IMG/VR virus record: IMGVR_UViG_3300032286_000710
Span: 102,605-166,604 of that record
Strand: one strand, 5' to 3'
Source of the DNA: a virus
Length of the DNA stretch: 64,000 nt
Positions within the stretch are counted from its first letter, which is position 1. The number at the start of each line of letters is the position of its first letter. Under the pieces are notes generated by a model that was not told the origin of the DNA, ran no database searches, and saw only the letters and a program-made list of their open reading frames with translations. Both the position numbers and the translations under genes were made by a program. Below, piece by piece: positions 1-64,000 of the stretch.

Positions 1-568
1 CCCCGACCCAATCTAACTGTAAAGCAACCGCACTTGTAAATTTGGAAGTATTCCAAGCTTTATGATTGCCAACTAGAGTGAGAGATTCTGTGCAGTTACC
101 ATCTGTTGGAAGAGTATAGCTTATACTACTCACATACATACCACTCATTTGAACTTCTGCTGTAGCATTAGCAGCAGCATCAGCGATATGCTCAACAGTG
201 TCTGGGAAAACACCTAAATACACATTGCATCTTTGTTTTGATCTTGCTACTAGTGATAGTTTGCTGGCACTACTAAGTCCAGATTCTTGATCTACGCCAC
301 ATGTGGCAACATGATACATGAGTGGAAATCCGTCAAGCACCTTTTCTAGTGTAACTTCAACGTCTGGTACACCTTCGATATTTTCGTAAATATGGATCTG
401 ACCTAGTTCGAAAACTTGTTCTAGATTGAATGTTGTATTTAGGCCAATGCTTTGAACGCCATGTAAAGCCTGTACTCCCGTTGACATTGGCGTTAGAGTG
501 CCAGCGTTATCATATAGTGGCTCAATAGCGACCGCTTGGCAAGCGTAGAAGATTCTGTTGTTGGGCAT
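1..568 (-). CDS. Probable tail tube / virion structural protein (partial)
   Basis: The frame opens with ATG at 568 and runs off the left edge, so only about 189 N-terminal residues are visible. AGGAGAG lies a few bases upstream of the start, a strong ribosome binding site. The sequence has no signal peptide or membrane segment. It contains a stretch reading LEQVFELGQ then YENIEGVPDVEVTLEKVLDG, which resembles tail tube and other multimeric virion proteins of large phages. It is last in the visible late block, after neck-type genes, which fits a tail tube. The product name rests on resemblance and position, and the C-terminus is not seen. Confidence 0.6.
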   Translation of the reverse strand, partial: MPNNRIFYACQAVAIEPLYDNAGTLTPMSTGVQALHGVQSIGLNTTFNLEQVFELGQIHIYENIEGVPDVEVTLEKVLDGFPLMYHVATCGVDQESGLSSASKLSLVARSKQRCNVYLGVFPDTVEHIADAAANATAEVQMSGMYVSSISYTLPTDGNCTESLTLVGNHKAWNTSKFTSAVALQLDWVG

Positions 569-600
569 AATTCTCTCCTATTTTAAGATGGTAAGCTCTA

Positions 601-615
601 GTTACTTATACACTA
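601..615 (-). promoter_or_regulatory. Candidate late promoter (GTGTATAAGTAAC)
   Basis: Read on the minus strand this is TAGTGTATAAGTAAC, 33 bases before the start of the partial structural gene. It matches the GTGTATAATA/GTGTATATTA motif found before other late genes at 6.5, 15.8, 18.8 and 39.3 kb. No TTGACA box is present at the usual distance, which fits recognition by the phage sigma factor. Confidence 0.5.
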
Positions 616-618
616 AAT

Positions 619-1590
619 TTATACTGAAGTTTCAATTGTCTCAAGCGTCATCCTCACAATACCAGCATAGAAATTGCTATTTACTAGCTTCATATTTTGA
701 ACGCTAGAATTTTTTAATCTCAAACTCCCACGATAGTACTTATCTATTAAATCTGGGTATCTTAAAGCTCCAGAAACCGGAAATCCGTGATAATCTAGAG
801 GAAATGCGCCACTTCTGGCTATGTTATTACTATTAAACATGTATATAGTCTTCTCGTTTTGCAAAGAAATAATATCTACTAATTTATTTCTAGTATATTC
901 ATCCTCTGCCAAACAGTGGAAAAGTAAATCTGTTTCAACAAATTGACCACCCCCAAGCTGATATCCCCTCATTGTTCGACGGGGAACTACTTCTATAGCT
1001 ATTACTGGTAATTGAATCCTGGCCTCTGTTGGGAGTTCATATTTACCTTTATTTAATACATTAAAGTCAGTATTAAGATCTAATGATGAGTATTGAACTT
1101 CAGCCAGCCAAGGAAGGCTATTAGCATAAACTATATTGATGTACCTATAACTATACTCGGCTTTTACGATGCTGGATGTAGGAATAGGATTATTAAAGAT
1201 AATTCTACCATTAAAATAGTCTACTTTATGGGCATATGTGCCATTAGTGTTGGATGGGTAAAATGTATTGTTTACATAAACTCCAGAAATACCGGGAATT
1301 GAGTTATTATTTCCAACAATTGGAGAGGGAGTATAAGAAACCCCGCTTTGCCATACCCAGTTTTGCCTAAAACTTTCCCAAGCCTTACCGCTAGGAAAGG
1401 AGGAATTGGAGGACATTCTAAGTTTACTATAATCTACACCTTCTGGAGAAAGTTCGCCAAGGGATACATTCATGTAGTTCCCTTTTTCTAAAAGCGACCA
1501 CTCCAAAAATTCAACTATATTATCTTGCAGTTCATTATTTAACGTACTGTCAAATACACTGTCAAATCCTTTAAGATTTAGATAGTTCAT
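619..1590 (-). CDS. Virion/tail structural protein, unknown family
   Basis: A 323-residue protein with no membrane segment, rich in Asn, Ser and aromatic residues, with beta-rich character. Its start overlaps the stop of the upstream gene by one base (TAATG), with AGGTG as ribosome binding site, so the two are translationally coupled. It sits between neck-type genes and the probable tail tube gene, suggesting a tail or tail-completion component. I do not recognise the family. Confidence 0.6.
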   Translation of the reverse strand: MNYLNLKGFDSVFDSTLNNELQDNIVEFLEWSLLEKGNYMNVSLGELSPEGVDYSKLRMSSNSSFPSGKAWESFRQNWVWQSGVSYTPSPIVGNNNSIPGISGVYVNNTFYPSNTNGTYAHKVDYFNGRIIFNNPIPTSSIVKAEYSYRYINIVYANSLPWLAEVQYSSLDLNTDFNVLNKGKYELPTEARIQLPVIAIEVVPRRTMRGYQLGGGQFVETDLLFHCLAEDEYTRNKLVDIISLQNEKTIYMFNSNNIARSGAFPLDYHGFPVSGALRYPDLIDKYYRGSLRLKNSSVQNMKLVNSNFYAGIVRMTLETIETSV

Positions 1591-2228
1591 TATGCACCTA
1601 GTATATTTTCAAAGATTTTAGCTATTTGTTTTTCTTGTTCACTGCCGGTTAAAGCGCGAGTTATAAAATTATTTTGATCTGTTCCAGAAAATTGTGGGGG
1701 TACTCTAAAAGAACCTCCCTCTTTCATGTTACCTAATCTAGATCGTCCCAAGCCAGTTTGTGGGTTGTATTCATATCCAACTACTATAATTTCATCTCCC
1801 CTATTTAATAACCAATCTAGCCAGTGTAAATCTCCATCTTTATAAATAGAATGACCTTGGGGGAGATTTAATAAATTAGCAAAATTGTCTGGTTGAATAT
1901 TAACTTCAATACCGCCACCCTTTAGTTTATTATTATATGGAACTACCGATATACTTGTTGAGCTTACTACCGAAGATATAATAGCATTAATTATAGAAGC
2001 TGCACTAATAGTTATGCCGAACTGACCAATCAAGGATGAAGTGCCTCCAGAAGATAAAGATTCCATTTCTGGTTGGCTTGATATCCAAGACGGTAATAAC
2101 AAATTTATTTCTTGAAGTATTTTAACTTTGCTAGATTTCATAGAAGCATTGAATTGAGTAGCTATAGCAGATAGTATATTATTTTCTATCTGATCAACTG
2201 ACTCAAGTAATTTGAGCGTAATGCTCAT
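1590..2228 (-). CDS. Putative neck / tail-completion protein
   Basis: This 212-residue protein has a helical N-terminus (about 1-45), a Gly/Ser/Ile-rich stretch (about 60-100), and a C-terminal region with the segment GDLHWLDWLLNRGDEIIVVGYEY. The position, after connector-type genes and before the tail gene, matches head-completion or tail-terminator proteins of myoviruses. The start overlaps the upstream stop by 4 bases (ATGA). The function is inferred from gene order only. Confidence 0.5.
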   Translation of the reverse strand: MSITLKLLESVDQIENNILSAIATQFNASMKSSKVKILQEINLLLPSWISSQPEMESLSSGGTSSLIGQFGITISAASIINAIISSVVSSTSISVVPYNNKLKGGGIEVNIQPDNFANLLNLPQGHSIYKDGDLHWLDWLLNRGDEIIVVGYEYNPQTGLGRSRLGNMKEGGSFRVPPQFSGTDQNNFITRALTGSEQEKQIAKIFENILGA

Positions 2229-2707
2229 ACTCTACTCCATAGACAAGAAAAATATCTAGTCTGCCTTAATCCCATGGGAATATGTTCGCCCATCCTTTGA
2301 AATCTCATCTCTTTATAGTCGGCTATATCTTTATGAACTATAAGGGCTTTTGCTTTTAAAATTTGCGGCAAATCTTTCATAAATCCGATGGTTTGAATTA
2401 CATTGTCTGGCACTTGGATAGCACCGGTTACATTAATCCATTCTTTTGGATTCCAGTATACTTTAAGTTTTATATCTGTTAAGACTTCTACCTCTTTAAT
2501 TATTTTATTGCTACGCTCATAGTCACCATCATGGAGTCTATGTACATTAATAGAATTTCTCTCTGGGATATTGTTCGTTGGAGTATAAACTATTTCTTCC
2601 ATCTTATCAATAGAAACCAGCTGGCAAGTTACCCCAAAAATATCAAAGGTAGAATCTATTACGTCGTAGTACTTTTCAAAAACGCTCTCTGGCACATTTA
2701 CTGGCAT
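2225..2707 (-). CDS. Putative head-completion / neck protein
   Basis: A 160-residue protein preceded by AGGTGACTT before the ATG. It is mixed alpha/beta, with no Cys cluster, signal peptide or membrane helix. Size and place in the late operon fit a head-closure or neck protein. The family is not recognised with confidence. Confidence 0.5.
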   Translation of the reverse strand: MPVNVPESVFEKYYDVIDSTFDIFGVTCQLVSIDKMEEIVYTPTNNIPERNSINVHRLHDGDYERSNKIIKEVEVLTDIKLKVYWNPKEWINVTGAIQVPDNVIQTIGFMKDLPQILKAKALIVHKDIADYKEMRFQRMGEHIPMGLRQTRYFSCLWSRV

Positions 2708-2714
2708 AAGTCAC

Positions 2715-3227
2715 CTATATTGTTAGATTGATAGCGTTTAGTTCTTCTAGTGTTGTAGACTCATTAATAGATTGTTTTAAAACAGCATATGAATTGCTTA
2801 AGGTAGCTCTGGCTTGACCGTATTGTAACATTAGTTGAGTAAACTCTAATAGCGATAAACCATGAGAATTGCCTTCAGTATCAACTATATATGATGGATC
2901 AGTAAGGCCAATATTGTTGGCTTCTTTAGCTAGTATGAATGCTCCAGTTAATAACGTAATGTCTTGAATATCTATACCTAGTTTATATCCGGCCTGAGTT
3001 GTCCAGCCAGATTTTACAGTTTGAGTCCAGAGTTGATCTAATTGTTTTAATTTTTCTATCTTAGCTTTATCTAAAGGCCAAGAAGCTATAATGTTTTCAA
3101 TCTGTTGTAACTGCTGTGATGATGGATTATTATCTTTTAAGTATTTTACAGTTATAATAGAATCAGCTTCTATAACAGTTAGAACGGGAATAATATTAGA
3201 AATTTTATTTAATAGAATATTTAACAT
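2715..3227 (-). CDS. Hypothetical late protein
   Basis: 170 residues, mostly helical, with N-terminal hydrophobic residues (MLNILLNKISNIIPVLTVI) that could form one weak membrane-associated helix but no clear signal peptidase site. It overlaps the end of the upstream fibre gene by 7 bases, so it is part of the same operon. The function is unknown; it may be an assembly partner of the preceding fibre. Confidence 0.5.
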   Translation of the reverse strand: MLNILLNKISNIIPVLTVIEADSIITVKYLKDNNPSSQQLQQIENIIASWPLDKAKIEKLKQLDQLWTQTVKSGWTTQAGYKLGIDIQDITLLTGAFILAKEANNIGLTDPSYIVDTEGNSHGLSLLEFTQLMLQYGQARATLSNSYAVLKQSINESTTLEELNAINLTI

Positions 3228-5023
3228 TCATATGTCCCCATTATACCATATTCGCCTTCGTATCTATTCAATAATACCAGCGGATTACCATCTGAACCTT
3301 TGTCTACGGGGAATAATTTAACATATCCAGACGGACTGTATGTTATTTTTGATATAAGGGTTTTATTCATAGTAACACCATAGCTATTGCCAATTGCGTC
3401 GGAATGCATTAAACCACTCGCTAAACTACCATAATAATAATTGCCCAATATGTCAGTACACTCTGCGTAATCGCCAGTTTCATCTTCTGGAACTATTCCG
3501 CATATATATGTACTCTCTTCAACACCATTTAAAAAACACCTGACTACTAATGACAAATCAATATTAGAATCAATCAAACCATTAACTACTTCTACTGGAT
3601 TAATTGGAATTTTATTCCAATATGAGTATGATGCTAGCCAACTTAAATTGGCTGATGATGATTTAGATGCTACTTGTCTAATTACTTTATTTTCTGAATT
3701 ATAAATCAATCTTTGCTTTGGTGTATCAGTAAATCTATGTGAACTATTTATTAGTGATGTTTTAACGGTTCCTAAGTATCTTGCTAAAGGATATCCATAT
3801 CCACCAGAGGGAGAACAATAAACACCCTTAATTTTAGAAATTGGATAAATTCTATATGAATTACCAGAATTTGGAACATATGACCCACCATCTTCGGTAT
3901 ATATATCTGTTTCATGCCCGAACCATCTTTTAGTATAAAATTTTAGTTTGCTATTTTCAATATAACCAAATACATCATGTATATTATCTGACTGTGGGGT
4001 AAAGGGTGACTGTTCCAAACTTGATGAGTTAGTAACTAAAACTCCGCTTCCAGAAACGCCATCAGAAAAATCAATAGTAGACCAAATAATTTTTCCAGAC
4101 TGTATAGATGGCAATGAGATGTAACTTCCATTATGTGGAGTAAAATATAACTGTGTACCAGATCCATCAAAAACGGACTGTGTGCTACTTAAAGACAGTC
4201 TTCCGTCATTTATACTTGCATTACCTATTTCTAAACTTTTTAAGTATACGCTAGATAAATCTGGTATATCTTCTACTGTTAATGGTCTAAAAACTGGATA
4301 GTTGGGACTACATGGTGGTGAACAGCCACTGGGAGGACCGGCAAAAAATGTTCCAGCATTTTGTTTTTTAAATAGTATATTTTGATTAACAACGCCACTT
4401 AGCTGTATTACAGAAGCAGAGTTAACATCAGTCTGGTTCATCTCAAAATGAGTTAATTGAGTTCCACCAACGTAGGATGATAATCCGTTATTACCGGACG
4501 GAAAAAATACTCCACTGTTACCAACAACAAAACCAGAAGCTTTAATATTAGAAGATGAGCTTGAACCACCAACATCTATTGATGCTGTAGGATTATTTTT
4601 ATTAATACCAATACGCCCGTTACCAGAATCTACTGTGAACTTATTACTGTATGATAAAGCATTAGAAGAATTCCAAAATGCTAAACCGCTACTTTGTGGA
4701 ACTGGAAACAGACCAGATGTACTAAACACAGCATTATTGGCTGGATAAGTAACATATATCTCTTTTAAGCCCTCGGTAAAGCTTACTAAGTTGTTACTAT
4801 TAGTACTCTTGATAGGAAATCTTTTGATCTGATTATTGGAAGATAAGTATAATCCAGAGCCGATTTCGTAGTTAGTGCCGTCAGTAACAGCATAGAACAA
4901 TTCGCCGCTGTTTGAATATACAGATGAGAATGAAGAAAATCCCTGTACAACTCCACTAAGAGAGAAGTTGCCAGTACCAATAGTATAGGTTCTTTCTTTT
5001 ATTCTATCGTATATATTTATCAT
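3221..5023 (-). CDS. Tail fibre / receptor-binding-type structural protein
   Basis: A 600-residue Ser/Gly/Asn-rich protein. Near residues 135-165 it contains a segment of the type GRIGINKNNPTASIDVGG, the short fibre repeat (GIGTxNPxxxLxV) also seen in the 1193-residue fibre at 25.7-29.3 kb. A glycine/proline-rich turn with GCSPPCSPNYP follows. No enzymatic motif is seen. It overlaps the upstream fibre gene by 4 bases. It probably forms a trimeric beta-structured fibre, but the attachment point on the virion cannot be told. Confidence 0.65.
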   Translation of the reverse strand: MINIYDRIKERTYTIGTGNFSLSGVVQGFSSFSSVYSNSGELFYAVTDGTNYEIGSGLYLSSNNQIKRFPIKSTNSNNLVSFTEGLKEIYVTYPANNAVFSTSGLFPVPQSSGLAFWNSSNALSYSNKFTVDSGNGRIGINKNNPTASIDVGGSSSSSNIKASGFVVGNSGVFFPSGNNGLSSYVGGTQLTHFEMNQTDVNSASVIQLSGVVNQNILFKKQNAGTFFAGPPSGCSPPCSPNYPVFRPLTVEDIPDLSSVYLKSLEIGNASINDGRLSLSSTQSVFDGSGTQLYFTPHNGSYISLPSIQSGKIIWSTIDFSDGVSGSGVLVTNSSSLEQSPFTPQSDNIHDVFGYIENSKLKFYTKRWFGHETDIYTEDGGSYVPNSGNSYRIYPISKIKGVYCSPSGGYGYPLARYLGTVKTSLINSSHRFTDTPKQRLIYNSENKVIRQVASKSSSANLSWLASYSYWNKIPINPVEVVNGLIDSNIDLSLVVRCFLNGVEESTYICGIVPEDETGDYAECTDILGNYYYGSLASGLMHSDAIGNSYGVTMNKTLISKITYSPSGYVKLFPVDKGSDGNPLVLLNRYEGEYGIMGTYEC

Positions 5024-5961
5024 GTTACGGTTACTGTAACGGGTGGACTACCAGAACCACCCGGTTCTGTACCGAATATTACCAAATCATTTAAGTCTGC
5101 ATCTACGTATTGACCGCCATCGTCTTGTACGTAGAAAGTTAATTTTCTTAATGAAGTGGCATCATTTCCAGATCTAAATGATAAACCAACTGTATTAGTT
5201 TGAAAATCAGTGCCATTTGTGGATGTGCCTCTAGCATTACTAGATCCAATAGCAGCATAATTATTGTCAGCTAAAATGCCAGAGTGGAATGTGATAGTAA
5301 ACTTACCAACTCCATCTTTATTTATACCAGAAACACCAAACGAATCTCTAACGACGGGAAGGCTATTAACTCCACTAGCATCAAAATTGATCCAAGCTTT
5401 TGCAACTCCACGGGCAGAACTCATACGAGATTTATCTTTTAAGAAAGTAAGTGATGTTCCACTACCAACATTAATAATTTCACCGGTAGAACTTACATAA
5501 CTAAACTGTAAGCCTCTATAACCATTATTGTTTGTTACATCAGCAGAGCCGCTGGAATTAATCCAGTTATTTCTCATACCTAAACTTCCTGTCATAGCTC
5601 TGCTACCATTAGATGTTAGGTATTGAGTATGTGGATCACCAGCACTTAAATCAGCTAAATTATTGTGAGATAAACCTTGTGGGCCGGGATAAGCAACATA
5701 CTGCATCCCACCACCATTAATGAAGTTAATACCAGAACCAACATATAGTGTACCACCATTATTTCCATCTTTTTGAAGTCTTACGTCATTTACAAATGGT
5801 GTTTCAGAATTGAAATTACCACTAGCCACAATTTGGTTTATAGAATCAACAGTGTCCACAATGCTGTTTCTAACATCGGCGGCTGAAATCATACCAGCAT
5901 TGTTATCTGGTATAACGCTACCAACATATGAAATTAAACCACTTTTTGATCTAACAGTCAT
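5020..5961 (-). CDS. Tail fibre-like structural protein
   Basis: 313 residues, preceded by a strong GGAGG site. The N-terminus (MTVRSKSGLISYVGSVIPDN) resembles that of the 1068-residue fibre (MILSKSQLVNNINSEISDQ...), and both share an 'I-S/A-A-x-D-I/V-R' plus 'I(V/I)DSI' pattern early on. This points to a common virion-docking domain. The rest is Ser/Gly-rich beta sequence. It is likely a fibre or a fibre-connecting module. Confidence 0.6.
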   Translation of the reverse strand: MTVRSKSGLISYVGSVIPDNNAGMISAADVRNSIVDTVDSINQIVASGNFNSETPFVNDVRLQKDGNNGGTLYVGSGINFINGGGMQYVAYPGPQGLSHNNLADLSAGDPHTQYLTSNGSRAMTGSLGMRNNWINSSGSADVTNNNGYRGLQFSYVSSTGEIINVGSGTSLTFLKDKSRMSSARGVAKAWINFDASGVNSLPVVRDSFGVSGINKDGVGKFTITFHSGILADNNYAAIGSSNARGTSTNGTDFQTNTVGLSFRSGNDATSLRKLTFYVQDDGGQYVDADLNDLVIFGTEPGGSGSPPVTVTVT

Positions 5962-5973
5962 CTTAATCCTCCA

Positions 5974-6492
5974 TTAATATCTGAAATAGCCGCCTCTAGA
6001 ATCATAATCACCGTGGGTTCTAACAACGTAGTCACTAGCTGGACTATAGGGGCCAAGAATGGCATGTCCAACTATGCTACCACCAGCACGGTAATCTAGT
6101 AGTAGTTTAGCATATTTATCAGAGAGGTCTTTGTATAAAACTGATAGGGTAGAGGCTACTCCCCTTAAGTCTATAGCAGAGGGTCCATCTTTGATAGAGA
6201 TTGCATTTGAAGCTTCGGTCTTTAGTTCACTACCAATTATAATACAAGCAGTTTTTAATGCAGTTAAATTAATAAAAGCATTATCTTTATCCCCAGCAGT
6301 TGGGTCTGGCGAAAGATCACCGTTGGCAATATCTATAAAATAAGAATTAGTAAAATCCGTTTCTATAGTTAGCATTTGTGCGCTAACGAGAATAGATGTT
6401 TCTATCCTATCATCAGAATATTTGTAATTAGATGGTTCTAGGTCATTGATTAAATGCCTGACCATTAACGGTATCTGGCTTCTCCAAGACAT
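5974..6492 (-). CDS. Putative head-tail connector protein (gp6-like)
   Basis: A 172-residue, largely alpha-helical protein. The opening (SQIPLMVRHLINDLEP) and the regular helices with LKTACIIIGSE at about 85-95 resemble DNA-packaging adaptor or connector proteins that dock under the portal. The C-terminus is Gly/Tyr/Arg-rich (RGGYFRY). A GTGTATATTA late motif lies 36 bases upstream, so this gene probably starts its own late transcript with the fibre and neck genes downstream. The assignment is moderate. Confidence 0.55.
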   Translation of the reverse strand: MSWRSQIPLMVRHLINDLEPSNYKYSDDRIETSILVSAQMLTIETDFTNSYFIDIANGDLSPDPTAGDKDNAFINLTALKTACIIIGSELKTEASNAISIKDGPSAIDLRGVASTLSVLYKDLSDKYAKLLLDYRAGGSIVGHAILGPYSPASDYVVRTHGDYDSRGGYFRY

Positions 6493-6527
6493 AAAAAGTC
6501 CCCGTTTTTGTTTTTTGGCTTCTCTAT

Positions 6528-6540
6528 GTAATATACACCA
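6528..6540 (-). promoter_or_regulatory. Candidate late promoter (GTGTATATTAC)
   Basis: The minus-strand sequence TGGTGTATATTACA lies about 40 bases before the connector gene start. It repeats the late motif seen at 15.79, 18.82 and 39.30 kb, without a canonical TTGACA box. Confidence 0.5.
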
Positions 6541-6543
6541 AAA

Positions 6544-7146
6544 CTAGATAGTATCTAGATCTTCGTCGTTTTCTGGAACCGGCTCATTTGCTAGCAATTT
6601 GCGGGATTTTTTAATGGCTCGACCCACCAATAACTTACCTAAAGCATCCATAAATGGAAGACCCCTTCTACTAGCCTCTTCACGAAGCCACCCAACCACA
6701 GTGTCCATATTTTGCTCACACCAATCATTTCCATGCTCATTCATTTCTAGGGCATGACGTTTACATGAGCAACTATCTGTCATTTGAATTCCAACACTTT
6801 TAATCATTTTAGAAAGAATAGTGCCGGGGTGATTGGGGTGTTCTTCTAAGGTCTTTGGGTAAAGTGAACGTATATATTTGGCAGGGTCATCGCCAAGCAT
6901 ACTTTCTATCTTTTGTTCAGCCTGAGATTTAGTCCAATCTCCAATTAAATCATAATCTGATCCACTCCAAATAACCATATTGATTGGTAAAGAAAGCATT
7001 TGGACAGAAATGGTCTTTGAAGTTGGATTATCCATAAAGATGAAGTTTAATTGATCAAATTTAACCTCTGGTGGATTAATAATCTTTCCAGAGTTATCTG
7101 AATATGGTGGGGGGTTAATAGTAATTTGATTTTTTAAAGTAATCAT
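6544..7146 (-). CDS. Hypothetical late protein with CxC-K/R motif
   Basis: 200 residues, start chosen on AAGGAAAATT directly before ATG. The central part carries a small Cys motif (DSCSCKRHALEMNEHG, then W and C) followed by an amphipathic helix and a charged, acidic C-terminus. The CxCxxR/K pattern recurs in the 88-residue early protein at 58.5 kb. The family is not recognised; it may be a structural or assembly protein given its position. Confidence 0.5.
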   Translation of the reverse strand: MITLKNQITINPPPYSDNSGKIINPPEVKFDQLNFIFMDNPTSKTISVQMLSLPINMVIWSGSDYDLIGDWTKSQAEQKIESMLGDDPAKYIRSLYPKTLEEHPNHPGTILSKMIKSVGIQMTDSCSCKRHALEMNEHGNDWCEQNMDTVVGWLREEASRRGLPFMDALGKLLVGRAIKKSRKLLANEPVPENDEDLDTI

Positions 7147-7215
7147 AATTTTCCTTTCATTTTAAAATGTACTCTACTATTATATAGTAGTTAGTATCAA
7201 GCTCCAAAACACTCA

Positions 7216-10200
7216 TTAACTAGCACAATCACAAGGTGAATTACCAATGTTAGACTGAGTAAAACCATCTAGAGTACAACATCTACATCTACCACCATAC
7301 TGATTGATGCACTCACCGTAAGTAATATCCCAAGTTTCTCCACCGCACCAAAGCTCACAATTGCTGTAAAATCCTTCTGGCGGGTCGCCAGTATAGTTAC
7401 ATGGAACCCATGAGCGGCCACCAAATACGGGATCTTCGTACCAACCCCGGAACTCTGGTTGGGAAATAGTACCGGCAGTCTTACAGGTTCCATTACAGCA
7501 TATTTCATTTGTAAAACATGTAGAATTACCACAAGGAATCTTGCATATTCTATAAACTCTTCCAGTAGCAGCATCTGTGATAGTAGAACAAACTTGACCG
7601 GGAGGACAGCAATTACCATCACAACAAGTATAATTAGCTGGACAACAATTACCTTCACAGCATGTTTCCCCAGCCTTACACTTATTTACACACTCATTAT
7701 TTACACATTGCAGACATTTCTCACTATTGCAGCATTGTCCTCCGCAGCAAGGAGCAACTTGCGCACATCTATCTACACAATTACCACTTATGCATTCTTG
7801 ACAAGTCGCAGCATTACACGGTGGATCACAAGGAACTGGTGGTGGATCGGGAGTAACTACGGGTATACAACTTCCAGCACTAGGTGGACAACACTGACCA
7901 CCAGTTAAACTCCATCCACATGGACAACAAGTTGGGGCTGAACTAGAACCTCCGACTTTACACAAGTTTGCAGTAGCACACGGGTCTATGGTTGGAGGGG
8001 CAGAAGTTGTTACAGCGGGAGTTGTTGTTACTTGTGATGTTGTAGTAGCTTGTGACGTAGTTGTGGCTGACGGAGTTGTAACAACAATGGGTGTAGTTGT
8101 GGCTTGTGGGGTTGTTGTAACTTGTGAAGTTGTGCTAGTACTAGTGCTTGTTGTGGTACTAGTAGTGGTGCTAGTAGTTGTAGTAACACATTCATAATAT
8201 TCACAATGTCTAGCATCGTATAATTTATTAATTGTGCCATTGCATTCTGTTGGAGGTTGTACCGCTATGCAACTTTTAGGATTACATATCCAATCAGCAA
8301 TACAGGTTCCATAAAAGTTCATTATTTTATCTGGAGGAATTACATCATTATTTTGATCATAACATGGGCCAGCTGGTTGATCTGGTTCTTTTGGGCAATA
8401 TAAATTAACATTACAATCTATATAAGAATTATCGCAAGTAGAAAATATTCTAAGTTTAACACTTGGTGGATTTCCAACAGATGCTGTTGATGGGATAACA
8501 ATATTAGTAGGATCATTAGATTCTGCCCCTATAGATATCTCATTTGGTCCAGATCCAACTATTGCCCGAACATTAGTATTTGCTGAAATACGAATAGTAA
8601 TGTTTGTGTTTGGACTATTTCCACCAATGCCCAATCCGTAATTTCCAGAAGGCGGTGGATCAGGACATGCTAGAGGCGCACAAGTTGTAGTAGCTCTAGG
8701 AGTTGTGGTAACAACTTGTCTGGTAGTTGTGGTAGTTGTATATGGGGGGTTACTTGTTGTACTAGTACTTGTGCTTGTAGAAGTACTAGTAGAAGTACTT
8801 GTGCTAGTTGTTGTGGAAGTACTTGTACTTGTTGTGGTAGTTGGATTTACTATGTCACATCCCAAACTGTATATACAATGTTTTATACAGAATTGATCAA
8901 AAAATTCTTCAATCAAACTGCCGCACAGTGGATATGTTGGCGGGCAAAAAGCTGGTCTACAAGTTGTGCTAGTAGATGTAGAAGTACTAGTACCAGTTGT
9001 AGAAGTTCCAGTAGTCGAGGTGCTAGTACTGGTACTGGTAGAAGTGCTTGTGCTAGTTCCTGTTGTAGAAGTACTAGTACTAGTGGAAGTACTTGTGCTG
9101 GTGGTCGTTGGAGCAATTGTTGTCGTTGTGGTTGTTGTAAATGGAATAGTAAAAGTTATTGTATTTGATAAAGTATCTAAAGATATTGGAGTATTTCCAA
9201 TTATGATAGTACCAGCTGGAAGATGAGATATAAAATAATCTAAAGCGTTAGATGACACAATTTGAGATGTTGTATTACCGTTAGAATCTTGAGTTACAAC
9301 TAAACATCCAATATTATCTTGATAATCTGTAGTTATTCTAATTATATAAGTGCCATCTGGCAAATTAGTAAAAGTATATGAGGGGTCTGTTGTTACAACC
9401 GGACTGCTCCAAGTTAATCCACCATCGCTAGATATTTCTATTATATATACTGGTGTTCCACCACCAGTTGTGCCACCGCCGGTTGGTAATTCCCATGTAA
9501 TTGTTCCACTATTAGGACTAGTTGGGGTTACTATAACATTAACAACTGGGCCGATTTGAACAGTATTAATAGTAAAACTATTACTATATCCATTAGTACC
9601 ATCAACGCTAGATACTATTCCAGTAATTCTGACTATGTATATTCCATCGGAAAGATCTTTTATAAGTTGACTATTCAATGCTGTTGTTGATATATTAGTC
9701 CAAGTCTGGCCGTTATTATTAGATATATCTACTCTATAAGAAGTACCACCACTAGAATCAAAAACGTCCCAAGTAACTAAAACGTCGTTTATATCGACAT
9801 GTTTAATCTGTATTCCAGTTATTGGGTCTAGTTTTCTGTCTTGTGGGCAAGGAACATCAATATTTTTAGATGATGGAGATAAGCTTATGCTTGGAGAACC
9901 ACCACAACAATTTAAATCGTAAGAACAAATACTTTTAATTGATACCAAAAGTTTTTTGTTAAATAGATTGGTTGCGATAGATTTACAATCTTGAACTACT
10001 ATTTTTTCGTCCTGTAATAAACTTATATTTTCAAATCCAAACACTGTATCAGATAAATACTGTTTTATGGAAACCTGTATAGAGTTTGTTAAGCTGACTG
10101 TAAGTGGGAACTTTTTATCCCAAAATATTTCAAGTCCAGTAATTACAATATTACCATTAATTTTACATTTTTCAGAAGTTGTTATAAATTCTTGACCATT

Positions 10201-10335
10201 ATTTAGAGTACTGTCCTCATTATGAACAAGTTTAAGAATAATCTCACCCTGAGTGTGCAGCACCCTTAAGCCAAGTCCATATTCTGAATACTTGGTTCCT
10301 TTAGGTATTAATATTGATCCGCATGGACAATTCAT
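7216..10335 (-). CDS. Modular virion protein: FN3 domains, mucin-like Thr/Ser tracts, Cys-rich C-terminus
   Basis: 1039 residues. About 1-165 is an N-terminal virion-type domain. Two fibronectin type III-like repeats follow at about 170-260 and 262-350, both with the 'DGTY/DGIY-IIRIT' strand. Next come low-complexity Thr/Ser tracts (TSTSTSTS, TTGTSTT), broken by short Cys-containing modules. The last ~200 residues are very Cys-rich with granulin-like spacing (CCxGxCCPxxxxCC). The protein is probably displayed on the virion surface, with disulphide-bonded knots and flexible linkers. Its 5' end overlaps the nucleotidyltransferase gene by 4 bases. The domain names come from visible patterns only. 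Confidence 0.75.
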   Translation of the reverse strand: MNCPCGSILIPKGTKYSEYGLGLRVLHTQGEIILKLVHNEDSTLNNGQEFITTSEKCKINGNIVITGLEIFWDKKFPLTVSLTNSIQVSIKQYLSDTVFGFENISLLQDEKIVVQDCKSIATNLFNKKLLVSIKSICSYDLNCCGGSPSISLSPSSKNIDVPCPQDRKLDPITGIQIKHVDINDVLVTWDVFDSSGGTSYRVDISNNNGQTWTNISTTALNSQLIKDLSDGIYIVRITGIVSSVDGTNGYSNSFTINTVQIGPVVNVIVTPTSPNSGTITWELPTGGGTTGGGTPVYIIEISSDGGLTWSSPVVTTDPSYTFTNLPDGTYIIRITTDYQDNIGCLVVTQDSNGNTTSQIVSSNALDYFISHLPAGTIIIGNTPISLDTLSNTITFTIPFTTTTTTTIAPTTTSTSTSTSTSTSTTGTSTSTSTSTSTSTSTTGTSTTGTSTSTSTSTTCRPAFCPPTYPLCGSLIEEFFDQFCIKHCIYSLGCDIVNPTTTTSTSTSTTTSTSTSTSTSTSTSTSTTSNPPYTTTTTTRQVVTTTPRATTTCAPLACPDPPPSGNYGLGIGGNSPNTNITIRISANTNVRAIVGSGPNEISIGAESNDPTNIVIPSTASVGNPPSVKLRIFSTCDNSYIDCNVNLYCPKEPDQPAGPCYDQNNDVIPPDKIMNFYGTCIADWICNPKSCIAVQPPTECNGTINKLYDARHCEYYECVTTTTSTTTSTTTSTSTSTTSQVTTTPQATTTPIVVTTPSATTTSQATTTSQVTTTPAVTTSAPPTIDPCATANLCKVGGSSSAPTCCPCGWSLTGGQCCPPSAGSCIPVVTPDPPPVPCDPPCNAATCQECISGNCVDRCAQVAPCCGGQCCNSEKCLQCVNNECVNKCKAGETCCEGNCCPANYTCCDGNCCPPGQVCSTITDAATGRVYRICKIPCGNSTCFTNEICCNGTCKTAGTISQPEFRGWYEDPVFGGRSWVPCNYTGDPPEGFYSNCELWCGGETWDITYGECINQYGGRCRCCTLDGFTQSNIGNSPCDCAS
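8000..9140. repeat. Thr/Ser-coding microsatellite tracts in the 1039-residue protein
   Basis: Three stretches (about 8000-8190, 8700-8845 and 8960-9135) are built from 3- and 6-base units encoding Thr-Ser or Thr-Thr on the minus strand. The codons vary (ACA, ACT, AGT, TCT), so the repeat is kept at protein level rather than by recent slippage. The opposite strand reads as Val/Leu-rich frames, which are artefacts. Confidence 0.85.
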
Positions 10336-10835
10336 ATTGAGTACTTCTTATTATGTTTATTTAAGATATTTATGTATTTTGATGCTGATTCCAAATTTTG
10401 CTTTGATGTGTGATAAATTATACATTTTTTGACAGAATCTATATATTCCCCTTCTGAGAGAATAGTAACTATATTATTAAAAAAAGCATGTTTAATTTGA
10501 TTGCTTTTGTTAAAATTGTAATCTACAAATAATGCATCGTGAATAAATATTTCAATTGTTTTTTCTTTTACGAGCAAAACTATCCTATCCAATGAATATA
10601 AAGATTTAAAATTAATATCAAAGTATTCCTTTAAATATCTATACAGTTTTTTAAAATTTGTTATAGATGGATTTATTAATAGATCTATATCTTTAGTGTG
10701 TTCGCATAAGTTATATATTTTTCCAACCTCACTACCAATAAGTACAAAATTAACATCAAAAGAACGTAATGATGATATTACTTCTTCTACAGATAGAATT
10801 AATTTAGTTTTATTTTTGTAAATTTGTGATGACAT
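10332..10835 (-). CDS. Minimal nucleotidyltransferase-fold protein
   Basis: 167 residues. The segment FVLIGSEVGKIYN...TKDIDLLI matches the core of the polymerase-beta/MNT nucleotidyltransferase fold: a Gly-Ser turn, then Thr-x-Asp-x-Asp as metal ligands, here DID near residue 50. The rest is Lys/Ile-rich and helical, and low in GC relative to its neighbours. It lies between two mucin-like virion genes with 1-base and 4-base overlaps, so it is co-expressed with them. The substrate is unknown. Confidence 0.6.
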   Translation of the reverse strand: MSSQIYKNKTKLILSVEEVISSLRSFDVNFVLIGSEVGKIYNLCEHTKDIDLLINPSITNFKKLYRYLKEYFDINFKSLYSLDRIVLLVKEKTIEIFIHDALFVDYNFNKSNQIKHAFFNNIVTILSEGEYIDSVKKCIIYHTSKQNLESASKYINILNKHNKKYSI

Positions 10836-11770
10836 TAAAATTTAAATATTCCCATATTGAACGAAGAAGCCTGTGGATTTGATGGCGTTACAGGAAGAAG
10901 CAAACAAGCATTTGCGCCACAAACCCATCCAAAATATGGACAACATACCATATAAGACCCATTAGATGAACACTCAGAACTACCGGGGGGACATTCGCAA
11001 ACGTTTCCAGAACAACAAGCACCATGACCATTATCAGTATATCCCGGTGGACAATTGGGTGGTGGTGGAGTTGGGGGTGAGGTAGTGGTGGTGCTAGTAC
11101 CAGTAGTACTAGTGCCGGTGGTCGAGGTGCTAGTACCAGTAGTAGAAGTTCCAGTAGTTGAAGTGCTAGTACCAGTGGTAGAAGTGCTGGTACTGGTTGA
11201 AGTACCGGTGGTGGAAGTACTGGTGCTGGTTGAAGTGCTGGTGCTAGTACCAGTTGTTGAAGTATTAGTAGTAGAAGTTCCAGTAGTGGAGGTGCTGGTG
11301 CTTGTACTAGTACTTGTGGATGTACTAGTGCTAGTGCTAGTAGTAGTTGTACTACACGGTAAAACATTCACCCCTAAAGAAAAATTAGCACTACTAAGCA
11401 CTGATCCTATTAAATTATTAGCAGTTACAGTAACGCTATAACTTCTTTGAGTTGCATTAGTATAATTAAAATATAACCCACTACTACTGATATCAAAAAA
11501 GTTTTTGTCGTTTCCAGATAGATTTAATGAATATGGTTCACATCCAATATTATTGATTAATATAGTAGATATTTTAGTAAATAGATTACTTAACTTCTTG
11601 TACTTAGGAGTAAACTGATAAAGACTATCTTTTTCTGGACATGGAACATTATTCTTTGGCAAGACAAAAAAATCAATATCTTCTGGAGATAATGTGGTGG
11701 TAGTTACCGGTTCTGCATAAGTTAAATATGGTGCTGGCTGTTTGAAGCACGGGTCATTTGGTCTGCCCAT
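10835..11770 (-). CDS. Mucin-like Thr/Ser-rich virion protein with Cys-rich tip
   Basis: 311 residues from the ATG at 11770. This start has AAAGGATATATCT before it and follows the upstream stop by 11 bases; an ATG at 11803 would overlap that gene. Residues about 1-145 form a globular domain with some similarity of style to the N-terminus of the 1039-residue protein. About 150-235 is an uninterrupted TSTSTTGTSTT-type tract. A Pro-rich hinge and about 60 residues with paired cysteines (ACCSGNVCECPPG...) follow. It is probably a rod-like appendage. The organisation parallels the 1039-residue protein, suggesting a functional pair. Confidence 0.7.
   Translation of the reverse strand: MGRPNDPCFKQPAPYLTYAEPVTTTTLSPEDIDFFVLPKNNVPCPEKDSLYQFTPKYKKLSNLFTKISTILINNIGCEPYSLNLSGNDKNFFDISSSGLYFNYTNATQRSYSVTVTANNLIGSVLSSANFSLGVNVLPCSTTTTSTSTSTSTSTSTSTSTSTTGTSTTNTSTTGTSTSTSTSTSTSTTGTSTSTSTSTTGTSTSTTGTSTTGTSTSTTGTSTTGTSTTTTSPPTPPPPNCPPGYTDNGHGACCSGNVCECPPGSSECSSNGSYMVCCPYFGWVCGANACLLLPVTPSNPQASSFNMGIFKF
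11084..11350. repeat. Thr/Ser/Gly-coding repeat tract
   Basis: Minus-strand codons alternate ACT/ACA/ACC with AGT/TCC/TCA and occasional GGT, giving a long STSTTGTSTT tract. The plus strand shows a matching Val/Leu/Pro-rich open frame, which is an artefact of the repeat. Confidence 0.85.
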
Positions 11771-11781
11771 AGATATATCCT

Positions 11782-14700
11782 TTAATGATTGCAGCAGACG
11801 CAAGCTGTATCGCTAGCACTCACCCATATTGGTTTATATTCATCGTTAACTCTAGCAGCTATTACATAAGCTCCAGAATGAATAACAGAAGTTGTATCTC
11901 TGTTGGTAATATAAATACTTCCAATATTTGCCCAGCTAGCATCTTTAGATATTAAAATACCACTGGTTTTAGAAGAAGAATTTACTGGGGCTTGCAAACC
12001 ATTTGGCATAAAACCTTCAATAAAAGTACTATTTATTTTGGCTATACCACTATTGGCTAGAGCTATACCACTATTCCCAAGAGCTATTCCGCTATTAGCC
12101 AGATTGGTAGCATATGGAATTCCGCTAGATGTATTGAGGGAAGTTCCATCACTAAATCTTACAAAACCTTGTAATCTTAAATCCCCATTAAGTTGAGCGT
12201 ATGGTCTTGATGAGCCATCATAAGATACTGTATTTATAAGTGGTGAAGCATTGTGGCTAAGAGTAAATAGATCTGCCGAGTTATTTCCACTAAATTTGAA
12301 AGTTAAAGTATTGTCTGGATAGTTATTACCACCGCTATCAATAACTTCAATGACATTAGCCTTTAAACATAAGCTATCAGAGTCATTTGCATTATTGATA
12401 TACAATCTTCCGCCGCTTGGCAAAGTAAGTCGCTTGTCAGTGTTTGTCGGTCCAAGTTTACCATCTAATAATACAAGCCCATTATTACCTACTAAGAAAT
12501 TATGTGATCCACTATTGCTAGCACCAATATTGTGACCAATAATTATGTTGCCGCTGGTATTAGCTAAATCGGCAGTTTTATTAAATGATTTGTTACCAAT
12601 GATAATATTATTGGATGTATTATTTAATCCGCTAGCAGATGACTCACCAATTACAATATTGTTGTTTCCTGACGATAGATTATATAAGGAATCATAACCC
12701 ATAGCAAAATTGCCAGAGCCAGATAAAATACTATAAAGAGCTTGATAACCATAAGAAATATTGTTTTTGGTTGCGCCTGTTATAGCTTTTCTTCCAGATG
12801 GAGATAAATATCCAGCAAAAGTATTACCGTTAGTGTCAGTATAAACGGCCCTACCATCTACATTATCTAGCTTATTAACAACTAAATCTGTAGAGTTGCC
12901 AGAGCCATCCATAAAATATAATGAATTGTATTGATTGGCAAATCCCTTTTCTGCTCTTAAATTATATAGTTTACCATAACCGCCGGATGGGTTTACAGTT
13001 GAATCACCAACCCCTAGGCTATCTTTTAAGCTTATAACTGGTAGTTTAGCAATACCGCTATGTCCAATTGTGATTGTAGCGTTTGTAATTCCACTAGAAA
13101 GTATACCAATCTCGTTTGTATCTTTCATTCTAATGAAATTAGTAGCATTAGAATTCTTATATATAATTACATCAGCAATGCCGCTATTGTTTAGATATGC
13201 AATTTCTACGCCGCTGGCTTCACAGTTTTCTCTTGCTAATAATTGAATAGCGGCTTTATAATATCCAGTATTTTCAGTAGTAAATCTACCGATACAATGA
13301 GTTGAGGATCTAGCATTGAAAATAGTTTTTGGTAAAACATTTTCTGTAACAGAAGCTATATTCGTAACTCCCATCACAGACCCATCTTGATCGTTTTTCA
13401 TAACGACCAAACCGTTTATAAACTTAGAGGTACGATCATATGATCCTACTACTAGCCTATCTGTAAGCGGGCCTATTATTCCTAAATTGGAATCGTCAAT
13501 GTATTTAATTTCAAATCCACTTAGCTTATCTTTGTTGCTATTTAATGAATCTTTTTGTCTAACCTTTGTGCCTGTTAAGAACCTTTGACTAACACTAACG
13601 CCAGATTCAATAGACGATACCGACATAACATAATTTGTCAACTCGCCAGAGTTAGATAAGAAGTTTACATTACCAATACCAGCTAGAACTCCATCAGATG
13701 CACCGGGATTTGATCCTAAAACATTCTTTCTAGATATGTAGCTTATACCACTATTAAAGAATAGTCCATAGCAATCGTTGTTACTAACTCCGCTATCATT
13801 ATAAGAAATAAAACTATTGGCTTGGATATAGGCTGTACTTGGGACTTGAAAACTAGTATTGGTTCTGAAGGTAGATTTTTCGTATTCACCAACAAAGCAT
13901 GGCATACCAGAACTTGGTGGATAGTAAGATAGAGTATACTGCCTACTATTAGTAGACTTTAATATCAAACCGCCGCCCGATAATCCTGTGTCTGAATATA
14001 ATGGATTAAGTTCATTATTAGTGCCTAAATATAAGTATATTCCACTATAGTTTTGAGTATTAACGATTACACGGTTGTTAATGGTAGCAGTACCATCTAC
14101 AATAATATCTTGAAAATAACCTCTAGACCATTTTCTACCTGCTGCACCAAGATCATATGTAGAGTTAAGGGCTGGTAAAAATGATCCTCTATTAGCTATA
14201 CTATAAGTCGTATCTTGGTATAAAGATGTACCATTAGAGAAATCAATAGATCTAGATAAAAATAATGTTCTCCAATTATATAATATATGACCTAGATTTA
14301 ATACGGCATTACCAGACGGTGTTATATCTCCACCAACTTGAAGCTTACCGTATGAATGTAAGCTTTTAACCCCGACGCCTAATTGTATTGTTGATAGGTC
14401 GCCGTATACTAACGGAGTTAAACCAGAGCCATTCGGGTTACTGCAAATATAACTTCCATCAACAGGATGGTAAGCAATGAATAGCTTGTTGCTAGTATTT
14501 TTATCAACATAATATCCAGCACCATGACCAATAGCAATGTTGCCATTACCAGACTTATTATTATGTAGAGTATAGTTGCCAAGCCCAAGATTTAAATTAC
14601 CGACAGTGTTGCCAGCAAGGGCATAATAACCCAACGCAACATTACTTTGACCATAGATATTGCAAGATAAAGAATATGATCCAACAGCAGTATTTTTAGC

Positions 14701-14988
14701 ACTCTGATAGCTGGATTTTAATGTAGAGAAGCCAATAGCAGTATTATCTTGACTAGAATATCCAGCTAACGCAATGTTTTCTAAAGTTAACTGACCAACT
14801 TTAGTATTTCCGTCTGAAAATGTTGCAAGATTAAGAGATGTTAAATTTTGAGATGAGGTAAGATTATGAACAGAATCTATTATATCTAATAAATTATGTC
14901 TAATGTCGTAGGGGGATATTTGACCATATGATTGATCAGATATCTCACTGTTAATATTATTTACAAGTTGAGACTTGCTTAATATCAT
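11782..14988 (-). CDS. Large trimeric fibre / adhesin with YadA-like head repeats
   Basis: 1068 residues, GGAG before the start. Near residues 75-160 and again at 745-850 there are repeats of the form NxAIGxxAL...SGNxNIAIGxxAG, as in YadA/trimeric autotransporter heads. The C-terminus has a run of near-identical heptads (ANSGIALGNSGIALANSG), likely a coiled-coil or beta-spiral stalk, and ends with two close Cys (ACVCCNH). The N-terminus resembles the 313-residue fibre at 5.0-6.0 kb. Probably a long virion fibre used for adsorption. Confidence 0.75.
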   Translation of the reverse strand: MILSKSQLVNNINSEISDQSYGQISPYDIRHNLLDIIDSVHNLTSSQNLTSLNLATFSDGNTKVGQLTLENIALAGYSSQDNTAIGFSTLKSSYQSAKNTAVGSYSLSCNIYGQSNVALGYYALAGNTVGNLNLGLGNYTLHNNKSGNGNIAIGHGAGYYVDKNTSNKLFIAYHPVDGSYICSNPNGSGLTPLVYGDLSTIQLGVGVKSLHSYGKLQVGGDITPSGNAVLNLGHILYNWRTLFLSRSIDFSNGTSLYQDTTYSIANRGSFLPALNSTYDLGAAGRKWSRGYFQDIIVDGTATINNRVIVNTQNYSGIYLYLGTNNELNPLYSDTGLSGGGLILKSTNSRQYTLSYYPPSSGMPCFVGEYEKSTFRTNTSFQVPSTAYIQANSFISYNDSGVSNNDCYGLFFNSGISYISRKNVLGSNPGASDGVLAGIGNVNFLSNSGELTNYVMSVSSIESGVSVSQRFLTGTKVRQKDSLNSNKDKLSGFEIKYIDDSNLGIIGPLTDRLVVGSYDRTSKFINGLVVMKNDQDGSVMGVTNIASVTENVLPKTIFNARSSTHCIGRFTTENTGYYKAAIQLLARENCEASGVEIAYLNNSGIADVIIYKNSNATNFIRMKDTNEIGILSSGITNATITIGHSGIAKLPVISLKDSLGVGDSTVNPSGGYGKLYNLRAEKGFANQYNSLYFMDGSGNSTDLVVNKLDNVDGRAVYTDTNGNTFAGYLSPSGRKAITGATKNNISYGYQALYSILSGSGNFAMGYDSLYNLSSGNNNIVIGESSASGLNNTSNNIIIGNKSFNKTADLANTSGNIIIGHNIGASNSGSHNFLVGNNGLVLLDGKLGPTNTDKRLTLPSGGRLYINNANDSDSLCLKANVIEVIDSGGNNYPDNTLTFKFSGNNSADLFTLSHNASPLINTVSYDGSSRPYAQLNGDLRLQGFVRFSDGTSLNTSSGIPYATNLANSGIALGNSGIALANSGIAKINSTFIEGFMPNGLQAPVNSSSKTSGILISKDASWANIGSIYITNRDTTSVIHSGAYVIAARVNDEYKPIWVSASDTACVCCNH

Positions 14989-15003
14989 ATTAAGCTCCAG
15001 TAA

Positions 15004-15750
15004 CTATTTTAGACTAATTTCTAACGAATTTGCATCAAACCTTATGTTGTCTCCAAGGTAAACATATCGTGGGTTAGTTAACTTAGCATACATTAGCAAG
15101 TTGCCAGAACCTACAGTTTCATGATCTAAAATAGCTATACCAGAAACCCAGCCCCATTCAGTAAACGCAGAGTTAAATACCATCTGGTTTTTATTTCTGA
15201 TAAATCCATTGCCTTCATAATCTGGGTAGCTAGATTTAAGAGTAACTCCAGACTGAAAAATATTTGTGCCTTGAGGAGCAAAAAAAGTTACAGATGGAAA
15301 TTCTTTAGCAAATGTATATACTATTGCTGATCCATTGCCACCTTTTGAGGTGCTATAATCTTTTGCGGCCTGCTCGTTTATGAACATTGGATAGAAATAT
15401 CCATACTCTGGCTGTGTACTAAAAGTAACAACCCCATTAGTACCAATAGTGCCACTAGCTTTTACTCCAGATACGCTATATGCTGTGGTAACATCAACTC
15501 CAACTGAATTCCAAGTATTATCACCGCTAGTAGCTGGTGGTCCCAAAACAATTCTTTTATAATTCGTTGTAACAAAATTTAAACCATTAGCTACTCCAGA
15601 CGCTAATTCTGGTATGGTAGAGCCAGTATCAGAATCGGCTGGAACACCGCTTGTTAAAGCAATTGCTATTGTAGAAGGTCTGGGGAAAGCGGTATTTCTA
15701 AATATATGACTCAATAAGCCAGACTCAAGATAATCCGATAGTGCGGCCAT
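15004..15750 (-). CDS. Virion structural protein ('SDYLE..LLSHIFRNT' type)
   Basis: 248 residues, AGGAG 5 bases before ATG. The N-terminus, MAALSDYLESGLLSHIFRNT then PSTIAIALTSG, matches a phage structural family usually annotated as tail fibre or structural protein. The rest is a beta-rich domain. It is the first gene downstream of the capsid terminator and has its own candidate late promoter. The family assignment is fair; its precise place on the virion is not known. Confidence 0.6.
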   Translation of the reverse strand: MAALSDYLESGLLSHIFRNTAFPRPSTIAIALTSGVPADSDTGSTIPELASGVANGLNFVTTNYKRIVLGPPATSGDNTWNSVGVDVTTAYSVSGVKASGTIGTNGVVTFSTQPEYGYFYPMFINEQAAKDYSTSKGGNGSAIVYTFAKEFPSVTFFAPQGTNIFQSGVTLKSSYPDYEGNGFIRNKNQMVFNSAFTEWGWVSGIAILDHETVGSGNLLMYAKLTNPRYVYLGDNIRFDANSLEISLK

Positions 15751-15789
15751 ATTTTTCTCCTATTCATATCCTTGGATAACGTTATCTAA

Positions 15790-15801
15790 GTTATTATACA
15801 C
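15790..15801 (-). promoter_or_regulatory. Candidate late promoter (GTGTATAATAAC)
   Basis: On the minus strand GTGTATAATAAC lies about 40 bases before the 248-residue gene and immediately after the capsid terminator. This is the best match to the late motif in the window. Confidence 0.6.
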
Positions 15802-15835
15802 AAAAAAGCCACCCCCAATCGCTTGAGGATGGCTT
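15802..15835 (-). terminator. Intrinsic terminator downstream of the capsid gene
   Basis: Minus-strand AAGCCATCC pairs with GGGTGGCTT around a 12-base loop, followed by TTTT. The stem (9 bp with one G-T) plus U-tract is a textbook rho-independent terminator. It should end the capsid transcript before the next late promoter. Confidence 0.85.
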
Positions 15836-15865
15836 GATTGCGACCGATATCTTTAGATATCTAGA

Positions 15866-16876
15866 TTAGAATGAGCCAAGGATCACTCTACGATTATCTA
15901 GAACACCAAAGCCAAGTTCAGCCCAGCCGTAATAGCCAGCTCTTTGCTGACGATGTAGGGCTGGATCTTCGAATACCTGTAGCTGTTGCTTAACGGGCAT
16001 TACGAAGCTATCACCCATAGACTGATCAATACCAACTACGAGTTCAACGTCACCGCCGGTTGCTAATGAGCCACCAAGATCAGATGTGAAGAAGCTCTGG
16101 TACTGTTGACCTTCGCCTAGTTCGTCTAGGTCATGGAGGTTAACACCAAAGATTCTAGTCACAACAGAAGCGGCTGGATCAGCATTATAAATCTCACGAC
16201 GAGTAACGTCATCAACTTGATCTAGACCCCAGTTACGAATGTCTTCTAAAGCTTCTGGCGATAGATACATATCGGTTAGACGGCCACGACCAACTGATGC
16301 CGAGTTACCACCCGAGTTTCTACGCATAACTGTCTGCATGAGTGATACTAATCTCTTTGAGAATAGACCAGCTGTTGCATCAGCATCATAGACGAGGATG
16401 TTACGATCAACGCCAGCGGCGAGAAGAGTGTGCCAGCCGTCATCGTTCATCTTCTTGGTGAAACCGGCTTCCATCACCTGCATTGCACGACCAACGATGT
16501 CCCATCTGGCTTCGCGGGCAAAGCGAAGAAGATAGTCAACCGATGAAGCGATTGTGTAGGTGGGGATCATCACATAATCGCCTTCGACCGAACGCTCTGG
16601 AATTCTACCGTGACCGGGATTAGTGTAAGCAACATGCTCACCTTCAAGGCCGGGGGAGATAAGATCAAGAGGGAATTCGGTTGTTGAACCGGCTTCTACA
16701 TTGATGGTTTCGAAAATATTACCGAGGATATTACCAACTAAAATTCCCTTACGGAGTGGGAGTTCTAGTGCTTTGGCAAACTCACGTTGAGCGGCCATAG
16801 CCACATTGATATCGGCATCCCCTGACTTACGTAGGAGAGCGATAAAATCATCGCTAGGTCTTTCTGTTATTGGCAT
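15866..16876 (-). CDS. Major capsid protein (HK97-fold candidate)
   Basis: 336 residues, AAGGAG before ATG. It directly follows the protease-scaffold and decoration genes, ends in a strong terminator, and is higher in GC than surrounding fibre genes, as expected for a very highly expressed capsid gene. Around 45-80 it has INVEAGSTTEFPLDLISPG, resembling the N-arm/E-loop region, then long spine-like helices (VDYLLRFAREARWDIVGRAM). The C-terminal part (MPVKQQLQVFEDP...GWAELGFGVLDNRRV) is typical of capsid proteins that refer to 'pol' peptide-like ends. Confidence 0.8.
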   Translation of the reverse strand: MPITERPSDDFIALLRKSGDADINVAMAAQREFAKALELPLRKGILVGNILGNIFETINVEAGSTTEFPLDLISPGLEGEHVAYTNPGHGRIPERSVEGDYVMIPTYTIASSVDYLLRFAREARWDIVGRAMQVMEAGFTKKMNDDGWHTLLAAGVDRNILVYDADATAGLFSKRLVSLMQTVMRRNSGGNSASVGRGRLTDMYLSPEALEDIRNWGLDQVDDVTRREIYNADPAASVVTRIFGVNLHDLDELGEGQQYQSFFTSDLGGSLATGGDVELVVGIDQSMGDSFVMPVKQQLQVFEDPALHRQQRAGYYGWAELGFGVLDNRRVILGSF

Positions 16877-16901
16877 GTTTAATTCTCCTTGTTTATATTA
16901 G

Positions 16902-17369
16902 TCAGGGAAGGTTTACTTCTACTTTAGCATAACCGTCAGCATCCTTATTACTAAGGAAACGGCCCACTAATAGAAGACCAGAAAGTGCTGGACTGTCTAC
17001 GCGAACATTGCCAGCATTTACGTGGCAAGCATAAGCTCCACTACCAGCAATAGCACTGCCGGTAATGTTATTTGTTACAACGTAACCCTTGCGGAGTACT
17101 GTAACCTTGCCACCCTTCTGAACCTCATCTTTATACTGATTGAGGTGAGTACGGGTTAGATCCTTATTCACAACATCATTTAATAAAATACCTACTGGTG
17201 CTGTTAAGCTTGTGGCAGCAGCATACTTTACAAGGTTAACGCCTTGATCCATAGCTGCACCAGAACCAGCTGTATCATGAACTACTACGCCGCCGCGAGT
17301 TGCTGTCCCGGCATTGTAGAAGAAACTGATATCAGTTTGAAACTCATATCTATCTGCTTTTAGGGCCAT
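16902..17369 (-). CDS. Capsid decoration / accessory head protein
   Basis: 155 residues, AAGGAG before ATG. Small, Gly/Ala/Val-rich beta protein lying between the protease-scaffold and capsid genes, the usual place of a head decoration protein. The segment GGKVTVLRKGYVVTNNI resembles the beta-tulip body of decoration proteins. No catalytic motif is seen. Confidence 0.65.
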   Translation of the reverse strand: MALKADRYEFQTDISFFYNAGTATRGGVVVHDTAGSGAAMDQGVNLVKYAAATSLTAPVGILLNDVVNKDLTRTHLNQYKDEVQKGGKVTVLRKGYVVTNNITGSAIAGSGAYACHVNAGNVRVDSPALSGLLLVGRFLSNKDADGYAKVEVNLP

Positions 17370-17386
17370 AGTTTTTCTCCTTTATA

Positions 17387-18790
17387 TCACTTACGTAAAA
17401 CGTTGTTTGTTAGCCACTCTGCCACACTAGCTCTTGTGGACTCTAGTTCTTCGCCTTCATCAGAAGCAGCTACAAGAGTGGCTTCTGTTGTTTTTACTTC
17501 TTCAAAAAGTTGTTCTGGGACTTCTGATTCAGAAGCTTTACTAGAAACTTCTTTTTCTTCGTCTACAGAATTATCTTTTTTGTCTTCTTCTATATCTTTT
17601 TTAGTTTCTTTTTTTGCTACCATCTTCTTTTTATAAACGGCAACAATAGCTTCGAAAGCTGAGTCATCTAAAGCATCATGAAGTGGAAGAACTTCATCAG
17701 CTTCTGTTTCTTCAAAGCCAGCACTAACAAGTTGACCTTTTCTATCACGGTCTTTTTCTTTCTTCTTCATGTTCTTCATTTCATCATTTAGTCCAGCTAA
17801 TTCTTTTTCTAGATTAGCAAGAGTCTCTTCTAGGGTTGCAACCTTTGAAGCATAAGCTTGAATTTCAGTATCTTTAGCAGCTAAAGCGGCTTCTAATTCT
17901 GAAGTATTGTTTTCAATCTTGACTTCTTCGGCTACAACTTGTACAGCTTCTTCTACCACTGGGGCAGTATCTAGCTGCTTCTCTTCGATGTTTTCTGACA
18001 TATTAACTTCTCCTTCTGAAACATTGGAAATAGTTTGTTCTTCATTAACAGAGAAAGCCTTGCTAGAATCAAGAATTATACTTCTTGGGTTTGCTGGTCT
18101 GGATACTAGACCCTTACCAGAAAAAGAAATATCTCTCAATAATCTACCAATTTGATAGCCTTCGTATTCTCCGGTTCCACCGTATGCTCTAAGATGTTTT
18201 GTTAAAAATGCCGAGTCTTCACTTCGTGCTACAACTTTGGTCTGGCCAGAGGTGTCTTTAACGGAGTAATCAAAACCGGCGAATAAACATTCCATCGAAA
18301 CGAACCACTTACCTTGCTCTATCTCTGATATAATCTTACTCATCCTCTCTCTGTTCTCTGGATTAGTCCAACTGTTATAAATTACAGCTTCGGTTACAAT
18401 GTCAAACTGAGATGGGGCGGCATCATTTTCAGTTGCGCCTATTTTATTGCCATCTTGATCAACAACATAACTTCCAGTGATATGTCCTATAATGTCATTT
18501 TCATTATGCATTAAGTTGAATTGTTTATCTTCTGGAGTACTACGAGCCGCCCAAGTTTGCTGCGGATCGAAAACATCGTCGTTTTTATTCCATCCAGTAG
18601 AAACAAGAATTGACTTGATATAGTAAAGATCAATTTGATTAGGATTACTAGAAGCCTTTACTTTATCAATCAATCTCTTAATTGAATTTTTTTCGGTTGT
18701 TAAAACTGCTTGCGAACAATAAGCTATAGTCGTATCACTTTTGATACGTTCTGATAGCCCGTCAGATATTTCTTGTGCATAAATCTTCAT
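17387..18790 (-). CDS. Prohead protease fused to scaffold-like coiled coil
   Basis: 467 residues. Residues about 1-245 form the putative protease: DDVFDPQQTWAARSTPEDKQFNLMHNENDIIGHITG has the His-containing loop, and a Ser-containing strand follows (GKWFVSMECLFAGFDYSV). Residues about 290-360 are a predicted coiled coil (LEAALAAKDTEIQAYASKVATLEETLANLEKELAGL), and the C-terminus is very Glu/Lys-rich. This two-part layout is known for phages whose scaffold is the C-terminus of the maturation protease. It precedes the decoration and capsid genes. A late motif lies 24 bases upstream. Confidence 0.7.
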   Translation of the reverse strand: MKIYAQEISDGLSERIKSDTTIAYCSQAVLTTEKNSIKRLIDKVKASSNPNQIDLYYIKSILVSTGWNKNDDVFDPQQTWAARSTPEDKQFNLMHNENDIIGHITGSYVVDQDGNKIGATENDAAPSQFDIVTEAVIYNSWTNPENRERMSKIISEIEQGKWFVSMECLFAGFDYSVKDTSGQTKVVARSEDSAFLTKHLRAYGGTGEYEGYQIGRLLRDISFSGKGLVSRPANPRSIILDSSKAFSVNEEQTISNVSEGEVNMSENIEEKQLDTAPVVEEAVQVVAEEVKIENNTSELEAALAAKDTEIQAYASKVATLEETLANLEKELAGLNDEMKNMKKKEKDRDRKGQLVSAGFEETEADEVLPLHDALDDSAFEAIVAVYKKKMVAKKETKKDIEEDKKDNSVDEEKEVSSKASESEVPEQLFEEVKTTEATLVAASDEGEELESTRASVAEWLTNNVLRK

Positions 18791-18813
18791 ATTTTTTCCT
18801 TGGTGTCTCTCAA

Positions 18814-18826
18814 GATAATATACACA
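18814..18826 (-). promoter_or_regulatory. Candidate late promoter (GTGTATATTATC)
   Basis: Minus-strand TTTGTGTATATTATC just upstream of the protease-scaffold gene. It would drive the protease, decoration and capsid genes up to the terminator at 15.8 kb. Confidence 0.55.
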
Positions 18827-18856
18827 AAAATCGTATAAACATATTAAATTGATTGC

Positions 18857-19237
18857 TTAACGATCACCAATTAGAGAGGCATTAAAGTTTTGAGGAGTCT
18901 GTGGCGGGAGGTTATCATTGTCGATAACTGTTACAGTTCCATCTTGGTTCATAGTAAACTGACCAACTAAAGATAATGAATTATATATTGCTTCGGGCTT
19001 TATACTAGCAATAAATTGGCCTAAAGCGTAGTGTAATCTAAATACTTCCACCGCGTTTGGCCCAAGGGCTTCAGCAATTTCTGATGGTTTTAATCCATAG
19101 GGATTTCTCCAAAATAAAACCGTACCATCATTAAAAGAGTCAGTTATTTGATGAAATGTCTGACGGGCTTGATCGATCATTTGCTTGGCAGATTGTTCTG
19201 CTAGATTTGGCTGAACATTACCATCTAAAATACTCAT
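18857..19237 (-). CDS. Hypothetical late protein, 126 residues
   Basis: GGAG precedes the ATG. The start overlaps the stop of the 58-residue gene by 4 bases. The sequence is soluble and helical, with an amphipathic N-terminus (EQSAKQMIDQARQTFHQITDSF) and WRNPYGLKPSEIAEALG in the middle. The family is not recognised; it sits between fibre genes and the protease-scaffold gene. Confidence 0.55.
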   Translation of the reverse strand: MSILDGNVQPNLAEQSAKQMIDQARQTFHQITDSFNDGTVLFWRNPYGLKPSEIAEALGPNAVEVFRLHYALGQFIASIKPEAIYNSLSLVGQFTMNQDGTVTVIDNDNLPPQTPQNFNASLIGDR

Positions 19238-19410
19238 ATTATTTCTCCATTATTTAGACTTGATAAGTAGCTTTCAACCACAGTATTTACTTCTTCTTGA
19301 GTTGGATAATGATCAAATTTGAAGAATTGAGTTGAGTTTTCATCAACCGATACTCTCACTCTGTATTTATCAGCAGCATCAAGAAAAACTTCAGTAATTT
19401 TATAGTTCAT
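19234..19410 (-). CDS. Small late protein, 58 residues
   Basis: The protein begins MNYKITEVFLDAADKYRVRV and ends SLNNGEII, with the stop overlapping the next ATG (ATGA). GGTG lies upstream of the start. Soluble and acidic, with an EEVNTVVESYL helix near the C-terminus. It fills the only gap between the beta-helix fibre and the 126-residue gene, so it is likely real. Function unknown. Confidence 0.6.
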   Translation of the reverse strand: MNYKITEVFLDAADKYRVRVSVDENSTQFFKFDHYPTQEEVNTVVESYLSSLNNGEII

Positions 19411-19418
19411 AATTCACC

Positions 19419-22400
19419 TTAAACTTGAGTTATACTTAAATCATCTACATATCCAGTATATGTTGATCCTCCCCAGCATTCTGCCAAAATTTCAACAACG
19501 CCAGTTTCTGTTGGGGTAAAACTTAAACTAACTTGTTGCCAAGTATCTGCCGATTCTGTCATATACGAAACAACATCGCTAGATACACCACCTATTTGAC
19601 CCCCCTTTATTCTTAATCTCATTACTAAACCAACATTAGTTCTTCTCATCCACGCCCTTACTGTAACTAAACTATTAGCACTAACAGCTATTTTTGCTAA
19701 ACTTAAATCTAAAGGATAGTCAATATATCTAGCTGTATTAGTGGGAGCCATGGCCCAAGCTATACCATTGTTAGTATTCCTTACGCTCGTAGTAGTATAT
19801 ATTAATCCATATTCACAGAAAATATTATGATTATTTGTAGTTTGATCATGATTATGAGAAAATATTTTAGAGTTTAATCCATATCCAGCTGCATTATAAA
19901 TTGTTTCTGTGGTATCGTTCACCGCACAATTTACTAAATATAATGCTGGAGAATATGATCTAACTGATGCTGTTGAATTGGTAGAAAAAGTACAATTTTT
20001 AACTGTAATATCAGATCCAAATGAATTATCTATACCATATGTCCAGCTATCAGAAATAATACCACTATTACAAATCAATAAATTTCCCGGTGTAGGATTA
20101 ATACCAACAATATTATTTTTGATGATGAAATTATTTAAATAGTTACCCTGCACATTATAGTATGTAAGACCATTTCCATTATTACTCATAATAGTAAAAT
20201 TATTTAAGTAGCATTGACCAGCATTACTAAACATATAAACGCCACCAAGACTATTATAACAACAATAAATATTATTGTATACAACATTCTTAATTTCTCT
20301 TAGGTATAATCCACCATTTCCTTCATTGTTATTAAAATGACAATTAGAAACTGTAGATGAGGTTGCTCCGTTAGGAGAAAATCCAAAATAAAATCTAACA
20401 CAACACATTCTATCTACATTTAAGCATGATCCCGGTATATAATAATTATACATTCCATAACCATAACCATTTCTACCATCAAACCAACTTTCTCCCGTCC
20501 TTGTACTCATGTCTGTTCTATTCCATCCAAATAAATAATTAATTGGATTTGTTGGAACAGCACCGCCTCTTTGAAAATTTAACAAAGAAACATTATTTGT
20601 GCTTGTTGCTGTGGCAAGTGGTACTTTAATAGTTTCTCTTTTGTATGTTGTTACTGTTTCGCTTGTCCCATCATATCCCGGTATCTGCATGTTTGCGGTC
20701 CCAATTGAAATTGGACCCCACTGACCACCAGTATCAAGCATCACTCTTGTTCCGTTAATACTTTGGATACCACACCAAGTTTCTCCGCTGGTATTTTTAC
20801 CAATCAACGAACAAAGATTAAGACTATCGGCACTAGAACTTGCTTTGCAGGCAATAATATTAGATAGCAGGAATGTTTGAGTACCATTGTCGGTATTCAC
20901 ATAGAAACCTATGCTTTGAATGCTAGATCCTAAATTTGTTGCAAGATCTATGGTTATCGGTGTCCATCTATTAAGTACCGTTAAATTCTCAATATTGAAT
21001 GTATTTACTGCTGTTGCTCCAGCAGTATCACTACATAATACTAATGATATTGCTCCACTTGCGCCAATAGTTCCTGCTGTTTGTTTGATCCAAAAACTTA
21101 GTTGTTGATATCCACTTAAGTTTAATGATCCAGTAGCTTTATAAGCGGCTAATCCCGTTGTAAAATTTGGTCCAACTGCTATGGAATCTGAACAGTCGCC
21201 CTCTTTAATACCGCCTGCGACATCAGTAGTAACTAAAGATGTTGTTATATCAGCAGTTTGTGGTGTCCAAGCTGTTCGTCCATTTCCTCTATTTCCGTGA
21301 CTAGCAATATTAACTATTGGGGATGATGATAATATTACTCTTTGATTGGAAACTTTTCTTAAAAATCCAACAGTTCCTCCAACTGCATTTCCCGTTGATC
21401 CTACAAGTGCGCAGGTTGAACCGGTAACACTAGTCACTTCCCATGTTCCATTAGCATTAATATTAGTTGTATGGCCTGTTATTACAACAGTATCTCCATT
21501 ACTTATTCCTAAAGTTGCCATAGTGCTAGCACAACTTACAACAATAGGAGATGCATTTGTAGTGCTATTTATACTAGAACTTCCTTGCATTTTTGAACCA
21601 ACCCATGTGGCACTACCAATGCTGGTAGGGTCTGGACTACTCATTATTTTGACCGTATCATCACTAACTAATCTTGTTGATAAAGCTCCATTAGTTATAG
21701 TTTTCCATCTTCCGCCAATATAATATTGTCTAATAGCACTTTGAACAGATACGGGCGATGCAGAAGTAGGTGATTGATTTATTCGTAAACTAGTAGAACT
21801 AAGCCATTGAGTAATATAATATTGAATATAACTAGTACCATTATATATACTTAAACATTGTTCTGGTGGTTTTTCATAACTCGTTGCTGATGATCCTTGT
21901 TCTATTTGTAATCCACAAATATATAAACCACTTAATGAATCTCCATTATAATTAACAGTAGTCAAACCGGTATCAGTATTAGGTATTAAAATAATTTGTA
22001 TATTATCACCAACCCCAGCCGTTGTGGCGGTTAATGTTAATCTATACCACCCATTTCCTAATGGAGTACTTATTGATGATGTTGCACTTGCTCCGGTTGC
22101 TTCTACTGTTCCATTACTAAGATTAAACCTTGCGGCTTTTGCATCACTATCTAGTCTTAAAATAATTTTTGTTCTTTCAGAAGCTTTTGCATAAACAGAT
22201 ATTGTATATGGTGTGGTTGCTAAAAAAGGAGTATAATATGTTGCACTTTGAAAATAATGAAAATTAAGAATTGAATCTTCAGTAAGTCTATATACAGACG
22301 CATCTACACCGGTTGGACCAGTTATGGAATCTTTTGATAAGATAACGGAAGTTAAAATAGAATTTAAATAAAGTGAATTAGAGTACCAAGCTAAATTTTT

Positions 22401-22574
22401 AGTTGGTGCTAAAGTATTATTGTTTAGAAAATTTGCAGTTGCAGATGAGAATGTGCCAAATACTGTACTGACTCCAGTTGCTGTTGCTCCGTCAGCAGCA
22501 TTAGCTAATAAAGTAAAGCTACTACCAGCATAATTATCGTTTCCATTATCATAATCTACAAAAAATGTTGTCAT
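19419..22574 (-). CDS. Large parallel beta-helix tail spike-like protein with carbohydrate-binding-type ends
   Basis: 1051 residues, AGGAATG before ATG. The start MTTFFVDYDNGNDNYAGSS is typical of pectate-lyase-fold proteins. Residues about 90-220 look like a carbohydrate-binding jelly roll (FSVYAKASERTKIILRL style), and a second such domain is at about 445-570. Residues about 690-910 are a right-handed beta-helix with Asn-rich turns (NNIYCCYNSLGGVYMF, CYLNNFTIMSNNGNGL). A C-terminal CBM-like domain (VRAWMRRTNVGLVMRLRI) closes the protein. It probably binds or cleaves host surface polysaccharide; active-site residues cannot be assigned from sequence alone. Confidence 0.7.
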   Translation of the reverse strand: MTTFFVDYDNGNDNYAGSSFTLLANAADGATATGVSTVFGTFSSATANFLNNNTLAPTKNLAWYSNSLYLNSILTSVILSKDSITGPTGVDASVYRLTEDSILNFHYFQSATYYTPFLATTPYTISVYAKASERTKIILRLDSDAKAARFNLSNGTVEATGASATSSISTPLGNGWYRLTLTATTAGVGDNIQIILIPNTDTGLTTVNYNGDSLSGLYICGLQIEQGSSATSYEKPPEQCLSIYNGTSYIQYYITQWLSSTSLRINQSPTSASPVSVQSAIRQYYIGGRWKTITNGALSTRLVSDDTVKIMSSPDPTSIGSATWVGSKMQGSSSINSTTNASPIVVSCASTMATLGISNGDTVVITGHTTNINANGTWEVTSVTGSTCALVGSTGNAVGGTVGFLRKVSNQRVILSSSPIVNIASHGNRGNGRTAWTPQTADITTSLVTTDVAGGIKEGDCSDSIAVGPNFTTGLAAYKATGSLNLSGYQQLSFWIKQTAGTIGASGAISLVLCSDTAGATAVNTFNIENLTVLNRWTPITIDLATNLGSSIQSIGFYVNTDNGTQTFLLSNIIACKASSSADSLNLCSLIGKNTSGETWCGIQSINGTRVMLDTGGQWGPISIGTANMQIPGYDGTSETVTTYKRETIKVPLATATSTNNVSLLNFQRGGAVPTNPINYLFGWNRTDMSTRTGESWFDGRNGYGYGMYNYYIPGSCLNVDRMCCVRFYFGFSPNGATSSTVSNCHFNNNEGNGGLYLREIKNVVYNNIYCCYNSLGGVYMFSNAGQCYLNNFTIMSNNGNGLTYYNVQGNYLNNFIIKNNIVGINPTPGNLLICNSGIISDSWTYGIDNSFGSDITVKNCTFSTNSTASVRSYSPALYLVNCAVNDTTETIYNAAGYGLNSKIFSHNHDQTTNNHNIFCEYGLIYTTTSVRNTNNGIAWAMAPTNTARYIDYPLDLSLAKIAVSANSLVTVRAWMRRTNVGLVMRLRIKGGQIGGVSSDVVSYMTESADTWQQVSLSFTPTETGVVEILAECWGGSTYTGYVDDLSITQV

Positions 22575-23668
22575 TATACATTCCTATTTAAAGAAGCTTG
22601 AAAAGATTTAATTATATTGTAGTAAGTTGAAACTTCTGTAGAATTCATTTGGTTTCCTATTGAATATGCTCCAAGTCGGTCTGCACCAAAACCGGCTAGA
22701 GTTCCTTTCCTATTAGTTGCAAAAATTGCTACTCCATAAGCTGGAAAAGTTTGATAAGTAGGAACTCTAGATGATAAAGATCCAGTATCTTGTAAACCAT
22801 TTCTATATAAAATTTGTGATGATCCGGCAGAGCGAGAAGAAGAACATAAGCTAAAGAATGCTGATGTTGTAGATGTGTCGCCTTGACTACCAACACTAGA
22901 TGCCAAACATGATCTTAATACATTGGAACTACCATAATCCATATTAAAAGTAGTCCAACCAGAATCAAACGCATTATCACATCCAAGTATATGCTGAGAT
23001 ATTACTGGGCTTGGAACACAATTAAAAGCAGCAAGATGACATCCATCATTCATAGAAGTTGGTAATAATCCAGTAAATAATCCTTTAGTAGAACTATTTC
23101 CTATTAATCCACCGTTAGATCCCGTTTCATTATAATCAGATGAAACAAAGTTAAAATTTATATCTGAAGCATAACCAAAAATTGTTTGACTGCCACCGGC
23201 TGAATAATTAGTTGGCCCAACATATATTGGAACTAGACAAGCTTGCAAATTATTTCCACAAAATAAATTGAGCCTATAGAATTTATTTCTTAGCCCCGCA
23301 TTATCTATAGCATTACAAAAAATATTTAACGATGATATCGTAGAACTGTTAACAGTACCACCATTCCAATAAACAGTATTAAGCCAGTTTTGCACATCTC
23401 TATGATTAGAGGTTAGATCTATTTTTTTAATATCAATTGAATAAGCATTATTACTAGCATAGAATGGCTGACCCAAAGACGCAAAATCCAAACTTCTAGT
23501 ATCTTGAAATTTTGAAGCTATATTAACAAATGGTTGACCAAGATAAGCAAAATCCATAGTTTGTATTTTATCTTTGGCTGGTAGTTTGTTAACATTAGTA
23601 ACTCTACCCTTGTTACCAATATAACTAAGTTTAAATGAGTTTCCAGCTTTTCTAACATTAAATGACAT
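22574..23668 (-). CDS. Fibre tip / receptor-binding-type protein
   Basis: 364 residues from the ATG at 23668, which has GGAG upstream; an ATG at 23701 would overlap the preceding gene. The middle has two copies of a short repeat, 'MDFAYLGQPFV' and 'LDFASLGQPFY'. The C-terminus (LGAYSIGNQMNSTEVSTYYNIIKSFQ) is typical of the terminal domain of many phage fibre proteins. Its stop overlaps the start of the beta-helix gene by one base. Confidence 0.65.
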   Translation of the reverse strand: MSFNVRKAGNSFKLSYIGNKGRVTNVNKLPAKDKIQTMDFAYLGQPFVNIASKFQDTRSLDFASLGQPFYASNNAYSIDIKKIDLTSNHRDVQNWLNTVYWNGGTVNSSTISSLNIFCNAIDNAGLRNKFYRLNLFCGNNLQACLVPIYVGPTNYSAGGSQTIFGYASDINFNFVSSDYNETGSNGGLIGNSSTKGLFTGLLPTSMNDGCHLAAFNCVPSPVISQHILGCDNAFDSGWTTFNMDYGSSNVLRSCLASSVGSQGDTSTTSAFFSLCSSSRSAGSSQILYRNGLQDTGSLSSRVPTYQTFPAYGVAIFATNRKGTLAGFGADRLGAYSIGNQMNSTEVSTYYNIIKSFQASLNRNV

Positions 23669-23682
23669 TATTATTCTCCATA

Positions 23683-25341
23683 TTACGGTATTACTGTCCA
23701 ACCCTTACTAAGAGCAATACCAGTATTGCTAGCAGATGCTCCCCAATTGCCGGTAATAACAATAGTTGTACCAGCAGAAACACCGCTGCTAAGAAGATTA
23801 GTATATATATTATTTAATGCTCCAGATGATAGCGATAACCCGCCTAGATTAATGCTAGCACTTAAACCAGATCCATTTATAGTTTCCAAGGAAACGCACC
23901 CATTAAACATATTGTTAGTATTTCCTACTGTCGCATTATACCCTGTTGTTGCGCTGGTAGCACTCATATTTAAACCAGATACTATTCTAAGTTTAGTACA
24001 ACCGGTAAACATGCCAGTAAAATTATTTACATTTCTGGTATCTAGTCCAGATACTGCTTCTAGATTTCTACAATTTTGAAACATATTACTCATATTGGTT
24101 ACGCCACTAGTATTAGTTAATATTGGTATAGTTTTTAGTAGACCGCAATTACCAAACATAAAATCAGTTCTTGTTGCTGACGCTAAATTAAAAGGACCAG
24201 CCCCTGTTATGCTAGTAGCTAAATAGGCAAAATTTTGAAAAGTAGTATTTTTACTAGTATCAAATGATGGAATGTTTTGTAAACTAAAAGCTTGAAAGAA
24301 TATACTGGCCATATTTGTAACACCGCTAGTATTAAATAATGGTACTTGTTTAAGTCTTGAAGCACCACTAAACATTCCGTTCATACCTGTACAAGATATA
24401 GTATTAAAGAATGGCACTGACTCAAGAGAGGAGCATCCTCCGAACATATTACTCATATTTGTAACTTTAGAAGTATCAAAAAATGGTACTGTTTTTAGTA
24501 AATAACAGGATTGAAACATAGAATTCATAGCAGTAACTTTTCTAGTATCATATGGGGGTACATACTTTAATGAAGTGCAAGTATTAAAGAACGGGCCAAC
24601 TGTTGCATTGCTACTATCATAAAAGGGGGCATGTTCTAGTGAGCTACAATTATCAAAAAATGAAGTATTTGTTAATAAAGAAGTATTTGGTAAAATAACA
24701 TTTTTTAATGAATAGCAAAATCTAAATAGAGATGACATACCTACGCCTATACTATCACTTACCTTATTAAGTATAATTGCGCTTTCTAAATATGGTGGTA
24801 TATTAACATTACTTCCACCACCTAAACTCAAAGTAACAAGTCCACTACCATTAACTATAAACTCTAACCATTTACTCTGGTAGGTACTTAAAGATGATTG
24901 ATTATGTTTTCTATCTTGAGCAAATCCAACCAGTTCAACACCAGCACTTCCAGAAGGTATTATACTAACAATAACCTGTTTATATCCTAAAGATGATGCA
25001 TTGCCACTATTACTAGTAGAACTATCTGCTATATTAGCATAGTTGTATTTATATTGAATATTAGTCATAGTATTATTAGTAACAAAACTTTGAACAGTTC
25101 CATCTCCCCAATCAACTGTAACTCCATTAGGGGTAGCTCCTTGGGCTTGAGCACCAAAACATATGAAGTTATTATCACTATCGTCTACTCTATATAATCC
25201 TACTATTCTTTGAGTACCAGTAGCACTAATATCTGGCATGGTCATCCATAGTGGATTACGCACCCAAGGAGTTATTGCTAATTCTTGGTTAACTAAGTTT
25301 CTAGTATTAGCATTTCTACTAACATTAGTGTTAATACTCAT
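23683..25341 (-). CDS. Adhesin with PKD motif and BspA-like leucine-rich repeats
   Basis: 552 residues. Around residues 70-90, GVTVDWGDGTVQSF is the hallmark PKD strand. From about 185 to 500 there are ten or more repeats of roughly 23-25 residues with the pattern MxxMFxxCxxLxxVPxFDTS. These match the DUF285/BspA-type leucine-rich repeats common in adhesins. It overlaps the upstream 110-residue gene by 4 bases. Probably a virion-displayed binding protein; such repeats are often prone to recombination and diversification. Confidence 0.75.
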   Translation of the reverse strand: MSINTNVSRNANTRNLVNQELAITPWVRNPLWMTMPDISATGTQRIVGLYRVDDSDNNFICFGAQAQGATPNGVTVDWGDGTVQSFVTNNTMTNIQYKYNYANIADSSTSNSGNASSLGYKQVIVSIIPSGSAGVELVGFAQDRKHNQSSLSTYQSKWLEFIVNGSGLVTLSLGGGSNVNIPPYLESAIILNKVSDSIGVGMSSLFRFCYSLKNVILPNTSLLTNTSFFDNCSSLEHAPFYDSSNATVGPFFNTCTSLKYVPPYDTRKVTAMNSMFQSCYLLKTVPFFDTSKVTNMSNMFGGCSSLESVPFFNTISCTGMNGMFSGASRLKQVPLFNTSGVTNMASIFFQAFSLQNIPSFDTSKNTTFQNFAYLATSITGAGPFNLASATRTDFMFGNCGLLKTIPILTNTSGVTNMSNMFQNCRNLEAVSGLDTRNVNNFTGMFTGCTKLRIVSGLNMSATSATTGYNATVGNTNNMFNGCVSLETINGSGLSASINLGGLSLSSGALNNIYTNLLSSGVSAGTTIVITGNWGASASNTGIALSKGWTVIP

Positions 25342-25670
25342 GTTATTTCGCTTCCGAATACGTTAAAGGATAAACCGCTGTTACTTGGAGTATAAACACT
25401 AATAATATCACCAGAACCAAGTGATAATCCAAGACTTAAAAAATTACTATCATTACCAGCAACTTGGGCGTCATATGCTATATAATGCTGACTAACAATC
25501 GATGCTCCGCTAGGGCGAACTGCTATTCTGTATGTATTAACAAATCCCGCTAAGTTACAAACGCTTAGAGTCGAACAAACCGCCTGTGTTCCGCTAGGAA
25601 CTGTATATAGTGTAGTTAAACCGCTAGCGGCTGGAACTACTTGTCCTAAGACCTTATAATTTACTGCCAT
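25338..25670 (-). CDS. Small virion-associated protein (110 residues)
   Basis: AGGAATG precedes the start. The sequence runs YKVLGQVVPAASGLTTLYTV...STLSVCNLAG...YRIAVRPSG...HYIAYDAQVAGNDS...SVYTPSNSGLSFNVFGSEIT. This matches a beta-sandwich family that is very common next to fibre genes of tailed phages. No enzymatic role is expected. It links the 1193-residue fibre and the BspA-like adhesin in one operon. Confidence 0.7.
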   Translation of the reverse strand: MAVNYKVLGQVVPAASGLTTLYTVPSGTQAVCSTLSVCNLAGFVNTYRIAVRPSGASIVSQHYIAYDAQVAGNDSNFLSLGLSLGSGDIISVYTPSNSGLSFNVFGSEIT

Positions 25671-25671
25671 A

Positions 25672-28600
25672 TTACATTCCTGCTAATAAGAAGGGGTGAA
25701 TAAAATTAACTGTATTTACTACTAATGTGTCACTACTGCTATTATAATCTAAAGATACTCCATTTCCACCAGATAAAGATGTGGTAGCATTACTGTCTAT
25801 AGTAAGGGTATTGGCACTGTCATTATATGTTAAACTCATTCCAGAACCAGCAATAAGAAGTCCCGCTACTTCATCATCTATTATTTCGCCTAGTGGAACA
25901 CCGCTTACGCTTAAAACTCCACTAACATTAACATTTCCATTGACATCTAACTTGTATTGTGGATTAGTTGTACCAATTCCAACATTATTTGCAAAATAAG
26001 CACCGCCAGAACTATTTATATATGAAAGAACGTTTGATGCAATATCTCTTGTCTCAATAGCATTAGCAGTTTGACTAGATACTTGTTCAATAAGTAATCC
26101 TCTTCTTCCCGGCGCTACAGTATTAACCTCTAAGCTTGCAAAATTACTCCAACCGGTTTTAGAAACTGCTAAAGTTGTATTATTAATAAATCCAGTTGGT
26201 CCAAATGATAAATATCTAGCTCCTCCACCTTGAGTAACATAGAAAGCGTTGGTGCTGTTGGTTCTTACATCTAAATCATACGTTGGGGTTGTAGTTCCAA
26301 TACCAACTCCAGAAGAAAATATTCCTGTACCTATAACATGTAGTTGACCACTTGGAGAAGTTGTTCCTATCCCAACGCTACCAAAAATACCACTGTTAGT
26401 AACATTTATTCCATTACTAAATTGAGCAGTAGTTCCACTGAAAGTTAGTCCACCGCCATTGCCATCTTGAGATATACTACCATTATTTGACAATTCAATA
26501 GCGGTAGCTGAAACACCATTTCCAAGTCTTATTTTTGATGCTTGAATTCTAAATGCCGTAGCGGTAGGTGAATTAAAGTATAATGCTCCATTGTCTGCTA
26601 GAATTGATCCACCATAACCATCAGCATTTTCTAATCTTATACCTTGAGCATTTGCAGACGAGCCACTAACATGAATTAAGTCTAATGGAGAATTCGTTCC
26701 AACGCCTATTCCAGAAGAAAAGATACCAGTACCAACAACATGAAGTTGTCCGCTTGGAGTGGTTGTTCCAATACCAACTAAACCGCTATTTGTAACACGA
26801 ATTCTTTCGGTTCCAGCAGTACGAATTCTAACTTGTTGATTAACATTACTGCCATCATACGATTGACCCAAAGTTACTGGTTGGTTTGCAGATTGTATGT
26901 CAACAGCGCCGTCTTGATTTCCTACTTTTACAGATGCACTTCCAGCATCAAGAAATAAATTACCATTAATATCTGCTCTAACTTTTAATGCTGTATCAGA
27001 AGATGCACTAGATTTAAAATATACTGTCCCTAAATTATTTCCAGTGCCTCTAACATAAACATCACCAGCAACATCCAAAAATCCAGATGGAGTAATAGTT
27101 CCTATACCAACGTTACCATTACTTAATACGCTTAATCTTTCAGTTCTGCCCTGTGTTCCATCTCCATTATTCATTAACACTGCAAACCTACTAGCCCCAC
27201 TAACACTTGTGGATGCTATAGAATGAAGAGTATTATAACCATCATATGCACTAGAACCATTCCATAATCCATTATAAAATCTAAGTTCATTAGGATTACT
27301 TTGAGTTGCGATAGAAGTTGGAGTAGAGGTTTTTGGAAAAGTTAAAGTGCCATTAGCATAAGTGGTCCCACCAAGATATGTACTTGCACTGAAAAATAAA
27401 TTAGTTGCTGTAATATCTATTCTATTAGTAGCACTATTATTAAATTGAATATTAGCATTACCAGATGGACCATAAATATAACCGTTAGTTGAACTATCAC
27501 CCACAATGATACCACTACTGAATATACCGCTACCTATAACATGAAGTCTGGATGTTGGATTTGTTGTTCCAATACCAACATTAGTACCATTATCAAAAAC
27601 TAAACTATTACTTAGTCCACTACCATTAGTTCCAAACTTGCTTAAATAATTAGCAGTCCCTACCGGTAGTAGTCCGCTTACACTACTATTGAAGTTTGTA
27701 ATGTCGCTAGGTGAATGAGTATGACCACTAGCACTAACATCAACGTTATTAACTTTTAGCGAAGTAAAATTTCCACTGGGGCCACTAATACTTCCAGTAA
27801 AAATTGCACCACTAAGACTTGCTTTAGTGCCGATGTTAGTATTTACAGTAGTAGCAAAATTAGCATCATTGCCAAGAGCAGCTGCTAGCTCATTAAGAGT
27901 ATCTAGTGCGGTTGGTGCAGAAGCTACTAGGTTGCTTATTTCTGTACGAACGAATGCTGTACTAGCAATTTGAGTGTTATTAGTTCCAGCACTTGCTGTT
28001 GGAGTTAGTGGGGTTCCGGTGAATGTTGGACTACTTAGCGGTGCATAAACTCCGTTAGTTAAAGTGTTTACTCTAGAATCTACTTGAGTTTGAGTTAAAC
28101 CAAATGTTCCAGTAGTAGATATTGTATAATTAGAACCAACGGCAGATATACCAATACCATTACCAGCAGTTAATAATGTTATTGGTAATAATCCACTAAC
28201 ACTAGTATTGAAATCTGTTATATTACTAGAAGGGTGATTGTGTGAACTAGAAGCATAATTTCCAGATGGTTGTTTATTATCAAGAGTTGTTTGAAGTGAT
28301 ATAATATCAGCTATATTGTGAGTATGCCCACTAAGTGCAACACCAGTAGCTCCAACCCTAAGAGAAGTAAATGTACCGCTATTAAATATAGTAGGGCTAG
28401 TAAAAGTTTTTGGTCCAGTAATAACTTGACCCCCAGCGGTCATAACAAAGTCTGAATCAGCACCAGCTTCTGGTAAGTAATAAGTTCTATCTACATAAAG
28501 ATTGTTTGTTGGAGTAATGGTTATAGTATTATTAAATAGTGAGCCAATATTGCCTTTAATCAAAATATCTTTTTTATTATTGTATACGCCATCACCAGAA

Positions 28601-29253
28601 CTAGCAGTAAATCTTACGCCACTATTACTAGAAAAAGTTTTTATACCGCTTATAGATTGATCTAAATTTGTTGACCTTACAACGGTAGAAGAGTCTACAG
28701 CAATACTGTCTGCACTTACAATTAATCCATCACCCTGACCAACATCAAAACTTCTACTAGATGAAAGATTGCCACCCCCAGCTAAACCACTACCAGCTGA
28801 AAAAATGACACCAGATAATGCAATGTTCTGAACATTATTTAAAGCAAGATCTGACTTAATTTGTGAAGATGTTCTAGTGTATATATTACGAGAGAATGTA
28901 GATGGGTCAGATACTAGTACTGGAAAATAAGATGGTGTTAGTAATGTGGGTTGAAATTTAAAAGATGAATTTCCAGAAGATATAATATCTCCAGTAAATA
29001 TTTTAGATCCGCTTATTGCTTGATCGTCAAATGTTCTTACTATAGTGTTACCACTAGTTAAGTTCTCAATTAAGTATCCACTACCAACCCTACTAACAGG
29101 AAGAATTCCGCTAGTAAATAATATTGGATAGCCACTAGGAGTATCAAATGTAATAAAATTATCAGAAGATTTTATCTCTATGATAATATCGTGATCTTTG
29201 AGAACATCAAGATTAACTACATTTTCAATAACTTCTATAGTGTAGTTGCTCAT
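25672..29253 (-). CDS. Long tail fibre protein
   Basis: 1193 residues, GGAG before ATG. Highly Ser/Gly/Asn-rich. The segment reading 'FVRTEISNLVASAPTALDTLNELAAALGND' at about 440 is the fibre-knot helix of P2/lambda-type fibres. Repeated 'GIGTTTPSGQLHVVGTGIFSSG' units appear from about 560 to 1120. The C-terminus ends in FIHPFLLAGM with no S74 peptidase/chaperone domain, unlike many fibres with these repeats, so a separate chaperone may be needed. Its start is next to the 131-residue gene. Confidence 0.75.
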   Translation of the reverse strand: MSNYTIEVIENVVNLDVLKDHDIIIEIKSSDNFITFDTPSGYPILFTSGILPVSRVGSGYLIENLTSGNTIVRTFDDQAISGSKIFTGDIISSGNSSFKFQPTLLTPSYFPVLVSDPSTFSRNIYTRTSSQIKSDLALNNVQNIALSGVIFSAGSGLAGGGNLSSSRSFDVGQGDGLIVSADSIAVDSSTVVRSTNLDQSISGIKTFSSNSGVRFTASSGDGVYNNKKDILIKGNIGSLFNNTITITPTNNLYVDRTYYLPEAGADSDFVMTAGGQVITGPKTFTSPTIFNSGTFTSLRVGATGVALSGHTHNIADIISLQTTLDNKQPSGNYASSSHNHPSSNITDFNTSVSGLLPITLLTAGNGIGISAVGSNYTISTTGTFGLTQTQVDSRVNTLTNGVYAPLSSPTFTGTPLTPTASAGTNNTQIASTAFVRTEISNLVASAPTALDTLNELAAALGNDANFATTVNTNIGTKASLSGAIFTGSISGPSGNFTSLKVNNVDVSASGHTHSPSDITNFNSSVSGLLPVGTANYLSKFGTNGSGLSNSLVFDNGTNVGIGTTNPTSRLHVIGSGIFSSGIIVGDSSTNGYIYGPSGNANIQFNNSATNRIDITATNLFFSASTYLGGTTYANGTLTFPKTSTPTSIATQSNPNELRFYNGLWNGSSAYDGYNTLHSIASTSVSGASRFAVLMNNGDGTQGRTERLSVLSNGNVGIGTITPSGFLDVAGDVYVRGTGNNLGTVYFKSSASSDTALKVRADINGNLFLDAGSASVKVGNQDGAVDIQSANQPVTLGQSYDGSNVNQQVRIRTAGTERIRVTNSGLVGIGTTTPSGQLHVVGTGIFSSGIGVGTNSPLDLIHVSGSSANAQGIRLENADGYGGSILADNGALYFNSPTATAFRIQASKIRLGNGVSATAIELSNNGSISQDGNGGGLTFSGTTAQFSNGINVTNSGIFGSVGIGTTSPSGQLHVIGTGIFSSGVGIGTTTPTYDLDVRTNSTNAFYVTQGGGARYLSFGPTGFINNTTLAVSKTGWSNFASLEVNTVAPGRRGLLIEQVSSQTANAIETRDIASNVLSYINSSGGAYFANNVGIGTTNPQYKLDVNGNVNVSGVLSVSGVPLGEIIDDEVAGLLIAGSGMSLTYNDSANTLTIDSNATTSLSGGNGVSLDYNSSSDTLVVNTVNFIHPFLLAGM

Positions 29254-29649
29254 TTAGCACTCCATTTGGGTAGAATTTTTGCTATTTCTTTTGATGATTG
29301 TTATAAGACCAAACAATACCCTTGTTGTATATTGGCCACCATTAGTATAAAAAATATCGTTTGATTCTAACTCAAAATCATATTTTGCCGTTTTGAACGT
29401 AAAGTTATTGGTGGTGGAGGCTGGTAACATAAGAGTGATCTTACCATTAACTCCATCTATAGACATTTTATAATCTGAATTAGAGTTTCCAGATGTGTAA
29501 GTTATTGTTTGATTATCGCTGGTCGTAATTAGCATTCTGGCGCACCAGTTAGTAATGTCAATTGGTGTGCCTGTATTGTTTTTATAAATGAATGTTAGGT
29601 TATAAGAAGAACCTTGTTCAACATCAAAATCATATTTTGCAGCTGCCAT
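29254..29649 (-). CDS. Small beta-sandwich virion protein
   Basis: 131 residues. The opening 'YDFDVEQGSSYNLTFIYKNNTGTPIDITNW' followed by 'ARMLI' and 'KYDFEL' is the pattern of small immunoglobulin-like phage proteins placed next to fibre or portal genes (the LtfC/gp6 type). It lies between the portal and the long fibre genes with 1-4 base gaps. The precise role is unknown. Confidence 0.6.
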   Translation of the reverse strand: MAAAKYDFDVEQGSSYNLTFIYKNNTGTPIDITNWCARMLITTSDNQTITYTSGNSNSDYKMSIDGVNGKITLMLPASTTNNFTFKTAKYDFELESNDIFYTNGGQYTTRVLFGLITIIKRNSKNSTQMEC

Positions 29650-29650
29650 T

Positions 29651-31744
29651 TTATTCTTCCATTTCTGCTAATTGTGATTGGATATATAAACTTATGACAC
29701 GCATTCTATACTTGTCTATATTCATAGACTCTGGATTAATACTTTCTTCTTGTAGAACACTAGCAAAAGCTGCGGGGGTCTTTCTATTTTCACTAAGTAT
29801 GTCTCTTATTGAAGTAGCATTGACTTCAGACATAATATCTACATTAGTAAGAACATCTACTTTTAATTTTTCTAGTTCTTTTACTTCTGATTTTGTTAGC
29901 TGTCTTAAGTTCTTTTTAGATTTAGAATTTAGATATGCGTCAGTAAGAACATCTGAAATTTCTTTCCAACTTTCTTCTGCCCAATATACAAACTCAGCTA
30001 CTCCCGGTTTCTTTTTTGGAGTTGCTACTCTTTGTTTTCTTGGTCCAGTATCTTGTTTAAATTGTGGTCTGCCATTTGGATTGCTAGGTTTAGGTGCATT
30101 AGGAAGACCTCCACCCGGTGTTACTGGCTTTGGCATTAATATATCCTTTGGAACACTTGTTTTTAAACCAACATCTTGGGGATTAACCTTTCCAGCCTGT
30201 AGAGCAATCTTTTCAAGATCCATTTTATGATTAGCATTATGAAATGGACTAGCTTTGTCTGGAGTATCTTCACCTTGTCGTTCTTCAAATTCTCTTTGCA
30301 GTCTAATCTTTTCAATCTGAGGAATTTCCTTAAATCTTTCAAGAACAGTTTCTTGGCTAATAATATCTCTATCAACAAGTTGTAGTAGAAGGGCTTTCTC
30401 TGCGGCTTCATCAGATAGTGTCATTTGGTCAAACTGAATATAGGCTTTGTATCTAAAACCCATAGCTTGTCTTACCATTTCAATTTCTTTTTCCCAAAAT
30501 CTAGTTAGCTGATCTCTACCGTACTGAAGTCTTTCTACTAGAGTCTTGAGGGAGATAAAGTTATTAGTAAAACCACCGCCGCCAGTAGCCATACCAGTTA
30601 ATGTTGGGGGAACACCTAATCCAGCATATATACTATTAAGTACCGAAGTATATTTTTCAGAACCAAGGAATTTGTATACTTCGCTGCTAGATTCTTGAAA
30701 GGATAGTTCTGGCCCCCAAACTAATTCCATCGTGCCACCACCAACATTACTGGCTAGAATATCTCGTAGTTTATTAATAGCTGTTTTGTTTGGTAAAATT
30801 TTGTGTTCAAGATTACCAAGTGTCCATAAGCGAATATTAGATATAGCACCATCCAAAGCGGACATATCTGCTAATCTCATCTTTTCTAACATGATAATAT
30901 CATCTAGGATAGCATAGATCATGGGATTTGCCCACATCTGCCAATCATCTTTCTTATAGTGAAAAACACAGAGTCTTTCTGAATCAAGCGGGATTCTTTT
31001 TTCTTTATTTAGTAATGCTTTCTTAATATCAGTTGGTAAGCTATCAAGAACATCATTAGGAAGTGAGCCTGACTGAAAAGTATCTAGGAATGTTCCAGCA
31101 CTTAAGGTATAGTTTGAAACACCCATAAACAATGCCATCTTACCATCTTTTAAATCTACAGTAAGGGGGCTAAAGAAGTTGTATCTCCAAGGAATTTGAT
31201 TTTGTTTCATATTTGGAGTTTCAACTTTGATATCCTTTGCTAGAGATTTCATATATTTTTCAAGCTCTGGAGTCACATTCGCATAACTACGATACATGAT
31301 AACATTACCAGTTTTATAAAGATTGTTTAAGAATCTTTCTGATCTTTCTTTTCCATTTACACTCTTAAACCACTGTTGGTAGAATTTTTCAACAGTTTTA
31401 TTAGGGTGAACAATGCTGATACCCTGACTACCAAAGTCGCCCATCAAATCAATAATATTTCTTATAATTCCAACTTTATCATAAGCGTCCATACACATCT
31501 TAATGATACGCTTTTGTTGAGTAGGTACAGACTCGGTTTGTCTGAATGCGTAATAGTCAAGTTTATTAAAACCGGGTCTTACTGACCTATTTGGCTCAAT
31601 GTCTGTAAAGTTTCTGTAGGCATCACTACCAGTAGATTTATTTAAGCCAGAATAAGAATTGATATTGTCGGACAATCTCTCCATAGCATTAGATTTGCTA
31701 GAAAAATTGTCATCAGACCAAGTTATCATGTCTTCTTCACTCAT
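29651..31744 (-). CDS. Portal protein
   Basis: 697 residues, AAGGAAAAATT before ATG. The order ClpP-like protease, terminase, portal is classical. Within the protein, YDKVGIIRNIIDLMGDFGSQGI (about 80-110), the 'LYKTGNVIMYR' strand, and 'ILDDIIMLEKMRLADMSALDGAISNIRLW' (about 275-305) are characteristic of portal wing and stem regions. Long for a portal: the last ~180 residues, with a Pro/Lys-rich linker (TPKKKPGVAEF), form an extra helical C-terminal extension. It makes the dodecameric DNA gate at the capsid vertex. Confidence 0.85.
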   Translation of the reverse strand: MSEEDMITWSDDNFSSKSNAMERLSDNINSYSGLNKSTGSDAYRNFTDIEPNRSVRPGFNKLDYYAFRQTESVPTQQKRIIKMCMDAYDKVGIIRNIIDLMGDFGSQGISIVHPNKTVEKFYQQWFKSVNGKERSERFLNNLYKTGNVIMYRSYANVTPELEKYMKSLAKDIKVETPNMKQNQIPWRYNFFSPLTVDLKDGKMALFMGVSNYTLSAGTFLDTFQSGSLPNDVLDSLPTDIKKALLNKEKRIPLDSERLCVFHYKKDDWQMWANPMIYAILDDIIMLEKMRLADMSALDGAISNIRLWTLGNLEHKILPNKTAINKLRDILASNVGGGTMELVWGPELSFQESSSEVYKFLGSEKYTSVLNSIYAGLGVPPTLTGMATGGGGFTNNFISLKTLVERLQYGRDQLTRFWEKEIEMVRQAMGFRYKAYIQFDQMTLSDEAAEKALLLQLVDRDIISQETVLERFKEIPQIEKIRLQREFEERQGEDTPDKASPFHNANHKMDLEKIALQAGKVNPQDVGLKTSVPKDILMPKPVTPGGGLPNAPKPSNPNGRPQFKQDTGPRKQRVATPKKKPGVAEFVYWAEESWKEISDVLTDAYLNSKSKKNLRQLTKSEVKELEKLKVDVLTNVDIMSEVNATSIRDILSENRKTPAAFASVLQEESINPESMNIDKYRMRVISLYIQSQLAEMEE

Positions 31745-31783
31745 AATTTTTCCTTAATTGGAATGTAATCGGAATGCTACTTT

Positions 31784-33772
31784 TTAATACACATCTTTCA
31801 TATTATCAGAGAACCAACTGGGGCCAATATATAGCTTTTCGTCTTCTTTTGCTGGAACATGACCACCAGTAGCAAAACCCCCATAAAACTGATAGGCTTC
31901 TGGGGTTGGAGTCCTGTGTATTATTCTGCCAGCCATATTAGCCATTAATAGTGCAGAATATCTATCTTTTCTCATTTTACTTTTTCGACCAGTGCCAACT
32001 ATGACCTCTGGAGTGTCCCATCTATCTCTACCATTAGATGTTTGGGTCATCTGAATCATAGATAGTTCATCCTTAAGTTCCTCTATATCCATGACGCACT
32101 CTTCTAAAGTGTCAAACATTCTGCTTTTTAAACCATCTTCAGAGTTTGATAATCCAAGTGTTATAGAATCAAAGAAAGGAAATAATAAAACTTTATCTTC
32201 TAGATCTTTTCTCATTCCGTGATTAGCTTCTGCAAGCCAATCATATCTGGCAAATTGGCACATCTCTAATATATGTAATCCTCTTTCTCCATCTGTATCT
32301 TTGGGTTTATCGTCATCAATAGTGGGCCAGATTGGCATTTCGTCATCTTTAAGTTTGTCTTTATCGTGCAAAGACTCCATGACTGCTACACCACCACCTT
32401 GAGCATCCATAGCAATATGAACACATGGAAATAGTCTCATTAAATCTCTAATTTTTCTAGCACAATATGCATAGAAATCTGATTCTTTAGCATACCCCTT
32501 CTTTACTTTCTCTTTATGTTCTTGCCTTGTTGTTGTCCAGCAATGAACTATCTTTCGGCAGTCTCCACCGATCTCTAATACTACAATGCTGAAATTATCT
32601 ACTTCAGATGCGGGGTCAACGCCAAAAACATATCGTTTATTTGTATCACCAATAAGACATGCCTCAAATTTGATAATATCACCCTTAGAGTCCATAACGG
32701 GATTCTCATTACTACCAACAACGCAAGATTCTATTAATGATCTTTTAAAGAAGCCCTGACTATCCCTAGTAAAACAAGCCCCATATTCCATCTGATAAAT
32801 ACCAGCATGTACTGTAGCCTTAGACCTTGCTACTTGATCAGCGTCCATGAAACCCACTGGTAATAGTTCATATGGTATTCTTATTATAGAGTATTGCCGC
32901 CAATCAAATGTGTCTGGGGGTTGTTCTCCACTAAATACTTCCGTTAACTTGGCTCTATTTCCACGACTTTTTATAATAGCTTTCCACTTTTTCCAATATG
33001 TAGCAAAGTGATTAAAGTCATAGTAAGCGGTTCCAGACAGAATAATTTGATTATCTTTTATCTCAGTATTCTCTTCTTCAGTTTCTATCTCTATTCCAAG
33101 CTCTGCCGCTTTTTTCCTTGCGGATATTCTTTTCACATTTTGCACAGGGTCAGCACTAACAGCAGCAAAGCCCGCAACTACATTTTCAAATATATCTCTA
33201 GGAATAGAAGCAAATTCGTCTGCAACAATGTCGTTAGCACGTTGACCTCTAATCTTTTGACCATCACCTAACGGCAAACAGGTTATAACACTCTCATTAA
33301 TTCTCATGGTACATCTGTCAACATCTCTAGTGGGGCCGCTGTTACCATCGCACATATCTCTCAACATTGGGGCATTACGCCAGATAGTTTCCATATATTC
33401 AAATAACACTTTAGACTGTCTAAATGCAGCACCGACAATAACAATCTTTCGTTTGGGCATTAACATGGCTCTTAATATAGAATAAAGAGCTAGCTGGAAC
33501 GACTTACCAAGACCTCGACTACCAATTAACATGGGGAACTTTCTGTTCCACAACTCATGCATAATTAATGACTGAGATGGTAAAAGCTGTATATTAAGTA
33601 CTTGATGACATAAGAATGGTAGATATTCGGGTCTACTCATTAACCAAGACAACTTAAGATGAAAGTCATCATCTGATGGATTAATGATGGACATAGGATT
33701 AAAGATGTCCGTATCTATAACATCTAATCCTAGCCAAGCCTCATCTATAAGTTTGAGATTATTTTTTTTCAT
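31784..33772 (-). CDS. terL: Terminase large subunit
   Basis: 662 residues. The Walker A motif GSRGLGKS is at about 84-91 and the Walker B motif DIVADE at 181-186, with the catalytic Glu next to Asp. The C-terminal RNase H-like nuclease starts at FGVDPASEVDNFS (Asp about 386), continues at HIAMDAQGGG (Asp about 456), and has a third acidic cluster (ATPase length and order intact). It drives DNA packaging through the portal encoded downstream. Its start overlaps the ClpP-like gene by 4 bases. Confidence 0.95.
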   Translation of the reverse strand: MKKNNLKLIDEAWLGLDVIDTDIFNPMSIINPSDDDFHLKLSWLMSRPEYLPFLCHQVLNIQLLPSQSLIMHELWNRKFPMLIGSRGLGKSFQLALYSILRAMLMPKRKIVIVGAAFRQSKVLFEYMETIWRNAPMLRDMCDGNSGPTRDVDRCTMRINESVITCLPLGDGQKIRGQRANDIVADEFASIPRDIFENVVAGFAAVSADPVQNVKRISARKKAAELGIEIETEEENTEIKDNQIILSGTAYYDFNHFATYWKKWKAIIKSRGNRAKLTEVFSGEQPPDTFDWRQYSIIRIPYELLPVGFMDADQVARSKATVHAGIYQMEYGACFTRDSQGFFKRSLIESCVVGSNENPVMDSKGDIIKFEACLIGDTNKRYVFGVDPASEVDNFSIVVLEIGGDCRKIVHCWTTTRQEHKEKVKKGYAKESDFYAYCARKIRDLMRLFPCVHIAMDAQGGGVAVMESLHDKDKLKDDEMPIWPTIDDDKPKDTDGERGLHILEMCQFARYDWLAEANHGMRKDLEDKVLLFPFFDSITLGLSNSEDGLKSRMFDTLEECVMDIEELKDELSMIQMTQTSNGRDRWDTPEVIVGTGRKSKMRKDRYSALLMANMAGRIIHRTPTPEAYQFYGGFATGGHVPAKEDEKLYIGPSWFSDNMKDVY

Positions 33773-34410
33773 TCTGTGAAATGCCAGTGGTCTAATACGG
33801 CATCAGCAAACCCATAATATACGGCTTCTTCTGCCGTTAAATACCAATCACCAGACTTAAGTTTTCTAATCAAGTATTGCTTTACTTGTTTTTCGCTAGG
33901 CTTTTTACCAAACTTCTCATAGAAGAACTTACCATCAACGCATCTTGAAGCATATATGTTAAACATAACATCAGCAGTTTTTCTTTCATAATCTGCTTGA
34001 TTCATAGCACTAAGATAATCTGTATTAATATTACTAGAACCATAATGAGATAAAAAATGAGTATTGGGCGTCATGTATCTATAATCTGCGGCTTGCATAA
34101 ATATACTACTCATAGATTCTGCTTGACCATACATAATTATTGTTACATATGATCTACACATTTTTATAGCATCATAGATAGCCATGCCATCAGCCCATTC
34201 GCCACCAATACTGTGGCAGTGAATAGTAATATTTGCATTACTACGTAAATCTAATGCTCTCAAATTCTTCATGAAAGTATTAGACATTCTATATTCTACA
34301 CCTAGATTTTGATTATCTTCGGTGTCATAATAGTTATGTAAGAAAATTTCTCTGGAGGCAATATTTGCTCCATAATCGTGGAAGTCTTTTAGTAGTTCTG
34401 GTTCAGCCAT
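33769..34410 (-). CDS. ClpP-like serine protease (candidate capsid-related protease)
   Basis: 213 residues; ATG at 34410 chosen, since the codon before it is GTG and the TGATG overlap couples it to the nuclease gene. The ClpP/crotonase-type fold is visible: ITIHCHSIGGEWADGMAIYDAI, then GQAESMSSIFMQAAD with the nucleophile Ser at about 99, then HFLSHYG with His at 122. A separate prohead protease is encoded at 17.4 kb, so this one may process another protein. ClpP-like genes often neighbour terminase and portal genes. Confidence 0.8.
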   Translation of the reverse strand: MAEPELLKDFHDYGANIASREIFLHNYYDTEDNQNLGVEYRMSNTFMKNLRALDLRSNANITIHCHSIGGEWADGMAIYDAIKMCRSYVTIIMYGQAESMSSIFMQAADYRYMTPNTHFLSHYGSSNINTDYLSAMNQADYERKTADVMFNIYASRCVDGKFFYEKFGKKPSEKQVKQYLIRKLKSGDWYLTAEEAVYYGFADAVLDHWHFTE

Positions 34411-34910
34411 CACTTTTTTCTCCCTATGGTGTACATTTCATTGACTCTTTTTAAGATACTGCTAACTGCAAGAAAAGCATTATATTTATTACCACAAAAC
34501 AATATTTGTACATTGTTATATAGCTGAAATTCAAATAAACATTTTAACATATACTTACCAGTAATCTTCAAAGAAGCCTTGTTTTTAACTGGTATTCTTG
34601 TTTCGTCTGGGAACTTTATTAAGTCCTCAAGAGAAAATTCTAAGACAATAAATTTATGAGGAAATGGTGTCATTCGCTCTACTTCCGCCAAGAATGCGTG
34701 TTTCTTTTGCCCTAGATTAACTGCTAGTTCCTCAACGCAACCCTTTCTTTCTATACATATTTTATCTTCCATTCCAAGTATAGAATAATCGCCAGTATCA
34801 AGTTTTTGATCTATCATTCCAGCGCAAGTATTGAACTCGCTAAAGAAATAGCCGTCCTGCTCTCTGGTGTCTTTTATAACAGTGAATGGTGGAGCAACTT
34901 TATAGGTCAT
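34410..34910 (-). CDS. ERCC4-type nuclease
   Basis: 166 residues. The motif order matches the XPF/ERCC4 nuclease domain: DTREQ at 14-18, DTGDYSI at 38-43, then the catalytic ERKG at 54-57. The length is a single domain without the usual helix-hairpin-helix partner. Such standalone ERCC4 proteins occur in phage packaging or recombination regions. It overlaps both neighbours (HNH upstream, ClpP-like downstream) in the operon. Confidence 0.8.
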   Translation of the reverse strand: MTYKVAPPFTVIKDTREQDGYFFSEFNTCAGMIDQKLDTGDYSILGMEDKICIERKGCVEELAVNLGQKKHAFLAEVERMTPFPHKFIVLEFSLEDLIKFPDETRIPVKNKASLKITGKYMLKCLFEFQLYNNVQILFCGNKYNAFLAVSSILKRVNEMYTIGRKK

Positions 34911-35160
34911 CGACTATGATCCTAAATAATGATTCGTATTGGTGTTCATAACCCTTTATTGAGTCATGGCACTTTCTACATAATGTTATACCATTTGAAA
35001 CGTCATATCTTAATGCACTAGCTCTAGACCACTTTTTAATATGGTGTACTTGTAAGGATAGCTTTTTACCGCATCCCGGCATCATACACTTTCTTTTGTC
35101 CCGATTTAATACGGCTTTCCTAAAGTTCTCGTATGCGGGGTCATCGTAATTTCTTTTCAT
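34900..35160 (-). CDS. HNH endonuclease, packaging-associated type
   Basis: 86 residues with CMMPGC...HHIKKW...LCRKCHD: paired cysteine metal site and the HH-N-H core. Compact HNH proteins beside large terminase genes are known to assist packaging or cleavage of genome ends. It overlaps the ERCC4 gene by 11 bases. It differs from the three HNH genes near tRNAs, which are longer and lie on other transcripts. Confidence 0.8.
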   Translation of the reverse strand: MKRNYDDPAYENFRKAVLNRDKRKCMMPGCGKKLSLQVHHIKKWSRASALRYDVSNGITLCRKCHDSIKGYEHQYESLFRIIVDDL

Positions 35161-35405
35161 AATTCGTATATTTTATCTATTCTAGATTTTCTTCTAATTT
35201 CTATACAGGCTATTCTCATCTCTATTGAAGGATTTTGTTTCATAATAATTTTTACGAGATCGTTTAAGACTACAAAACAGGCATCGTCTGGATCATCTGC
35301 GTTTACAAATATAGTAGGAAATGGGCTATTATATGATTTAAGAAATAGATGTTTTATCCTGCTAAACACATTTGATATGTCGAGCATTATTCTGTAAGTT
35401 TTCAT
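35157..35405 (-). CDS. Hypothetical protein, 82 residues
   Basis: Starts 44 bases inside the end of the dehydratase gene, with a purine-rich AGAAGAGAAAA upstream; an alternative ATG at 35387 is possible. Mixed alpha/beta with FVNADDPDDACFVVLNDLVKIIM in the middle. No known family. The 4-base overlap with the HNH gene supports expression. Confidence 0.5.
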   Translation of the reverse strand: MKTYRIMLDISNVFSRIKHLFLKSYNSPFPTIFVNADDPDDACFVVLNDLVKIIMKQNPSIEMRIACIEIRRKSRIDKIYEL

Positions 35406-36450
35406 TAATTTTCTCTTCTAGCATGAGCTTAATAAGACTGTTCAAGTCATATTTTGGTGTCCATCCCAGTTTAGCTCTGGCCTTAGTTGATCTGCCTCTT
35501 AAGTAATCTACTTCTGCCGGTCTATAGAACTTAGGGTCTATTCCAACATAATTACTCCAATCATAAATACCAAAATAGCCAAAAGCAGCATCTAGTAAAT
35601 CACGAATAGAATAACTATTTTCTGTACATATAACATAGTCATCTGGTTCATCTTGCTGTACCATTAACCACATTGCCTCTACATAATCTCCAGCATATCC
35701 CCAATCTCTGTAGGCGTCTAAATTGCCCAACATTAACTTAGGGAAGGTCACATCGTTATATACAATATTATTGTCTAAAGATTGAATATATTCAGTATTA
35801 GTAATATTAGTGTCATGTATCCAATCTACGAAAGAGACTACCCAATTTACTACTTTTTTAGTAACAAAGTTATCTCCACGCCTTGGACCTTCGTGGTTAA
35901 ATAGTATGCCACAACTACCGTGTATTCCGTAAGCCTGACGATATAAACCAACGGCGTAATGGGAGGCACATTTTGCTACAGCGTATGGGGACTGAGGCAA
36001 AAACCTAGTATTTTCATCTTGGTATTTCGTACCATCCCTGTCGATATCATAAGCTTTACCAAACATCTCGCTGGAGGAGGCTTGATAAAACCTACTACCC
36101 AACATCTCTAAATCTACCATAGTCTGTAAGATATTTAAGCACCCTTTACCAGTTATATCCCAAGTCAGGGAAGGCTGAGTGAATGAGGTTCCCACATGAG
36201 ACTGAGCGGCTAGGTTGTAGACTTCATCTACGTGTTCGTTATTACGAAGAATATTCAAAACACTACTAGAATCGGTTATGTCCCCCTCGACTAGACTGAA
36301 CCTAGAATGATTCAATATATGCTTTATTCTTTGGGTATTATCTACACTAGAGCGTCGAGTCACCCCCAATACATCGTACCCCTTATCTAGAAGTAAATCT
36401 GCTAGGTGGCTACCATCTTGTCCTGTTATTCCAAAAATGATTGATTTCAT
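35362..36450 (-). CDS. gmd: GDP-mannose 4,6-dehydratase
   Basis: 362 residues, close to the family length. Extended SDR fold: GITGQDGSHLADLLLDKGY at the N-terminus is the nucleotide-binding glycine motif. SSSEMFGKA (about 125) and SPYAVAKCASHYAV (about 155) supply the Ser/Tyr/Lys catalytic set. RSSVDNTQRI is typical of Gmd. It converts GDP-mannose to GDP-4-keto-6-deoxymannose, a precursor of fucose/rhamnose-type sugars. The adjacent glycosyltransferase suggests modification of a host or virion glycan. Confidence 0.92.
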   Translation of the reverse strand: MKSIIFGITGQDGSHLADLLLDKGYDVLGVTRRSSVDNTQRIKHILNHSRFSLVEGDITDSSSVLNILRNNEHVDEVYNLAAQSHVGTSFTQPSLTWDITGKGCLNILQTMVDLEMLGSRFYQASSSEMFGKAYDIDRDGTKYQDENTRFLPQSPYAVAKCASHYAVGLYRQAYGIHGSCGILFNHEGPRRGDNFVTKKVVNWVVSFVDWIHDTNITNTEYIQSLDNNIVYNDVTFPKLMLGNLDAYRDWGYAGDYVEAMWLMVQQDEPDDYVICTENSYSIRDLLDAAFGYFGIYDWSNYVGIDPKFYRPAEVDYLRGRSTKARAKLGWTPKYDLNSLIKLMLEEKINENLQNNARHIKCV

Positions 36451-37097
36451 TTGTTATCCTTAGTGTTATTTTTTAAACCTGTATGTGGACAAAGTTTGTC
36501 TGGATACCAAGTGCTGTATGATTGACTGTTGCTAGTATATATATCTGTTAATCCACATGTATCTATATTAAGACCGTGCCATTCTGGGAAAAATTTGTGA
36601 GCTTTACGCTCTGTATATACATTCTCATTAGATTCATTAATAGTTTTATCAAATAAGTATGGTCCGCACGTTTCTCCAGACAGTAATAATTCTTTTGTAC
36701 ATAACTCAAACATAATTTTATTTATAGAACTATTTACTTTTGATGCCATTAATCCATTTTGTATAGTTCCTCCGTAGTCAACACAGAAAAAATCCATACT
36801 TGTAAAATCATATTCCCAATTTTTTATAGAGGTGATACATTTAAAATCTACATCAAAATAAAAGCCGCCATATTGATATAATATTTTGTATCTAAAATAG
36901 TCACTTATAAATACGGTTGATACACTATCTATATTAAGATAATTATTATTATCTATTTCATTTTTTATTTTGTTTTCATCCCAAAATATGTATTCATACT
37001 CTGGATTATTTGTAACCCAAGTCTTAGTAAAAGGCTCCCAAAGATCTGGCAATTTGTTTTTACCAATCCATATTTGATATATTATTTTAGGAATCAA
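36447..37097 (-). CDS. DXD-type glycosyltransferase (GT32-like)
   Basis: 216 residues; starts with TTG overlapping the upstream stop (TTGA), and no in-frame ATG is nearby. The N-terminus MIPKIIYQIWIGKNKLPDLW and the GGFYFDVDF box (DVD at 82-84) are diagnostic of glycosyltransferases with the sugar-binding DXD motif. With gmd it forms a two-gene sugar-modification cassette inside the late operon. The acceptor is not known. Confidence 0.8.
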   Translation of the reverse strand: MIPKIIYQIWIGKNKLPDLWEPFTKTWVTNNPEYEYIFWDENKIKNEIDNNNYLNIDSVSTVFISDYFRYKILYQYGGFYFDVDFKCITSIKNWEYDFTSMDFFCVDYGGTIQNGLMASKVNSSINKIMFELCTKELLLSGETCGPYLFDKTINESNENVYTERKAHKFFPEWHGLNIDTCGLTDIYTSNSQSYSTWYPDKLCPHTGLKNNTKDNK

Positions 37098-37879
37098 TCT
37101 ATCACCGTATCTGGCGTTAAGAATGGCTGATCAATCTGTCCGTCTTCGTATTGATGGAACTGACTCAAACGTTCCTTTTCTTTAAGCATAGCTAGTCTCA
37201 TCTTCTCCATTTCAATCCCATATCTCTTTAGCGTTTCGGGGTCTTGCATAAGGTGAGCAACCCAAGATGTAAAGCTTTGTTTACTATCTTCAAGTCGCTT
37301 GATTCTCTGCTCTCTAGTTCCCTTCATCTCACGCAACATGCTAGCCTTTTTGCTTTGGAGTTCACGATAGTCCCTATTGAGGGCTTCTTGCGAAGCCCGT
37401 AAGGAAGCTAGTTGACGCTCTAGATTTAAAACGTAGTCATGGTCACGCTGATCCTTATCAACGGCCCGCTCATCTGCTAACATTTTTTCTAAAGTGGTCA
37501 TCTCATTAAGGTTATCCTTATTACTCTTTAAGCAGCGGTTCATAAGTATTTCTAGTTTAATAACGTCTACTACCTGTAGCTCTTCTGTTGGAAATACATC
37601 GTCCTTGAACTGTGAAATTATGCGCGACCAGTGGTACTTAAAAAGCTCTAATTCTGAAGGAGTAAACTGATTCTCTAATTCAATCCAATAGGGGCGGTCT
37701 TCTAATGAATATGCGGCGGCTTCTTCGTTTGACAATCCAACCTTGAATTTGCGTTTAACGAAGTTGTCAACGGACTCAACATCACGGTCGAGTTGTTTAG
37801 CGATATCTTCTACGGTCAAGCTATTAATTAGCCTGCCGATTATACGTTCTTCTTCTTTGGATATCCTACCCTTCTTCAT
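37094..37879 (-). CDS. HTH plus coiled-coil protein, possible small terminase subunit
   Basis: 261 residues from the ATG at 37879, with AAGGAG at good spacing. The N-terminus (ISKEEERIIGRLINSLTVEDIAKQLDRDVESVDNFVKRKF) is a helix-turn-helix-like segment. About 130-235 is long coiled coil (LERQLASLRASQEALNRDYRELQSKK). A DNA-binding HTH followed by coiled coil fits a small terminase or another DNA-binding assembly factor. The position upstream of the packaging genes supports this, but the distance to terL and lack of homology keep it tentative. Confidence 0.45.
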   Translation of the reverse strand: MKKGRISKEEERIIGRLINSLTVEDIAKQLDRDVESVDNFVKRKFKVGLSNEEAAAYSLEDRPYWIELENQFTPSELELFKYHWSRIISQFKDDVFPTEELQVVDVIKLEILMNRCLKSNKDNLNEMTTLEKMLADERAVDKDQRDHDYVLNLERQLASLRASQEALNRDYRELQSKKASMLREMKGTREQRIKRLEDSKQSFTSWVAHLMQDPETLKRYGIEMEKMRLAMLKEKERLSQFHQYEDGQIDQPFLTPDTVID

Positions 37880-38375
37880 CAATCAACTCCTTGATTATAG
37901 ATATGATTTCTTCTCTTCTTTTCTTGGGAACGTAAACGTCATTAATTATTTTTAGGTAATCAGATCGGTATTCTGCTGGTAATTTCATATCAATAGTCTT
38001 TTGTAATGATTGGGCGTCTATTTTGTCATCCTCAACCAATTCTTCATGAGGAACATAATCTTCATAAGATAAACTACTGGGTTTTAGGATCTTCTTCTTT
38101 TCTTCTTCATCTTTAGTATAGAAATTGTCACGAACGAAGTTTTTAAGTCTATTAGATAAGTGGACTGATAAGAAATTCTCCAAGGGGCGACTTGGATCAT
38201 AACGATTTAGCGCATCCATACAAATAATAAAAGCTTCTTGTTTTATATCCTCAACTTCATAACCGTGGAATGTATAACGGGCCGATATCCTATTAACGAC
38301 AATGTTAATTTGATCTACCACTTGTTGTTCTGTCATGTGTTTGGGTATTTTCATTCCTGCTCTTCGTCTACCCAT
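37866..38375 (-). CDS. Phage RNA polymerase sigma factor (sigma-70 region 2 type, late sigma candidate)
   Basis: 169 residues from the ATG at 38375, which has GGAGAAC upstream (an earlier ATG at 38390 covers the site itself). Region 2 is visible at about 40-90: GYEVEDIKQEAFIICMDALNRYDPSRPLENFLSVHLSNRLKNFVRD. This matches core-binding and -10 recognition helices. Region 4 is weak: a helical, basic tail with KKRREEIISIIKEL. It may act like T4 gp55 on the GTGTATAATA motifs upstream of late genes. Confidence 0.75.
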   Translation of the reverse strand: MGRRRAGMKIPKHMTEQQVVDQINIVVNRISARYTFHGYEVEDIKQEAFIICMDALNRYDPSRPLENFLSVHLSNRLKNFVRDNFYTKDEEEKKKILKPSSLSYEDYVPHEELVEDDKIDAQSLQKTIDMKLPAEYRSDYLKIINDVYVPKKRREEIISIIKELIDEEG

Positions 38376-39130
38376 TGTAATGTTCTCCATTTCGAACCGT
38401 TATAGAACTTAACGGTGTCCGTTGTTTCATCGTATATGAAAGTACCCTTCTTAACGTTAAGATCGATGGAAGACTCTAATTGTAAATGTTTTACTGATAG
38501 TTTGTTAGCACTAAGTTTTGAGGCTTTAAGCGATAGCTGTTTGGTATACTTCGTTAAAGCTTCAGCTATGATATCACTAAAAACCTTACTGTCGAAAGAC
38601 ACGCTAGAAATATCGTTAACGTCTATGCGAGCTAAGAAAGAATTTTCTTTAATCTTGACTGAGCTAGCAACAAACGGGCCGGTAGAAGATAAGACACAAT
38701 TATCTTCATATAAGCACATGAAATAATGTTCGGGCAGAGTAGATCGTAATACTGTTACTAGATCTTTATCACAGGGGAAATAGTCGGTCTGTTTAAAACA
38801 AAATAACTTATCCTCTATGGACTTACCACTATATATCTGAAGAAATCTTTTAAAATAAGCTTTATCGTCTTGCTGGTAAGCATAGCCAAGACCATGCTCG
38901 TATCTAACAACTTTATTATTGGGGCCGTATGTTTCTAGAATGTAGAAGAATTTATTATCTTCGCCATATCCAATAACATTAGATATAGAGTTATCTTCAG
39001 TAATAAGCTTGTTATAAACGGCAGCTGAATAGTCGTAAGAAGCTTTAAATAGATTAGTAATTCCGCAAACTAAGAGATCGTTAGATCCATCTTGATTTAC
39101 TACAGTCTCAATCGCTTGACTTGGTTTCAT
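38351..39130 (-). CDS. Hypothetical late protein with fibre-type C-terminal motif
   Basis: 259 residues, GAGGAAAAC before ATG. Residues about 1-190 are an unknown globular domain. The segment at about 190-225 is a regular leucine repeat (LSLKASKLSANKLSVKHLQL). The end, GTFIYDETTDTVKFYNGSKWRTL, is a motif often found where fibres or structural proteins end. Overlaps the sigma gene by 25 bases. Function unknown. Confidence 0.55.
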   Translation of the reverse strand: MKPSQAIETVVNQDGSNDLLVCGITNLFKASYDYSAAVYNKLITEDNSISNVIGYGEDNKFFYILETYGPNNKVVRYEHGLGYAYQQDDKAYFKRFLQIYSGKSIEDKLFCFKQTDYFPCDKDLVTVLRSTLPEHYFMCLYEDNCVLSSTGPFVASSVKIKENSFLARIDVNDISSVSFDSKVFSDIIAEALTKYTKQLSLKASKLSANKLSVKHLQLESSIDLNVKKGTFIYDETTDTVKFYNGSKWRTLQWVDEEQE

Positions 39131-39278
39131 CGTTTTCCTCTTCAGTATCCTTATCCTTAGTGGAGAGTAACGATGCTAGTGATTTATCCGTCTGATTTAA
39201 GTCAGATTCTATTTGTTGCTGTAAAGAAGCGGTAGCGCGACAATCCAATTGCGTTTCAATTGTTTGTTTCTTTTTCAT
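39108..39278 (-). CDS. Small acidic protein, first gene of the late block (56 residues)
   Basis: The protein reads MKKKQTIETQLDCRATASLQ and ends ENDETKSSD. GGAGACTTTTT precedes the ATG, and a GTGTATAATACC motif lies just upstream. It overlaps the next gene by 23 bases. A small helical charged protein with no recognised family; the position at the start of the late transcript suggests a regulatory or assembly role, but that is only positional. Confidence 0.6.
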   Translation of the reverse strand: MKKKQTIETQLDCRATASLQQQIESDLNQTDKSLASLLSTKDKDTEEENDETKSSD

Positions 39279-39294
39279 AAAAAGTCTCCTATAC

Positions 39295-39307
39295 GGTATT
39301 ATACACC
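39295..39307 (-). promoter_or_regulatory. Candidate late promoter at the start of the late block
   Basis: Minus-strand GGTGTATAATACC, 17 bases upstream of the first late gene. It matches the late motif at 15.79 kb almost exactly. Confidence 0.6.
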
Positions 39308-39493
39308 TTATAGATATAATTTGACAGATTCACTGATCCAAACAGGGGCGATGGGGGAGGATTGGGTAGTACATTAGTTTATATGTTGGTAATTGTGAAT
39401 GGACCACCCCCGGTTTTTTCGACGTATCTTGCCTAGACTACTTATAAGATAAAACCCCCCCATATCCCCCATCTTAACATTATAGTGTGTGTG

Positions 39494-39537
39494 GTGGGCC
39501 GCGTTCGCCGTAAACCCTTATGGGGTATGGACTTACG
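39494..39537 (+). repeat. Hairpin/GC module copy 1 (half)
   Basis: GC block GTGGGCCGCGTTCGC followed by the hairpin arms CGTAAACCCTTA and GGACTTACG (39,509-39,537). Only the GC block and right hairpin are present. Confidence 0.8.
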
Positions 39538-39585
39538 ACTAATCATATGAATGATACGATCAGCTCATTAAGGGAATAATATATT

Positions 39586-39601
39586 TGGCACAGCATTTGC
39601 T
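39586..39601 (+). promoter_or_regulatory. Sigma-54-like element TGGCACA-GCAT-TTGCT
   Basis: Matches the -24/-12 consensus TGGCACG-N4-TTGCW at all but one position, in the orientation of the first early gene. No activator-site repeats like those at 40.9 and 42.3 kb are seen upstream. Confidence 0.5.
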
Positions 39602-39660
39602 CTAGAGAATATTTATTGCTTTGGCACAAGATTATATTCAAAAATATTTTAGATTGCCAC

Positions 39661-39688
39661 TTGACATGGCCGATAAGTATGGTATAAT
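39661..39688 (+). promoter_or_regulatory. Early promoter (CGATA type)
   Basis: TTGACA, 16 bases, TATAAT with an internal CCGATA. It starts the transcript of the 64-residue protein. Confidence 0.8.
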
Positions 39689-39719
39689 AAGAGCATAAGA
39701 AAGAAAGAGAGAAAGAAAA

Positions 39720-39914
39720 ATGACAATCAACACTGAAATCAAGACAACCTACAATGGCAAGACTTATACGGGCTTCGTTGTAGAAAGCAAACTGGTCAAG
39801 GGTCGTGAGATGATCACGATCATGATTGAAGATAGTTCGCGGAATGAAGGTATTGGATACCGTAGCATGTATGTCGATATGATGTCTCAAACGTCAGAAA
39901 ATCTTTTTGCTTGA
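39720..39914 (+). CDS. Small early protein, 64 residues
   Basis: Preceded by a purine-rich leader (AGAAAGAGAGAAAGAAAA) used throughout this region in place of a classical site. Beta-rich, with TTYNGKTYTGFVVESKLVKG. First gene of the early block. Family not recognised. Confidence 0.6.
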   Translation: MTINTEIKTTYNGKTYTGFVVESKLVKGREMITIMIEDSSRNEGIGYRSMYVDMMSQTSENLFA

Positions 39915-39917
39915 GGC

Positions 39918-39946
39918 TTGACACGGGAAAAGACGATAGATATAAT
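39918..39946 (+). promoter_or_regulatory. Early promoter (CGATA type)
   Basis: TTGACA, 17 bases, TATAAT; GACGATA abuts the -10 box. It begins 3 bases after the preceding stop codon. Confidence 0.85.
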
Positions 39947-39974
39947 AGAGAGAAAGAAAGAGAGAGAAAAGAAA

Positions 39975-40142
39975 ATGACATACTTCATTCAAATCTTAGA
40001 CGCTTGGGATTGTGAGATAGACTTTATCGGCCCCTTCAATACTGAAAACGAAGCCTATGAGGCTGGTTGGAGTAAGTGGGAAGGCGATGAAAATGCCTAT
40101 AGCAGTCATATCGTCAAGAGGCTCCCCGCTTCTACTCACTGA
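39975..40142 (+). CDS. Small early protein, 55 residues
   Basis: The start at 39,975 follows AGAGAGAAAAGAAA; an in-frame upstream ATG lies inside the promoter and is not credible. The sequence MTYFIQILDAWDCEIDF...EAYEAGWSKWEG has a mixed fold with no metal motif. Single-gene transcript. Function unknown. Confidence 0.6.
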   Translation: MTYFIQILDAWDCEIDFIGPFNTENEAYEAGWSKWEGDENAYSSHIVKRLPASTH

Positions 40143-40161
40143 AAAAATATTTCCTAGGGGC

Positions 40162-40190
40162 TTGACACGGCGAAAGCCGATGTATATAAT
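40162..40190 (+). promoter_or_regulatory. Early promoter (CGATA/CCGATG type)
   Basis: TTGACA, 17 bases, TATAAT with internal GCCGATG. Confidence 0.85.
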
Positions 40191-40218
40191 AGAGCGAAAG
40201 AAAGAAAAGGGAAAGAAA

Positions 40219-40347
40219 ATGACAACGCTGATTCTAATCGTGGTAGGAAAGAAGTATAAGGTATACAAGGATATGGGCAATGGTAAGCGTAGGCTTCTCG
40301 GCTCTTTCAATAGTTCGACTGAGGCCGAACGATTCATGAACGCTTGA
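40219..40347 (+). CDS. Small early protein of the KKYKVYK family (42 residues)
   Basis: Start after AAAGGGAAAGAAA. It reads MTTLILIVVGKKYKVYKDMG and ends EAERFMNA. The 49-residue protein at 42,737 shares KKYKVYK, RRLL and EAERFMN in the same order, so the two are paralogues. A short three-stranded sheet plus helix is likely. Function unknown. Confidence 0.6.
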   Translation: MTTLILIVVGKKYKVYKDMGNGKRRLLGSFNSSTEAERFMNA

Positions 40348-40372
40348 CAAATAGATAGACGATAGATATAAT
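40344..40372 (+). promoter_or_regulatory. Early promoter overlapping the preceding stop
   Basis: TTGACA, 17 bases, TATAAT with GACGATA next to the -10 box. The TTGACA box contains the stop codon of the 42-residue gene. Confidence 0.85.
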
Positions 40373-40408
40373 ATCCACAGTTATCTAACCCTAAGAAAGA
40401 AAAAGAAA

Positions 40409-40624
40409 ATGTTTGGCACTGCATACGCTGTCCGTAAGAATAACCTCAACACTATCTTCGCATCTATGATCGCTGGTAAGTATACCAGTGTGATCGACCC
40501 GAAGGGTAGGGTATATGCTGGCCTTATCAATGCTATCATGCGTGAGGATGGTAGTGGTCGCAACTGGATCGTAACCATCACGAATCAGACCAAGAGTGAA
40601 CAAGTGTTCATTCATGCAGTCTAG
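40409..40624 (+). CDS. Small early protein, 71 residues
   Basis: Preceded by AAGAAAGAAAAAGAAA. Reads MFGTAYAVRKNNLNTIFASM then a beta-rich region (YTSVIDPKGRVYAGLINAIM). Last gene of its unit, followed by a C5/G5 hairpin at 40,657. Function unknown. Confidence 0.55.
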   Translation: MFGTAYAVRKNNLNTIFASMIAGKYTSVIDPKGRVYAGLINAIMREDGSGRNWIVTITNQTKSEQVFIHAV

Positions 40625-40656
40625 AGCGTACTATCTAATCCGCAGGGGTAAGCAGC

Positions 40657-40672
40657 ACCCCCAACAGGGGGG
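40657..40672 (+). terminator. GC hairpin after the 71-residue gene
   Basis: CCCCC pairs with GGGGG across a 5-base loop; no T-run follows, so termination is uncertain. Confidence 0.35.
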
Positions 40673-40678
40673 AGCAAC

Positions 40679-40694
40679 AGCAAATCCTGTGCCA
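40679..40694 (-). promoter_or_regulatory. Sigma-54-like element on the minus strand
   Basis: Minus-strand TGGCACA-GGAT-TTGCT. It forms an inverted repeat with the plus-strand element at 40,703, so it may be a palindromic site rather than a promoter. Confidence 0.4.
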
Positions 40695-40702
40695 AAAAAT
40701 CT

Positions 40703-40718
40703 TGGCATACCATTTGCG
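40703..40718 (+). promoter_or_regulatory. Sigma-54-like element TGGCATA-CCAT-TTGCG
   Basis: The expected start point (about 40,729) falls just before the first arm of the hairpin module. The match is weaker than at 41,049 and 42,448. Confidence 0.4.
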
Positions 40719-40730
40719 TATAGATTTGTT

Positions 40731-40811
40731 CTAAACCCTTACCCTATAAGGACTTAGGGCGAGGGCGGCGGGCCGGATTTGACGTAAACCCTTACTGTAT
40801 ATAGACTTACG
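40731..40811 (+). repeat. Hairpin/GC/hairpin module copy 2
   Basis: Left hairpin CTAAACCCTT ... AAGGACTTAGG, GC block GGCGGCGGGCCGG (40,764-40,776), right hairpin CGTAAACCC ... AGACTTACG. Confidence 0.85.
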
Positions 40812-40898
40812 ACTAGTAAGGACATCGCATCGAAGAGGTGTTTAAGGGAATAAAATATGCCATGCTCAAAAAATGGGCGTGGTAAGATAGGGGGACTG

Positions 40899-40976
40899 TT
40901 GCAAAATCATACAGTGATGCAGTTTCTCGGCCAAAAGTGCTATAGCAAAATGCAACACACTGTAGCAAAATGCTAC
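40899..40976 (+). repeat. Three activator-type sites (GCAAAATGC repeats), copy A
   Basis: Sites at 40,899, 40,943 and 40,963. The last is a dyad, GTAGC-AAAAT-GCTAC. The offsets 44 and 20 bases are identical in copy B at 42.3 kb. They lie about 105-170 bases upstream of the expected start of the TGGCACG-TTGCT element, the normal distance for sigma-54 activators. Confidence 0.75.
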
Positions 40977-41048
40977 GCTTAATCTCTAGGCACAGAAAAT
41001 AGCATAGCGTTTTTCCCGCGAAATACGCACAAAAAAATAATCTATGAT

Positions 41049-41064
41049 TGGCACGGGGTTTGCT
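41049..41064 (+). promoter_or_regulatory. Sigma-54-type promoter TGGCACG-GGGT-TTGCT
   Basis: An exact match to the -24/-12 consensus TGGCACG-N4-TTGCW. The expected start (about 41,075) leaves a 25-base purine-rich leader before the HAD gene. A TATATA follows, so a sigma-70 reading cannot be fully excluded, but its spacing is poor. Confidence 0.65.
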
Positions 41065-41100
41065 CTATATATAGATAGAGAAAGAAAGAGAGAGTTTAAG

Positions 41101-41532
41101 ATGATCGGTTTTTTTGATTTTGACATGACTACAGCGATTACAAAAGGTAAGGAAACTCCAAGTTTTAGCCAGTTTAAGAATCCTGAGTTTGCTGTAGAAG
41201 ATATTCTGAATGCAAAGCCTACAAAGATTACGAAAAACGTAATGAATAGGTATAAGAAAGTTTTTATTCTAACCGCTAGAAATGATGGAAAGAATAATGA
41301 AATGAGTAATGCAATGCAAAAGTATTTTATGCAAAATGGGATATATATTCCGAATAATCAGATTTTGATGCTTGGGGATTATATGAAAGATAGAAAGACT
41401 GCTGAAAAGAAATCAGTTGTGCTAAATAGGTTAAGTAAGCATTTTAAGCAAACTATTCATTTTTGGGATGATGATAACGATAACGTAAGATACGCAAGAT
41501 GCTTAGATAGGGTAAAGACATTCCAAGTCTGA
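41101..41532 (+). CDS. HAD-superfamily phosphatase
   Basis: 143 residues from the ATG at 41,101. HAD motifs are in order: DFDMT (6-10) with nucleophile Asp, then FILTARND (motif II), conserved Lys residues (motif III), and FWDDDNDNV (motif IV). This resembles the 3'-phosphatase half of polynucleotide kinases, which heals nucleic-acid ends. No kinase P-loop is present. Its own sigma-54-type control region is unusual. Substrate unknown. Confidence 0.8.
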   Translation: MIGFFDFDMTTAITKGKETPSFSQFKNPEFAVEDILNAKPTKITKNVMNRYKKVFILTARNDGKNNEMSNAMQKYFMQNGIYIPNNQILMLGDYMKDRKTAEKKSVVLNRLSKHFKQTIHFWDDDNDNVRYARCLDRVKTFQV

Positions 41533-41549
41533 AAAATATTTTCTGGGGC

Positions 41550-41578
41550 TTGACAAGCAAAAAGCCGATATATATAAT
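41550..41578 (+). promoter_or_regulatory. Early promoter (CGATA type)
   Basis: TTGACA, 17 bases, TATAAT with AGCCGATA. Confidence 0.85.
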
Positions 41579-41613
41579 AGGGAAAGAAGAAAGAAAGAGA
41601 AAAGGAAAAGAAA

Positions 41614-41826
41614 ATGAAGAATCTTAAGGTTTTCAATACGCTGAACGAGTTGATCGACTATCTTGACGAAAACGAAGTTGATACGCTTGTGGGTTATGCT
41701 GCTTTCGGGCTTGATCTTCTGGATCATGCTAGAAACAATGACAACGAAATCGAAATCGGTTGGGATGGTGGATTCATCCAGATTGACGATATGGGATACG
41801 TTGTTGCAGACTTTGCAATCTGCTAA
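41614..41826 (+). CDS. Small acidic early protein, 70 residues
   Basis: Preceded by AGAGAAAAGGAAAAGAAA. Reads MKNLKVFNTLNELIDYLDEN, then EIEIGWDGGFIQIDDMGYVVAD. A helix followed by a beta hairpin; soluble. Function unknown. Confidence 0.6.
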   Translation: MKNLKVFNTLNELIDYLDENEVDTLVGYAAFGLDLLDHARNNDNEIEIGWDGGFIQIDDMGYVVADFAIC

Positions 41827-41842
41827 TCCCCCATAGGTGGGG

Positions 41843-41870
41843 TTGACACGTTAGAAAATCTTTATAGAAT
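41843..41870 (+). promoter_or_regulatory. Early promoter without CGATA
   Basis: TTGACA, 16 bases, TAGAAT. A CCCC/GGGG hairpin overlaps its upstream edge and may end the previous transcript. Confidence 0.6.
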
Positions 41871-41900
41871 ATATTTCATCACTTCAAAAGGAAAAAGAAA

Positions 41901-42086
41901 ATGACCAACGACTTTGTATACAATATGAGCGAAATCAACGAAGAGGATATCTACAGGGGCTGGGAAGAAATGGCAAACGAAGATAGCGAGTTATTTTTGG
42001 TAGTCTACGGTGTTCCCGGTGAAGATGAAGAAGATGAGGAAGATGGGTATGATGAGGACTTTTGGGGAGAGCAGTATTTCGCGTGA
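41901..42086 (+). CDS. Very acidic early protein, 61 residues
   Basis: Preceded by AAAGGAAAAAGAAA. The C-terminal half is dominated by Glu and Asp (GEDEEDEEDGYDEDFW), which gives a strongly negative surface. DNA mimicry or host-factor binding is possible but is inference. The stop codon touches the element at 42,086. Confidence 0.6.
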   Translation: MTNDFVYNMSEINEEDIYRGWEEMANEDSELFLVVYGVPGEDEEDEEDGYDEDFWGEQYFA

Positions 42087-42101
42087 GCAAATCCCGTGCC
42101 A
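42086..42101 (-). promoter_or_regulatory. Sigma-54-like element on the minus strand (exact consensus)
   Basis: Minus-strand TGGCACG-GGAT-TTGCT, an exact consensus match. Together with 42,110-42,125 it makes a palindrome of two such elements separated by 8 bases. Confidence 0.45.
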
Positions 42102-42109
42102 AACGCGAA

Positions 42110-42125
42110 TGGCACACGGTTTGCC
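42110..42125 (+). promoter_or_regulatory. Sigma-54-like element TGGCACA-CGGT-TTGCC
   Basis: The plus arm of the palindrome with 42,086-42,101. The predicted start lies at the foot of hairpin module copy 3. Confidence 0.45.
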
Positions 42126-42136
42126 CTAGGATTTGA

Positions 42137-42219
42137 CCTAAACCCTTACTACCAAAGGACTTAGGGCGAATCCGGCGGGCCGGGTTTGCCGTAAACCCTT
42201 GATACATAAGGACTTAGGG
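42137..42219 (+). repeat. Hairpin/GC/hairpin module copy 3
   Basis: Left hairpin CCTAAACCCTT ... AAGGACTTAGG, GC block TCCGGCGGGCCGGG, right hairpin CGTAAACCCTT ... AAGGACTTAGG. Confidence 0.85.
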
Positions 42220-42229
42220 CGAGTATCGA

Positions 42230-42245
42230 CGCAAAGGCTGTGCCA
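42230..42245 (-). promoter_or_regulatory. Sigma-54-like element on the minus strand
   Basis: Minus-strand TGGCACA-GCCT-TTGCG. No gene reads leftward from it, so a promoter role is doubtful. Confidence 0.3.
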
Positions 42246-42298
42246 AAAAATAATATATTCCAAGCCTAAAAAAGAGGCATGTTAAGATGGGCAATCCG

Positions 42299-42376
42299 TT
42301 GCAAAATGCTACACTACCTCAGTTTCACGGCGGAAATCACTAACGCAAAATGCTACAGGGTGTTGCAAAATGCTAC
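42299..42376 (+). repeat. Three activator-type sites (GCAAAATGCTAC repeats), copy B
   Basis: Sites at 42,299, 42,343 and 42,363, each GCAAAATGCTAC. Spacing (44 and 20 bases) and distance to the promoter element (85 versus 86 bases) match copy A. Confidence 0.8.
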
Positions 42377-42447
42377 GCTCAAAAACTAGGCACAAAAAAT
42401 GTCATAGCGTTTTTCCCGAGCGAAACGCAAAAAAAATAATCTATGTT

Positions 42448-42463
42448 TGGCACGGTAGTTGCT
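42448..42463 (+). promoter_or_regulatory. Sigma-54-type promoter TGGCACG-GTAG-TTGCT
   Basis: Exact consensus match; the 55-residue gene starts 34 bases downstream. Confidence 0.65.
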
Positions 42464-42496
42464 CTATATATAGGTATAAGAAAGAGAGTTTGAAAG

Positions 42497-42664
42497 ATGA
42501 GAAAGTCAAGTTATTACCGTGGTTCTGATGATGGATACGATTATTCCCGAGACAATCGGGATGGATATGTTGACGTTGAACTCCGTTTGTTGGAGATAGA
42601 TCGTCAGAATCGTGAGAATCAAAAGCGGTTCGAAGAATCGAAAAACAAAAACGAAAAATCGTAA
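42497..42664 (+). CDS. Small charged protein, 55 residues
   Basis: Reads MRKSSYYRGSDDGYDYSRDN and ends KNEKS, preceded by AAGAGAGTTTGAAAG. A Tyr/Asp/Arg-rich N-terminus and a Glu/Arg/Lys-rich helix (VELRLLEIDRQNRENQKRFEE). Sole gene of a transcript controlled by region B. Function unknown. Confidence 0.6.
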   Translation: MRKSSYYRGSDDGYDYSRDNRDGYVDVELRLLEIDRQNRENQKRFEESKNKNEKS

Positions 42665-42674
42665 GTTTTTCCGC

Positions 42675-42702
42675 TTGCGTCTTCAAGATTAGACGCTAGA
42701 AT
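42675..42702 (+). promoter_or_regulatory. Weak early promoter
   Basis: TTGCGT, 16 bases, TAGAAT, with TCGATA just after the -10 box. The same -10/TCGATA order occurs at 43,464. Confidence 0.45.
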
Positions 42703-42736
42703 GTCGATAGATAAGAAAGAGAAAAAGGAAAAGAAA

Positions 42737-42886
42737 ATGGAAACCACAGTTCTGATTTTTGATCGTAAGGGTAAAAAGTATAAGGTTTATAAGCAGACTA
42801 ACCATACAAACGGTTGGTATCGTCGTTTGCTTGCTACGTTCAAAACTTCTCAGGAAGCCGAAAGATTTATGAACTCCCGCCCATAA
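42737..42886 (+). CDS. Small early protein of the KKYKVYK family (49 residues)
   Basis: Start after AAAAGGAAAAGAAA. Shares KKYKVYK, RRLL and EAERFMN with the 42-residue protein at 40,219. Function unknown. Confidence 0.6.
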   Translation: METTVLIFDRKGKKYKVYKQTNHTNGWYRRLLATFKTSQEAERFMNSRP

Positions 42887-42952
42887 GGGGGGTATGCAAG
42901 GCTGAAAAAGTTTCTTAGAATCATACCAGTATCACCAACCAAGAGAGAAAAA

Positions 42953-43282
42953 ATGGCTACAAAGTTTAAAATCATCGAAGATGCCAAGCGTCAAATCCGC
43001 TCATGCTTTTTGGGAATCGCCGTTCCCCACCAACCTAGCCTAGCCGATGGCGAATATGGGCCAATCAAGAGCGAAAAGGTAATCAAGTTTAATAAAACGG
43101 CTTTGCGAAATATGGGCAAGATGAAGAAAGAGAAAGTCGATCCCCGTCTTTTGGGGGGTAGTGATCTTATGGTTGATAAGGTAGGCAAACCGGGAAGCAA
43201 AGATAGAGTAGAGGCTTTACGGGCTTTCTATGAACTACAGAATATGGCAGGACAGGAAACCTCCGTGTTTTACGAAGAATAG
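42953..43282 (+). CDS. Early protein, 109 residues, followed by a 9-base repeat
   Basis: Preceded by AAGAGAGAAAAA. Soluble, basic in the middle (NKTALRNMGKMKKEKVDPRLLGG), helical C-terminus (DRVEALRAFYELQNM). No metal or catalytic motif. It ends just before a minisatellite that is open in another frame, so a frameshifted extension is possible. Function unknown. Confidence 0.6.
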   Translation: MATKFKIIEDAKRQIRSCFLGIAVPHQPSLADGEYGPIKSEKVIKFNKTALRNMGKMKKEKVDPRLLGGSDLMVDKVGKPGSKDRVEALRAFYELQNMAGQETSVFYEE

Positions 43283-43290
43283 GGGTTTTT

Positions 43291-43407
43291 GGTAAGATAG
43301 GTAATCTGGGTAATCTTGGTAAGATAGGCAAGGGGGGTAATCTAGGCAAAATGGGGGGTTTGGGCGATCTGGGAAAACTGGGTAGTCTCGGCCAAAGTGG
43401 CCGGATC
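43291..43407 (+). repeat. 9-base minisatellite coding Gly-x-Leu/Ile
   Basis: About thirteen units of 9 bases (GGTAAGATA, GGTAATCTG, GGTAATCTT, GGCAAAATG ...) keep one frame and encode Gly-Lys/Asn-Ile/Leu repeats ending in a TAG at 43,414. This frame has no start codon after its last upstream stop. Positions 43,354-43,383 also fit a G-quadruplex pattern of four G-runs. Confidence 0.75.
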
Positions 43408-43441
43408 ATGTGGTAGTCAGCGTTGTCAGCGAGAAATCCCC

Positions 43442-43469
43442 TTGACAACTAAAGTCTAGAGTGTAGAAT
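43442..43469 (+). promoter_or_regulatory. Early promoter
   Basis: TTGACA, 16 bases, TAGAAT, followed by TCGATA. Confidence 0.75.
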
Positions 43470-43494
43470 GTCGATATAAAGGAAAGAGGAAACA

Positions 43495-43716
43495 ATGAAC
43501 GAGTACCAAAAAGTATATAAGTTTGATAATGGGTACGGTGCTAGTGTGGTGTGTAACTCACTACTAGGAACCTATGGGTCTAAGGATGGATTGTTCGAAG
43601 TTGCCATTCTGAAAGGCGACGATATTTGCTACGATACCCCTATCTCCCCAGATGTTGTGGGGTGGCTTGACTTTGCCGGTGTGGCCGATATACTTAATCA
43701 AATCAAGGCTCTCTAA
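43495..43716 (+). CDS. Small early protein, 73 residues
   Basis: GGAAAGAGGAAAC before ATG. Reads MNEYQKVYKFDNGYGASVVC, then a beta-rich middle and a C-terminal helix (VADILNQIKAL). Likely a single compact domain. Family not recognised; the next gene is 13 bases downstream. Confidence 0.6.
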   Translation: MNEYQKVYKFDNGYGASVVCNSLLGTYGSKDGLFEVAILKGDDICYDTPISPDVVGWLDFAGVADILNQIKAL

Positions 43717-43729
43717 CTAAGGAAAAAAG

Positions 43730-44032
43730 ATGAATCACACTGAAGCAACAAAGATGGTTCTTGGTAAGACTAATCGTGGTCAACGTAAGGTGGGAAATAA
43801 TACCTACGCTTACATTGAACATGACGGAAGTGTGGCGATTGAGTTGCACGGTACTAAGGTGGTGGTTTTTTATCCTAACGGGCTGGTAAAGTTGAACAGT
43901 GGTGGATATCGAACCAGCACTACTAAAAAGCGTATTAACCAGTATAGCCCCGTGAGTGTGTACCAGAAAAACTTTGAATGGTTTTTGCGTGATGGTACTC
44001 AGTTTGAAGATAATGTTTTGGTTACTAACTAA
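43730..44032 (+). CDS. Conserved phage protein, 100 residues
   Basis: AAGGAAAAAAG before ATG. The pattern KMVLGKTNRGQRKV.NNT, then DGS.AIELHGTKVV...NG...LNSGGYRTSTTKKRIN resembles a family found in many unrelated phages, without a known function. Beta-rich with a basic loop (TTKKRIN) that might contact nucleic acid. Confidence 0.65.
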   Translation: MNHTEATKMVLGKTNRGQRKVGNNTYAYIEHDGSVAIELHGTKVVVFYPNGLVKLNSGGYRTSTTKKRINQYSPVSVYQKNFEWFLRDGTQFEDNVLVTN

Positions 44033-44047
44033 AGAAAGGGATCACGG

Positions 44048-44146
44048 ATGGTCGATATTAACTGGGTACAAATAGGTGTGGGATTTGTTATTGGCATTGG
44101 TTGCTCTTGGATTGTTTCTGATCTTGTTTTTCCAATAAGGAAGTGA
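44048..44146 (+). CDS. Single-pass membrane micropeptide (32 residues)
   Basis: AAGAAAGGGATCACGG before ATG. Reads MVDINWVQIGVGFVIGIGCS then WIVSDLVFPIRK: one hydrophobic helix with a basic C-terminal end. The next peptide shares FVIG followed by a W-I-V motif, so they look like a duplicated pair. Confidence 0.5.
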   Translation: MVDINWVQIGVGFVIGIGCSWIVSDLVFPIRK

Positions 44147-44148
44147 AA

Positions 44149-44226
44149 ATGCGTACAGGTGATGCGATTGTTCTTTCTATTTCATTCGTGATCGGATGTA
44201 TAGCGGCTTGGATTGTGAATAGTTGA
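44149..44226 (+). CDS. Single-pass membrane micropeptide (25 residues)
   Basis: AGGAAGTGAAA before ATG, 2 bases after the previous stop. Reads MRTGDAIVLSISFVIGCIAA then WIVNS. One hydrophobic helix. Function unknown; host membrane targeting is inference. Confidence 0.45.
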   Translation: MRTGDAIVLSISFVIGCIAAWIVNS

Positions 44227-44274
44227 CGTAACTCTATATCTGATAAGGGTTTAGGGCGAATGGGGCGGGCCGCG
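44224..44274 (+). repeat. Hairpin/GC module copy 4 (left half)
   Basis: Weak left hairpin, then TGGGGCGGGCCGCG (44,261-44,274). Located between the micropeptides and the next promoter. Confidence 0.7.
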
Positions 44275-44331
44275 ATTTTCGTGCCAAATCACCTTTCATC
44301 TTTTTAAGGAAAAAATATTGTTGGAGGGGGC

Positions 44332-44359
44332 TTGACGTTGCCGATAATCCCTGTATAAT
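44332..44359 (+). promoter_or_regulatory. Early promoter (CGATA type)
   Basis: TTGACG, 16 bases, TATAAT with GCCGATA. Confidence 0.8.
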
Positions 44360-44385
44360 CGAAGTATCACCAAGGGAGAAAAGCG

Positions 44386-44556
44386 ATGTACGAGTTTGAT
44401 GATGTAGAGCGTGTTCTGGCTGAAGCAGCGGCTATTCAAGCAGAGCAGCATATGGTAGAGCCGATTGACGATCCGGCTGTGCTGTGCGATTTCTACGATT
44501 ATGCCGCGATTGTTGGTATTGACGTTGACGATTACCTTCCCGTAGAGTATACTTGA
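44386..44556 (+). CDS. Small acidic protein, 56 residues
   Basis: AGGGAGAAAAGCG before ATG. Reads MYEFDDVERVLAEAAAIQAE and ends DDYLPVEYT. Helical N-terminus, acidic C-terminus. Followed 10 bases later by another acidic protein. Confidence 0.6.
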   Translation: MYEFDDVERVLAEAAAIQAEQHMVEPIDDPAVLCDFYDYAAIVGIDVDDYLPVEYT

Positions 44557-44566
44557 GGAGAGAAAG

Positions 44567-44767
44567 ATGAGTTGCCCCGATCCTACCCACGATTACGAGG
44601 ACTATGATATGGATCACCATGATGATACTGCCGACCCGAACGATTATCGTGACGATTACTATGATGATAGTATGGATGGCGACCACGATAGTGCTATGAA
44701 CTCTATCGGTTGGGACGTTGATGAAGGTTATGGATGTTTTGGTGACACTTACGGAGATGATTTCTGA
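44567..44767 (+). CDS. Extremely acidic protein, 66 residues
   Basis: GAGGAGAGAAAG before ATG. Nearly 40% Asp/Glu with few basic residues (HDYEDYDMDHHDDTADPNDY). Its stop overlaps the next ATG (TGATG). A DNA mimic or a metal/calcium-binding peptide is conceivable; this is inference. Confidence 0.6.
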   Translation: MSCPDPTHDYEDYDMDHHDDTADPNDYRDDYYDDSMDGDHDSAMNSIGWDVDEGYGCFGDTYGDDF

Positions 44768-45171
44768 TGAATGATGCGTTTACTTTGGGCATTTGTTTTG
44801 CTTGTGCCGTTGCGGTTATTGGTGTTTTTCTTCTATATAACATTTATAGGGGTGTAAATGATAGTCTTACTAATGCTGTTATTGGTACTGTATATAACTT
44901 TCGATACTTCCAGCCAGTAACGGGAGACTATGAAAGGTATCTCGCCAAGGTTGTTGGTGTTCGTAAGTTGAGTCAGGCTGAAATCTCACGTTTGAACTGG
45001 ACGAGCGATTACCGCCAATATGATAGTGAGTTTAAGCGTAGTCCTACGCTTGTTACATGCGAAATGGGTAACGGTGACTTTCGACAGTTCTATGCTGAAC
45101 GTAGTGACATGTGCAGACGTTCAGCTGTAGGTGAACTTTTGTTCAAGGCGGGTGTGGCACACCTGTTTTAA
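44767..45171 (+). CDS. Membrane-anchored early protein, 134 residues
   Basis: Residues about 5-27 form one transmembrane helix (LGICFACAVAVIGVFLLYNIY). The rest is a soluble domain, probably cytoplasmic given the flanking charges, with a KVVGVRKLSQAEISRL helix and beta strands. Translationally coupled to the acidic protein before it. Function unknown. Confidence 0.6.
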   Translation: MNDAFTLGICFACAVAVIGVFLLYNIYRGVNDSLTNAVIGTVYNFRYFQPVTGDYERYLAKVVGVRKLSQAEISRLNWTSDYRQYDSEFKRSPTLVTCEMGNGDFRQFYAERSDMCRRSAVGELLFKAGVAHLF

Positions 45172-45193
45172 TGTACACTACCTAGACCCTTCT

Positions 45194-45273
45194 CCTAAGT
45201 CCTTACGGGCAAAGGAGTTAGGGCTAGGCGGGCGGGCCGGATTTGATGTAAAGTGTTGTCAGATATAGACTTA
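45194..45273 (+). repeat. Hairpin/GC/hairpin module copy 5
   Basis: CCTAAGTCCTTA ... AAGGAGTTAGG, GC block GGCGGGCGGGCCGG, weaker right hairpin. A promoter follows at 45,294. Confidence 0.8.
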
Positions 45274-45293
45274 GAACAAGTTAAAGATTGGGC

Positions 45294-45321
45294 TTGACAA
45301 AAGCCGATAATATGCTAGGAT
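45294..45321 (+). promoter_or_regulatory. Early promoter (CGATA type)
   Basis: TTGACA, 16 bases, TAGGAT with GCCGATA. Confidence 0.7.
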
Positions 45322-45353
45322 ACCTAAGTCGTTACAGTACAAGGAGTTATACC

Positions 45354-45530
45354 ATGTCAAAATGGGATGATTGGGTACATTGTGAGGAAACGGCAGATTT
45401 GGTAGTTTGGGAGGAATGGGAGGCTTGGGTAAGGGAGGAAAACTGCGGGGGAGTGTCTCTCCCTAAGAATGAAGATCGATGCTGTGGGGATAGTCAGCGA
45501 GAGTATGACTTGACAGACCTTCCATTTTAG
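45354..45530 (+). CDS. Small Trp/Glu-rich protein, 58 residues
   Basis: AAGGAGTTATACC before ATG at 45,354; an in-frame ATG at 45,288 would lie inside the promoter. Reads MSKWDDWVHCEETADLVVWE, five Trp in the first half, then a CCG pair near the end. Function unknown. Confidence 0.55.
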   Translation: MSKWDDWVHCEETADLVVWEEWEAWVREENCGGVSLPKNEDRCCGDSQREYDLTDLPF

Positions 45531-45576
45531 AGTAAACTGTTAAGAGTCAATAGCCGATAACATTATAAGGGAAAAC

Positions 45577-45855
45577 ATGGGAATATTAGACACATATAGT
45601 GCGTATGAAGTGCGTGATATTTGGCGTGACGATACCAATGGTTGGCCCGAAGACTTTATTCTATGCGTGAATGATCTACTGGCTAATGATCTTCTGGATT
45701 CATGGCTTGACAACCACAGCGATGAGGAGTATCGTGAGCGTATTCGTGAAATCATTGAAGATGAAACATATGGATATGAGGATGAGGATGGCAATGAAAT
45801 GCTTGACTTTAATCCTAGTAAAGATAATGATGGACAGTTCAGATTATTTGAATAG
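45577..45855 (+). CDS. Acidic early protein, 92 residues
   Basis: AAGGGAAAAC before ATG. Helical, with DDTNGWPEDFILCVNDLLAN and an acidic C-terminal half (RIREIIEDETYGYEDEDGNE). Ends FNPSKDNDGQFRLFE. A GCCGATAACATTATAA sequence upstream may be its promoter. Function unknown. Confidence 0.6.
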   Translation: MGILDTYSAYEVRDIWRDDTNGWPEDFILCVNDLLANDLLDSWLDNHSDEEYRERIREIIEDETYGYEDEDGNEMLDFNPSKDNDGQFRLFE

Positions 45856-45883
45856 TTGATAAACTGGGGGCTTATGGCATAAT
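45856..45883 (+). promoter_or_regulatory. tRNA promoter with overlapping dyad
   Basis: TTGATA, 16 bases, CATAAT. CTTATGGC (45,871) and GCCATAAG (45,895) form an 8-bp inverted repeat that spans the -10 region, which suggests an operator or attenuator. Confidence 0.55.
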
Positions 45884-45939
45884 GATATCAAAGAAGCCAT
45901 AAGTAAAAGACAGTCGAGTATGGCAGACACCCCCATTTT

Positions 45940-46013
45940 GGGTCATTAGCTCAGTTGGTTAGAGCATCGGACTTTTAATCCGTTGGTCGTAGGTTCGAAT
46001 CCTACATGACTCA
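45940..46013 (+). tRNA. tRNA-Lys (TTT)
   Basis: Acceptor GGGTCAT/ATGACTC, D-arm with GCTC...GAGC, anticodon loop CTTTTAA, T-arm TAGG-TTCGAAT-CCTA. Strong similarity to bacterial tRNA-Lys. No encoded CCA. Confidence 0.92.
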
Positions 46014-46042
46014 TTGACTTTTTGGTGTGTATACAGTATAAT
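46014..46042 (+). promoter_or_regulatory. Promoter of the small gene / tRNA cluster
   Basis: TTGACT, 17 bases, TATAAT, beginning immediately after tRNA-Lys. GTGTGTAT lies between the boxes. Confidence 0.75.
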
Positions 46043-46074
46043 AGATAAAACCATTCCTTTAACCCCTAAATACT

Positions 46075-46218
46075 ATGTACAACGAAAATGTTATGAAGTG
46101 GTGCGGCCCTTATTATACTGAAGAGTACGATGATCTTATCGTATATGATGAGGAGATTATCGTAGTAGATGACAGTGGGGAATGGTACAATATTTATGAT
46201 TCGGAGGCTGGCGATTGA
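46075..46218 (+). CDS. Small acidic protein inside the tRNA cluster (47 residues)
   Basis: Reads MYNENVMKWCGPYYTEEYDD and ends YDSEAGD. It lies between tRNA-Lys and tRNA-Thr. The upstream sequence lacks a strong ribosome site (CCTAAATACT), so expression is uncertain. Function unknown. Confidence 0.5.
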   Translation: MYNENVMKWCGPYYTEEYDDLIVYDEEIIVVDDSGEWYNIYDSEAGD

Positions 46219-46228
46219 GTTGCGGGTA

Positions 46229-46299
46229 GCCTGCATAGTATAGTGGTATTACAGTTGATTTGTAATCATCGGACGGGGGTTCGATTCCCTCTGTGGGCT
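46229..46299 (+). tRNA. tRNA-Thr (TGT)
   Basis: Acceptor GCCTGCA/TGTGGGC (with G-T pairs), anticodon loop TTTGTAA, T-arm GGGGG-TTCGATT-CCCTC. The anticodon stem has one T-T mismatch. No encoded CCA. Confidence 0.8.
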
Positions 46300-46304
46300 T
46301 TTGA

Positions 46305-46570
46305 TCGGGAATGGTGTAACGGTAGCACAAATGACTTTAACTAACCGGAGTGCATTATAGGGAAACCTTAAATTGTATAACCTCTCAAATTCGGGGAACG
46401 CTTAACTGCCAATCCCGAGCCAAGCCTATATGGAAGGTGTAACGACTTTACGGGAGGCGTCTAAAGCAATGCTATGACGAAGAGAAAGTCTAGACTACAA
46501 ACCGCAAGGGTAACGAAAGTTATAGTAGTATGTGGATCATTTTGTCTAGGTTCAAATCCTAGTTCCCGAA
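46305..46570 (+). tRNA. tRNA-Gln (TTG) interrupted by a group I intron
   Basis: Exons 46,305-46,337 and 46,533-46,570 join to a 71-nt tRNA. Acceptor TCGGGAA/TTCCCGA, D-arm GTGT/GCAC, anticodon stem AATGA/TCATT, loop CTTTGGA, T-arm CTAGG-TTCAAAT-CCTAG. T1-A72 and the loop agree with glutamine tRNAs. The intron lies between positions 34 and 35 of the anticodon. The HNH gene on the other strand ends inside the 3' exon (12 bases shared). Confidence 0.85.
46338..46532 (+). ncRNA. Group I intron (195 nt, cyanobacterial tRNA-Leu-like type)
   Basis: The 5' exon end ACTT pairs with GAGT in the intron (P1, with the U-G pair at the splice site), and the intron ends in G. Core segments resemble tRNA-Leu introns of cyanobacteria and plastids: GGGAAACC early, AATCCCGAGCCAAGC (Q), a GTGTAACGACTTTACGGGAG R-type segment, and GACGAAGAGAAAGTC (S). 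GACTTT and AAAGTC can form P7. No internal ORF. Confidence 0.85.
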
Positions 46571-47236
46571 CTTATTATAAGATTTAATCCATTTTCTTAC
46601 GGCGTTGTCACTAACGCCATACATTTTACCAATTGTAGTCATTGGATGATTTTTAATTAAATAATCTAATTCTTCTTTTGTTGGCCTGTCTACCTTCCTC
46701 AACCAAGGTTTTGGGCCTTGCTTACCTTTTTTAATTTTTGGTGGTTTTTTGAATCTTTTACCAGCATAAGTGTCTGTTTGACTATGACAATTTGGACATA
46801 AGAAACATAAATTTTCTAGTCTATTATCATTGGGAATACCATTTTTATGTTCAAGTTGTAATGATATCTTTTTGCCGTTCCACGTATTTAATAGTCCACA
46901 CTCTGCGCATTTATACTCAATTAAATTATTACGAATGATTCTTTGTTTAATACAGTTGCGATTCATAGTTCCATTTTCACAAAAATATTCGTGATTAGAT
47001 TTTTTAGGAGTAAATCGTTTTCCCTTATTTGAACCTTTACCAAGAGATATATGAGACATGTCTATATTTTCTTGCTTGGCCCTTCTTTTAACAGTGTTAT
47101 GGTTTCCACCCTTATTATTCATTCCAAAGTATCTTAAAATATCTGCAATTGTATTAGACTTAGAAACGAGATCTTTAAACTCATCTCTTGATATTGACCA
47201 TATAACGCTTCTATTTTTTCTTTTTTGTTCTTGCAT
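46559..47236 (-). CDS. HNH homing-type endonuclease next to the intron tRNA
   Basis: 225 residues from the ATG at 47,236 (MQEQKRKNRSVIW). A longer frame from 47,320 would be antisense to tRNA-Asn and is rejected. N-terminal HTH-like region (NTIADILRYFGMN), HNH core CAECG...LQLEHKNGIPNDNRLENLCFLCPNCH, and a C-terminal HTH (MTTIGKMYGVSDNAVRKWI). This order is typical of free-standing phage homing endonucleases. Its stop lies in the tRNA-Gln 3' exon; a late-type GTGTATAATAAT motif is upstream. Confidence 0.85.
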   Translation of the reverse strand: MQEQKRKNRSVIWSISRDEFKDLVSKSNTIADILRYFGMNNKGGNHNTVKRRAKQENIDMSHISLGKGSNKGKRFTPKKSNHEYFCENGTMNRNCIKQRIIRNNLIEYKCAECGLLNTWNGKKISLQLEHKNGIPNDNRLENLCFLCPNCHSQTDTYAGKRFKKPPKIKKGKQGPKPWLRKVDRPTKEELDYLIKNHPMTTIGKMYGVSDNAVRKWIKSYNKFGN

Positions 47237-47287
47237 TTTTATTCCAAGTATGGTAAGATAACTGTGAATAGTAGATGTGTGATACCA

Positions 47288-47302
47288 TATTATTATACAC
47301 AA
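47288..47302 (-). promoter_or_regulatory. Late-type promoter motif of the HNH gene
   Basis: Minus-strand TTGTGTATAATAATA, 52 bases before the chosen start, identical in core to the late motif at 15.79 kb. Confidence 0.5.
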
Positions 47303-47307
47303 AACAT

Positions 47308-47379
47308 ACGTAGGTAGCATAATGGTAGTGCCACAAACTGTTAATTTGTCATGTGTAGGTTCGACTCCTACCCTACGTG
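47308..47379 (+). tRNA. tRNA-Asn (GTT)
   Basis: Acceptor ACGTAGG/CCTACGT perfect, anticodon stem ACAAA/TTTGT with loop CTGTTAA, T-arm GTAGG-TTCGACT-CCTAC, discriminator G as expected for Asn. No CCA. Confidence 0.92.
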
Positions 47380-47383
47380 CTAT

Positions 47384-47455
47384 GGCCCCATCTTCTAACG
47401 GTTAGGAAATCGGATTTTCGCTCCGAGAATCAGGGTTCGATTCCCTGTGGGGTCA
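47384..47455 (+). tRNA. tRNA-Glu (TTC)
   Basis: Acceptor GGCCCCA/TGGGGTC, anticodon stem TCGGA/TCCGA with loop TTTTCGC, T-arm CAGGG-TTCGATT-CCCTG. Begins 4 bases after tRNA-Asn. No CCA. Confidence 0.92.
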
Positions 47456-47459
47456 TTTT

Positions 47460-47533
47460 GGGAATGTAGATCAATTGGTTAGATCGCTAGCCTGTCACGC
47501 TAGAGGTTGCGGGTTCAAGTCCCGTCATTCTCG
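47460..47533 (+). tRNA. tRNA-Asp (GTC)
   Basis: Acceptor GGGAATG/CATTCTC, anticodon stem CTAGC/GCTAG with loop CTGTCAC, T-arm GCGGG-TTCAAGT-CCCGT. Discriminator G. No CCA. Confidence 0.92.
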
Positions 47534-47542
47534 TTATCTTTT

Positions 47543-47590
47543 CGTAAGTCCTTATCTATCAAGGATTTAGGAACAACGGGGCGGGCCGCG
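47543..47590 (+). repeat. Hairpin/GC module copy 6 (left half)
   Basis: CGTAAGTCCTTA ... AAGGATTTAGG followed by CGGGGCGGGCCGCG (47,577-47,590), at the end of the tRNA cluster. Confidence 0.8.
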
Positions 47591-47657
47591 TTTTTCGTGC
47601 CAAATGCCCTAGGATTCAGTTGTTTTATTTTTTGCAACAACTGCTAAATATTTCCCC

Positions 47658-47685
47658 TTGACCATGCCGATATAGAGTGTAGAAT
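47658..47685 (+). promoter_or_regulatory. Early promoter (CGATA type)
   Basis: TTGACC, 16 bases, TAGAAT with GCCGATA. Confidence 0.75.
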
Positions 47686-47708
47686 GATGGCATACAAGGG
47701 AGAAAGTT

Positions 47709-48413
47709 ATGAAAGTTGCAGACGGTAACGATAAGTTGGGTAAGGGTTGTTTGGTGGTTTCTCGCCCCGTTGGCGATACTTGCCCACCTACTTGTGCATT
47801 TCTTGGCGACGGTTGCTATGCAGAGCAAACCGAGAAAATGTATCCTAATGTTCGTCCCGCTGGTATGCAAAATCTCATTACGGAAAAGAATCGTATTCGT
47901 GCTATGATTCTGGAAGCCATCCGTAAAGAGAAGTCTATTCGTTGGCATGAGCGTGGCGATTGGTTTCTCAATGGTGAGTTGGATACCGATTACGTTGATA
48001 ATGTAACGTGGGCTTGTGAGAGTATTCTATCGGAAGGTACGGCATTGCCCGATATGTGGTTCTATACTCATATCTATGATAGTCGCCTTGTGGCATTTGA
48101 AAAGTATATGAATGTATATGCTAGTGTCCACAATGATACCGATATGAATGAGGCAAAGGCTCAAGGTTTCAAACTGTTTGCGTGGTGCGATAGTGATCAA
48201 AAGATTGCACCTAAACGTCCACGTAATAAAGTAAAGGCTGACGCATGGCGTAAGGCGTTACCTAAACTCGTCGTACTAAATGGTACGAAGTTTATCACTT
48301 GCCCCGAAATCCGTCGTGGTCGTGGCGTTGTCACTTGCACACCGACTAAGGGTAGTGTATCATGTGATTTGTGCGTCAAGGGTTTGGCTAACGTGTTGTT
48401 TCCCTCTCACTAA
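47709..48413 (+). CDS. Cys-rich conserved phage protein, 234 residues
   Basis: AGGGAGAAAGTT before ATG. The N-terminus has RPVGDTCPPTCAFLGDGCYAE, a CPxxC...CYA cluster that resembles radical-SAM-like phage proteins, though the canonical CxxxCxxC is not exact. A middle part contains HERGDWFLNGELD and HNDTDMNEAKAQGFKLFAW. Two more clusters occur near the end (ITCPEIRRGRGVVTCTPTKG, CDLCVKG). This looks like a metal or Fe-S protein of unknown activity. Confidence 0.6.
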   Translation: MKVADGNDKLGKGCLVVSRPVGDTCPPTCAFLGDGCYAEQTEKMYPNVRPAGMQNLITEKNRIRAMILEAIRKEKSIRWHERGDWFLNGELDTDYVDNVTWACESILSEGTALPDMWFYTHIYDSRLVAFEKYMNVYASVHNDTDMNEAKAQGFKLFAWCDSDQKIAPKRPRNKVKADAWRKALPKLVVLNGTKFITCPEIRRGRGVVTCTPTKGSVSCDLCVKGLANVLFPSH

Positions 48414-48422
48414 GGATAAAAG

Positions 48423-48641
48423 ATGATTTTATATTCCCATAACTATGTCACACTAAAGAGTGTGTGCGATCATAACAGTTTAGATTATATAGAAGTAATG
48501 GACGAGATTTGTCATAGTGATGTTAGTTTTGGTAATAACTATGATACTCTAATCCATAGGCGTGTTTTAGAAGATATTCTATTGAAAGAGTTAGATTGGG
48601 CAAGGCTTGACGATTCCGTACTCATTAGTTTGGGGAGTTGA
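48423..48641 (+). CDS. Small early protein, 72 residues
   Basis: AAGGATAAAAG before ATG. Helical, acidic (DYIEVMDEICHSD, LEDILLKELDWARLDDS). Ends 2 bases before the next start. Function unknown. Confidence 0.55.
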   Translation: MILYSHNYVTLKSVCDHNSLDYIEVMDEICHSDVSFGNNYDTLIHRRVLEDILLKELDWARLDDSVLISLGS

Positions 48642-48643
48642 TT

Positions 48644-49147
48644 ATGTATACTATTGTAAAGAAAAAGAGCGGTTCGGGTTGCTCGTCCTCATTCTATAAA
48701 CTAAAGGGAATGAAGAATAGTGGCTTCAAGGTATTCGATTCTAAAGAGAGTGCAGACATTGCACACGCTAACCAGACTGAACTCTCTATTTATAATCTTG
48801 CCCCATATGTTTATAGTCAAGTAGGTCGCGTTCGTAAGAGTGATAAGAGTCTCAGCGGATGGGGCTTTATTACTGAAATCGCTGAACTAATCTGCTGTCC
48901 CGGTAATGGTTGTGAATGTTGTGATCGTGAAAGTATGTATGATGATTATCAACATGAGATTAGTAATCTAGTTGGAAGTATGGAAGACTGCGGATTTCAT
49001 TTTGGCGATGATCATCCCGGTAACTTAGGATTTGTAATGCGTGATGGTCTTCCCGTTATGGTGTGTATTGATACTGGCGATGAAAGCGTTACCAGCGATA
49101 ACTGTTATTGTATCACTTGCAGAAAGGGCGGTTGCTGCTATGAGTAA
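48644..49147 (+). CDS. Possible minimal protein-kinase-like protein (167 residues)
   Basis: ATG at 48,644 chosen with GGGGAG upstream; the in-frame TTG at 48,638 overlaps the previous stop. The C-terminal part has DDHPGNLGFVMRDGLPVMVCIDTGD, which resembles the catalytic loop (HxxN) and the following Asp of kinase folds. The N-lobe is reduced (SSSFYKLKGMKNSGFKVF). Two Cys clusters flank it (CCPGNGCECCDRE, CYCITCRKGGCCYE). The kinase assignment is tentative. Confidence 0.45.
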   Translation: MYTIVKKKSGSGCSSSFYKLKGMKNSGFKVFDSKESADIAHANQTELSIYNLAPYVYSQVGRVRKSDKSLSGWGFITEIAELICCPGNGCECCDRESMYDDYQHEISNLVGSMEDCGFHFGDDHPGNLGFVMRDGLPVMVCIDTGDESVTSDNCYCITCRKGGCCYE

Positions 49148-49382
49148 GTTTTATATTAAGTCTAACACGTTGGAGTTAATCTACTCTACGGATAAAAGTC
49201 CACTACAGGCCGCTGTTGTAGCACTAGGGGAAACTAATAAGTTTGACGTACTAGATGAACATTTTTATATAGACGAGCGTGGTATGAAAGATTATGCCAC
49301 AGCAAAACCGGATACTATTGTAATCCCTACTAAACTAGTTGCCGCCGAAGCTGGCTGGACATTAGGGAAAGACGATACATGA
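49140..49382 (+). CDS. Small early protein, 80 residues
   Basis: Start overlaps the end of the kinase-like gene (ATGAGTAA). Reads MSKFYIKSNTLELIYSTDKS, then SPLQAAVVALGE and DVLDEHFYIDERG. Alpha/beta. Coupled to the preceding gene. Function unknown. Confidence 0.6.
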   Translation: MSKFYIKSNTLELIYSTDKSPLQAAVVALGETNKFDVLDEHFYIDERGMKDYATAKPDTIVIPTKLVAAEAGWTLGKDDT

Positions 49383-49464
49383 CGTAAACCCTTGCCACCA
49401 CTAGAGTTATGGTGAGCGGGGCCGGGGAGATTTTACGTAAACCCTTACCAGATATAGACTTAGG
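49383..49464 (+). repeat. Hairpin/GC/hairpin module copy 7
   Basis: CGTAAACCCTT hairpin, GC block GAGCGGGGCCGGGG, second hairpin CGTAAACCCTTA ... AGACTTAGG. A promoter begins 18 bases later. Confidence 0.8.
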
Positions 49465-49482
49465 ATCATTAAAGATAGAGTA

Positions 49483-49510
49483 TTGACTTGACCGATAACT
49501 ATGGTAGAGT
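49483..49510 (+). promoter_or_regulatory. Early promoter (CGATA type)
   Basis: TTGACT, 16 bases, TAGAGT with ACCGATA. Confidence 0.65.
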
Positions 49511-49531
49511 ACGTATATAGGAGAAACAGTT

Positions 49532-49681
49532 ATGTATGTATGGAGAGTTTGGAAGAATAACCGGTTTGCGGGATATGTGACATCCCCTAGCCAGTTTGAA
49601 GCGTATGTTAAGGCGACTGAGCAATATGGGCAAAATGTATGGGTTGAAAAGACTGCGGAATATAAGGTTGTCTTTGCCTAA
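49532..49681 (+). CDS. Small early protein, 49 residues
   Basis: AGGAGAAACAGTT before ATG. Reads MYVWRVWKNNRFAGYVTSPS and ends EYKVVFA. Aromatic and basic; a likely beta hairpin plus helix. Function unknown. Confidence 0.55.
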   Translation: MYVWRVWKNNRFAGYVTSPSQFEAYVKATEQYGQNVWVEKTAEYKVVFA

Positions 49682-49774
49682 CAAGCCCGATCATTTTCGC
49701 AGGGGTAGTCAGCCAGCCTAAAGTTTGTTGAACAGAATGTCGATAATCCTTATATGAAAAAGGAGAAAGGCATC

Positions 49775-50101
49775 ATGATTCAGTGGATTGGCGTGATTAT
49801 CACGATTTGTGGATTGGTGTATACAGGTTTTAAGGATGTTCAAAACGGGAATATAAAAATCCCAGCAATATCTCAAAACGAGGTCTTGACAAAAACAAAC
49901 TATCCTATACAATACTGTGTAATGGCTTACGACCCTAATACTGACAAAGTTTACTATCAACACGAAAACGGAATATGGTATGATTACCCTCCACAACAAC
50001 GACGATACTCGGCCACGCCGCAACGTAATCAAAATCAAGAAAGTTATGCCGTGGGAAATGCGGCAGGGACACCAAGAACACAAGTATACGGTGTTCGATA
50101 A
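49775..50101 (+). CDS. Membrane-anchored early protein, 108 residues
   Basis: ATG at 49,775 follows AGGAG by 9 bases; the ATG at 49,754 lies before that site. An N-terminal hydrophobic helix (IQWIGVIITICGLVYTGF) is followed by a soluble domain (CVMAYDPNTDKVYYQHENG) and a Pro/Gln/Arg-rich tail. Single membrane pass likely. Confidence 0.6.
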   Translation: MIQWIGVIITICGLVYTGFKDVQNGNIKIPAISQNEVLTKTNYPIQYCVMAYDPNTDKVYYQHENGIWYDYPPQQRRYSATPQRNQNQESYAVGNAAGTPRTQVYGVR

Positions 50102-50168
50102 TCGTCCCAAACGTCAACGTACTCGTAAGTCTATTGACAGGAGGTGGCGTGATGAGTATGATATGTGA
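50046..50168 (+). CDS. Small basic protein, 40 residues
   Basis: ATG with AAGAAAG upstream, overlapping the previous gene by 56 bases in another frame. Reads MPWEMRQGHQEHKYTVFDNR and ends RRWRDEYDM, very Arg/Lys-rich in the middle. Could bind nucleic acid. The overlap makes the call moderate. Confidence 0.5.
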   Translation: MPWEMRQGHQEHKYTVFDNRPKRQRTRKSIDRRWRDEYDM

Positions 50169-50301
50169 AGATTGTAAGAGTTACAACATTGGTTGGGATG
50201 CTTGGGTTGACCAAGATGGTGAACTTTTGGCTGGCCCATACGATAACTGTCAATGTATGGATTGTGGATCAGATAACATCATTGAAGAAAGATACGCATG
50301 A
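50152..50301 (+). CDS. Small zinc-ribbon-like protein, 49 residues
   Basis: AGGAGGTGGCGTG before ATG, one of the best ribosome sites in the window. CEDC at the start and CQCMDC near the end supply a four-Cys zinc ribbon around WDAWVDQDGELL. It resembles small phage zinc proteins. Overlaps the next start by 4 bases. Confidence 0.65.
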   Translation: MSMICEDCKSYNIGWDAWVDQDGELLAGPYDNCQCMDCGSDNIIEERYA

Positions 50302-50708
50302 TTAAGGTACGTTATCATCTTCAGAAGGGTCAGTATTACAAGCACTGGCAGTTCAAAGATACTGAGACTAAGAGAGTGTGGTATGTTCATCCAGAAGAGC
50401 AAATCATTGAACTCCATAACTGTGTTCTCCACAATAACCGTAATGTGGCAAACAAGATTTATACGGGGGCTAATAAGGATGTTTGTGCATGGATAAAGTT
50501 CAAGGATGGTTTTAGGTATGATGAATCATTCATCCCCTCATATTCTACTCACCTAAAGTATGACCCTAGGAAACTCCCTTACTGGCATACTTGGTCAGGA
50601 AGAAACATTGACGGTTTTGCATTTGACATTCTACACCTTACATCCAAGGGTGTGTTCTACAATGAATGTAGGCAAAATATTTTGAATCCTCTAAAGATTG
50701 CCCCTTGA
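50298..50708 (+). CDS. Conserved phage-type protein, 136 residues
   Basis: Coupled to the zinc-ribbon gene (ATGA). Reads MIKVRYHLQKGQYYKHWQFK, rich in Trp, Tyr, His and Lys, with RVWYVHPEEQIIELHNC and NRNVANKIYTGANKDVCAWI. The layout resembles a small beta-rich phage family of unknown function. Confidence 0.6.
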   Translation: MIKVRYHLQKGQYYKHWQFKDTETKRVWYVHPEEQIIELHNCVLHNNRNVANKIYTGANKDVCAWIKFKDGFRYDESFIPSYSTHLKYDPRKLPYWHTWSGRNIDGFAFDILHLTSKGVFYNECRQNILNPLKIAP

Positions 50709-50732
50709 CAAGCCGATAACATAGTGTATAAT
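50705..50732 (+). promoter_or_regulatory. Early promoter (CGATA type) of the first tRNA-like RNA
   Basis: TTGACA, 16 bases, TATAAT with AGCCGATA. It overlaps the previous stop codon. No ORF follows; a tRNA-like RNA starts at 50,748. Confidence 0.85.
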
Positions 50733-50747
50733 GAGAGAGTAAGACAT

Positions 50748-50852
50748 GGAGAATGTAGCGTAATGGTAGCGTGTGGGAAGTTCCGAACTGCGACAATAGT
50801 GCAGAGTAGGCAAACAAATGCCCATGAAGTGGTTCGATTCCACTCTTCTCCC
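50748..50852 (+). ncRNA. tRNA-like RNA with a 43-nt insertion in the anticodon arm
   Basis: Acceptor-type ends GGAGAAT and CTTCTCC, a D-arm like that of the tRNA-Asn here (GCGT-AATGGTA-GCGT), and a canonical T-arm AGTGG-TTCGATT-CCACT. The expected anticodon stem, GTGGG/CCCAT, is separated by 43 bases (50,778-50,820) that can form CTGC/GCAG and GGCA/TGCC hairpins. No anticodon can be assigned. Could be an interrupted, decayed or repurposed tRNA. Confidence 0.5.
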
Positions 50853-50853
50853 C

Positions 50854-50881
50854 TTGACAAGTCGATAACATAGTGTAGAAT
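50854..50881 (+). promoter_or_regulatory. Early promoter (CGATA type) of the structured RNA
   Basis: TTGACA, 16 bases, TAGAAT with GTCGATA. It begins directly after the tRNA-like RNA; its sequence nearly duplicates the promoter at 50,705. Confidence 0.8.
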
Positions 50882-50887
50882 GATGGA

Positions 50888-51265
50888 GTAAGACAAAACA
50901 AATATGCGTGCGTCTAGCGACTAGATTGGGATAACCTATACGATAAACCTACGGCTGTTATGCAGCGTGGGGTTGCCTAACGGGGTTATACGTTAGGATA
51001 GTATACCAATCTACGGGGGTGCGATTCCTCTGCCACGCTCTAATACAACCAGTAACCGTTACTAAGAGCCAGACCAGAGCGGCAATGCCCGCTTTGCAGG
51101 GAGGATTTCCGTGGGCGGTTTACAACAGTTCCGTAATAGGGTAGACTGTTGAGTAAGGATTTGGGCGTAAATGATCCGCTGGTTATAACTCTGCTGGTAG
51201 TTTCCTTACAAAAGGTTGAACGGATTAGTACCGAGAGGCTGTTCGTAAAACTACCAGTGGTCGGT
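50888..51265 (+). ncRNA. Structured noncoding RNA (~380 nt)
   Basis: An ORF-free transcript between its own promoter and the next. Perfect inverted repeats: AGATTGG (50,923)/CCAATCT (51,006); CCTAACG (50,976)/CGTTAGG (50,991); AGCGTGG (50,964)/CCACGCT (51,033); AACAGT (51,124)/ACTGTT (51,145); CTGGTAGTTT (51,194)/AAACTACCAG (51,248). The part up to 51,040 ends in a T-arm-like hairpin (GGGGG-TGCGATT-CCTCT), giving a tRNA-like 3' domain. Size, location next to tRNAs and density of pairing recall the ornate phage RNAs (GOLLD, ROOL), but no match to these is claimed. Confidence 0.6.
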
Positions 51266-51269
51266 ACAC

Positions 51270-51297
51270 TTGACTTGACGATAACTAATGGTATAAT
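51270..51297 (+). promoter_or_regulatory. Early promoter (CGATA type)
   Basis: TTGACT, 16 bases, TATAAT with GACGATA. Confidence 0.8.
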
Positions 51298-51303
51298 AAT
51301 AGT

Positions 51304-51519
51304 ATGAAAGTTACCGCTAAACAAAATGGTCGTAAGTGGACTAAGGAACGTTTGAAACGTCATCCCGGCGAATGGGAAGTTGAGCAGGAAACGAAGTTCG
51401 TACCATGTTGGCCGGGAGAAGCGGCTATTCTGATTAAGAATACAACTGATGGGTGGAGTGGCTGGTTTCCTGTTAAAGATATTGACATTGTACTAGGGGA
51501 AAATAATGGAATGGATTAG
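51304..51519 (+). CDS. Small early protein, 71 residues
   Basis: The ATG lies only 6 bases after the -10 box, so the mRNA is probably leaderless or nearly so. Reads MKVTAKQNGRKWTKERLKRH, a basic N-terminus, then a beta barrel-like region with Trp and Gly (GEAAILIKNTTDGWSGWFPV). Function unknown. Confidence 0.55.
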   Translation: MKVTAKQNGRKWTKERLKRHPGEWEVEQETKFVPCWPGEAAILIKNTTDGWSGWFPVKDIDIVLGENNGMD

Positions 51520-51781
51520 TTTTCATGGCCCTCGTCGCCCTGTTAATGGTCAAAAGATCATCTATTATGGTGAGGCTATTGGTGTGTGGCGTGGTACATA
51601 CAAGATAAACTATGATGATAAGTTTTGTATTCATAATATCTATTGTGGTGAAACTTGGGGAAATGTAGACTATATGGATGCCCCGTGGTGGATGCCAGAT
51701 TTAGGACAAGAGAAACCACAACCACCTAGCGAAGATTACCCCTCCGATTACCCTTGGATTAATAATAAGGAAAACAAATGA
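51506..51781 (+). CDS. Early protein with SH3-like features, 91 residues
   Basis: GGGGAAAATA before the start, overlapping the previous gene by 14 bases. Trp/Gly/Tyr-rich: WISFHGPRRPVNGQKIIYYG, VWRGTYKINYDDKFCI, DAPWWMPDLGQEKPQPP. The 'MPDLPQPP' style end is typical of small phage proteins found in many genomes (often called DUF551). Function unknown. Confidence 0.55.
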   Translation: MEWISFHGPRRPVNGQKIIYYGEAIGVWRGTYKINYDDKFCIHNIYCGETWGNVDYMDAPWWMPDLGQEKPQPPSEDYPSDYPWINNKENK

Positions 51782-52137
51782 TTAACGTTGGAATGACGAT
51801 TCGTGAGATGGTGAGCATTGCTTCTAATGGTAGTTGCAATGGTGATCTGTATGAGCGGATTATCAAGGCTCTGGAACTGGCTACTGGCAATGAGAAGTTG
51901 CTGGTTGGCTGTAACGGTGTCAAGTATGATACTCAGTATTGGGATGGCAAGATTCCTGCTATCAAGAGCCTGCGTCTGGCTACTGGTATGGGATTGAAGG
52001 ATGCCAAGGATTGGGTTGAGGATGCCCAATACCACAGTGGAACTAAGTACACTGGCCCTCTTGATCCCGAAGTTGCACAAAAACTGTGCGACGAACTCAA
52101 GAAGTGTGGTATGGATTGCTGGACCACTAACTCTTGA
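51778..52137 (+). CDS. Protein with ribosomal L7/L12 C-terminal-like domain
   Basis: 119 residues, AAGGAAAAC before ATG. Residues about 58-82 (GKIPAIKSLRLATGMGLKDA then KDWVED) closely follow the L7/L12 C-terminal signature, K-x-x-x-IKxVRxxTGLGLKEAKDLVE. This region binds translation factor GTPases on the ribosome. N-terminal residues about 1-45 are helical and could replace the L7/L12 dimer domain. The C-terminus has DPEVAQKLCDELKKCG. Probably acts on host translation or another partner. Confidence 0.75.
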   Translation: MINVGMTIREMVSIASNGSCNGDLYERIIKALELATGNEKLLVGCNGVKYDTQYWDGKIPAIKSLRLATGMGLKDAKDWVEDAQYHSGTKYTGPLDPEVAQKLCDELKKCGMDCWTTNS

Positions 52138-52143
52138 AGCTCG

Positions 52144-52226
52144 CCTTAAGTCCTTATCCCACAAGGATTTAGGACCAAGGGGGCGGGCCGCGTTCGTCGT
52201 AAGTCCTTACCCCACAACGACTTATG
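52144..52226 (+). repeat. Hairpin/GC/hairpin module copy 8
   Basis: CCTTAAGTCCTTA ... AAGGATTTAGG, GC block GGGGGCGGGCCGCG, right hairpin CGTAAGTCC ... CGACTTATG. Confidence 0.85.
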
Positions 52227-52255
52227 ACAAAAAAATATTTTTTCAAGGAACCCGC

Positions 52256-52283
52256 TTGACAAGGCCGATAGTAGATGTATAAT
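52256..52283 (+). promoter_or_regulatory. Early promoter (CGATA type)
   Basis: TTGACA, 16 bases, TATAAT with GCCGATA. Confidence 0.85.
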
Positions 52284-52329
52284 CAGTAGAGTAATGGTTG
52301 ATAACACTAACTTGAAAATGGAGATTATT

Positions 52330-52599
52330 ATGCAGAAGTTTACGTTTGTTGTTGATATTGTGACCGATTCGCCGGTTGGTATTGAGCCGCAGGCTGTTCG
52401 TGATACGCTTCTGGCGTCTGTCGATGGCATTGGCAATATCGCCGCTGTTCATCCTGTCAAGACCGAGACTCTCAAAGAGCAGGGTTTCAAGGTTTGGCGG
52501 GCAAGGGTTGCTGGTATCAAGGAACCGGCCAAGGTCAAGGTTCCCAAGGCTCCCAAGGCCAAGAAGGTCGAGGCCGAAGTCGCAACGGCGACGGCTTGA
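52330..52599 (+). CDS. Early protein with basic/Ala-rich tail, 89 residues
   Basis: GGAGATTATT before the ATG at 52,330. An alpha/beta N-terminal domain (MQKFTFVVDIVTDSPVGIEP...) is followed by a Lys/Pro/Ala-rich C-terminus (KEPAKVKVPKAPKAKKVEAE). Such tails often bind nucleic acid or a partner. Clearly higher GC than nearby genes. Function unknown. Confidence 0.6.
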   Translation: MQKFTFVVDIVTDSPVGIEPQAVRDTLLASVDGIGNIAAVHPVKTETLKEQGFKVWRARVAGIKEPAKVKVPKAPKAKKVEAEVATATA

Positions 52600-52624
52600 T
52601 TTTCTAAAGAACGTCGTGTAGAAT
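52596..52624 (+). promoter_or_regulatory. Promoter overlapping the preceding stop
   Basis: TTGATT, 17 bases, TAGAAT, followed by CCGATA. Confidence 0.65.
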
Positions 52625-52627
52625 ACC

Positions 52628-52691
52628 GATATACCTTATAGGCGGTGGAAGTCAAAAACGCAACTGGACGTTAGACCAGTATAGGTATATC
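52628..52691 (+). promoter_or_regulatory. Structured 5' leader (possible cis-regulatory RNA)
   Basis: GATATACCT pairs with AGGTATATC (9 bp, extendable across a bulge) and encloses CTGG-N8-CCAG. The stem starts within a few bases of the predicted transcription start. The ribosome site of the next gene follows 17 bases later. Confidence 0.5.
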
Positions 52692-52716
52692 ATTTTCCAC
52701 TAACTAGGAGTTTACA

Positions 52717-53076
52717 ATGGGTTTGGATCAGTTCGCATTTGCTATCGACAACAATGGAGAGAAGGAAGAACTTGCTTACTGGCGTAAGCATCCTAATCTT
52801 CAAGGTTGGATGGAGAATCTGTGGGAAAGTAAGGGTCGCCCTAACGCCAACGAAGATCATCCGCATGAGTTCAACTGTATTCAACTTGAACTTACTAAGG
52901 AAGATCTGGATAGTCTAGAGCAGGATGTTACTAATGCTAATCTGCCAGACACCGTAGGATTTTTCTTTGGTAGTAACAGCGATGGAGAGTACGGGCAGCA
53001 GGATTTGGAGTTTGTTCAGAAAGCCCGAGAAGCACTTGACAGCGGACTAACGGTAGTGTATGATAGTTGGTGGTGA
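52717..53076 (+). CDS. Conserved phage protein (MGLDQFAF family), 119 residues
   Basis: AGGAGTTTACA before ATG. Reads MGLDQFAFAIDNNGEKEELA, YWRKHPNLQGWMENLWESKG, VGFFFGSNSDGEYGQQDLEF. This family is widespread in phages, sometimes mislabelled phosphoglycerate kinase; no ATP site is visible. Role unknown. The structured leader suggests control of its translation. Confidence 0.7.
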   Translation: MGLDQFAFAIDNNGEKEELAYWRKHPNLQGWMENLWESKGRPNANEDHPHEFNCIQLELTKEDLDSLEQDVTNANLPDTVGFFFGSNSDGEYGQQDLEFVQKAREALDSGLTVVYDSWW

Positions 53077-53101
53077 CATTACGATAACAATGAGGAACGA
53101 C

Positions 53102-53242
53102 ATGAAGATTCTTGGATTGGGCGATGAGACTGATGCTGGCAAGGTGCTTAGTATTAGTCGTGATGGTGTGACGTTTGAGAAGAACGGTGCAAGGGTTGTG
53201 TTGACCCTCACTGAAGTTGAGTCGATGGTTTTTTCTAACTAA
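53102..53242 (+). CDS. Small early protein, 46 residues
   Basis: GAGGAACGAC before ATG at 53,102; upstream ATGs overlap the previous gene. Reads MKILGLGDETDAGKVLSISR, a small beta protein (VTFEKNGARVVLTLTEVESM). Function unknown. Confidence 0.55.
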   Translation: MKILGLGDETDAGKVLSISRDGVTFEKNGARVVLTLTEVESMVFSN

Positions 53243-53252
53243 GGGAGATATG

Positions 53253-53465
53253 ATGTCTAATAACTTTGCTAGTCTGCGTAAGAACCGCCATATCAAGTGT
53301 AAGTATCCCCTGCATGGTACTAAGAACGTGCTGAAGTATCATGTTGGTCGTATTGAGCGTGTTGGTACTGGCCCTAATGGCCGATATGCCGTGGTTCGTG
53401 CTATGAATCAGACCGTTCGCACTCTGCTGTGCGATAAGATGATCGAAACGCAGTGCTATCGTTGA
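53253..53465 (+). CDS. Small basic protein, 70 residues
   Basis: GGGAG lies before two adjacent ATGs (53,250 and 53,253); the second has better spacing. Reads MSNNFASLRKNRHIKCKYPL, with GRIERVGTGPNGRYAVVRAM. Compact beta-rich, positively charged; RNA or DNA contact is possible. Function unknown. Confidence 0.55.
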   Translation: MSNNFASLRKNRHIKCKYPLHGTKNVLKYHVGRIERVGTGPNGRYAVVRAMNQTVRTLLCDKMIETQCYR

Positions 53466-53472
53466 TTCTCCC

Positions 53473-53501
53473 TTGAGTGTATGGGTGGCGTATGGTACAA
53501 T
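53473..53501 (+). promoter_or_regulatory. tRNA promoter with overlapping dyad
   Basis: TTGAGT, 17 bases, TACAAT. GGGTGGCG and CGTCACCC (53,483-53,515) form a stem across the -10 box, as at tRNA-Lys. Confidence 0.55.
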
Positions 53502-53523
53502 ACTATGCGTCACCCGTATCTAT

Positions 53524-53599
53524 GGGGCGTAAGGTAAGCCGGTTGCATCCGCCAATCTTATAAGTTGGTCATAGGTCTGTTCGACTCAGACACGCCCTA
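53524..53599 (+). tRNA. tRNA-Ile (TAT), probable
   Basis: Acceptor GGGGCGT/ACGCCCT (1-72 is G-T), anticodon stem CCAAT/GTTGG with loop CTTATAA, T-arm GTCTG-TTCGACT-CAGAC. The D-arm pairs poorly, so a pseudogene or atypical tRNA is possible. No CCA. Confidence 0.65.
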
Positions 53600-53624
53600 T
53601 TTTAGTAGTCTTATAATGCTTTTC

Positions 53625-53638
53625 GTGTATAGTATAAT
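53625..53638 (+). promoter_or_regulatory. Late-type motif before the HNH gene
   Basis: GTGTATAGTATAAT, 25 bases before the HNH start. Confidence 0.4.
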
Positions 53639-53662
53639 ATCAACTACTATACAGGAGCATAT

Positions 53663-54097
53663 ATGAATACTAAAACTTGTACGGATTGTAAACAAGAACT
53701 AACAGTAGACCAGTTCTCAAAAAATGACCAGAAAAAGGATGGACTAAACTATAGATGCAAGGCGTGTCAAAAGATTTATTTCAAGCAGCATTATCAAAAT
53801 AATAAACAATACTATGTAGATAAAGCCGCTGAACAAACTCAAAAGTTTTTAGCAATAATAGAAGAAGCAAAGCAGGATAAACTTAAAAAAGGATGTTCTA
53901 TATGCGGCATGTATCATCCCGGCGTATTAGACTTCCATCATGTAGATCCTTCTAAGAAAGATTTCACTATTGCTAAATCTAGGACTAAAAGCAAAGAAAA
54001 GTTTCTACGGGAACTTGACAAGTGCATCGTCTTGTGTTCTAACTGTCATCGTATCCTTCATTGGAGAGAACGCAACTTAGATGCGGAGACTTCTTGA
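53663..54097 (+). CDS. HNH endonuclease next to tRNA-Ile (144 residues)
   Basis: AGGAGCATAT before ATG. An N-terminal zinc ribbon (CTDCKQELTVDQF...CKAC) and a C-terminal HNH core: CSICGMYHPGVLDFHHVDPSKKDF then CIVLCSNCHRILHW. It shares the order and DPSKKDF with the 123-residue HNH at 62.6 kb, so the two are homologous. Both lie directly after tRNA genes. Likely a free-standing homing endonuclease. Confidence 0.85.
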   Translation: MNTKTCTDCKQELTVDQFSKNDQKKDGLNYRCKACQKIYFKQHYQNNKQYYVDKAAEQTQKFLAIIEEAKQDKLKKGCSICGMYHPGVLDFHHVDPSKKDFTIAKSRTKSKEKFLRELDKCIVLCSNCHRILHWRERNLDAETS

Positions 54098-54212
54098 TAG
54101 AACTAATGATTATGATTTTCGTTTGGAGTATGCTGTTTACAGAAGAATAAATAGGACGTTGTTTGAATACTAAAAGTCAACACGCCCCCAACCATTTAGG
54201 AGATAGTATATT

Positions 54213-54422
54213 ATGAACGAGAAAGTAGCCACCTATGTTATGGATGATGTACAGTATGATATTTATGCGTGTTATGATTCTTGGCATGATATGGATATTC
54301 GTAATGTATCTTTCTATGACGTTTACAACCAGAAAACGGGAGCGTGTGTAAACGAGGGAGATCCTTTCTACGAGTTTCCAACGTGGGATGATATTTTCAG
54401 CAACTACTACTCAAAGGTCTAA
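54213..54422 (+). CDS. Small acidic early protein, 69 residues
   Basis: AGGAGATAGTATATT before ATG. Asp/Tyr-rich (YDIYACYDSWHDMDIRNVSF). Ends in FSNYYSKV, one base before the next gene. Function unknown. Confidence 0.55.
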   Translation: MNEKVATYVMDDVQYDIYACYDSWHDMDIRNVSFYDVYNQKTGACVNEGDPFYEFPTWDDIFSNYYSKV

Positions 54423-54423
54423 T

Positions 54424-54612
54424 ATGTACCATTACGTTACTATCAATGCTGTTATGCGAGACTGTAACTCTATTGAGGATGCTATTAAAAAGTGTGGCAT
54501 TTTACTCCCACAGTATCCAGATGAAAATACTGTACATATGGAATCGTGGGCGATTTCTGAAGTGTACGAAACTGCTACTGGTAAAACATATGTAGAAACT
54601 CAGGAGTGCTAA
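54424..54612 (+). CDS. Small early protein, 62 residues
   Basis: ATG one base after the previous stop; earlier in-frame ATG lies inside that gene. Reads MYHYVTINAVMRDCNSIEDA then a helix and AISEVYETATGKTYVETQEC. Alpha/beta. Function unknown. Confidence 0.5.
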   Translation: MYHYVTINAVMRDCNSIEDAIKKCGILLPQYPDENTVHMESWAISEVYETATGKTYVETQEC

Positions 54613-54614
54613 TC

Positions 54615-55076
54615 ATGGGTATGGGTAGTTATGCGGTAAGTAGTTATGTTATTCCATACGATGAACTGAAAAAGATTTGTCCAGATGAAATAGCGGCTAT
54701 TGAAAAGGAAAAGTATTTTGATTCTATTGGTTGGAATAGTATTGGATGTTGGATGTCGTGGAGCGATCCCGATCAGTTCAAAGAGAATATCTTAGAATCT
54801 TTTGATAATCCAGAAAGCGAAGATAGCGAAAAGATTGCAGAGGAAATGGTTAAGGTGTATGACAATCGTATTATCAATCTTACAAAGGCTTTCAACGAAA
54901 AAACTGGATTGGCTTTATACTTTGATATTTACGATGAAGATCAAGGCGATAGATACGATGAGCCGGGAGATGAAGATGGTTGTATATTCTGCGTGAATGG
55001 TATGGTACAACTTACTCCTGCGGGCGAGAAATATAAAGATATTATTACTGAGCGTAGATGGACTCAGTATGGATAA
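54615..55076 (+). CDS. Conserved phage-type protein, 153 residues
   Basis: AGGAG precedes the ATG at 54,615 by 8 bases. Reads MGMGSYAVSSYVIPYDELKK, with acidic middle (SEDSEKIAEEMVKVYD) and DEDQGDRYDEPGDEDGCIFC. Globular, strongly acidic, resembling a phage family of unknown function. Last gene of its unit. Confidence 0.6.
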   Translation: MGMGSYAVSSYVIPYDELKKICPDEIAAIEKEKYFDSIGWNSIGCWMSWSDPDQFKENILESFDNPESEDSEKIAEEMVKVYDNRIINLTKAFNEKTGLALYFDIYDEDQGDRYDEPGDEDGCIFCVNGMVQLTPAGEKYKDIITERRWTQYG

Positions 55077-55106
55077 TGCTTGGGAAGAATAGCACCGTGA
55101 TTCGTT

Positions 55107-55187
55107 CTAAGTCCTTTAGCCACAAGGATTTAGGGCGAACGCGGCCCGCCCCGCTGATCGTAAGTCCTTATCTACCAACAACTTACG
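55107..55187 (+). repeat. Hairpin/GC/hairpin module copy 9 (GC block inverted)
   Basis: CTAAGTCCTTT ... AAGGATTTAGG, then GCGGCCCGCCCCG, which is the reverse complement of the usual GC block, then CGTAAGTCC ... ACTTACG. Confidence 0.85.
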
Positions 55188-55215
55188 TCAAAAAGAAAAA
55201 ACTAATGCTGACCCC

Positions 55216-55243
55216 TTGACATGCCCGATATATAGGGTATGAT
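55216..55243 (+). promoter_or_regulatory. Early promoter (CGATA type)
   Basis: TTGACA, 16 bases, TATGAT with CCCGATA. Confidence 0.8.
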
Positions 55244-55280
55244 GGTTGAAGTTGATAACCCACTACTAGGAGATTTGATA

Positions 55281-56477
55281 ATGAGTTACGATAAGTTGAC
55301 GATTCAGAGCAAGCCGAGCGAAGGCGATTTTGTTCGTACCCTCCAAGGTGCTACTGGCACTGGTTTTGAGAAGGGTACGCATGTTCACAAGGATTGGTGG
55401 GCAAAGACCAAGACCTACGAGCAGGTCATGCAGGATGCCAACGTCGCTGTAGAGAACCGCGAAGATATTCTGACTGAGCGTAAGAACATTACCTGTGTTG
55501 GTAATGATAAGGGATTCTTTTTGAAGTTGAACGATGGACGAGAGTTTCGCCCTACGGATCACGCCATTGAACAGTTTAGTGTCCGCGTGGGTGTTACCTC
55601 GTCCTCGTTCCTTCGTGAGATGCGTAACATCGAAAACTTCGATCTTGCGGATGCTGATACCATGGCATATGTTGGCAACAATGCTTTGCGTCGAATCGAC
55701 GCCGATAAGACTTTCCGACTCCGTACATATACGGATGGAACGTGTCGTGCGTTCGTGACTGAGCAATATGCTCCTGTGGATAATCGCTGGTATCTGGAAA
55801 CCCTGTCGGAGTTTGTTCCCGGCGGTCGTTTCAGTCACTGGCGTGGCGATGAGGATACTATCTATGGTAATATCCTTATCCCCGATACTATCATGGACTA
55901 CGGTGCTGACGATAGTGATTATGGTGGAATGATTAGCGTGGGCAACTGCGAAATCGGCACTCGCCGCATTAGCCAGACGCCTAGCCTTTTTCGTGCCATC
56001 TGTATGAACGGTTGCATCTGGGGTCAGACTAAGGGTGAGAAGATTCGCCGCGTTCATCGTGGCAATATCGACCTCGCTGTGCTGAAACTGGAAATCGCCC
56101 GTAATATTCAAGATCAGATTCCGCTTCTTGCTCCCGGCATCAAGCAGTTTCTGGCTACCCGTGCCTTGGAAACTGGCAAGGCTAGCGTGAAGGGTGTTGT
56201 GGCTACGGTATCGTCGGATTACAAACTGAGCAAGCGTGAGGCTACGGAGTTTCTTGAGCAGTATGTTACTATGGAATCTGGAGAGCGTAACCTGTTTGGT
56301 ATTATCAACGGTCTGACCCGTGCTGGTCAGGTTTTCGATAATAAGACTTGGGTGAAGTTCGATGAAATCGCTGGCAGTCTGCTTGATACTAATGCAGACC
56401 GCTGGGCTACGATTCTGCGTCGTGCTGATACTTTCACCGACAAGGATTACGAAAAGGTTTTCGCTCTTACCGCTTAG
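55281..56477 (+). CDS. DUF932 phage/plasmid-like protein
   Basis: 398 residues from the ATG at 55,281 after AGGAGATTTGATA. Family hallmarks include AIEQFSVRVGVTSSSFLREM, FRLRTYTDGTCRAFVTEQYA, PVDNRWYLETLSEFVPGG and NCEIGTRRISQTPSLFRAIC. The family is common in phages and plasmids; function is not firmly known. GC content is visibly higher than that of most neighbours. Sole gene of its transcript, followed by a strong hairpin. Confidence 0.85.
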   Translation: MSYDKLTIQSKPSEGDFVRTLQGATGTGFEKGTHVHKDWWAKTKTYEQVMQDANVAVENREDILTERKNITCVGNDKGFFLKLNDGREFRPTDHAIEQFSVRVGVTSSSFLREMRNIENFDLADADTMAYVGNNALRRIDADKTFRLRTYTDGTCRAFVTEQYAPVDNRWYLETLSEFVPGGRFSHWRGDEDTIYGNILIPDTIMDYGADDSDYGGMISVGNCEIGTRRISQTPSLFRAICMNGCIWGQTKGEKIRRVHRGNIDLAVLKLEIARNIQDQIPLLAPGIKQFLATRALETGKASVKGVVATVSSDYKLSKREATEFLEQYVTMESGERNLFGIINGLTRAGQVFDNKTWVKFDEIAGSLLDTNADRWATILRRADTFTDKDYEKVFALTA

Positions 56478-56479
56478 TT

Positions 56480-56530
56480 AGTGGGAGGGTTGGGGTTGGG
56501 GGGAAACCCCCTTCCCCACTCTCACTGACT
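56480..56530 (+). terminator. Strong hairpin with G-quadruplex motif after the DUF932 gene
   Basis: An outer stem AGTGGGAG/CTCTCACT and an inner stem GGGGG-GAAA-CCCCC flank a TT/TT internal loop. 56,483-56,503 has four G-runs (3, 3, 4, 6) with 1-2 base spacers. No T-run follows. Confidence 0.6.
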
Positions 56531-56540
56531 TCTGGCTTGT

Positions 56541-56672
56541 CGTAAGCCCTTTAGCAGTAAGGGTTTAGGGCAACCGGGGCCGGGGCGATCATTCATAAGT
56601 CTTTTATTTTCAAGTACTTACGTCAAGTCTAATGGTGAATGAACGTAAGTCGTTTGTTCTCAAGTACTTGTG
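56541..56672 (+). repeat. Hairpin/GC/hairpin module copy 10 (three hairpins)
   Basis: CGTAAGCCCTTT ... AAGGGTTTAGG, GC block CCGGGGCCGGGGCG, then CATAAGTC ... TACTTACG and CGTAAGTCG ... TACTTGTG in tandem. Confidence 0.8.
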
Positions 56673-56838
56673 TCGAGTGTGTCGATATGGTACAATGGGG
56701 TAGTGTGTCTTTGGTAAGATGCACAGGATGGATAAGATAGGGCAAATATATAAGCTGGGCAAATGGGGCTGTACTTCCCCATATAAACGGTTCAACATAT
56801 TGCAATACAGTCAGCGACATTTACTTTAGGAGGTATAT

Positions 56839-57102
56839 ATGGCAAAGGTTAGTAAGACGATTGAAGAAACTCCAGTGAAGAAGGTTAATAGTGGATTTAC
56901 GCCGTGTAATGTTATTTTTGATTATGTAGAAAAGCCCGCTGATTATATATTCTCAAGGTGCTTTAATGTATTTGATGATAAGTGGCGGGTCAACATATAT
57001 AGTAAGCGTTATGTTAATGATATTCAAGGTCAGTATATCAGTCATAGCTATTTTGTCAAGTTTAATTGTGATGACAATAAATTGGTATTTGTATCACCTT
57101 AA
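56839..57102 (+). CDS. Early protein, 87 residues
   Basis: AGGAGGTATAT before ATG, an excellent site. Reads MAKVSKTIEETPVKKVNSGF, then a beta domain (FSRCFNVFDDKWRVNIYSKR). Upstream (56,680-56,838) a GTCGATATGGTACAAT promoter-like sequence and degenerate GGTAAGATG/GGCAAATGG 9-base units are seen. Function unknown. Confidence 0.6.
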   Translation: MAKVSKTIEETPVKKVNSGFTPCNVIFDYVEKPADYIFSRCFNVFDDKWRVNIYSKRYVNDIQGQYISHSYFVKFNCDDNKLVFVSP

Positions 57103-57106
57103 TTAA

Positions 57107-57137
57107 TAAGATCGCCAAAGTAGCTATAGTCAGTGAA
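57107..57137 (+). repeat. 31-bp direct repeat, copy 1
   Basis: TAAGATCGCCAAAGTAGCTA..., identical but for one base to copy 2 at 57,246. Lies just after the 87-residue gene. Confidence 0.85.
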
Positions 57138-57195
57138 ACTTTACTTTTGTATCTATAAATATACTGTTGGTATATTCTTAGAAACATTTTTAAAG

Positions 57196-57224
57196 TTGAC
57201 AACCCGTTATAGACGATGTATACT
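57196..57224 (+). promoter_or_regulatory. Early promoter
   Basis: TTGACA, 17 bases, TATACT with GACGATG, between the two 31-bp repeats. Confidence 0.7.
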
Positions 57225-57245
57225 GGACTGTATCACTCAATTCTT

Positions 57246-57276
57246 TAAGATCGCCAAGGTAGCTATAGTCAGTGAA
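57246..57276 (+). repeat. 31-bp direct repeat, copy 2
   Basis: 139 bases after copy 1, ending at the ribosome site of the 145-residue gene. Confidence 0.85.
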
Positions 57277-57286
57277 GGAGACAAAA

Positions 57287-57724
57287 ATGAAAGTTAAGCG
57301 TGGACAGAAATTGTGTAAGAGTTGTAATGGTATTAATGGTGCTAGGTCACACTCCTGTAAGCATTGTAACACACCATTCAATATCGGGGCTACTTCTAAA
57401 AGTAAGAAGCCAACTAAGGTTAAAAAGGTAAAAAAGTTTGAAGAGATTGAGGATTGGAAGTCTCTTACTAATGGAGATAATATTAAGGTCATTGGACGAT
57501 CTGGTAATTACTATCTTGGTAGTAATGGGGAAAAACAATACATGACAGATGCTGGAGTATATACTGTTAAGAACAAAGACACTAATGGTTTAATAGTTTA
57601 TGCTAGAGATGGCGGATTCGGGTATATTTATATGGGACCAGAAATACAGTCTGACACTATCCCAAACATGTATCGCAGCCCACATAAGATAGTAAAGACT
57701 AATATTCTCGTTCGTGCAAAATAG
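57287..57724 (+). CDS. Zinc-ribbon protein, 145 residues
   Basis: AAGGAGACAAAA before ATG at 57,287. CKSC and CKHC (about 10-30) form a four-Cys zinc ribbon, followed by a Lys-rich linker (SKSKKPTKVKKVKK) and a beta-rich C-terminal domain (IKVIGRSGNYYLGSNGEKQY). Probably nucleic-acid or protein binding. Function unknown. Confidence 0.65.
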   Translation: MKVKRGQKLCKSCNGINGARSHSCKHCNTPFNIGATSKSKKPTKVKKVKKFEEIEDWKSLTNGDNIKVIGRSGNYYLGSNGEKQYMTDAGVYTVKNKDTNGLIVYARDGGFGYIYMGPEIQSDTIPNMYRSPHKIVKTNILVRAK

Positions 57725-57812
57725 GTCAAATTCCTCTAATATTTATGTTTTAGCATCTTTATTTATAGATATAAGGGGCAAAACGCCCCAAATCTCAAGG
57801 GGATAAAATAAT

Positions 57813-58079
57813 ATGATTACAAAGAAAGAATTCTTCTTATACATGAGTGAACTGTATGAGGAACCATATACTGATAGTGACTCTTATAGAGCCTATAAGG
57901 AAATAGTAAATTGCACTGATAAGTCAAAATTAAAAGAATTAAGATCTCTTCCTAAAATGAAGACTAAGGAAAGACTATTATATAGGCACGCCCTTGCTGC
58001 TAATGGCAAGGAATTTACTCCTAGACAGCTAGACCAATACCTTAGTATGATAGAACTAGCACTGTCTAATATAGAGTAG
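57813..58079 (+). CDS. Early helical protein, 88 residues
   Basis: AAGGGGATAAAATAAT before ATG. Helical, charged (KKEFFLYMSELYEE, SKLKELRSLPKMKTKERLLY, RQLDQYLSMIELAL). No known motif. Function unknown. Confidence 0.55.
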   Translation: MITKKEFFLYMSELYEEPYTDSDSYRAYKEIVNCTDKSKLKELRSLPKMKTKERLLYRHALAANGKEFTPRQLDQYLSMIELALSNIE

Positions 58080-58485
58080 TATATATACCATATACATACA
58101 TATATACCAATAGACCCATATAGCCCCCTAAAGGTTACTGTGGGTCTTACTCTTTATATACCTTCTACACTTACCCTAGTACCCATAGACTCTAGAAAAA
58201 TAGGCATATATGAATATTTATTATTTAAGTGAATTATCCACGTTCAAATCAAAATTATGGGTAGCAATATGTAGTGTGTTATTACTCTTATGTATATGGT
58301 TTGTAGTATGTATATTATGTATATGTTTTTATGGTGTTAAATGCATCTCTAGGTATATGCTCTAACATCCCAGAATTAGTCTCTTTTTGAGTGTATATTA
58401 CTTATGTAATGATGGAAAAGTACCCACAGAAAACCATCAAAAAAAATACTAAAAGGGATTAAAACCCACAATTGGGAGAAAAAAA
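58080..58485. other. AT-rich intergenic region
   Basis: About 400 bases very rich in TATATA and TATACC. GACCCATATAG (58,112) and a CTGTGGGTC (58,139) can pair. A possible membrane peptide (58,210-58,365) is the only plausible gene. No hairpin/GC module or CGATA promoter is seen. Confidence 0.6.
58210..58365 (+). CDS. Possible small membrane protein, 51 residues
   Basis: Reads MNIYYLSELSTFKSKLWVAI, then a long hydrophobic Cys/Leu/Val helix and a short basic end. No clear ribosome site (GAAAAATAGGC). Low confidence. Confidence 0.35.
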   Translation: MNIYYLSELSTFKSKLWVAICSVLLLLCIWFVVCILCICFYGVKCISRYML

Positions 58486-58752
58486 ATGAGCGACATCAAA
58501 CAAGAAAGCGACATCAAACAAGAAGTGGATCAAGTAATACAACAATTAGAGAGTCAAGGTATTAGTCCTAATAGCCACGTAAGTGATAATGTAGTAGGTT
58601 TGGGCGATGTTGTTGAGGGGGCATTAAAATCAGTAGGAATTACTGAAGATCGATTTAAGGAATTTTTCAATTTACAAGAATGCAATTGTAGCAAAAGGAA
58701 AGCTTGGTTAAATAGTCTATTCAGTTGGCACAAAAATAACAACAAATCATAG
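58486..58752 (+). CDS. Early protein with CNC-K/R motif, 88 residues
   Basis: GGGAGAAAAAA before ATG. Begins with a duplicated DIKQE(S/V) unit. The middle, NVVGLGDVVEGALKSVGITEDRFKEF, and the end, CNCSKRKAWLNSLF, match a pattern found in many phage proteins (GLGD...C-x-C..R/K..WLN). A related CSCKR motif occurs in the 200-residue late protein. Function unknown. Confidence 0.65.
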   Translation: MSDIKQESDIKQEVDQVIQQLESQGISPNSHVSDNVVGLGDVVEGALKSVGITEDRFKEFFNLQECNCSKRKAWLNSLFSWHKNNNKS

Positions 58753-58778
58753 TTTTTGGCTTAAGAAAAAACTCAAGG

Positions 58779-58806
58779 TTGACAAGTACGTTATCCGAAG
58801 TATAAT
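58779..58806 (+). promoter_or_regulatory. Early promoter
   Basis: TTGACA, 16 bases, TATAAT, with CCGAAG where CGATA usually is. Confidence 0.8.
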
Positions 58807-58839
58807 AGGATAGCGGACACATACCTACGAGTAAATTAT

Positions 58840-59754
58840 ATGAAATTTGGCCTTTGTTGTATATCTCTAAAGTTACAAGAACTTGACCCTCCAGTTAAGT
58901 TCCAAACTATGACATTTAAAAGATTCTCTAGCCTACCTAGGGAAGAAGCGTTGTCCGTATTGGGAGATAGAATTCTTAACAATATGGAGACTACAAATGC
59001 CGTTATTGAATATTGCGGGCAATGCGATTATAGTTACAGGATTAGTAGTGATTTGTTTCCTCTTATCACATATGACGAGGCTGGCATTGAGTTAGACGAT
59101 CTGCCAAATTATGATGATATTCAAGACAGTTTTGACATTCTAGAAAATACTATTAAAAACACTGGGGTGCGTATATCATGCCATCCCAGTGAATTTAATG
59201 TTCTTGCTTCTATGAACCAACAAGCAGTAAACAAAACAATTACAGAACTTAATTTTTATTCATCTTTCATGGATCGTATAGGATGCCCAACAGACTACCG
59301 ATCACCCATGAATTTACACGTTAATAATAAGACGGGCGACTATGACTCTATTATATCTAGATTTACTAACAGTTTTAATCTTCTTGATCCCAATTGCCGT
59401 AGCAGGCTTGTCATCGAAAACGATGATAAAGTAAATTGCTGGAGTGTACGTGAACTTACCTCTATATTCCATTCTAAGACCAATATACCCATCACATTCG
59501 ACTATTTACACCATGCCTGCCATCCAGATGGTTTGTCAGAGGAAGAGGCTATAAACGCTTGCTATGCAACGTGGGGCGATTATAAACCCCTGTTCCACTA
59601 TAGTGAAAGCCGCCCCGGTAATAACCCAAGAGCACACGCTGATTACGCAAATAATTCTTTTAACACTTATGGATTAGATTTTGATCTTGACTTTGAACTC
59701 AAGATGAAGGATAATGCAATATCTCGTTACACTAATAATTTGATAGGTGCATAA
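58840..59754 (+). CDS. uvsE: UV damage endonuclease (UvdE family)
   Basis: 304 residues, close to the family length. TIM-barrel metal sites: SCHPSEFNVLAS (His about 115), MNLHVNNKTG (His about 160), LVIENDDK (Glu about 193), DYLHHACHPDG (His 224-228) and FHYSESRPG (His about 253). It nicks DNA 5' of UV photoproducts and starts alternative excision repair. First gene of an operon that continues with the 114-residue gene. Phage UvdE would protect DNA in sunlit environments. Confidence 0.88.
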   Translation: MKFGLCCISLKLQELDPPVKFQTMTFKRFSSLPREEALSVLGDRILNNMETTNAVIEYCGQCDYSYRISSDLFPLITYDEAGIELDDLPNYDDIQDSFDILENTIKNTGVRISCHPSEFNVLASMNQQAVNKTITELNFYSSFMDRIGCPTDYRSPMNLHVNNKTGDYDSIISRFTNSFNLLDPNCRSRLVIENDDKVNCWSVRELTSIFHSKTNIPITFDYLHHACHPDGLSEEEAINACYATWGDYKPLFHYSESRPGNNPRAHADYANNSFNTYGLDFDLDFELKMKDNAISRYTNNLIGA

Positions 59755-60098
59755 TGGAAGACCCACTAGTTAGAATTAAACATTTAAAAAAGACAGCAAA
59801 ACATATTGGCAAAGATGTTGCCAGAAATAGAGAAATACCATTAGATCAACTTACTGGCTTTATAAAACCAAGTGAGATAGTATCTATTATAAAACAACAC
59901 GCCATTGAAAGAGATGGAGATTACTTACTAAATACTAAACTTTTACAAAAGATATTCACTGATGTAAATGATTGGGTTTTAGGTGTTCATCTATCTAAAA
60001 TGGCTTCTAAAGACTTAATTGACACTTATTGGGATACTGATTTAAATTGTATGACTTTTGCAGCAAAGGATAATAAAAATGGCAAGAAAACTATTTAA
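59754..60098 (+). CDS. Early protein, 114 residues
   Basis: Start overlaps the uvsE stop by 1 base (TAATG). Basic and helical, with RIKHLKKTAKHIGKDVARNR and LKTLLQKIFTDVNDWVLGVH-like helices. May be a DNA-binding partner of the repair enzyme; only position suggests this. Family not recognised. Confidence 0.55.
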   Translation: MEDPLVRIKHLKKTAKHIGKDVARNREIPLDQLTGFIKPSEIVSIIKQHAIERDGDYLLNTKLLQKIFTDVNDWVLGVHLSKMASKDLIDTYWDTDLNCMTFAAKDNKNGKKTI

Positions 60099-60354
60099 GG
60101 CCCGCCAGCATGAATCTGGCACAATTGTAACAACCAAAACACCATATGGTAGCGATTCATCTATGATCGTTGACCCATCAAAATACAAAACAATTTCAAT
60201 TAATGCAGATGAAGTAGTCTGCAAGGATGATCGTGGATTTTACGTAACAAAAAAGAATCGTATAGACAGTGGAATGGCCGACCCTAACCGTTATAGTAGT
60301 TATAAATCTAGGGTGAGCCTTGAAGAACCAGTAGAAGAAACTTCAAGTACTTGA
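60079..60354 (+). CDS. Early protein, 91 residues
   Basis: ATG at 60,079 overlaps the end of the previous gene by 20 bases. Reads MARKLFKARQHESGTIVTTK, then IVDPSKYKTISINADEVVCK and a Ser/Glu-rich tail. Possibly a small virion or host-interaction protein; family unknown. Confidence 0.55.
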   Translation: MARKLFKARQHESGTIVTTKTPYGSDSSMIVDPSKYKTISINADEVVCKDDRGFYVTKKNRIDSGMADPNRYSSYKSRVSLEEPVEETSST

Positions 60355-60379
60355 CACAAGGAAGACGATACTGTATAAT
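60351..60379 (+). promoter_or_regulatory. Early promoter (CGATA type)
   Basis: TTGACA, 17 bases, TATAAT with GACGATA. The TTGACA contains the previous stop codon. Confidence 0.85.
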
Positions 60380-60403
60380 ACGTTCAATCGCAAAGGAGTT
60401 ATG

Positions 60404-60574
60404 ATGACTTGGCGAGAACTGATGAAATTTATAGCAGATCAAGATACAGAAACATTAGATGAAGACGTTAGAATATATGATTACGAAGATGGAAAAGAAC
60501 ACGAAGCAGAAATAACGGAATTACTGCAAGACGGTTGGACTCCATATTTAGCAATCAACAACATAGAGGAATAA
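60404..60574 (+). CDS. Small acidic MTWxE protein, 56 residues
   Basis: AAGGAG before two ATGs (60,401 and 60,404); the second aligns with the next gene. Reads MTWRELMKFIADQDTETLDE, then VRIYDYEDGKEHEAEI. The neighbour starts MTWGEIKEYI and has VAYVYDFTNGSEYEAGI, so they are tandem paralogues. Confidence 0.6.
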   Translation: MTWRELMKFIADQDTETLDEDVRIYDYEDGKEHEAEITELLQDGWTPYLAINNIEE

Positions 60575-60578
60575 AACA

Positions 60579-60758
60579 ATGACTTGGGGCGAAATAAAAG
60601 AGTATATTGACAAACACCCTAACATACACGGCGATGTTGCGTATGTTTATGATTTTACTAATGGATCAGAATATGAGGCGGGTATTGATGAATTCAAGGT
60701 TAATGATAAGGAATGGTTTCCTAGTATAACTATTAATGAGTCATCTTTGGAGGAATAA
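60579..60758 (+). CDS. Small acidic MTWxE protein, 59 residues
   Basis: Reads MTWGEIKEYIDKHPNIHGDV and ends NESSLEE. Four bases after its paralogue. Same predicted helix plus beta layout. Function unknown. Confidence 0.6.
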   Translation: MTWGEIKEYIDKHPNIHGDVAYVYDFTNGSEYEAGIDEFKVNDKEWFPSITINESSLEE

Positions 60759-60759
60759 T

Positions 60760-61092
60760 ATGAAGATTGCAAACAAGAAAAGGAAGCAAGTATCTGTAGA
60801 ATTTCTTGAACATATCAAGAATACAGTTAATGATATGCTTTCAACCAGAATTCCTCAGTCAACTAAACAGAAGCTTTGTATACTAATAGAAAAGATGCTT
60901 ATGGAAACTAAAAGTTATGAGGGTTTCAAATATCTTTATTGGAGTAGATTTGGTTGCCTTGATTGGGAAGAGGCAAAACAAAAGGGAGTTTACAAGCATG
61001 TTCCACAGGAATATATTCTTGGGCCAGATGCTACTGACAATCCTGACTTTATTAGTGATATACAGGGCGAATATTCTAGACGTTATACATGA
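60760..61092 (+). CDS. Early protein, 110 residues
   Basis: GGAGGAATAAT before ATG at 60,760. Helical and basic at the N-terminus (IANKKRKQVSVEFLEHIKNT), then STKQKLCILIEKMLMETKSY and WSRFGCLDWEEAKQKG. No recognised family. Confidence 0.55.
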   Translation: MKIANKKRKQVSVEFLEHIKNTVNDMLSTRIPQSTKQKLCILIEKMLMETKSYEGFKYLYWSRFGCLDWEEAKQKGVYKHVPQEYILGPDATDNPDFISDIQGEYSRRYT

Positions 61093-61295
61093 TCAAGTTA
61101 GGTTCATTAATAATCATTTGTTCCACAATACCGACTGTTGATTACAGTCCACCAATTAAATATGTGCTTGACAATGATTATTCTGAAACCATTAGAATGT
61201 ATTACCCACAATTGATTAAAGAAGATGATTTGACAGATTTACTTTATAAAACTTTAATAAAAGAAATAGAAAGAGGACAACATGGACCGCTTTGA
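61089..61295 (+). CDS. Small early protein, 68 residues
   Basis: Overlaps the previous stop (ATGA). Hydrophobic start (MIKLGSLIIICSTIPTVDYS) may be a short membrane or export segment; the rest is acidic and helical. Function unknown. Confidence 0.5.
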   Translation: MIKLGSLIIICSTIPTVDYSPPIKYVLDNDYSETIRMYYPQLIKEDDLTDLLYKTLIKEIERGQHGPL

Positions 61296-61620
61296 ACTTG
61301 AAGATAAGATAACTGCAATGAATAATATTGTTGAGGAAATAAACCTTCTAGCGAAAATGGTATTGGAACATGATCTAGATAAGGATGATATTGCTAGCAC
61401 ACTATTTGGTATTAGAATTCTACACGAAGGACGGCAGGCAGAATTGTTTGATACTTTTACGCAAGTTTTTAAGCTTGATGAATATGCTGAAATTGACACA
61501 GAGACATTCAATAATGCGTGGTCTACCTATTCATCTAATGCAGAGAATACCAATCCTTCAGTTGATCTAGACTTTAATGGTGTACGAAGCTGTTGTCGCA
61601 AAAATTACGGTAATGACTGA
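61282..61620 (+). CDS. Early acidic protein, 112 residues
   Basis: AGAGGACAAC before ATG, overlapping the previous gene by 14 bases. Helical, with INLLAKMVLEHDLDKDDIAS and FDTFTQVFKLDEYAEIDTE. CC near the C-terminus (RSCCRKNYG). Function unknown. Confidence 0.55.
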   Translation: MDRFELEDKITAMNNIVEEINLLAKMVLEHDLDKDDIASTLFGIRILHEGRQAELFDTFTQVFKLDEYAEIDTETFNNAWSTYSSNAENTNPSVDLDFNGVRSCCRKNYGND

Positions 61621-61735
61621 TTCTGACGATTGTGAACAAAGTTTGCCAATATTGGATTTGCAGATAAATACTGACTGTCCAATATTTGGTGAACTATATT
61701 TAGATCTTTTTCCCGAATGGTATGATGTGGAGTAA
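61613..61735 (+). CDS. Small acidic protein, 40 residues
   Basis: Reads MTDSDDCEQSLPILDLQINT and ends FPEWYDVE, overlapping the previous stop by 8 bases. No strong ribosome site, but translational coupling is likely. Function unknown. Confidence 0.45.
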   Translation: MTDSDDCEQSLPILDLQINTDCPIFGELYLDLFPEWYDVE

Positions 61736-61738
61736 AAT

Positions 61739-62167
61739 ATGGACCAAGTATTACAAGATGAACTATTTGAAAAATACCCAGAATTCTTTTCTAACAAAGA
61801 TCTTGGGCCACGAAATAGTTGCATGGCTTTTGGTATAACGTGCGGAAATGGATGGTATGATCTTATAAATTCAATTTGCCAGATAGTAGCAAGTCTTAAT
61901 AAGAATATCAAAGATAGAAATAGAATTATTGCTGGGAACAATGAAGAAATTATTGATTTCAAATTTGATCAGATTAAAGAAAAGTTTGGCGGACTTAGGG
62001 CTTATTATTCTGGTGGAAATGATTACATTCGTGGTTTGGTTAGTATGGCTGAAACGATGAGTTATAAAACTTGTGAAGTGTGCGGCAATAAAGGAAAACC
62101 AAATAAGGGCGGCTGGATCAGTACACTTTGTGATTCATGTAGGAGTAAAAATGAACAAGGACTCTAA
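61739..62167 (+). CDS. Zinc-finger phage protein, 142 residues
   Basis: Near the end, CEVCGNKGKPNKGGWISTLC then CDSC provides two Cys pairs and the GW...TLC pattern seen in a family common in phages. The N-terminus (ELFEKYPEFFSNKDLGPRNS, CGNGWYDLINSIC) matches the same family. A nucleic-acid-binding role is inferred. GGAGTAAAAT before ATG. Confidence 0.65.
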   Translation: MDQVLQDELFEKYPEFFSNKDLGPRNSCMAFGITCGNGWYDLINSICQIVASLNKNIKDRNRIIAGNNEEIIDFKFDQIKEKFGGLRAYYSGGNDYIRGLVSMAETMSYKTCEVCGNKGKPNKGGWISTLCDSCRSKNEQGL

Positions 62168-62321
62168 TCCAATAGACTATTTGATTGAATGTTGCGAGAA
62201 GTCTATTAGTACAGGATACTGGACTATAACTAATTTCAATATTTTAAATGCTAAAGATGAACTAAAAAGATTAAGATCTAATGAAGAAGAACTAAAGAAG
62301 TGTCTTGACAAGAACCGATAA
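62151..62321 (+). CDS. Small helical protein, 56 residues
   Basis: TAGGAGTAAAA before ATG at 62,151, overlapping the zinc-finger gene by 17 bases. Reads MNKDSNPIDYLIECCEKSIS then KDELKRLRSNEEELKKCLDK, a likely coiled coil. Function unknown. Confidence 0.5.
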   Translation: MNKDSNPIDYLIECCEKSISTGYWTITNFNILNAKDELKRLRSNEEELKKCLDKNR

Positions 62322-62333
62322 TAGTGGTATGAT
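62305..62333 (+). promoter_or_regulatory. Early promoter (CGATA type) for tRNA genes
   Basis: TTGACA, 17 bases, TATGAT with ACCGATA, 10 bases before tRNA-Leu. Overlaps the previous stop. Confidence 0.75.
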
Positions 62334-62342
62334 GATAGATAC

Positions 62343-62425
62343 GCCGCTGTGGTGGAATTGGCATACACATGGGACTTAAAATCCCACGCCCTTTAGGCTT
62401 GCGAGTTCAAGTCTCGCCAGCGGTA
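62343..62425 (+). tRNA. tRNA-Leu (TAA)
   Basis: Class II tRNA: acceptor GCCGCTG/CAGCGGT, anticodon stem TGGGA/TCCCA with loop CTTAAAA, long variable arm, T-arm GCGAG-TTCAAGT-CTCGC. No intron, in contrast to the tRNA-Gln. No CCA. Confidence 0.9.
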
Positions 62426-62437
62426 TTAAAAATTTTT

Positions 62438-62511
62438 GCCCCAATAGCTCAATTGCATAGAGCAACGCACTTCTAATGCGTAGGTTACAGGTTGGAGTCC
62501 TGTTTGGGGTA
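62438..62511 (+). tRNA. tRNA-Arg (TCT)
   Basis: Acceptor GCCCCAA/TTGGGGT, D-arm GCTC...GAGC, anticodon stem ACGCA/TGCGT with loop CTTCTAA, T-arm ACAGG-TTGGAGT-CCTGT. No CCA. Confidence 0.9.
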
Positions 62512-62523
62512 CTTTTACTTTTG

Positions 62524-62532
62524 GTGTATAAT
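62524..62532 (+). promoter_or_regulatory. Late-type motif before the HNH gene
   Basis: GTGTATAAT, 13 bases after tRNA-Arg and 38 before the HNH start. Matches the late core. Confidence 0.4.
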
Positions 62533-62569
62533 TGGATAGATAAATGTTCTCTATCCAAAGGAATTAAAA

Positions 62570-62941
62570 ATGAAATGTGTCAAATGTAATGAAGAAAAAT
62601 CTAAAAATAATTTCTATATTGTAAAGAGTGGCCCAAGAAAGGGTAAAATTCAATCATATTGTAAATCTTGCAATAGTAAACATGCCGCAGAAAGATTAAG
62701 AAAATTTAAAGAAAAACTGGTAGAGTATAAAGGTAATAAATGTAAAATTTGTGGATATAATAAATGTATAGCAGCATTAGACTTACACCACAGAGATCCA
62801 AGTAAAAAAGATTTTACATTATCACAAATAAAAATGACATCATTTGAAAAAAATAAAGAATTAATCTGTAAAGAACTAGACAAATGCGATTTACTTTGTT
62901 CTAATTGCCATAGAGAAATTCATTTTTTGGAGAATAACTAA
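62570..62941 (+). CDS. HNH endonuclease next to tRNA-Arg (123 residues)
   Basis: AAAGGAATTAAAA before ATG. N-terminal zinc ribbon (CVKCNEEKSKNNFYIVKSGP...CKSC), then HNH core CKICGYNKCIAALDLHHRDPSKKDF and CDLLCSNCHREIHF. Homologous to the 144-residue HNH at 53.7 kb. AT-rich codon use compared with early genes suggests a separate origin. Likely homing endonuclease. Confidence 0.85.
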   Translation: MKCVKCNEEKSKNNFYIVKSGPRKGKIQSYCKSCNSKHAAERLRKFKEKLVEYKGNKCKICGYNKCIAALDLHHRDPSKKDFTLSQIKMTSFEKNKELICKELDKCDLLCSNCHREIHFLENN

Positions 62942-63105
62942 TGAGTAAATCCGTAATAACATACTTGAAAAAAGTTCTAAAAGAACGTAAGGAATATGAC
63001 AAACATCTAGATCTTAAAGGTCCGCTAATGTATAATGCAGATTTGATGATCGCTCTTGAGTTTGTTATTAAGCATTTAAAACGAGAGGAATCAAAACATG
63101 AATAA
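62941..63105 (+). CDS. Small basic helical protein, 54 residues
   Basis: Overlaps the HNH stop by one base (TAATG). Reads MSKSVITYLKKVLKERKEYD and ends KREESKHE. Helical throughout. Function unknown. Confidence 0.5.
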   Translation: MSKSVITYLKKVLKERKEYDKHLDLKGPLMYNADLMIALEFVIKHLKREESKHE

Positions 63106-63134
63106 TAATATGCGGCCTCTGTTTGTTAAGAGAA

Positions 63135-63665
63135 TCAATATAACTCTCTTTCTGGTCTAGTTTTGATTCCACTTAAACAATATATTGACTGTTCTAAGCA
63201 ATACCAAAACATAAAGTAATTCAACACTGGATTAACAATCATAGTAATAATACAGTAATTTGTATCATACGGTCTTTTGTGGTGTAGCGAATGAGTCTTT
63301 TTGTCTTGTAGAATTCCACAGTTTTGTAACAGCCGAATCAAACGGTTCGTTTTAGTATGCTCCCAACAATGTATTTCATTACTTTGAGAAACAAACAAAA
63401 ACACTAAAGATAAGAAGTATAAACCGTAGTAATAGAAACAAGCAGACAATGTTAATGAAGGAATTAGAGTAGTCCAGTTTCGGGCAAGATAACTACCCTC
63501 ACAAAACATTCTAGGATGTTTGTGGTGATTGATATTAGGCTCAACAATATACTTACCAATTATGGGCCAGTTTGGATTACCATACCTATCTTCCCACCAA
63601 TGAAATATACCAGAAATCAAATCTGCCAATAGTATAGCAAATATTACCCATAAAATGTATACCAT
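63135..63665 (-). CDS. CarF/TMEM189-like lipid desaturase (plasmanylethanolamine desaturase family)
   Basis: 176 residues from the ATG at 63,665, with GGAGGAAC ahead; an ATG at 63,677 lies on the ribosome site itself. Family signature: LADLISGIFHWWEDRYG (His about 22), IVEPNINHHKHP (His 47-50), SNEIHCWEH (His 99, 103), and KTHSLHHKRPYDTNYCIITM (His 125-129). Three to four hydrophobic segments place it in the membrane with a di-metal His cluster. The family forms vinyl-ether lipids in myxobacteria and animals. It is the only minus-strand early-region gene besides the HNH at 46.6 kb. Confidence 0.78.
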   Translation of the reverse strand: MVYILWVIFAILLADLISGIFHWWEDRYGNPNWPIIGKYIVEPNINHHKHPRMFCEGSYLARNWTTLIPSLTLSACFYYYGLYFLSLVFLFVSQSNEIHCWEHTKTNRLIRLLQNCGILQDKKTHSLHHKRPYDTNYCIITMIVNPVLNYFMFWYCLEQSIYCLSGIKTRPERELY

Positions 63666-63682
63666 ATGTTCCTCCATATATT

Positions 63683-63695
63683 AGGATATACACTT
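63683..63695 (-). promoter_or_regulatory. Late-type motif of the desaturase gene
   Basis: Minus-strand AGTGTATATCCTA, about 20 bases before the start, matches GTGTATAWT weakly. Confidence 0.35.
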
Positions 63696-63711
63696 TTCTT
63701 AAAGATGCATC

Positions 63712-63739
63712 TTGACAAGTTACGATACTGCTGTATACT
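63712..63739 (+). promoter_or_regulatory. Early promoter (CGATA type)
   Basis: TTGACA, 16 bases, TATACT with TACGATA. Divergent from the desaturase gene. Confidence 0.7.
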
Positions 63740-63769
63740 TGATTAAAACCCCCTACTTAGAGGAAAATA

Positions 63770-64000
63770 ATGAGTAAAAATAAAGCTCCTAAAATTTCTG
63801 TCAATGTTCCAAGTCATTTTGAATTTCAAACATATGATTATTATAAATTTGATTTTATACAATATGTACTTAAATCCATATTAGGACTAAAGTATAATTT
63901 CAAAGAAATTAGATGTAATGGAATGTATCACGTCATATTTTGGATCGGAAAGAAACCAACTGAATTCATAAAGAAAAAAATTGACGCTCTGGAGAAAAAT
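63770..64000 (+). CDS. Early protein, N-terminal part
   Basis: AGAGGAAAATA before ATG; runs off the right edge after 77 codons. Reads MSKNKAPKISVNVPSHFEFQ then YYKFDFIQYVLKSILGLKYN and MYHVIFWIGKKPTEFIKKKI. Basic, alpha/beta. Not recognised. Confidence 0.5.
   Translation, partial: MSKNKAPKISVNVPSHFEFQTYDYYKFDFIQYVLKSILGLKYNFKEIRCNGMYHVIFWIGKKPTEFIKKKIDALEKN

Follow-up and report, generated by a model that had tools for sequence, protein, structure and literature searches.

A predicted group I intron in the anticodon of a phage tRNA-Gln gene and an adjoining HNH endonuclease gene

What interrupts a phage tRNA gene in the middle of its anticodon, and how might the interruption have arrived there? 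The question is raised by a stretch of viral DNA of 64,000 nucleotides (the window), which forms the end of an IMG/VR virus record of 166.6 kb. Among the genes of this record are a virion structural gene and one for the large terminase subunit. The window has a tRNA cluster at 45939–47534 (Lys, Thr, Asn, Glu and Asp), with further tRNA genes beyond it. A split tRNA-Gln gene in this region was called neither by default ARAGORN nor by Rfam at its cut-off. With introns allowed, ARAGORN reported a tRNA with a 195-nt insert at 46305–46571 and, with the junction displaced, labelled it 'Stop(UUA)' (tRNA-Stop(tta)). The gene lies on the plus strand. Its 5' exon (46305–46337) comprises the acceptor, the D arm, the anticodon 5' stem and the loop bases C32, U33 and U34. 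The insert follows at 46338–46532, with the omega-G at 46532. The 3' exon (46533–46570) comprises U35, G36, G37 and A38, the anticodon 3' stem, the T arm, the acceptor and A73; CCA is not encoded.

The junction search considered pyrimidine-ended 5' exons and G-ended introns. CTT|TGGA was the sole scored placement with 195 nt, a U preceding the intron and a G ending it, and the resulting anticodon was UUG (Gln). When IMG/VR was scanned with a pattern of the joined exons, four contigs (L088–L091) proved to have an intact tRNA-Gln between tRNA-Thr and tRNA-Asn. L088, L089 and L091 were compared over the full length, and all 71 nt, the 5' exon included, were identical to the joined exons of the window. 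In L090, the exon and flank sequence was the same as in L088. The intact gene of L088 scored 67.8 bits with the Rfam tRNA model and was called Gln(ttg) by ARAGORN. Because the intronless contigs carry the exact joined exons, the splice junction is fixed independently. An earlier reading of the sequence without database searches (the sequence-only reading) had joined the two halves to a tRNA-Gln(UUG) and placed the insertion between anticodon positions 34 and 35. The intact genes of the three contigs bore out the former, and the splice-placement search and the empty-site comparison agreed on the latter.

In the upstream flank, the empty-site contigs and the window shared 87% identity; at the amino-acid level, three L088 genes matched those of the window at 39–57% identity. 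The gap between tRNA-Gln and tRNA-Asn was 4 nt in L088–L091, which had neither the intron nor the HNH gene described below. These contigs resemble one phage species; therefore, they may amount to one instance of a matching empty site. L122 and L125 have the same Thr-Gln-Asn order and an uninterrupted tRNA-Gln, with a different site sequence.

The same intron was found in the tRNA-Gln of six phages: the window, L011, L047, L052, L115 and L117. Among these loci, the exons were 89–100% identical and the introns 78–90%. The six introns were monophyletic with respect to other phage tRNA introns (bipartition support of 99).

The sequence-only reading was to be given up if no group I model matched the insert. 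RF00028 matched at 46327–46508 over the full model length with 47.4 bits, which is strong by E-value and 2.6 bits under the cut-off of 50 bits. Given an E-value of 5.9e-11 in a search of 601 bases and 4.0e-12 in the genome-wide search, this is not a chance match. The homologous introns scored 44.9–65.5 bits, and those of L047, L052, L115 and L117 were above the cut-off (50.4–65.5 bits).

A structural alignment of 26 phage tRNA introns was made. The P1–P9 structure was drawn manually, with P2 taken from L011 and the rest from the window sequence, and the pairs were then counted. Over 52 named pairs and 26 introns, 95.2% of the cells were paired, and two-sided changes occurred in 31 of the 52 pairs. 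The covariation score was 0.511 versus 0.057–0.103 with the partner slid by one to three columns; as the structure was drawn partly from the aligned sequences, this control is tilted in its favour as regards pairing, a bias that does not account for the two-sided changes.

P3, P7, P8 and P9b were paired in all 26 aligned sequences, and two-sided changes were seen in each of P3, P7 and P8. P3 (46381–46386/46452–46457) encloses P4, P5, P6, P6a and the 5' strand of P7; every cell was paired, with two-sided changes at five of the six pairs among the relatives. P4 (46391–46396/46413–46418) lies inside P3, and one of its pairs, read by eye, was G-C in the window, U-A in L115 and A-U in L117. P7, the guanosine-binding helix (46442 and 46444–46448/46486–46491), has one bulged base and is pseudoknotted with P3, with P8 between its strands. 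Two P7 pairs were compensated (A-U versus G-C and U-A versus A-U): the Gln introns have A-U and U-A, and the majority of the other introns have G-C and A-U. P9 (46494–46529) contains two inner hairpins with the loops GCAA and GAAA, and all four P9b pairs showed two-sided changes among the relatives. Single-sequence thermodynamic folding of the whole pre-tRNA gave a z of -1.26.

The splice sites followed the group I rules: a U precedes the intron, P1 has a U.G pair, the intron ends with G and P10 is formed with the 3' exon. P1 (ACUU/GAGU) has only 4 bp, with U.G at the splice site. The internal guide (46345–46351) consists of CCG, pairing with UGG of the 3' exon in P10, and then GAGU, pairing with ACUU of the 5' exon in P1 (U34.G). 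P10 was scored by a fixed rule, which replaced a maximising search biased toward finding P10. The first P10 pair was present in 25 of 28 introns, compared with 13.1 expected by shuffling (0 of 5000 shuffles reached 25), and the three misses are explained by the crude motif rule. The 3' exon base in this test differs by isotype. The window Gln intron has U.G, G-C and G-C, and the first pair is A-U in Leu, C-G in Arg (34|35) and G-C in Thr introns. A P10 of 3 bp was present in all six Gln introns.

With the RF00028 match and the covarying core, the proposed group I identity held, and we consider it very probable that the insert is a group I intron in a phage tRNA-Gln(UUG) gene. The features that had been read from the letters (195 nt, P1 ACUU/GAGU, a terminal G, P/Q/R/S-type core segments and the place) were as described, and the likeness to tRNA-Leu(UAA)-type introns was upheld. 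The cyanobacterial tRNA-Leu(UAA) intron sits between positions 34 and 35. The window intron shares with this IC3 intron of cyanobacteria and plastids the 34/35 site, the U.G pair at the splice site, the terminal G, the small size without an ORF and the core segments. It differs in the host gene, a tailed-phage tRNA-Gln(UUG), in a guide that matches the Gln exons and in the linked free-standing HNH gene. By the resemblance to the tRNA-Leu intron and the shared alignment, the subgroup appears IC3-like.

Self-splicing, meaning both catalysis and splicing in vivo, is something we infer from the sequence. The pre-tRNA would fold, and exogenous guanosine bound at P7 would attack after U34, where P1 has its U.G pair. 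U34, now free, would in turn attack after G46532 while P10 (UGG/CCG) holds the 3' exon. The exons would be joined as CUU|UGGA to a normal tRNA-Gln, and the 195-nt intron would be released.

An HNH endonuclease gene of 225 aa with a C-terminal helix-turn-helix adjoins the 3' exon on the minus strand (46559–47236; PHROG 10822 with an E-value of 2.8e-47, weak Pfam matches to HNH_3 and HTH_23). Its stop-codon end overlaps the 3' end of tRNA-Gln by 12 nt in antisense. The sequence-only reading had overlooked this gene. Homologues with 72–81% identity were present in L011, L047, L115 and L117 at the same place and in the same orientation. Hence, the gene was next to the 3' exon at five of the six intron-bearing tRNA-Gln loci, and all five HNH homologues found were directly behind an intron-bearing tRNA-Gln. 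No copy was found elsewhere in viral contigs by peptide-pattern scans, which reach close relatives only. In L052, the intron was present with an unrelated ORF where the others have the HNH gene, which means that the HNH gene is not obligatory. The L052 ORF had no family or PDB-sequence match and an AlphaFold pLDDT of 32.5.

Beyond the Gln loci, an HNH-motif ORF was found within 250 nt of 11 of 58 distinct phage tRNA introns versus 10 of 175 control tRNAs (Fisher p 0.004, with a crude control). Ten of the 11 were found by script and one, at the cut-off locus of L047, by hand. This points to a modest general association between phage tRNA introns and HNH ORFs. In L045 and L076, HNH-like reading frames either immediately preceded the intron core or lay within it, which suggests HNH genes within phage tRNA introns.

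A free-standing endonuclease gene lies beside the intron at five of six loci, and both are missing at the empty sites of L088–L091; the HNH gene appears to belong to a mobile element with the intron. The intron and the abutting gene may spread as a DNA cassette. Co-infecting relatives would have their intronless tRNA-Gln genes cleaved by the HNH enzyme, the phage's own tRNA-Gln copy would be protected by its intron, and repair would transfer intron and HNH gene together. This corresponds to collaborative homing, as described for the free-standing endonuclease F-CphI and the psbA intron of cyanophage S-PM2 (PMC6083498). We regard collaborative homing of this pair, including the target of the endonuclease and the transfer, as somewhat probable.

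The strongest competitor, less probable than not but deserving weight, holds that the tRNA cluster contains an intergenic homing endonuclease gene, the HNH gene, which is independent of the intron; its adjacency would then reflect shared ancestry or coincidence, and the intron would now be immobile. Phages often carry free-standing HNH genes, including more distant homologues (the window protein had matches in 90 records), and HNH-motif ORFs also occur near the control tRNAs. The HNH gene is missing from the intron-bearing locus of L052, and the five linked cases represent one phage clade. On the other hand, all five close homologues found occupy the same position in the same orientation, intron and HNH gene are both missing from the empty-site relatives, and an HNH core with a helix-turn-helix is frequent in homing enzymes.

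Alternatively, the intron could be kept for a benefit to the phage, e.g. slower tRNA maturation or an anticodon loop hidden from host anticodon nucleases. The insertion inside the anticodon would suit this explanation, as would the role of phage tRNAs in countering tRNA-cleaving defences (PMC13096335). Since close relatives do without the intron, we consider it improbable. A tRNA-Gln gene that is dead because its intron has lost splicing would be compatible with the score of the window copy below the Rfam cut-off and with its short P1; it is very improbable in view of intact exons, core pairs kept by compensation (one in P4 and two in P7) and the P10 common to all six Gln introns. An ochre-suppressor tRNA with anticodon UUA, as in the ARAGORN output, was rejected with near certainty, as it places an A before the intron, contrary to the group I rules, and the three intronless relatives have the exact Gln(UUG) junction. 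Because ARAGORN labelled the window tRNA-Gln an ochre suppressor, ignored or misplaced introns can lead to wrong tRNA counts and 'suppressor tRNA' calls for phages.

How common are such introns in phages? A scan with one pattern combining group I and T-arm elements matched 84 contigs, nearly all with a split tRNA. The isotypes among the matches typed included Arg(UCU), Leu(UAA), Asn, Thr and Gln. The intron had been called unusual at the outset. This stands for the Gln isotype but not for phage tRNA introns generally, with 84 contigs from a single scan. Two matches (L005 and L087), which look like tRNA arrays with no intron, were excluded. A second kind of tRNA-Gln intron in L057 (a 543-kb contig) was rejected because the splice site allows either Gln or Lys, and a 'Gln' with a 233-nt insert in L041 was not counted because an RF00028 match was absent there. 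Among 84,980 genomes of bacteria and archaea, tRNA-Gln introns of this type were sought with two patterns. One gave 0 matches, and a looser one gave two chance matches in coding sequence, with neither a tRNA nor a group I match; both patterns probe this 3' boundary only.

According to a 2014 review, all phage introns known by then were in protein genes, despite many phage tRNA genes (PMC3984707). The first report of phage tRNA introns came in 2019 from Lak megaphages, where they were called enigmatic and assigned to no type (PMC6784885). The window intron has in common with the Lak introns that a phage tRNA is interrupted, and it differs in being assigned to group I. The introns of T4 td, Twort and Bastille are likewise group I ribozymes in phages, but they interrupt protein genes. 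The present data contradict that received distribution, in which phage group I introns are confined to protein genes, and they add Gln, as far as checked, to the isotypes interrupted by group I introns. Introns in tRNA genes look like a little-noticed and apparently common habit of phages. A search of the open-access literature, from which most subscription journals are absent, yielded no description in phages of a group I intron in tRNA-Gln or of a cassette of tRNA intron and HNH gene. As far as could be checked, the Gln isotype, the group I assignment and the intron-nuclease cassette are new.

F-CphI and psbA also have a free-standing endonuclease gene beside an intron-bearing gene. The cleavage specificity of F-CphI was shown experimentally, whereas that of the window enzyme is predicted; it is of the HNH type with a helix-turn-helix, and its target would be a tRNA gene. 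I-Ssp6803I, an intron-encoded PD-(D/E)XK homing endonuclease of the cyanobacterial tRNA-fMet intron, is also linked to an anticodon-loop group I intron. It differs from the window enzyme, which is a free-standing HNH protein, in being intron-encoded and of the PD-(D/E)XK type.

A wider reading has, in our view, about even chances. Small group I introns would have a major habitat, for the most part undescribed, in phage tRNA genes of many isotypes. In one clade of phages, the free-standing HNH gene and the tRNA-Gln intron would be a mobile pair, and the intron, by breaking up the anticodon, would make the tRNA gene immune to the linked endonuclease. Alleles with and without the intron, identical in their exons, occur naturally and provide material for questions of splicing, homing and tRNA-targeting defence.

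Several further observations were made. In the 41-kb contig L041 (G009), no fewer than three tRNAs within a span of ~6 kb, those for Thr, Leu and Met, were interrupted by group I introns. In Lak-A1 (MK250016; L094), there was a single RF00028 match (209334–209571), and ARAGORN saw no tRNA there; this lone match does not account for the published Lak tRNA introns. Plasmid pCTX-M3 (NC_004464; L114) carried an intron-bearing tRNA-Leu(UAA) at 1433–1731 near aac(3)-IId. Its intron core was matched in 1262 PLSDB plasmids and was unannotated in the records listed. On the plus strand of the window (50748–50853), a tRNA-Gly(UCC)-like gene had a strongly conserved extra segment past the anticodon region (AAGTTCCGAANTGCGACA...GGCAAACAAATGCC), which is too small for a group I intron. 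The same element was seen in nine other phage contigs (L052 and L122–L129). Finally, a protein encoded at 5456–6388 of L088 had a prepilin-like N-terminus and, by eye, resembled the DUF1559 family, which is frequent in planctomycetes; this is a possible hint to the host of these phages.

Follow-up and report, generated by a model that had tools for sequence, protein, structure and literature searches.

The window, by which is meant the whole 64,000-nucleotide stretch of DNA that was analysed, comes from a virus record of 166,604 bases and makes up its right-hand 64 kb. This record encodes a terminase large subunit, tail fibres, DNA polymerase III alpha, RNR, ThyX, PhoH and a RecA-like protein, together with a dUTPase, a thioredoxin and a glycosyltransferase, and eight tRNA genes are found within the window itself. 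Among these lies a minus-strand gene for a protein of the Pfam family PF10520 (Lipid_desat), which is listed with the nearby features in Table 1. An in-frame ATG further upstream would open a longer frame (63135-63677, minus) of 180 amino acids, and the residue numbers H26 to H133 and D30 used below are counted from this 63677 start. The second ATG, at 63665, is the better start, however, since a putative Shine-Dalgarno sequence, GGAGGA, lies just ahead of it, with a gap of 4 nt. The desaturase gene is the lone antisense gene among its neighbours, being flanked by plus-strand genes at 62941-63105 and from 63770, and the opposite orientation reported in the initial annotation is thus borne out. 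The same antisense layout is found in loci L003-L007, in L064 and in the 595-kb phage L010, and the gene is co-directional with its neighbours in L042, L083 and L103.

Table 1. Positions within the window of the lipid desaturase gene and its associated features
Feature	Position	Strand	Remarks
PF10520 lipid desaturase CDS	63135..63665	minus	176 aa from second ATG
Putative Shine-Dalgarno sequence GGAGGA before the 63665 start	63670..63675	minus	assigned from sequence
Promoter-like motif GTGTATAT, no -35 box	63686..63693	minus	common to structural-cluster genes and homologous loci L003-L006
Putative divergent sigma70-type promoter TTGACA-N16-TATACT for the gene at 63770	63712..63739	plus	assigned from sequence
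tRNA-Leu	62343-62425	plus	with tRNA-Arg, edge of variable region holding the desaturase
tRNA-Arg	62438-62512	plus	with tRNA-Leu, edge of variable region holding the desaturase

The terminase, tail fibres and other phage genes of the record confirm that this member of PF10520 is phage-encoded, as had been claimed. Cellular contamination of the contig was considered and ruled out by the presence of the terminase, tail fibres, DNA polymerase III alpha, ThyX, RNR and tRNAs, and also by the PF10520 genes carried in three related phage records (G015, G016 and G018), the terminases of which are 85, 54 and 55% identical, respectively. The terminase is distant from those of the phage collection, where the best matches share about 25-27% identity, and relatives of it are encoded by at least 596 stretches in IMG/VR. 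Among the closest phages the desaturase has the status of an accessory gene, located in a variable region beside tRNA genes. This is concluded from a long and closely related record, G1146 (terminase 98%), which agrees with the window (91%) as far as the tRNA-Leu/tRNA-Arg region and then diverges, with other small genes beyond the tRNAs; a PF10520 search of its 149 kb gave no match, though the record is linear and possibly incomplete. The desaturase is present in a 36-kb fragment, G1145 (terminase 99%), where it lies at the fragment edge. The gene is maintained under purifying selection, since dN/dS among the viral homologues is 0.04-0.25 (0.25 for the closest pair), and a pseudogene is ruled out by these ratios and by the intact histidines.

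The motif GTGTATAT is also located 15-70 nt upstream of four minus-strand structural-cluster genes (starts 568, 6492, 15750 and 18790), and GTGTATAW without a -35 box is located at 606, 6531, 15794 and 18818 (minus), ahead of structural genes. The motif occurs in 5 of the 35 minus-strand upstream windows, against 0.16 expected (0/2000 dinucleotide shuffles), which agrees with the late-like motif described initially, although its total count over the window, 11 vs 8.5 expected, is not above chance. Loci L003-L006 keep GTGTATAAT ahead of the desaturase, and GTGTATAW may represent a late promoter in this group of phages. The opposite-strand neighbours have TTGACA-N16/17-TATAAT-like promoters. On this evidence, late expression of the desaturase is plausible.

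The protein matches PF10520 over profile positions 1-173 of 175 with a score of 140.8 bits (E 6e-41), well above the Pfam gathering cut-off of 26.4 bits, and chance resemblance is ruled out by this E value. The profile search that had been suggested as a check therefore returns, as best Pfam family, the one that holds CarF/TMEM189. The residues that align with the essential ones of PF10520 comprise H26, H51, H52, H103, H107, H129, H132 and H133, along with D30. These eight histidines and the aspartate are kept in virtually all of the homologues aligned (about 90-100), the window protein included, and mutagenesis has demonstrated that all nine residues are essential (PMC8960569, PMC9131029). 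None of the eight has been lost, so that the match to the histidine motifs of the family holds, as does the proposed membrane layout, with a long hydrophobic N-terminal helix and two more hydrophobic stretches. No family was assigned to the protein in PHROGs, and PDB sequence searches with the single protein and with a profile found no relative. An AlphaFold2 model, built from an alignment without two rows from phage records, has a pLDDT of 96 and a pTM of 0.90. Residues, predicted fold and selection together imply what is likely to be a working di-iron lipid enzyme.

The more specific identification, as a CarF/PEDS1 plasmalogen enzyme, is not supported at the level of sequence. A true plasmanylethanolamine desaturase, forming the plasmalogen vinyl-ether bond, has in common with the window protein the PF10520 domain, the eight histidines and D100, and among the NCBIfam models only the CarF equivalog NF045946 is matched significantly (E 3.6e-18). 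The score, however, is 65.9 bits vs a cut-off of 500, below which the CarF-type protein L125 likewise falls with 215.8, and the alignment starts at model position 58, indicating that the N-terminal part of CarF is missing. The ninth, PEDS1-specific histidine (mouse H131, CarF H113) is glycine (G61) in the window protein, and the position of mouse F118 is occupied by asparagine (N48), which is invariant in a 47-member subfamily alignment; the CarF-type bacterial proteins L125, L126, L127 and L131 keep both the phenylalanine and the histidine. This histidine is needed for CarF function and is missing in plant and alphaproteobacterial homologues, and those without it, from plants and an alphaproteobacterium, do not complement carF (PMC9131029). 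Mouse PEDS1 mutated at F118 has 6% activity left (PMC8960569), and the active site of the window protein must therefore differ. The phylogeny places the protein outside the CarF-type group, contrary to the initial identification: the N-type and CarF-type proteins are split with UFBoot 98 in two trees, the reference set of which consists of proteins with CarF motifs, none an experimentally verified CarF, and a tree constrained to unite the window lineage with the F/H-type group is worse by 43 log-likelihood units and is rejected by the AU test (p=0.033). The plasmanyl ether lipid that acts as the CarF/PEDS1 substrate is not known from most aerobic bacteria, which also counts against this activity. 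The TMEM189 segment in the alignment and tree is taken as a lead only, its residue numbers agreeing with PMC8960569. The argument from sequence against PEDS1 holds with the L125-type proteins and without the TMEM189 and FAD4 segments. With the PEDS1-specific residues missing, plasmalogen synthesis is disfavoured, and we regard it as highly improbable.

The CarF-type Phe/His pair is found in PF10520 proteins of other viral records, namely the 595-kb uncultured phage L010 (L010:6001-6456) and a 395-kb viral contig (L223:3001-3660), and on their residues these would be better candidates than the window gene for a virus-encoded plasmalogen enzyme. A close CarF-type protein (L125, and also L131; HHVDPKGITRHDFVETNG) is found in a genome of the same phylum as the Holophagaceae locus L036, which suggests that PEDS1-like enzymes may occur beyond Myxococcota and Leptospira.

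Judged from alignment and tree, the window protein is a member of a third, N-type or 'PNxxHH', subfamily that is distinct from CarF/PEDS1 and, as far as a single FAD4 sequence indicates, also from plant FAD4. The subfamily encompasses many environmental viruses, among them large phages and Mu-like prophages, and few bacteria. The relatives of the window protein form a virus-only clade (UFBoot 99), and a second viral clade (UFBoot 99) harbors Erythrobacter phage L02 along with contigs whose record numbers are of isolate type. In one of these contigs, L236 (3001-4067), the N-type desaturase adjoins a Mu gp27 gene and in L232, likewise numbered as an isolate, it is close to a terminase gene, and these are therefore probably Mu-like prophages. 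The bacterial members are scattered over records titled Bacteroidetes, Verrucomicrobia, Acidobacteria, Alphaproteobacteria and others. PF10520 is rare among the genomes sampled, being found above cut-off in 4/289, 2/345, 1/240 and 6/247 of them, counts that include the centre genomes and CarF-type members. A search of 72,556 plasmids gave no match to an N-type member, and the phage collection gave N-type matches in only 2 of its 50,697 records. To describe such phage genes as rare was an overstatement, in that dozens of viral contigs carry the PF10520 family and phage fatty-acid desaturases of another family have already been described. A short fragment in L112 (5977-6135) is similar (83%) to the desaturase over no more than its initial ~35 residues, and is possibly a decayed copy.

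The other characterised PF10520 activity is that of plant FAD4, the PG delta-3-trans desaturase, and the window protein could be FAD4-like, in which case the sn-2 acyl chain of phosphatidylglycerol would receive a trans bond at C3. Like the window protein, FAD4 has the PF10520 domain and the eight histidines but not the PEDS1 histidine, and its substrate, the acyl lipid PG, is present in most bacteria (PMC9131029, PMC8960569); a published tree also sets alphaproteobacterial homologues nearer the plant ones than CarF (PMC9131029). Unlike the window protein, FAD4 keeps the equivalent of Phe118, which is reported as conserved in both FAD4 and PEDS1, and has arginine at the ninth-histidine position (PMC8960569, PMC9131029). 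The corresponding residues in the window protein are asparagine, as throughout its subfamily, and glycine, and so depart from the FAD4 pattern. In the tree, the single FAD4 sequence sits on a separate branch, outside the N-type clade; this sequence, in tree and alignment alike, serves as a lead only. A FAD4-like activity is accordingly viewed as rather unlikely.

Hydroxylation, by a lipid hydroxylase that uses the common di-iron histidine scaffold and is no desaturase, has to be weighed because of two resemblances. The second Pfam match of the protein is the fatty-acid hydroxylase family PF04116, at 23.5 bits, and the best, though weak, PDB fold match is Scs7p, a di-metal fatty-acid hydroxylase of yeast. 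Foldseek with the model found nothing in the PDB under E 0.001 (best E 0.77), and in VIA-align, where all matches were weak (Z <8), Scs7p gave Z 6.5 over 150 residues at 4.6 A, ahead of human stearoyl-CoA desaturase (SCD) with Z 3.3 over 140 residues at 5.1 A. The PF04116 score, however, lies below its own cut-off and far below the 140.8 bits of PF10520, and both characterised PF10520 enzymes desaturate, for which reason desaturation is favoured and hydroxylation appears very unlikely. Among viral structure models, the best match is a lipid desaturase domain protein of Harvfovirus (A0A3G5A308), which is likewise virus-encoded and of PF10520 type but comes from a giant virus of eukaryotes and shares 25% identity.

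We consider it probable, at around 60%, that the gene is expressed late and encodes a di-iron enzyme for the desaturation of an acyl chain in a host phospholipid. The protein would represent a minimal membrane-embedded, oxygen-dependent enzyme of PF10520, expressed from its own promoter, probably late in infection, in which two irons are held by the eight histidines, with D30 in support, at the cytoplasmic face of the host inner membrane. Electrons would be supplied by a host (or phage) redox carrier and O2 would be used to form the double bond in one chain of an intact host phospholipid; no dedicated redox partner was found to be conserved next to the desaturase gene. By analogy with PEDS1, which acts at C1' of the sn-1 ether chain, and FAD4, which acts at C3 of the sn-2 acyl chain, the bond may be formed near the head group. 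An acyl chain, desaturated at the FAD4 or a new position, is likelier than a plasmalogen vinyl ether because the PEDS1-specific residues are missing. Membrane order may change as a result, either at the assembly and lysis stage or under light or oxidative stress. More tentatively, unrelated phage lineages, including large lytic phages, Mu-like prophages and a 390-kb virus, may keep a third PF10520 class, with asparagine where phenylalanine is predicted to contact a di-iron histidine, and the product of this class in infected bacteria may be an unsaturated (or oxidised) phospholipid not described so far.

Neighbouring genes provide some hints as to function. In L042 (6001-7385) the desaturase and a patatin-like phospholipase gene (PF01734) run in the same direction, with the desaturase reaching into the start of the latter. 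The two may form a lipid-remodelling unit of a virus, and their overlap hints at phospholipid remodelling, consistent with a phospholipid substrate. An 8-oxoguanine glycosylase gene is divergent from the desaturase in L003 (5163-5855) and, by homology, in L004-L007, and a UvdE UV endonuclease is encoded in the window at 58840-59754; such nearby DNA-repair genes fit a light or oxidative-stress setting but are only suggestive. Viral neighbour genes are conserved only within close groups, and the neighbours of 21 bacterial members include no recurring lipid gene.

Virus-encoded fatty-acid desaturases are known from cyanophages and Arctic brine viruses (PMC7300359) and from Nitrospirota viruses (PMC7678222), and have also been described by Roitman et al. 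2018, as cited in PMC8210812. Like the window protein, the former (PMC7300359, PMC7678222) are membrane desaturases proposed to change host lipids, but they are described as stearoyl-CoA/acyl-CoA-type and the histidine arrangement of PF10520 is different. Closer is UIS25202.1 of Erythrobacter phage vB_EliS-L02, an N-type protein of 39% identity that falls, unlike the window protein, in the second viral clade, with the isolate-type Mu-like prophage records. It is annotated 'hypothetical protein', and its gene, in the complete genome of this named phage, lies between phoH and the portal gene. No paper linking PF10520, Kua-ubiquitin or CarF to bacteriophages was found in the open-licence literature.

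Few phage genes for membrane lipids are known, and PF10520 adds a second desaturase family for phages, unreported there as far as we have found. It also defines a virus-rich subfamily within a family of two known activities, the synthesis of plasmalogens and of trans-PG, which are of interest to medicine and to plant science. As members occur in a named Erythrobacter phage and in Mu-like prophage records, what a phage may gain from lipid remodelling becomes testable. Finally, PF10520 proteins of bacteria and phages should not be annotated as plasmalogen enzymes by default.
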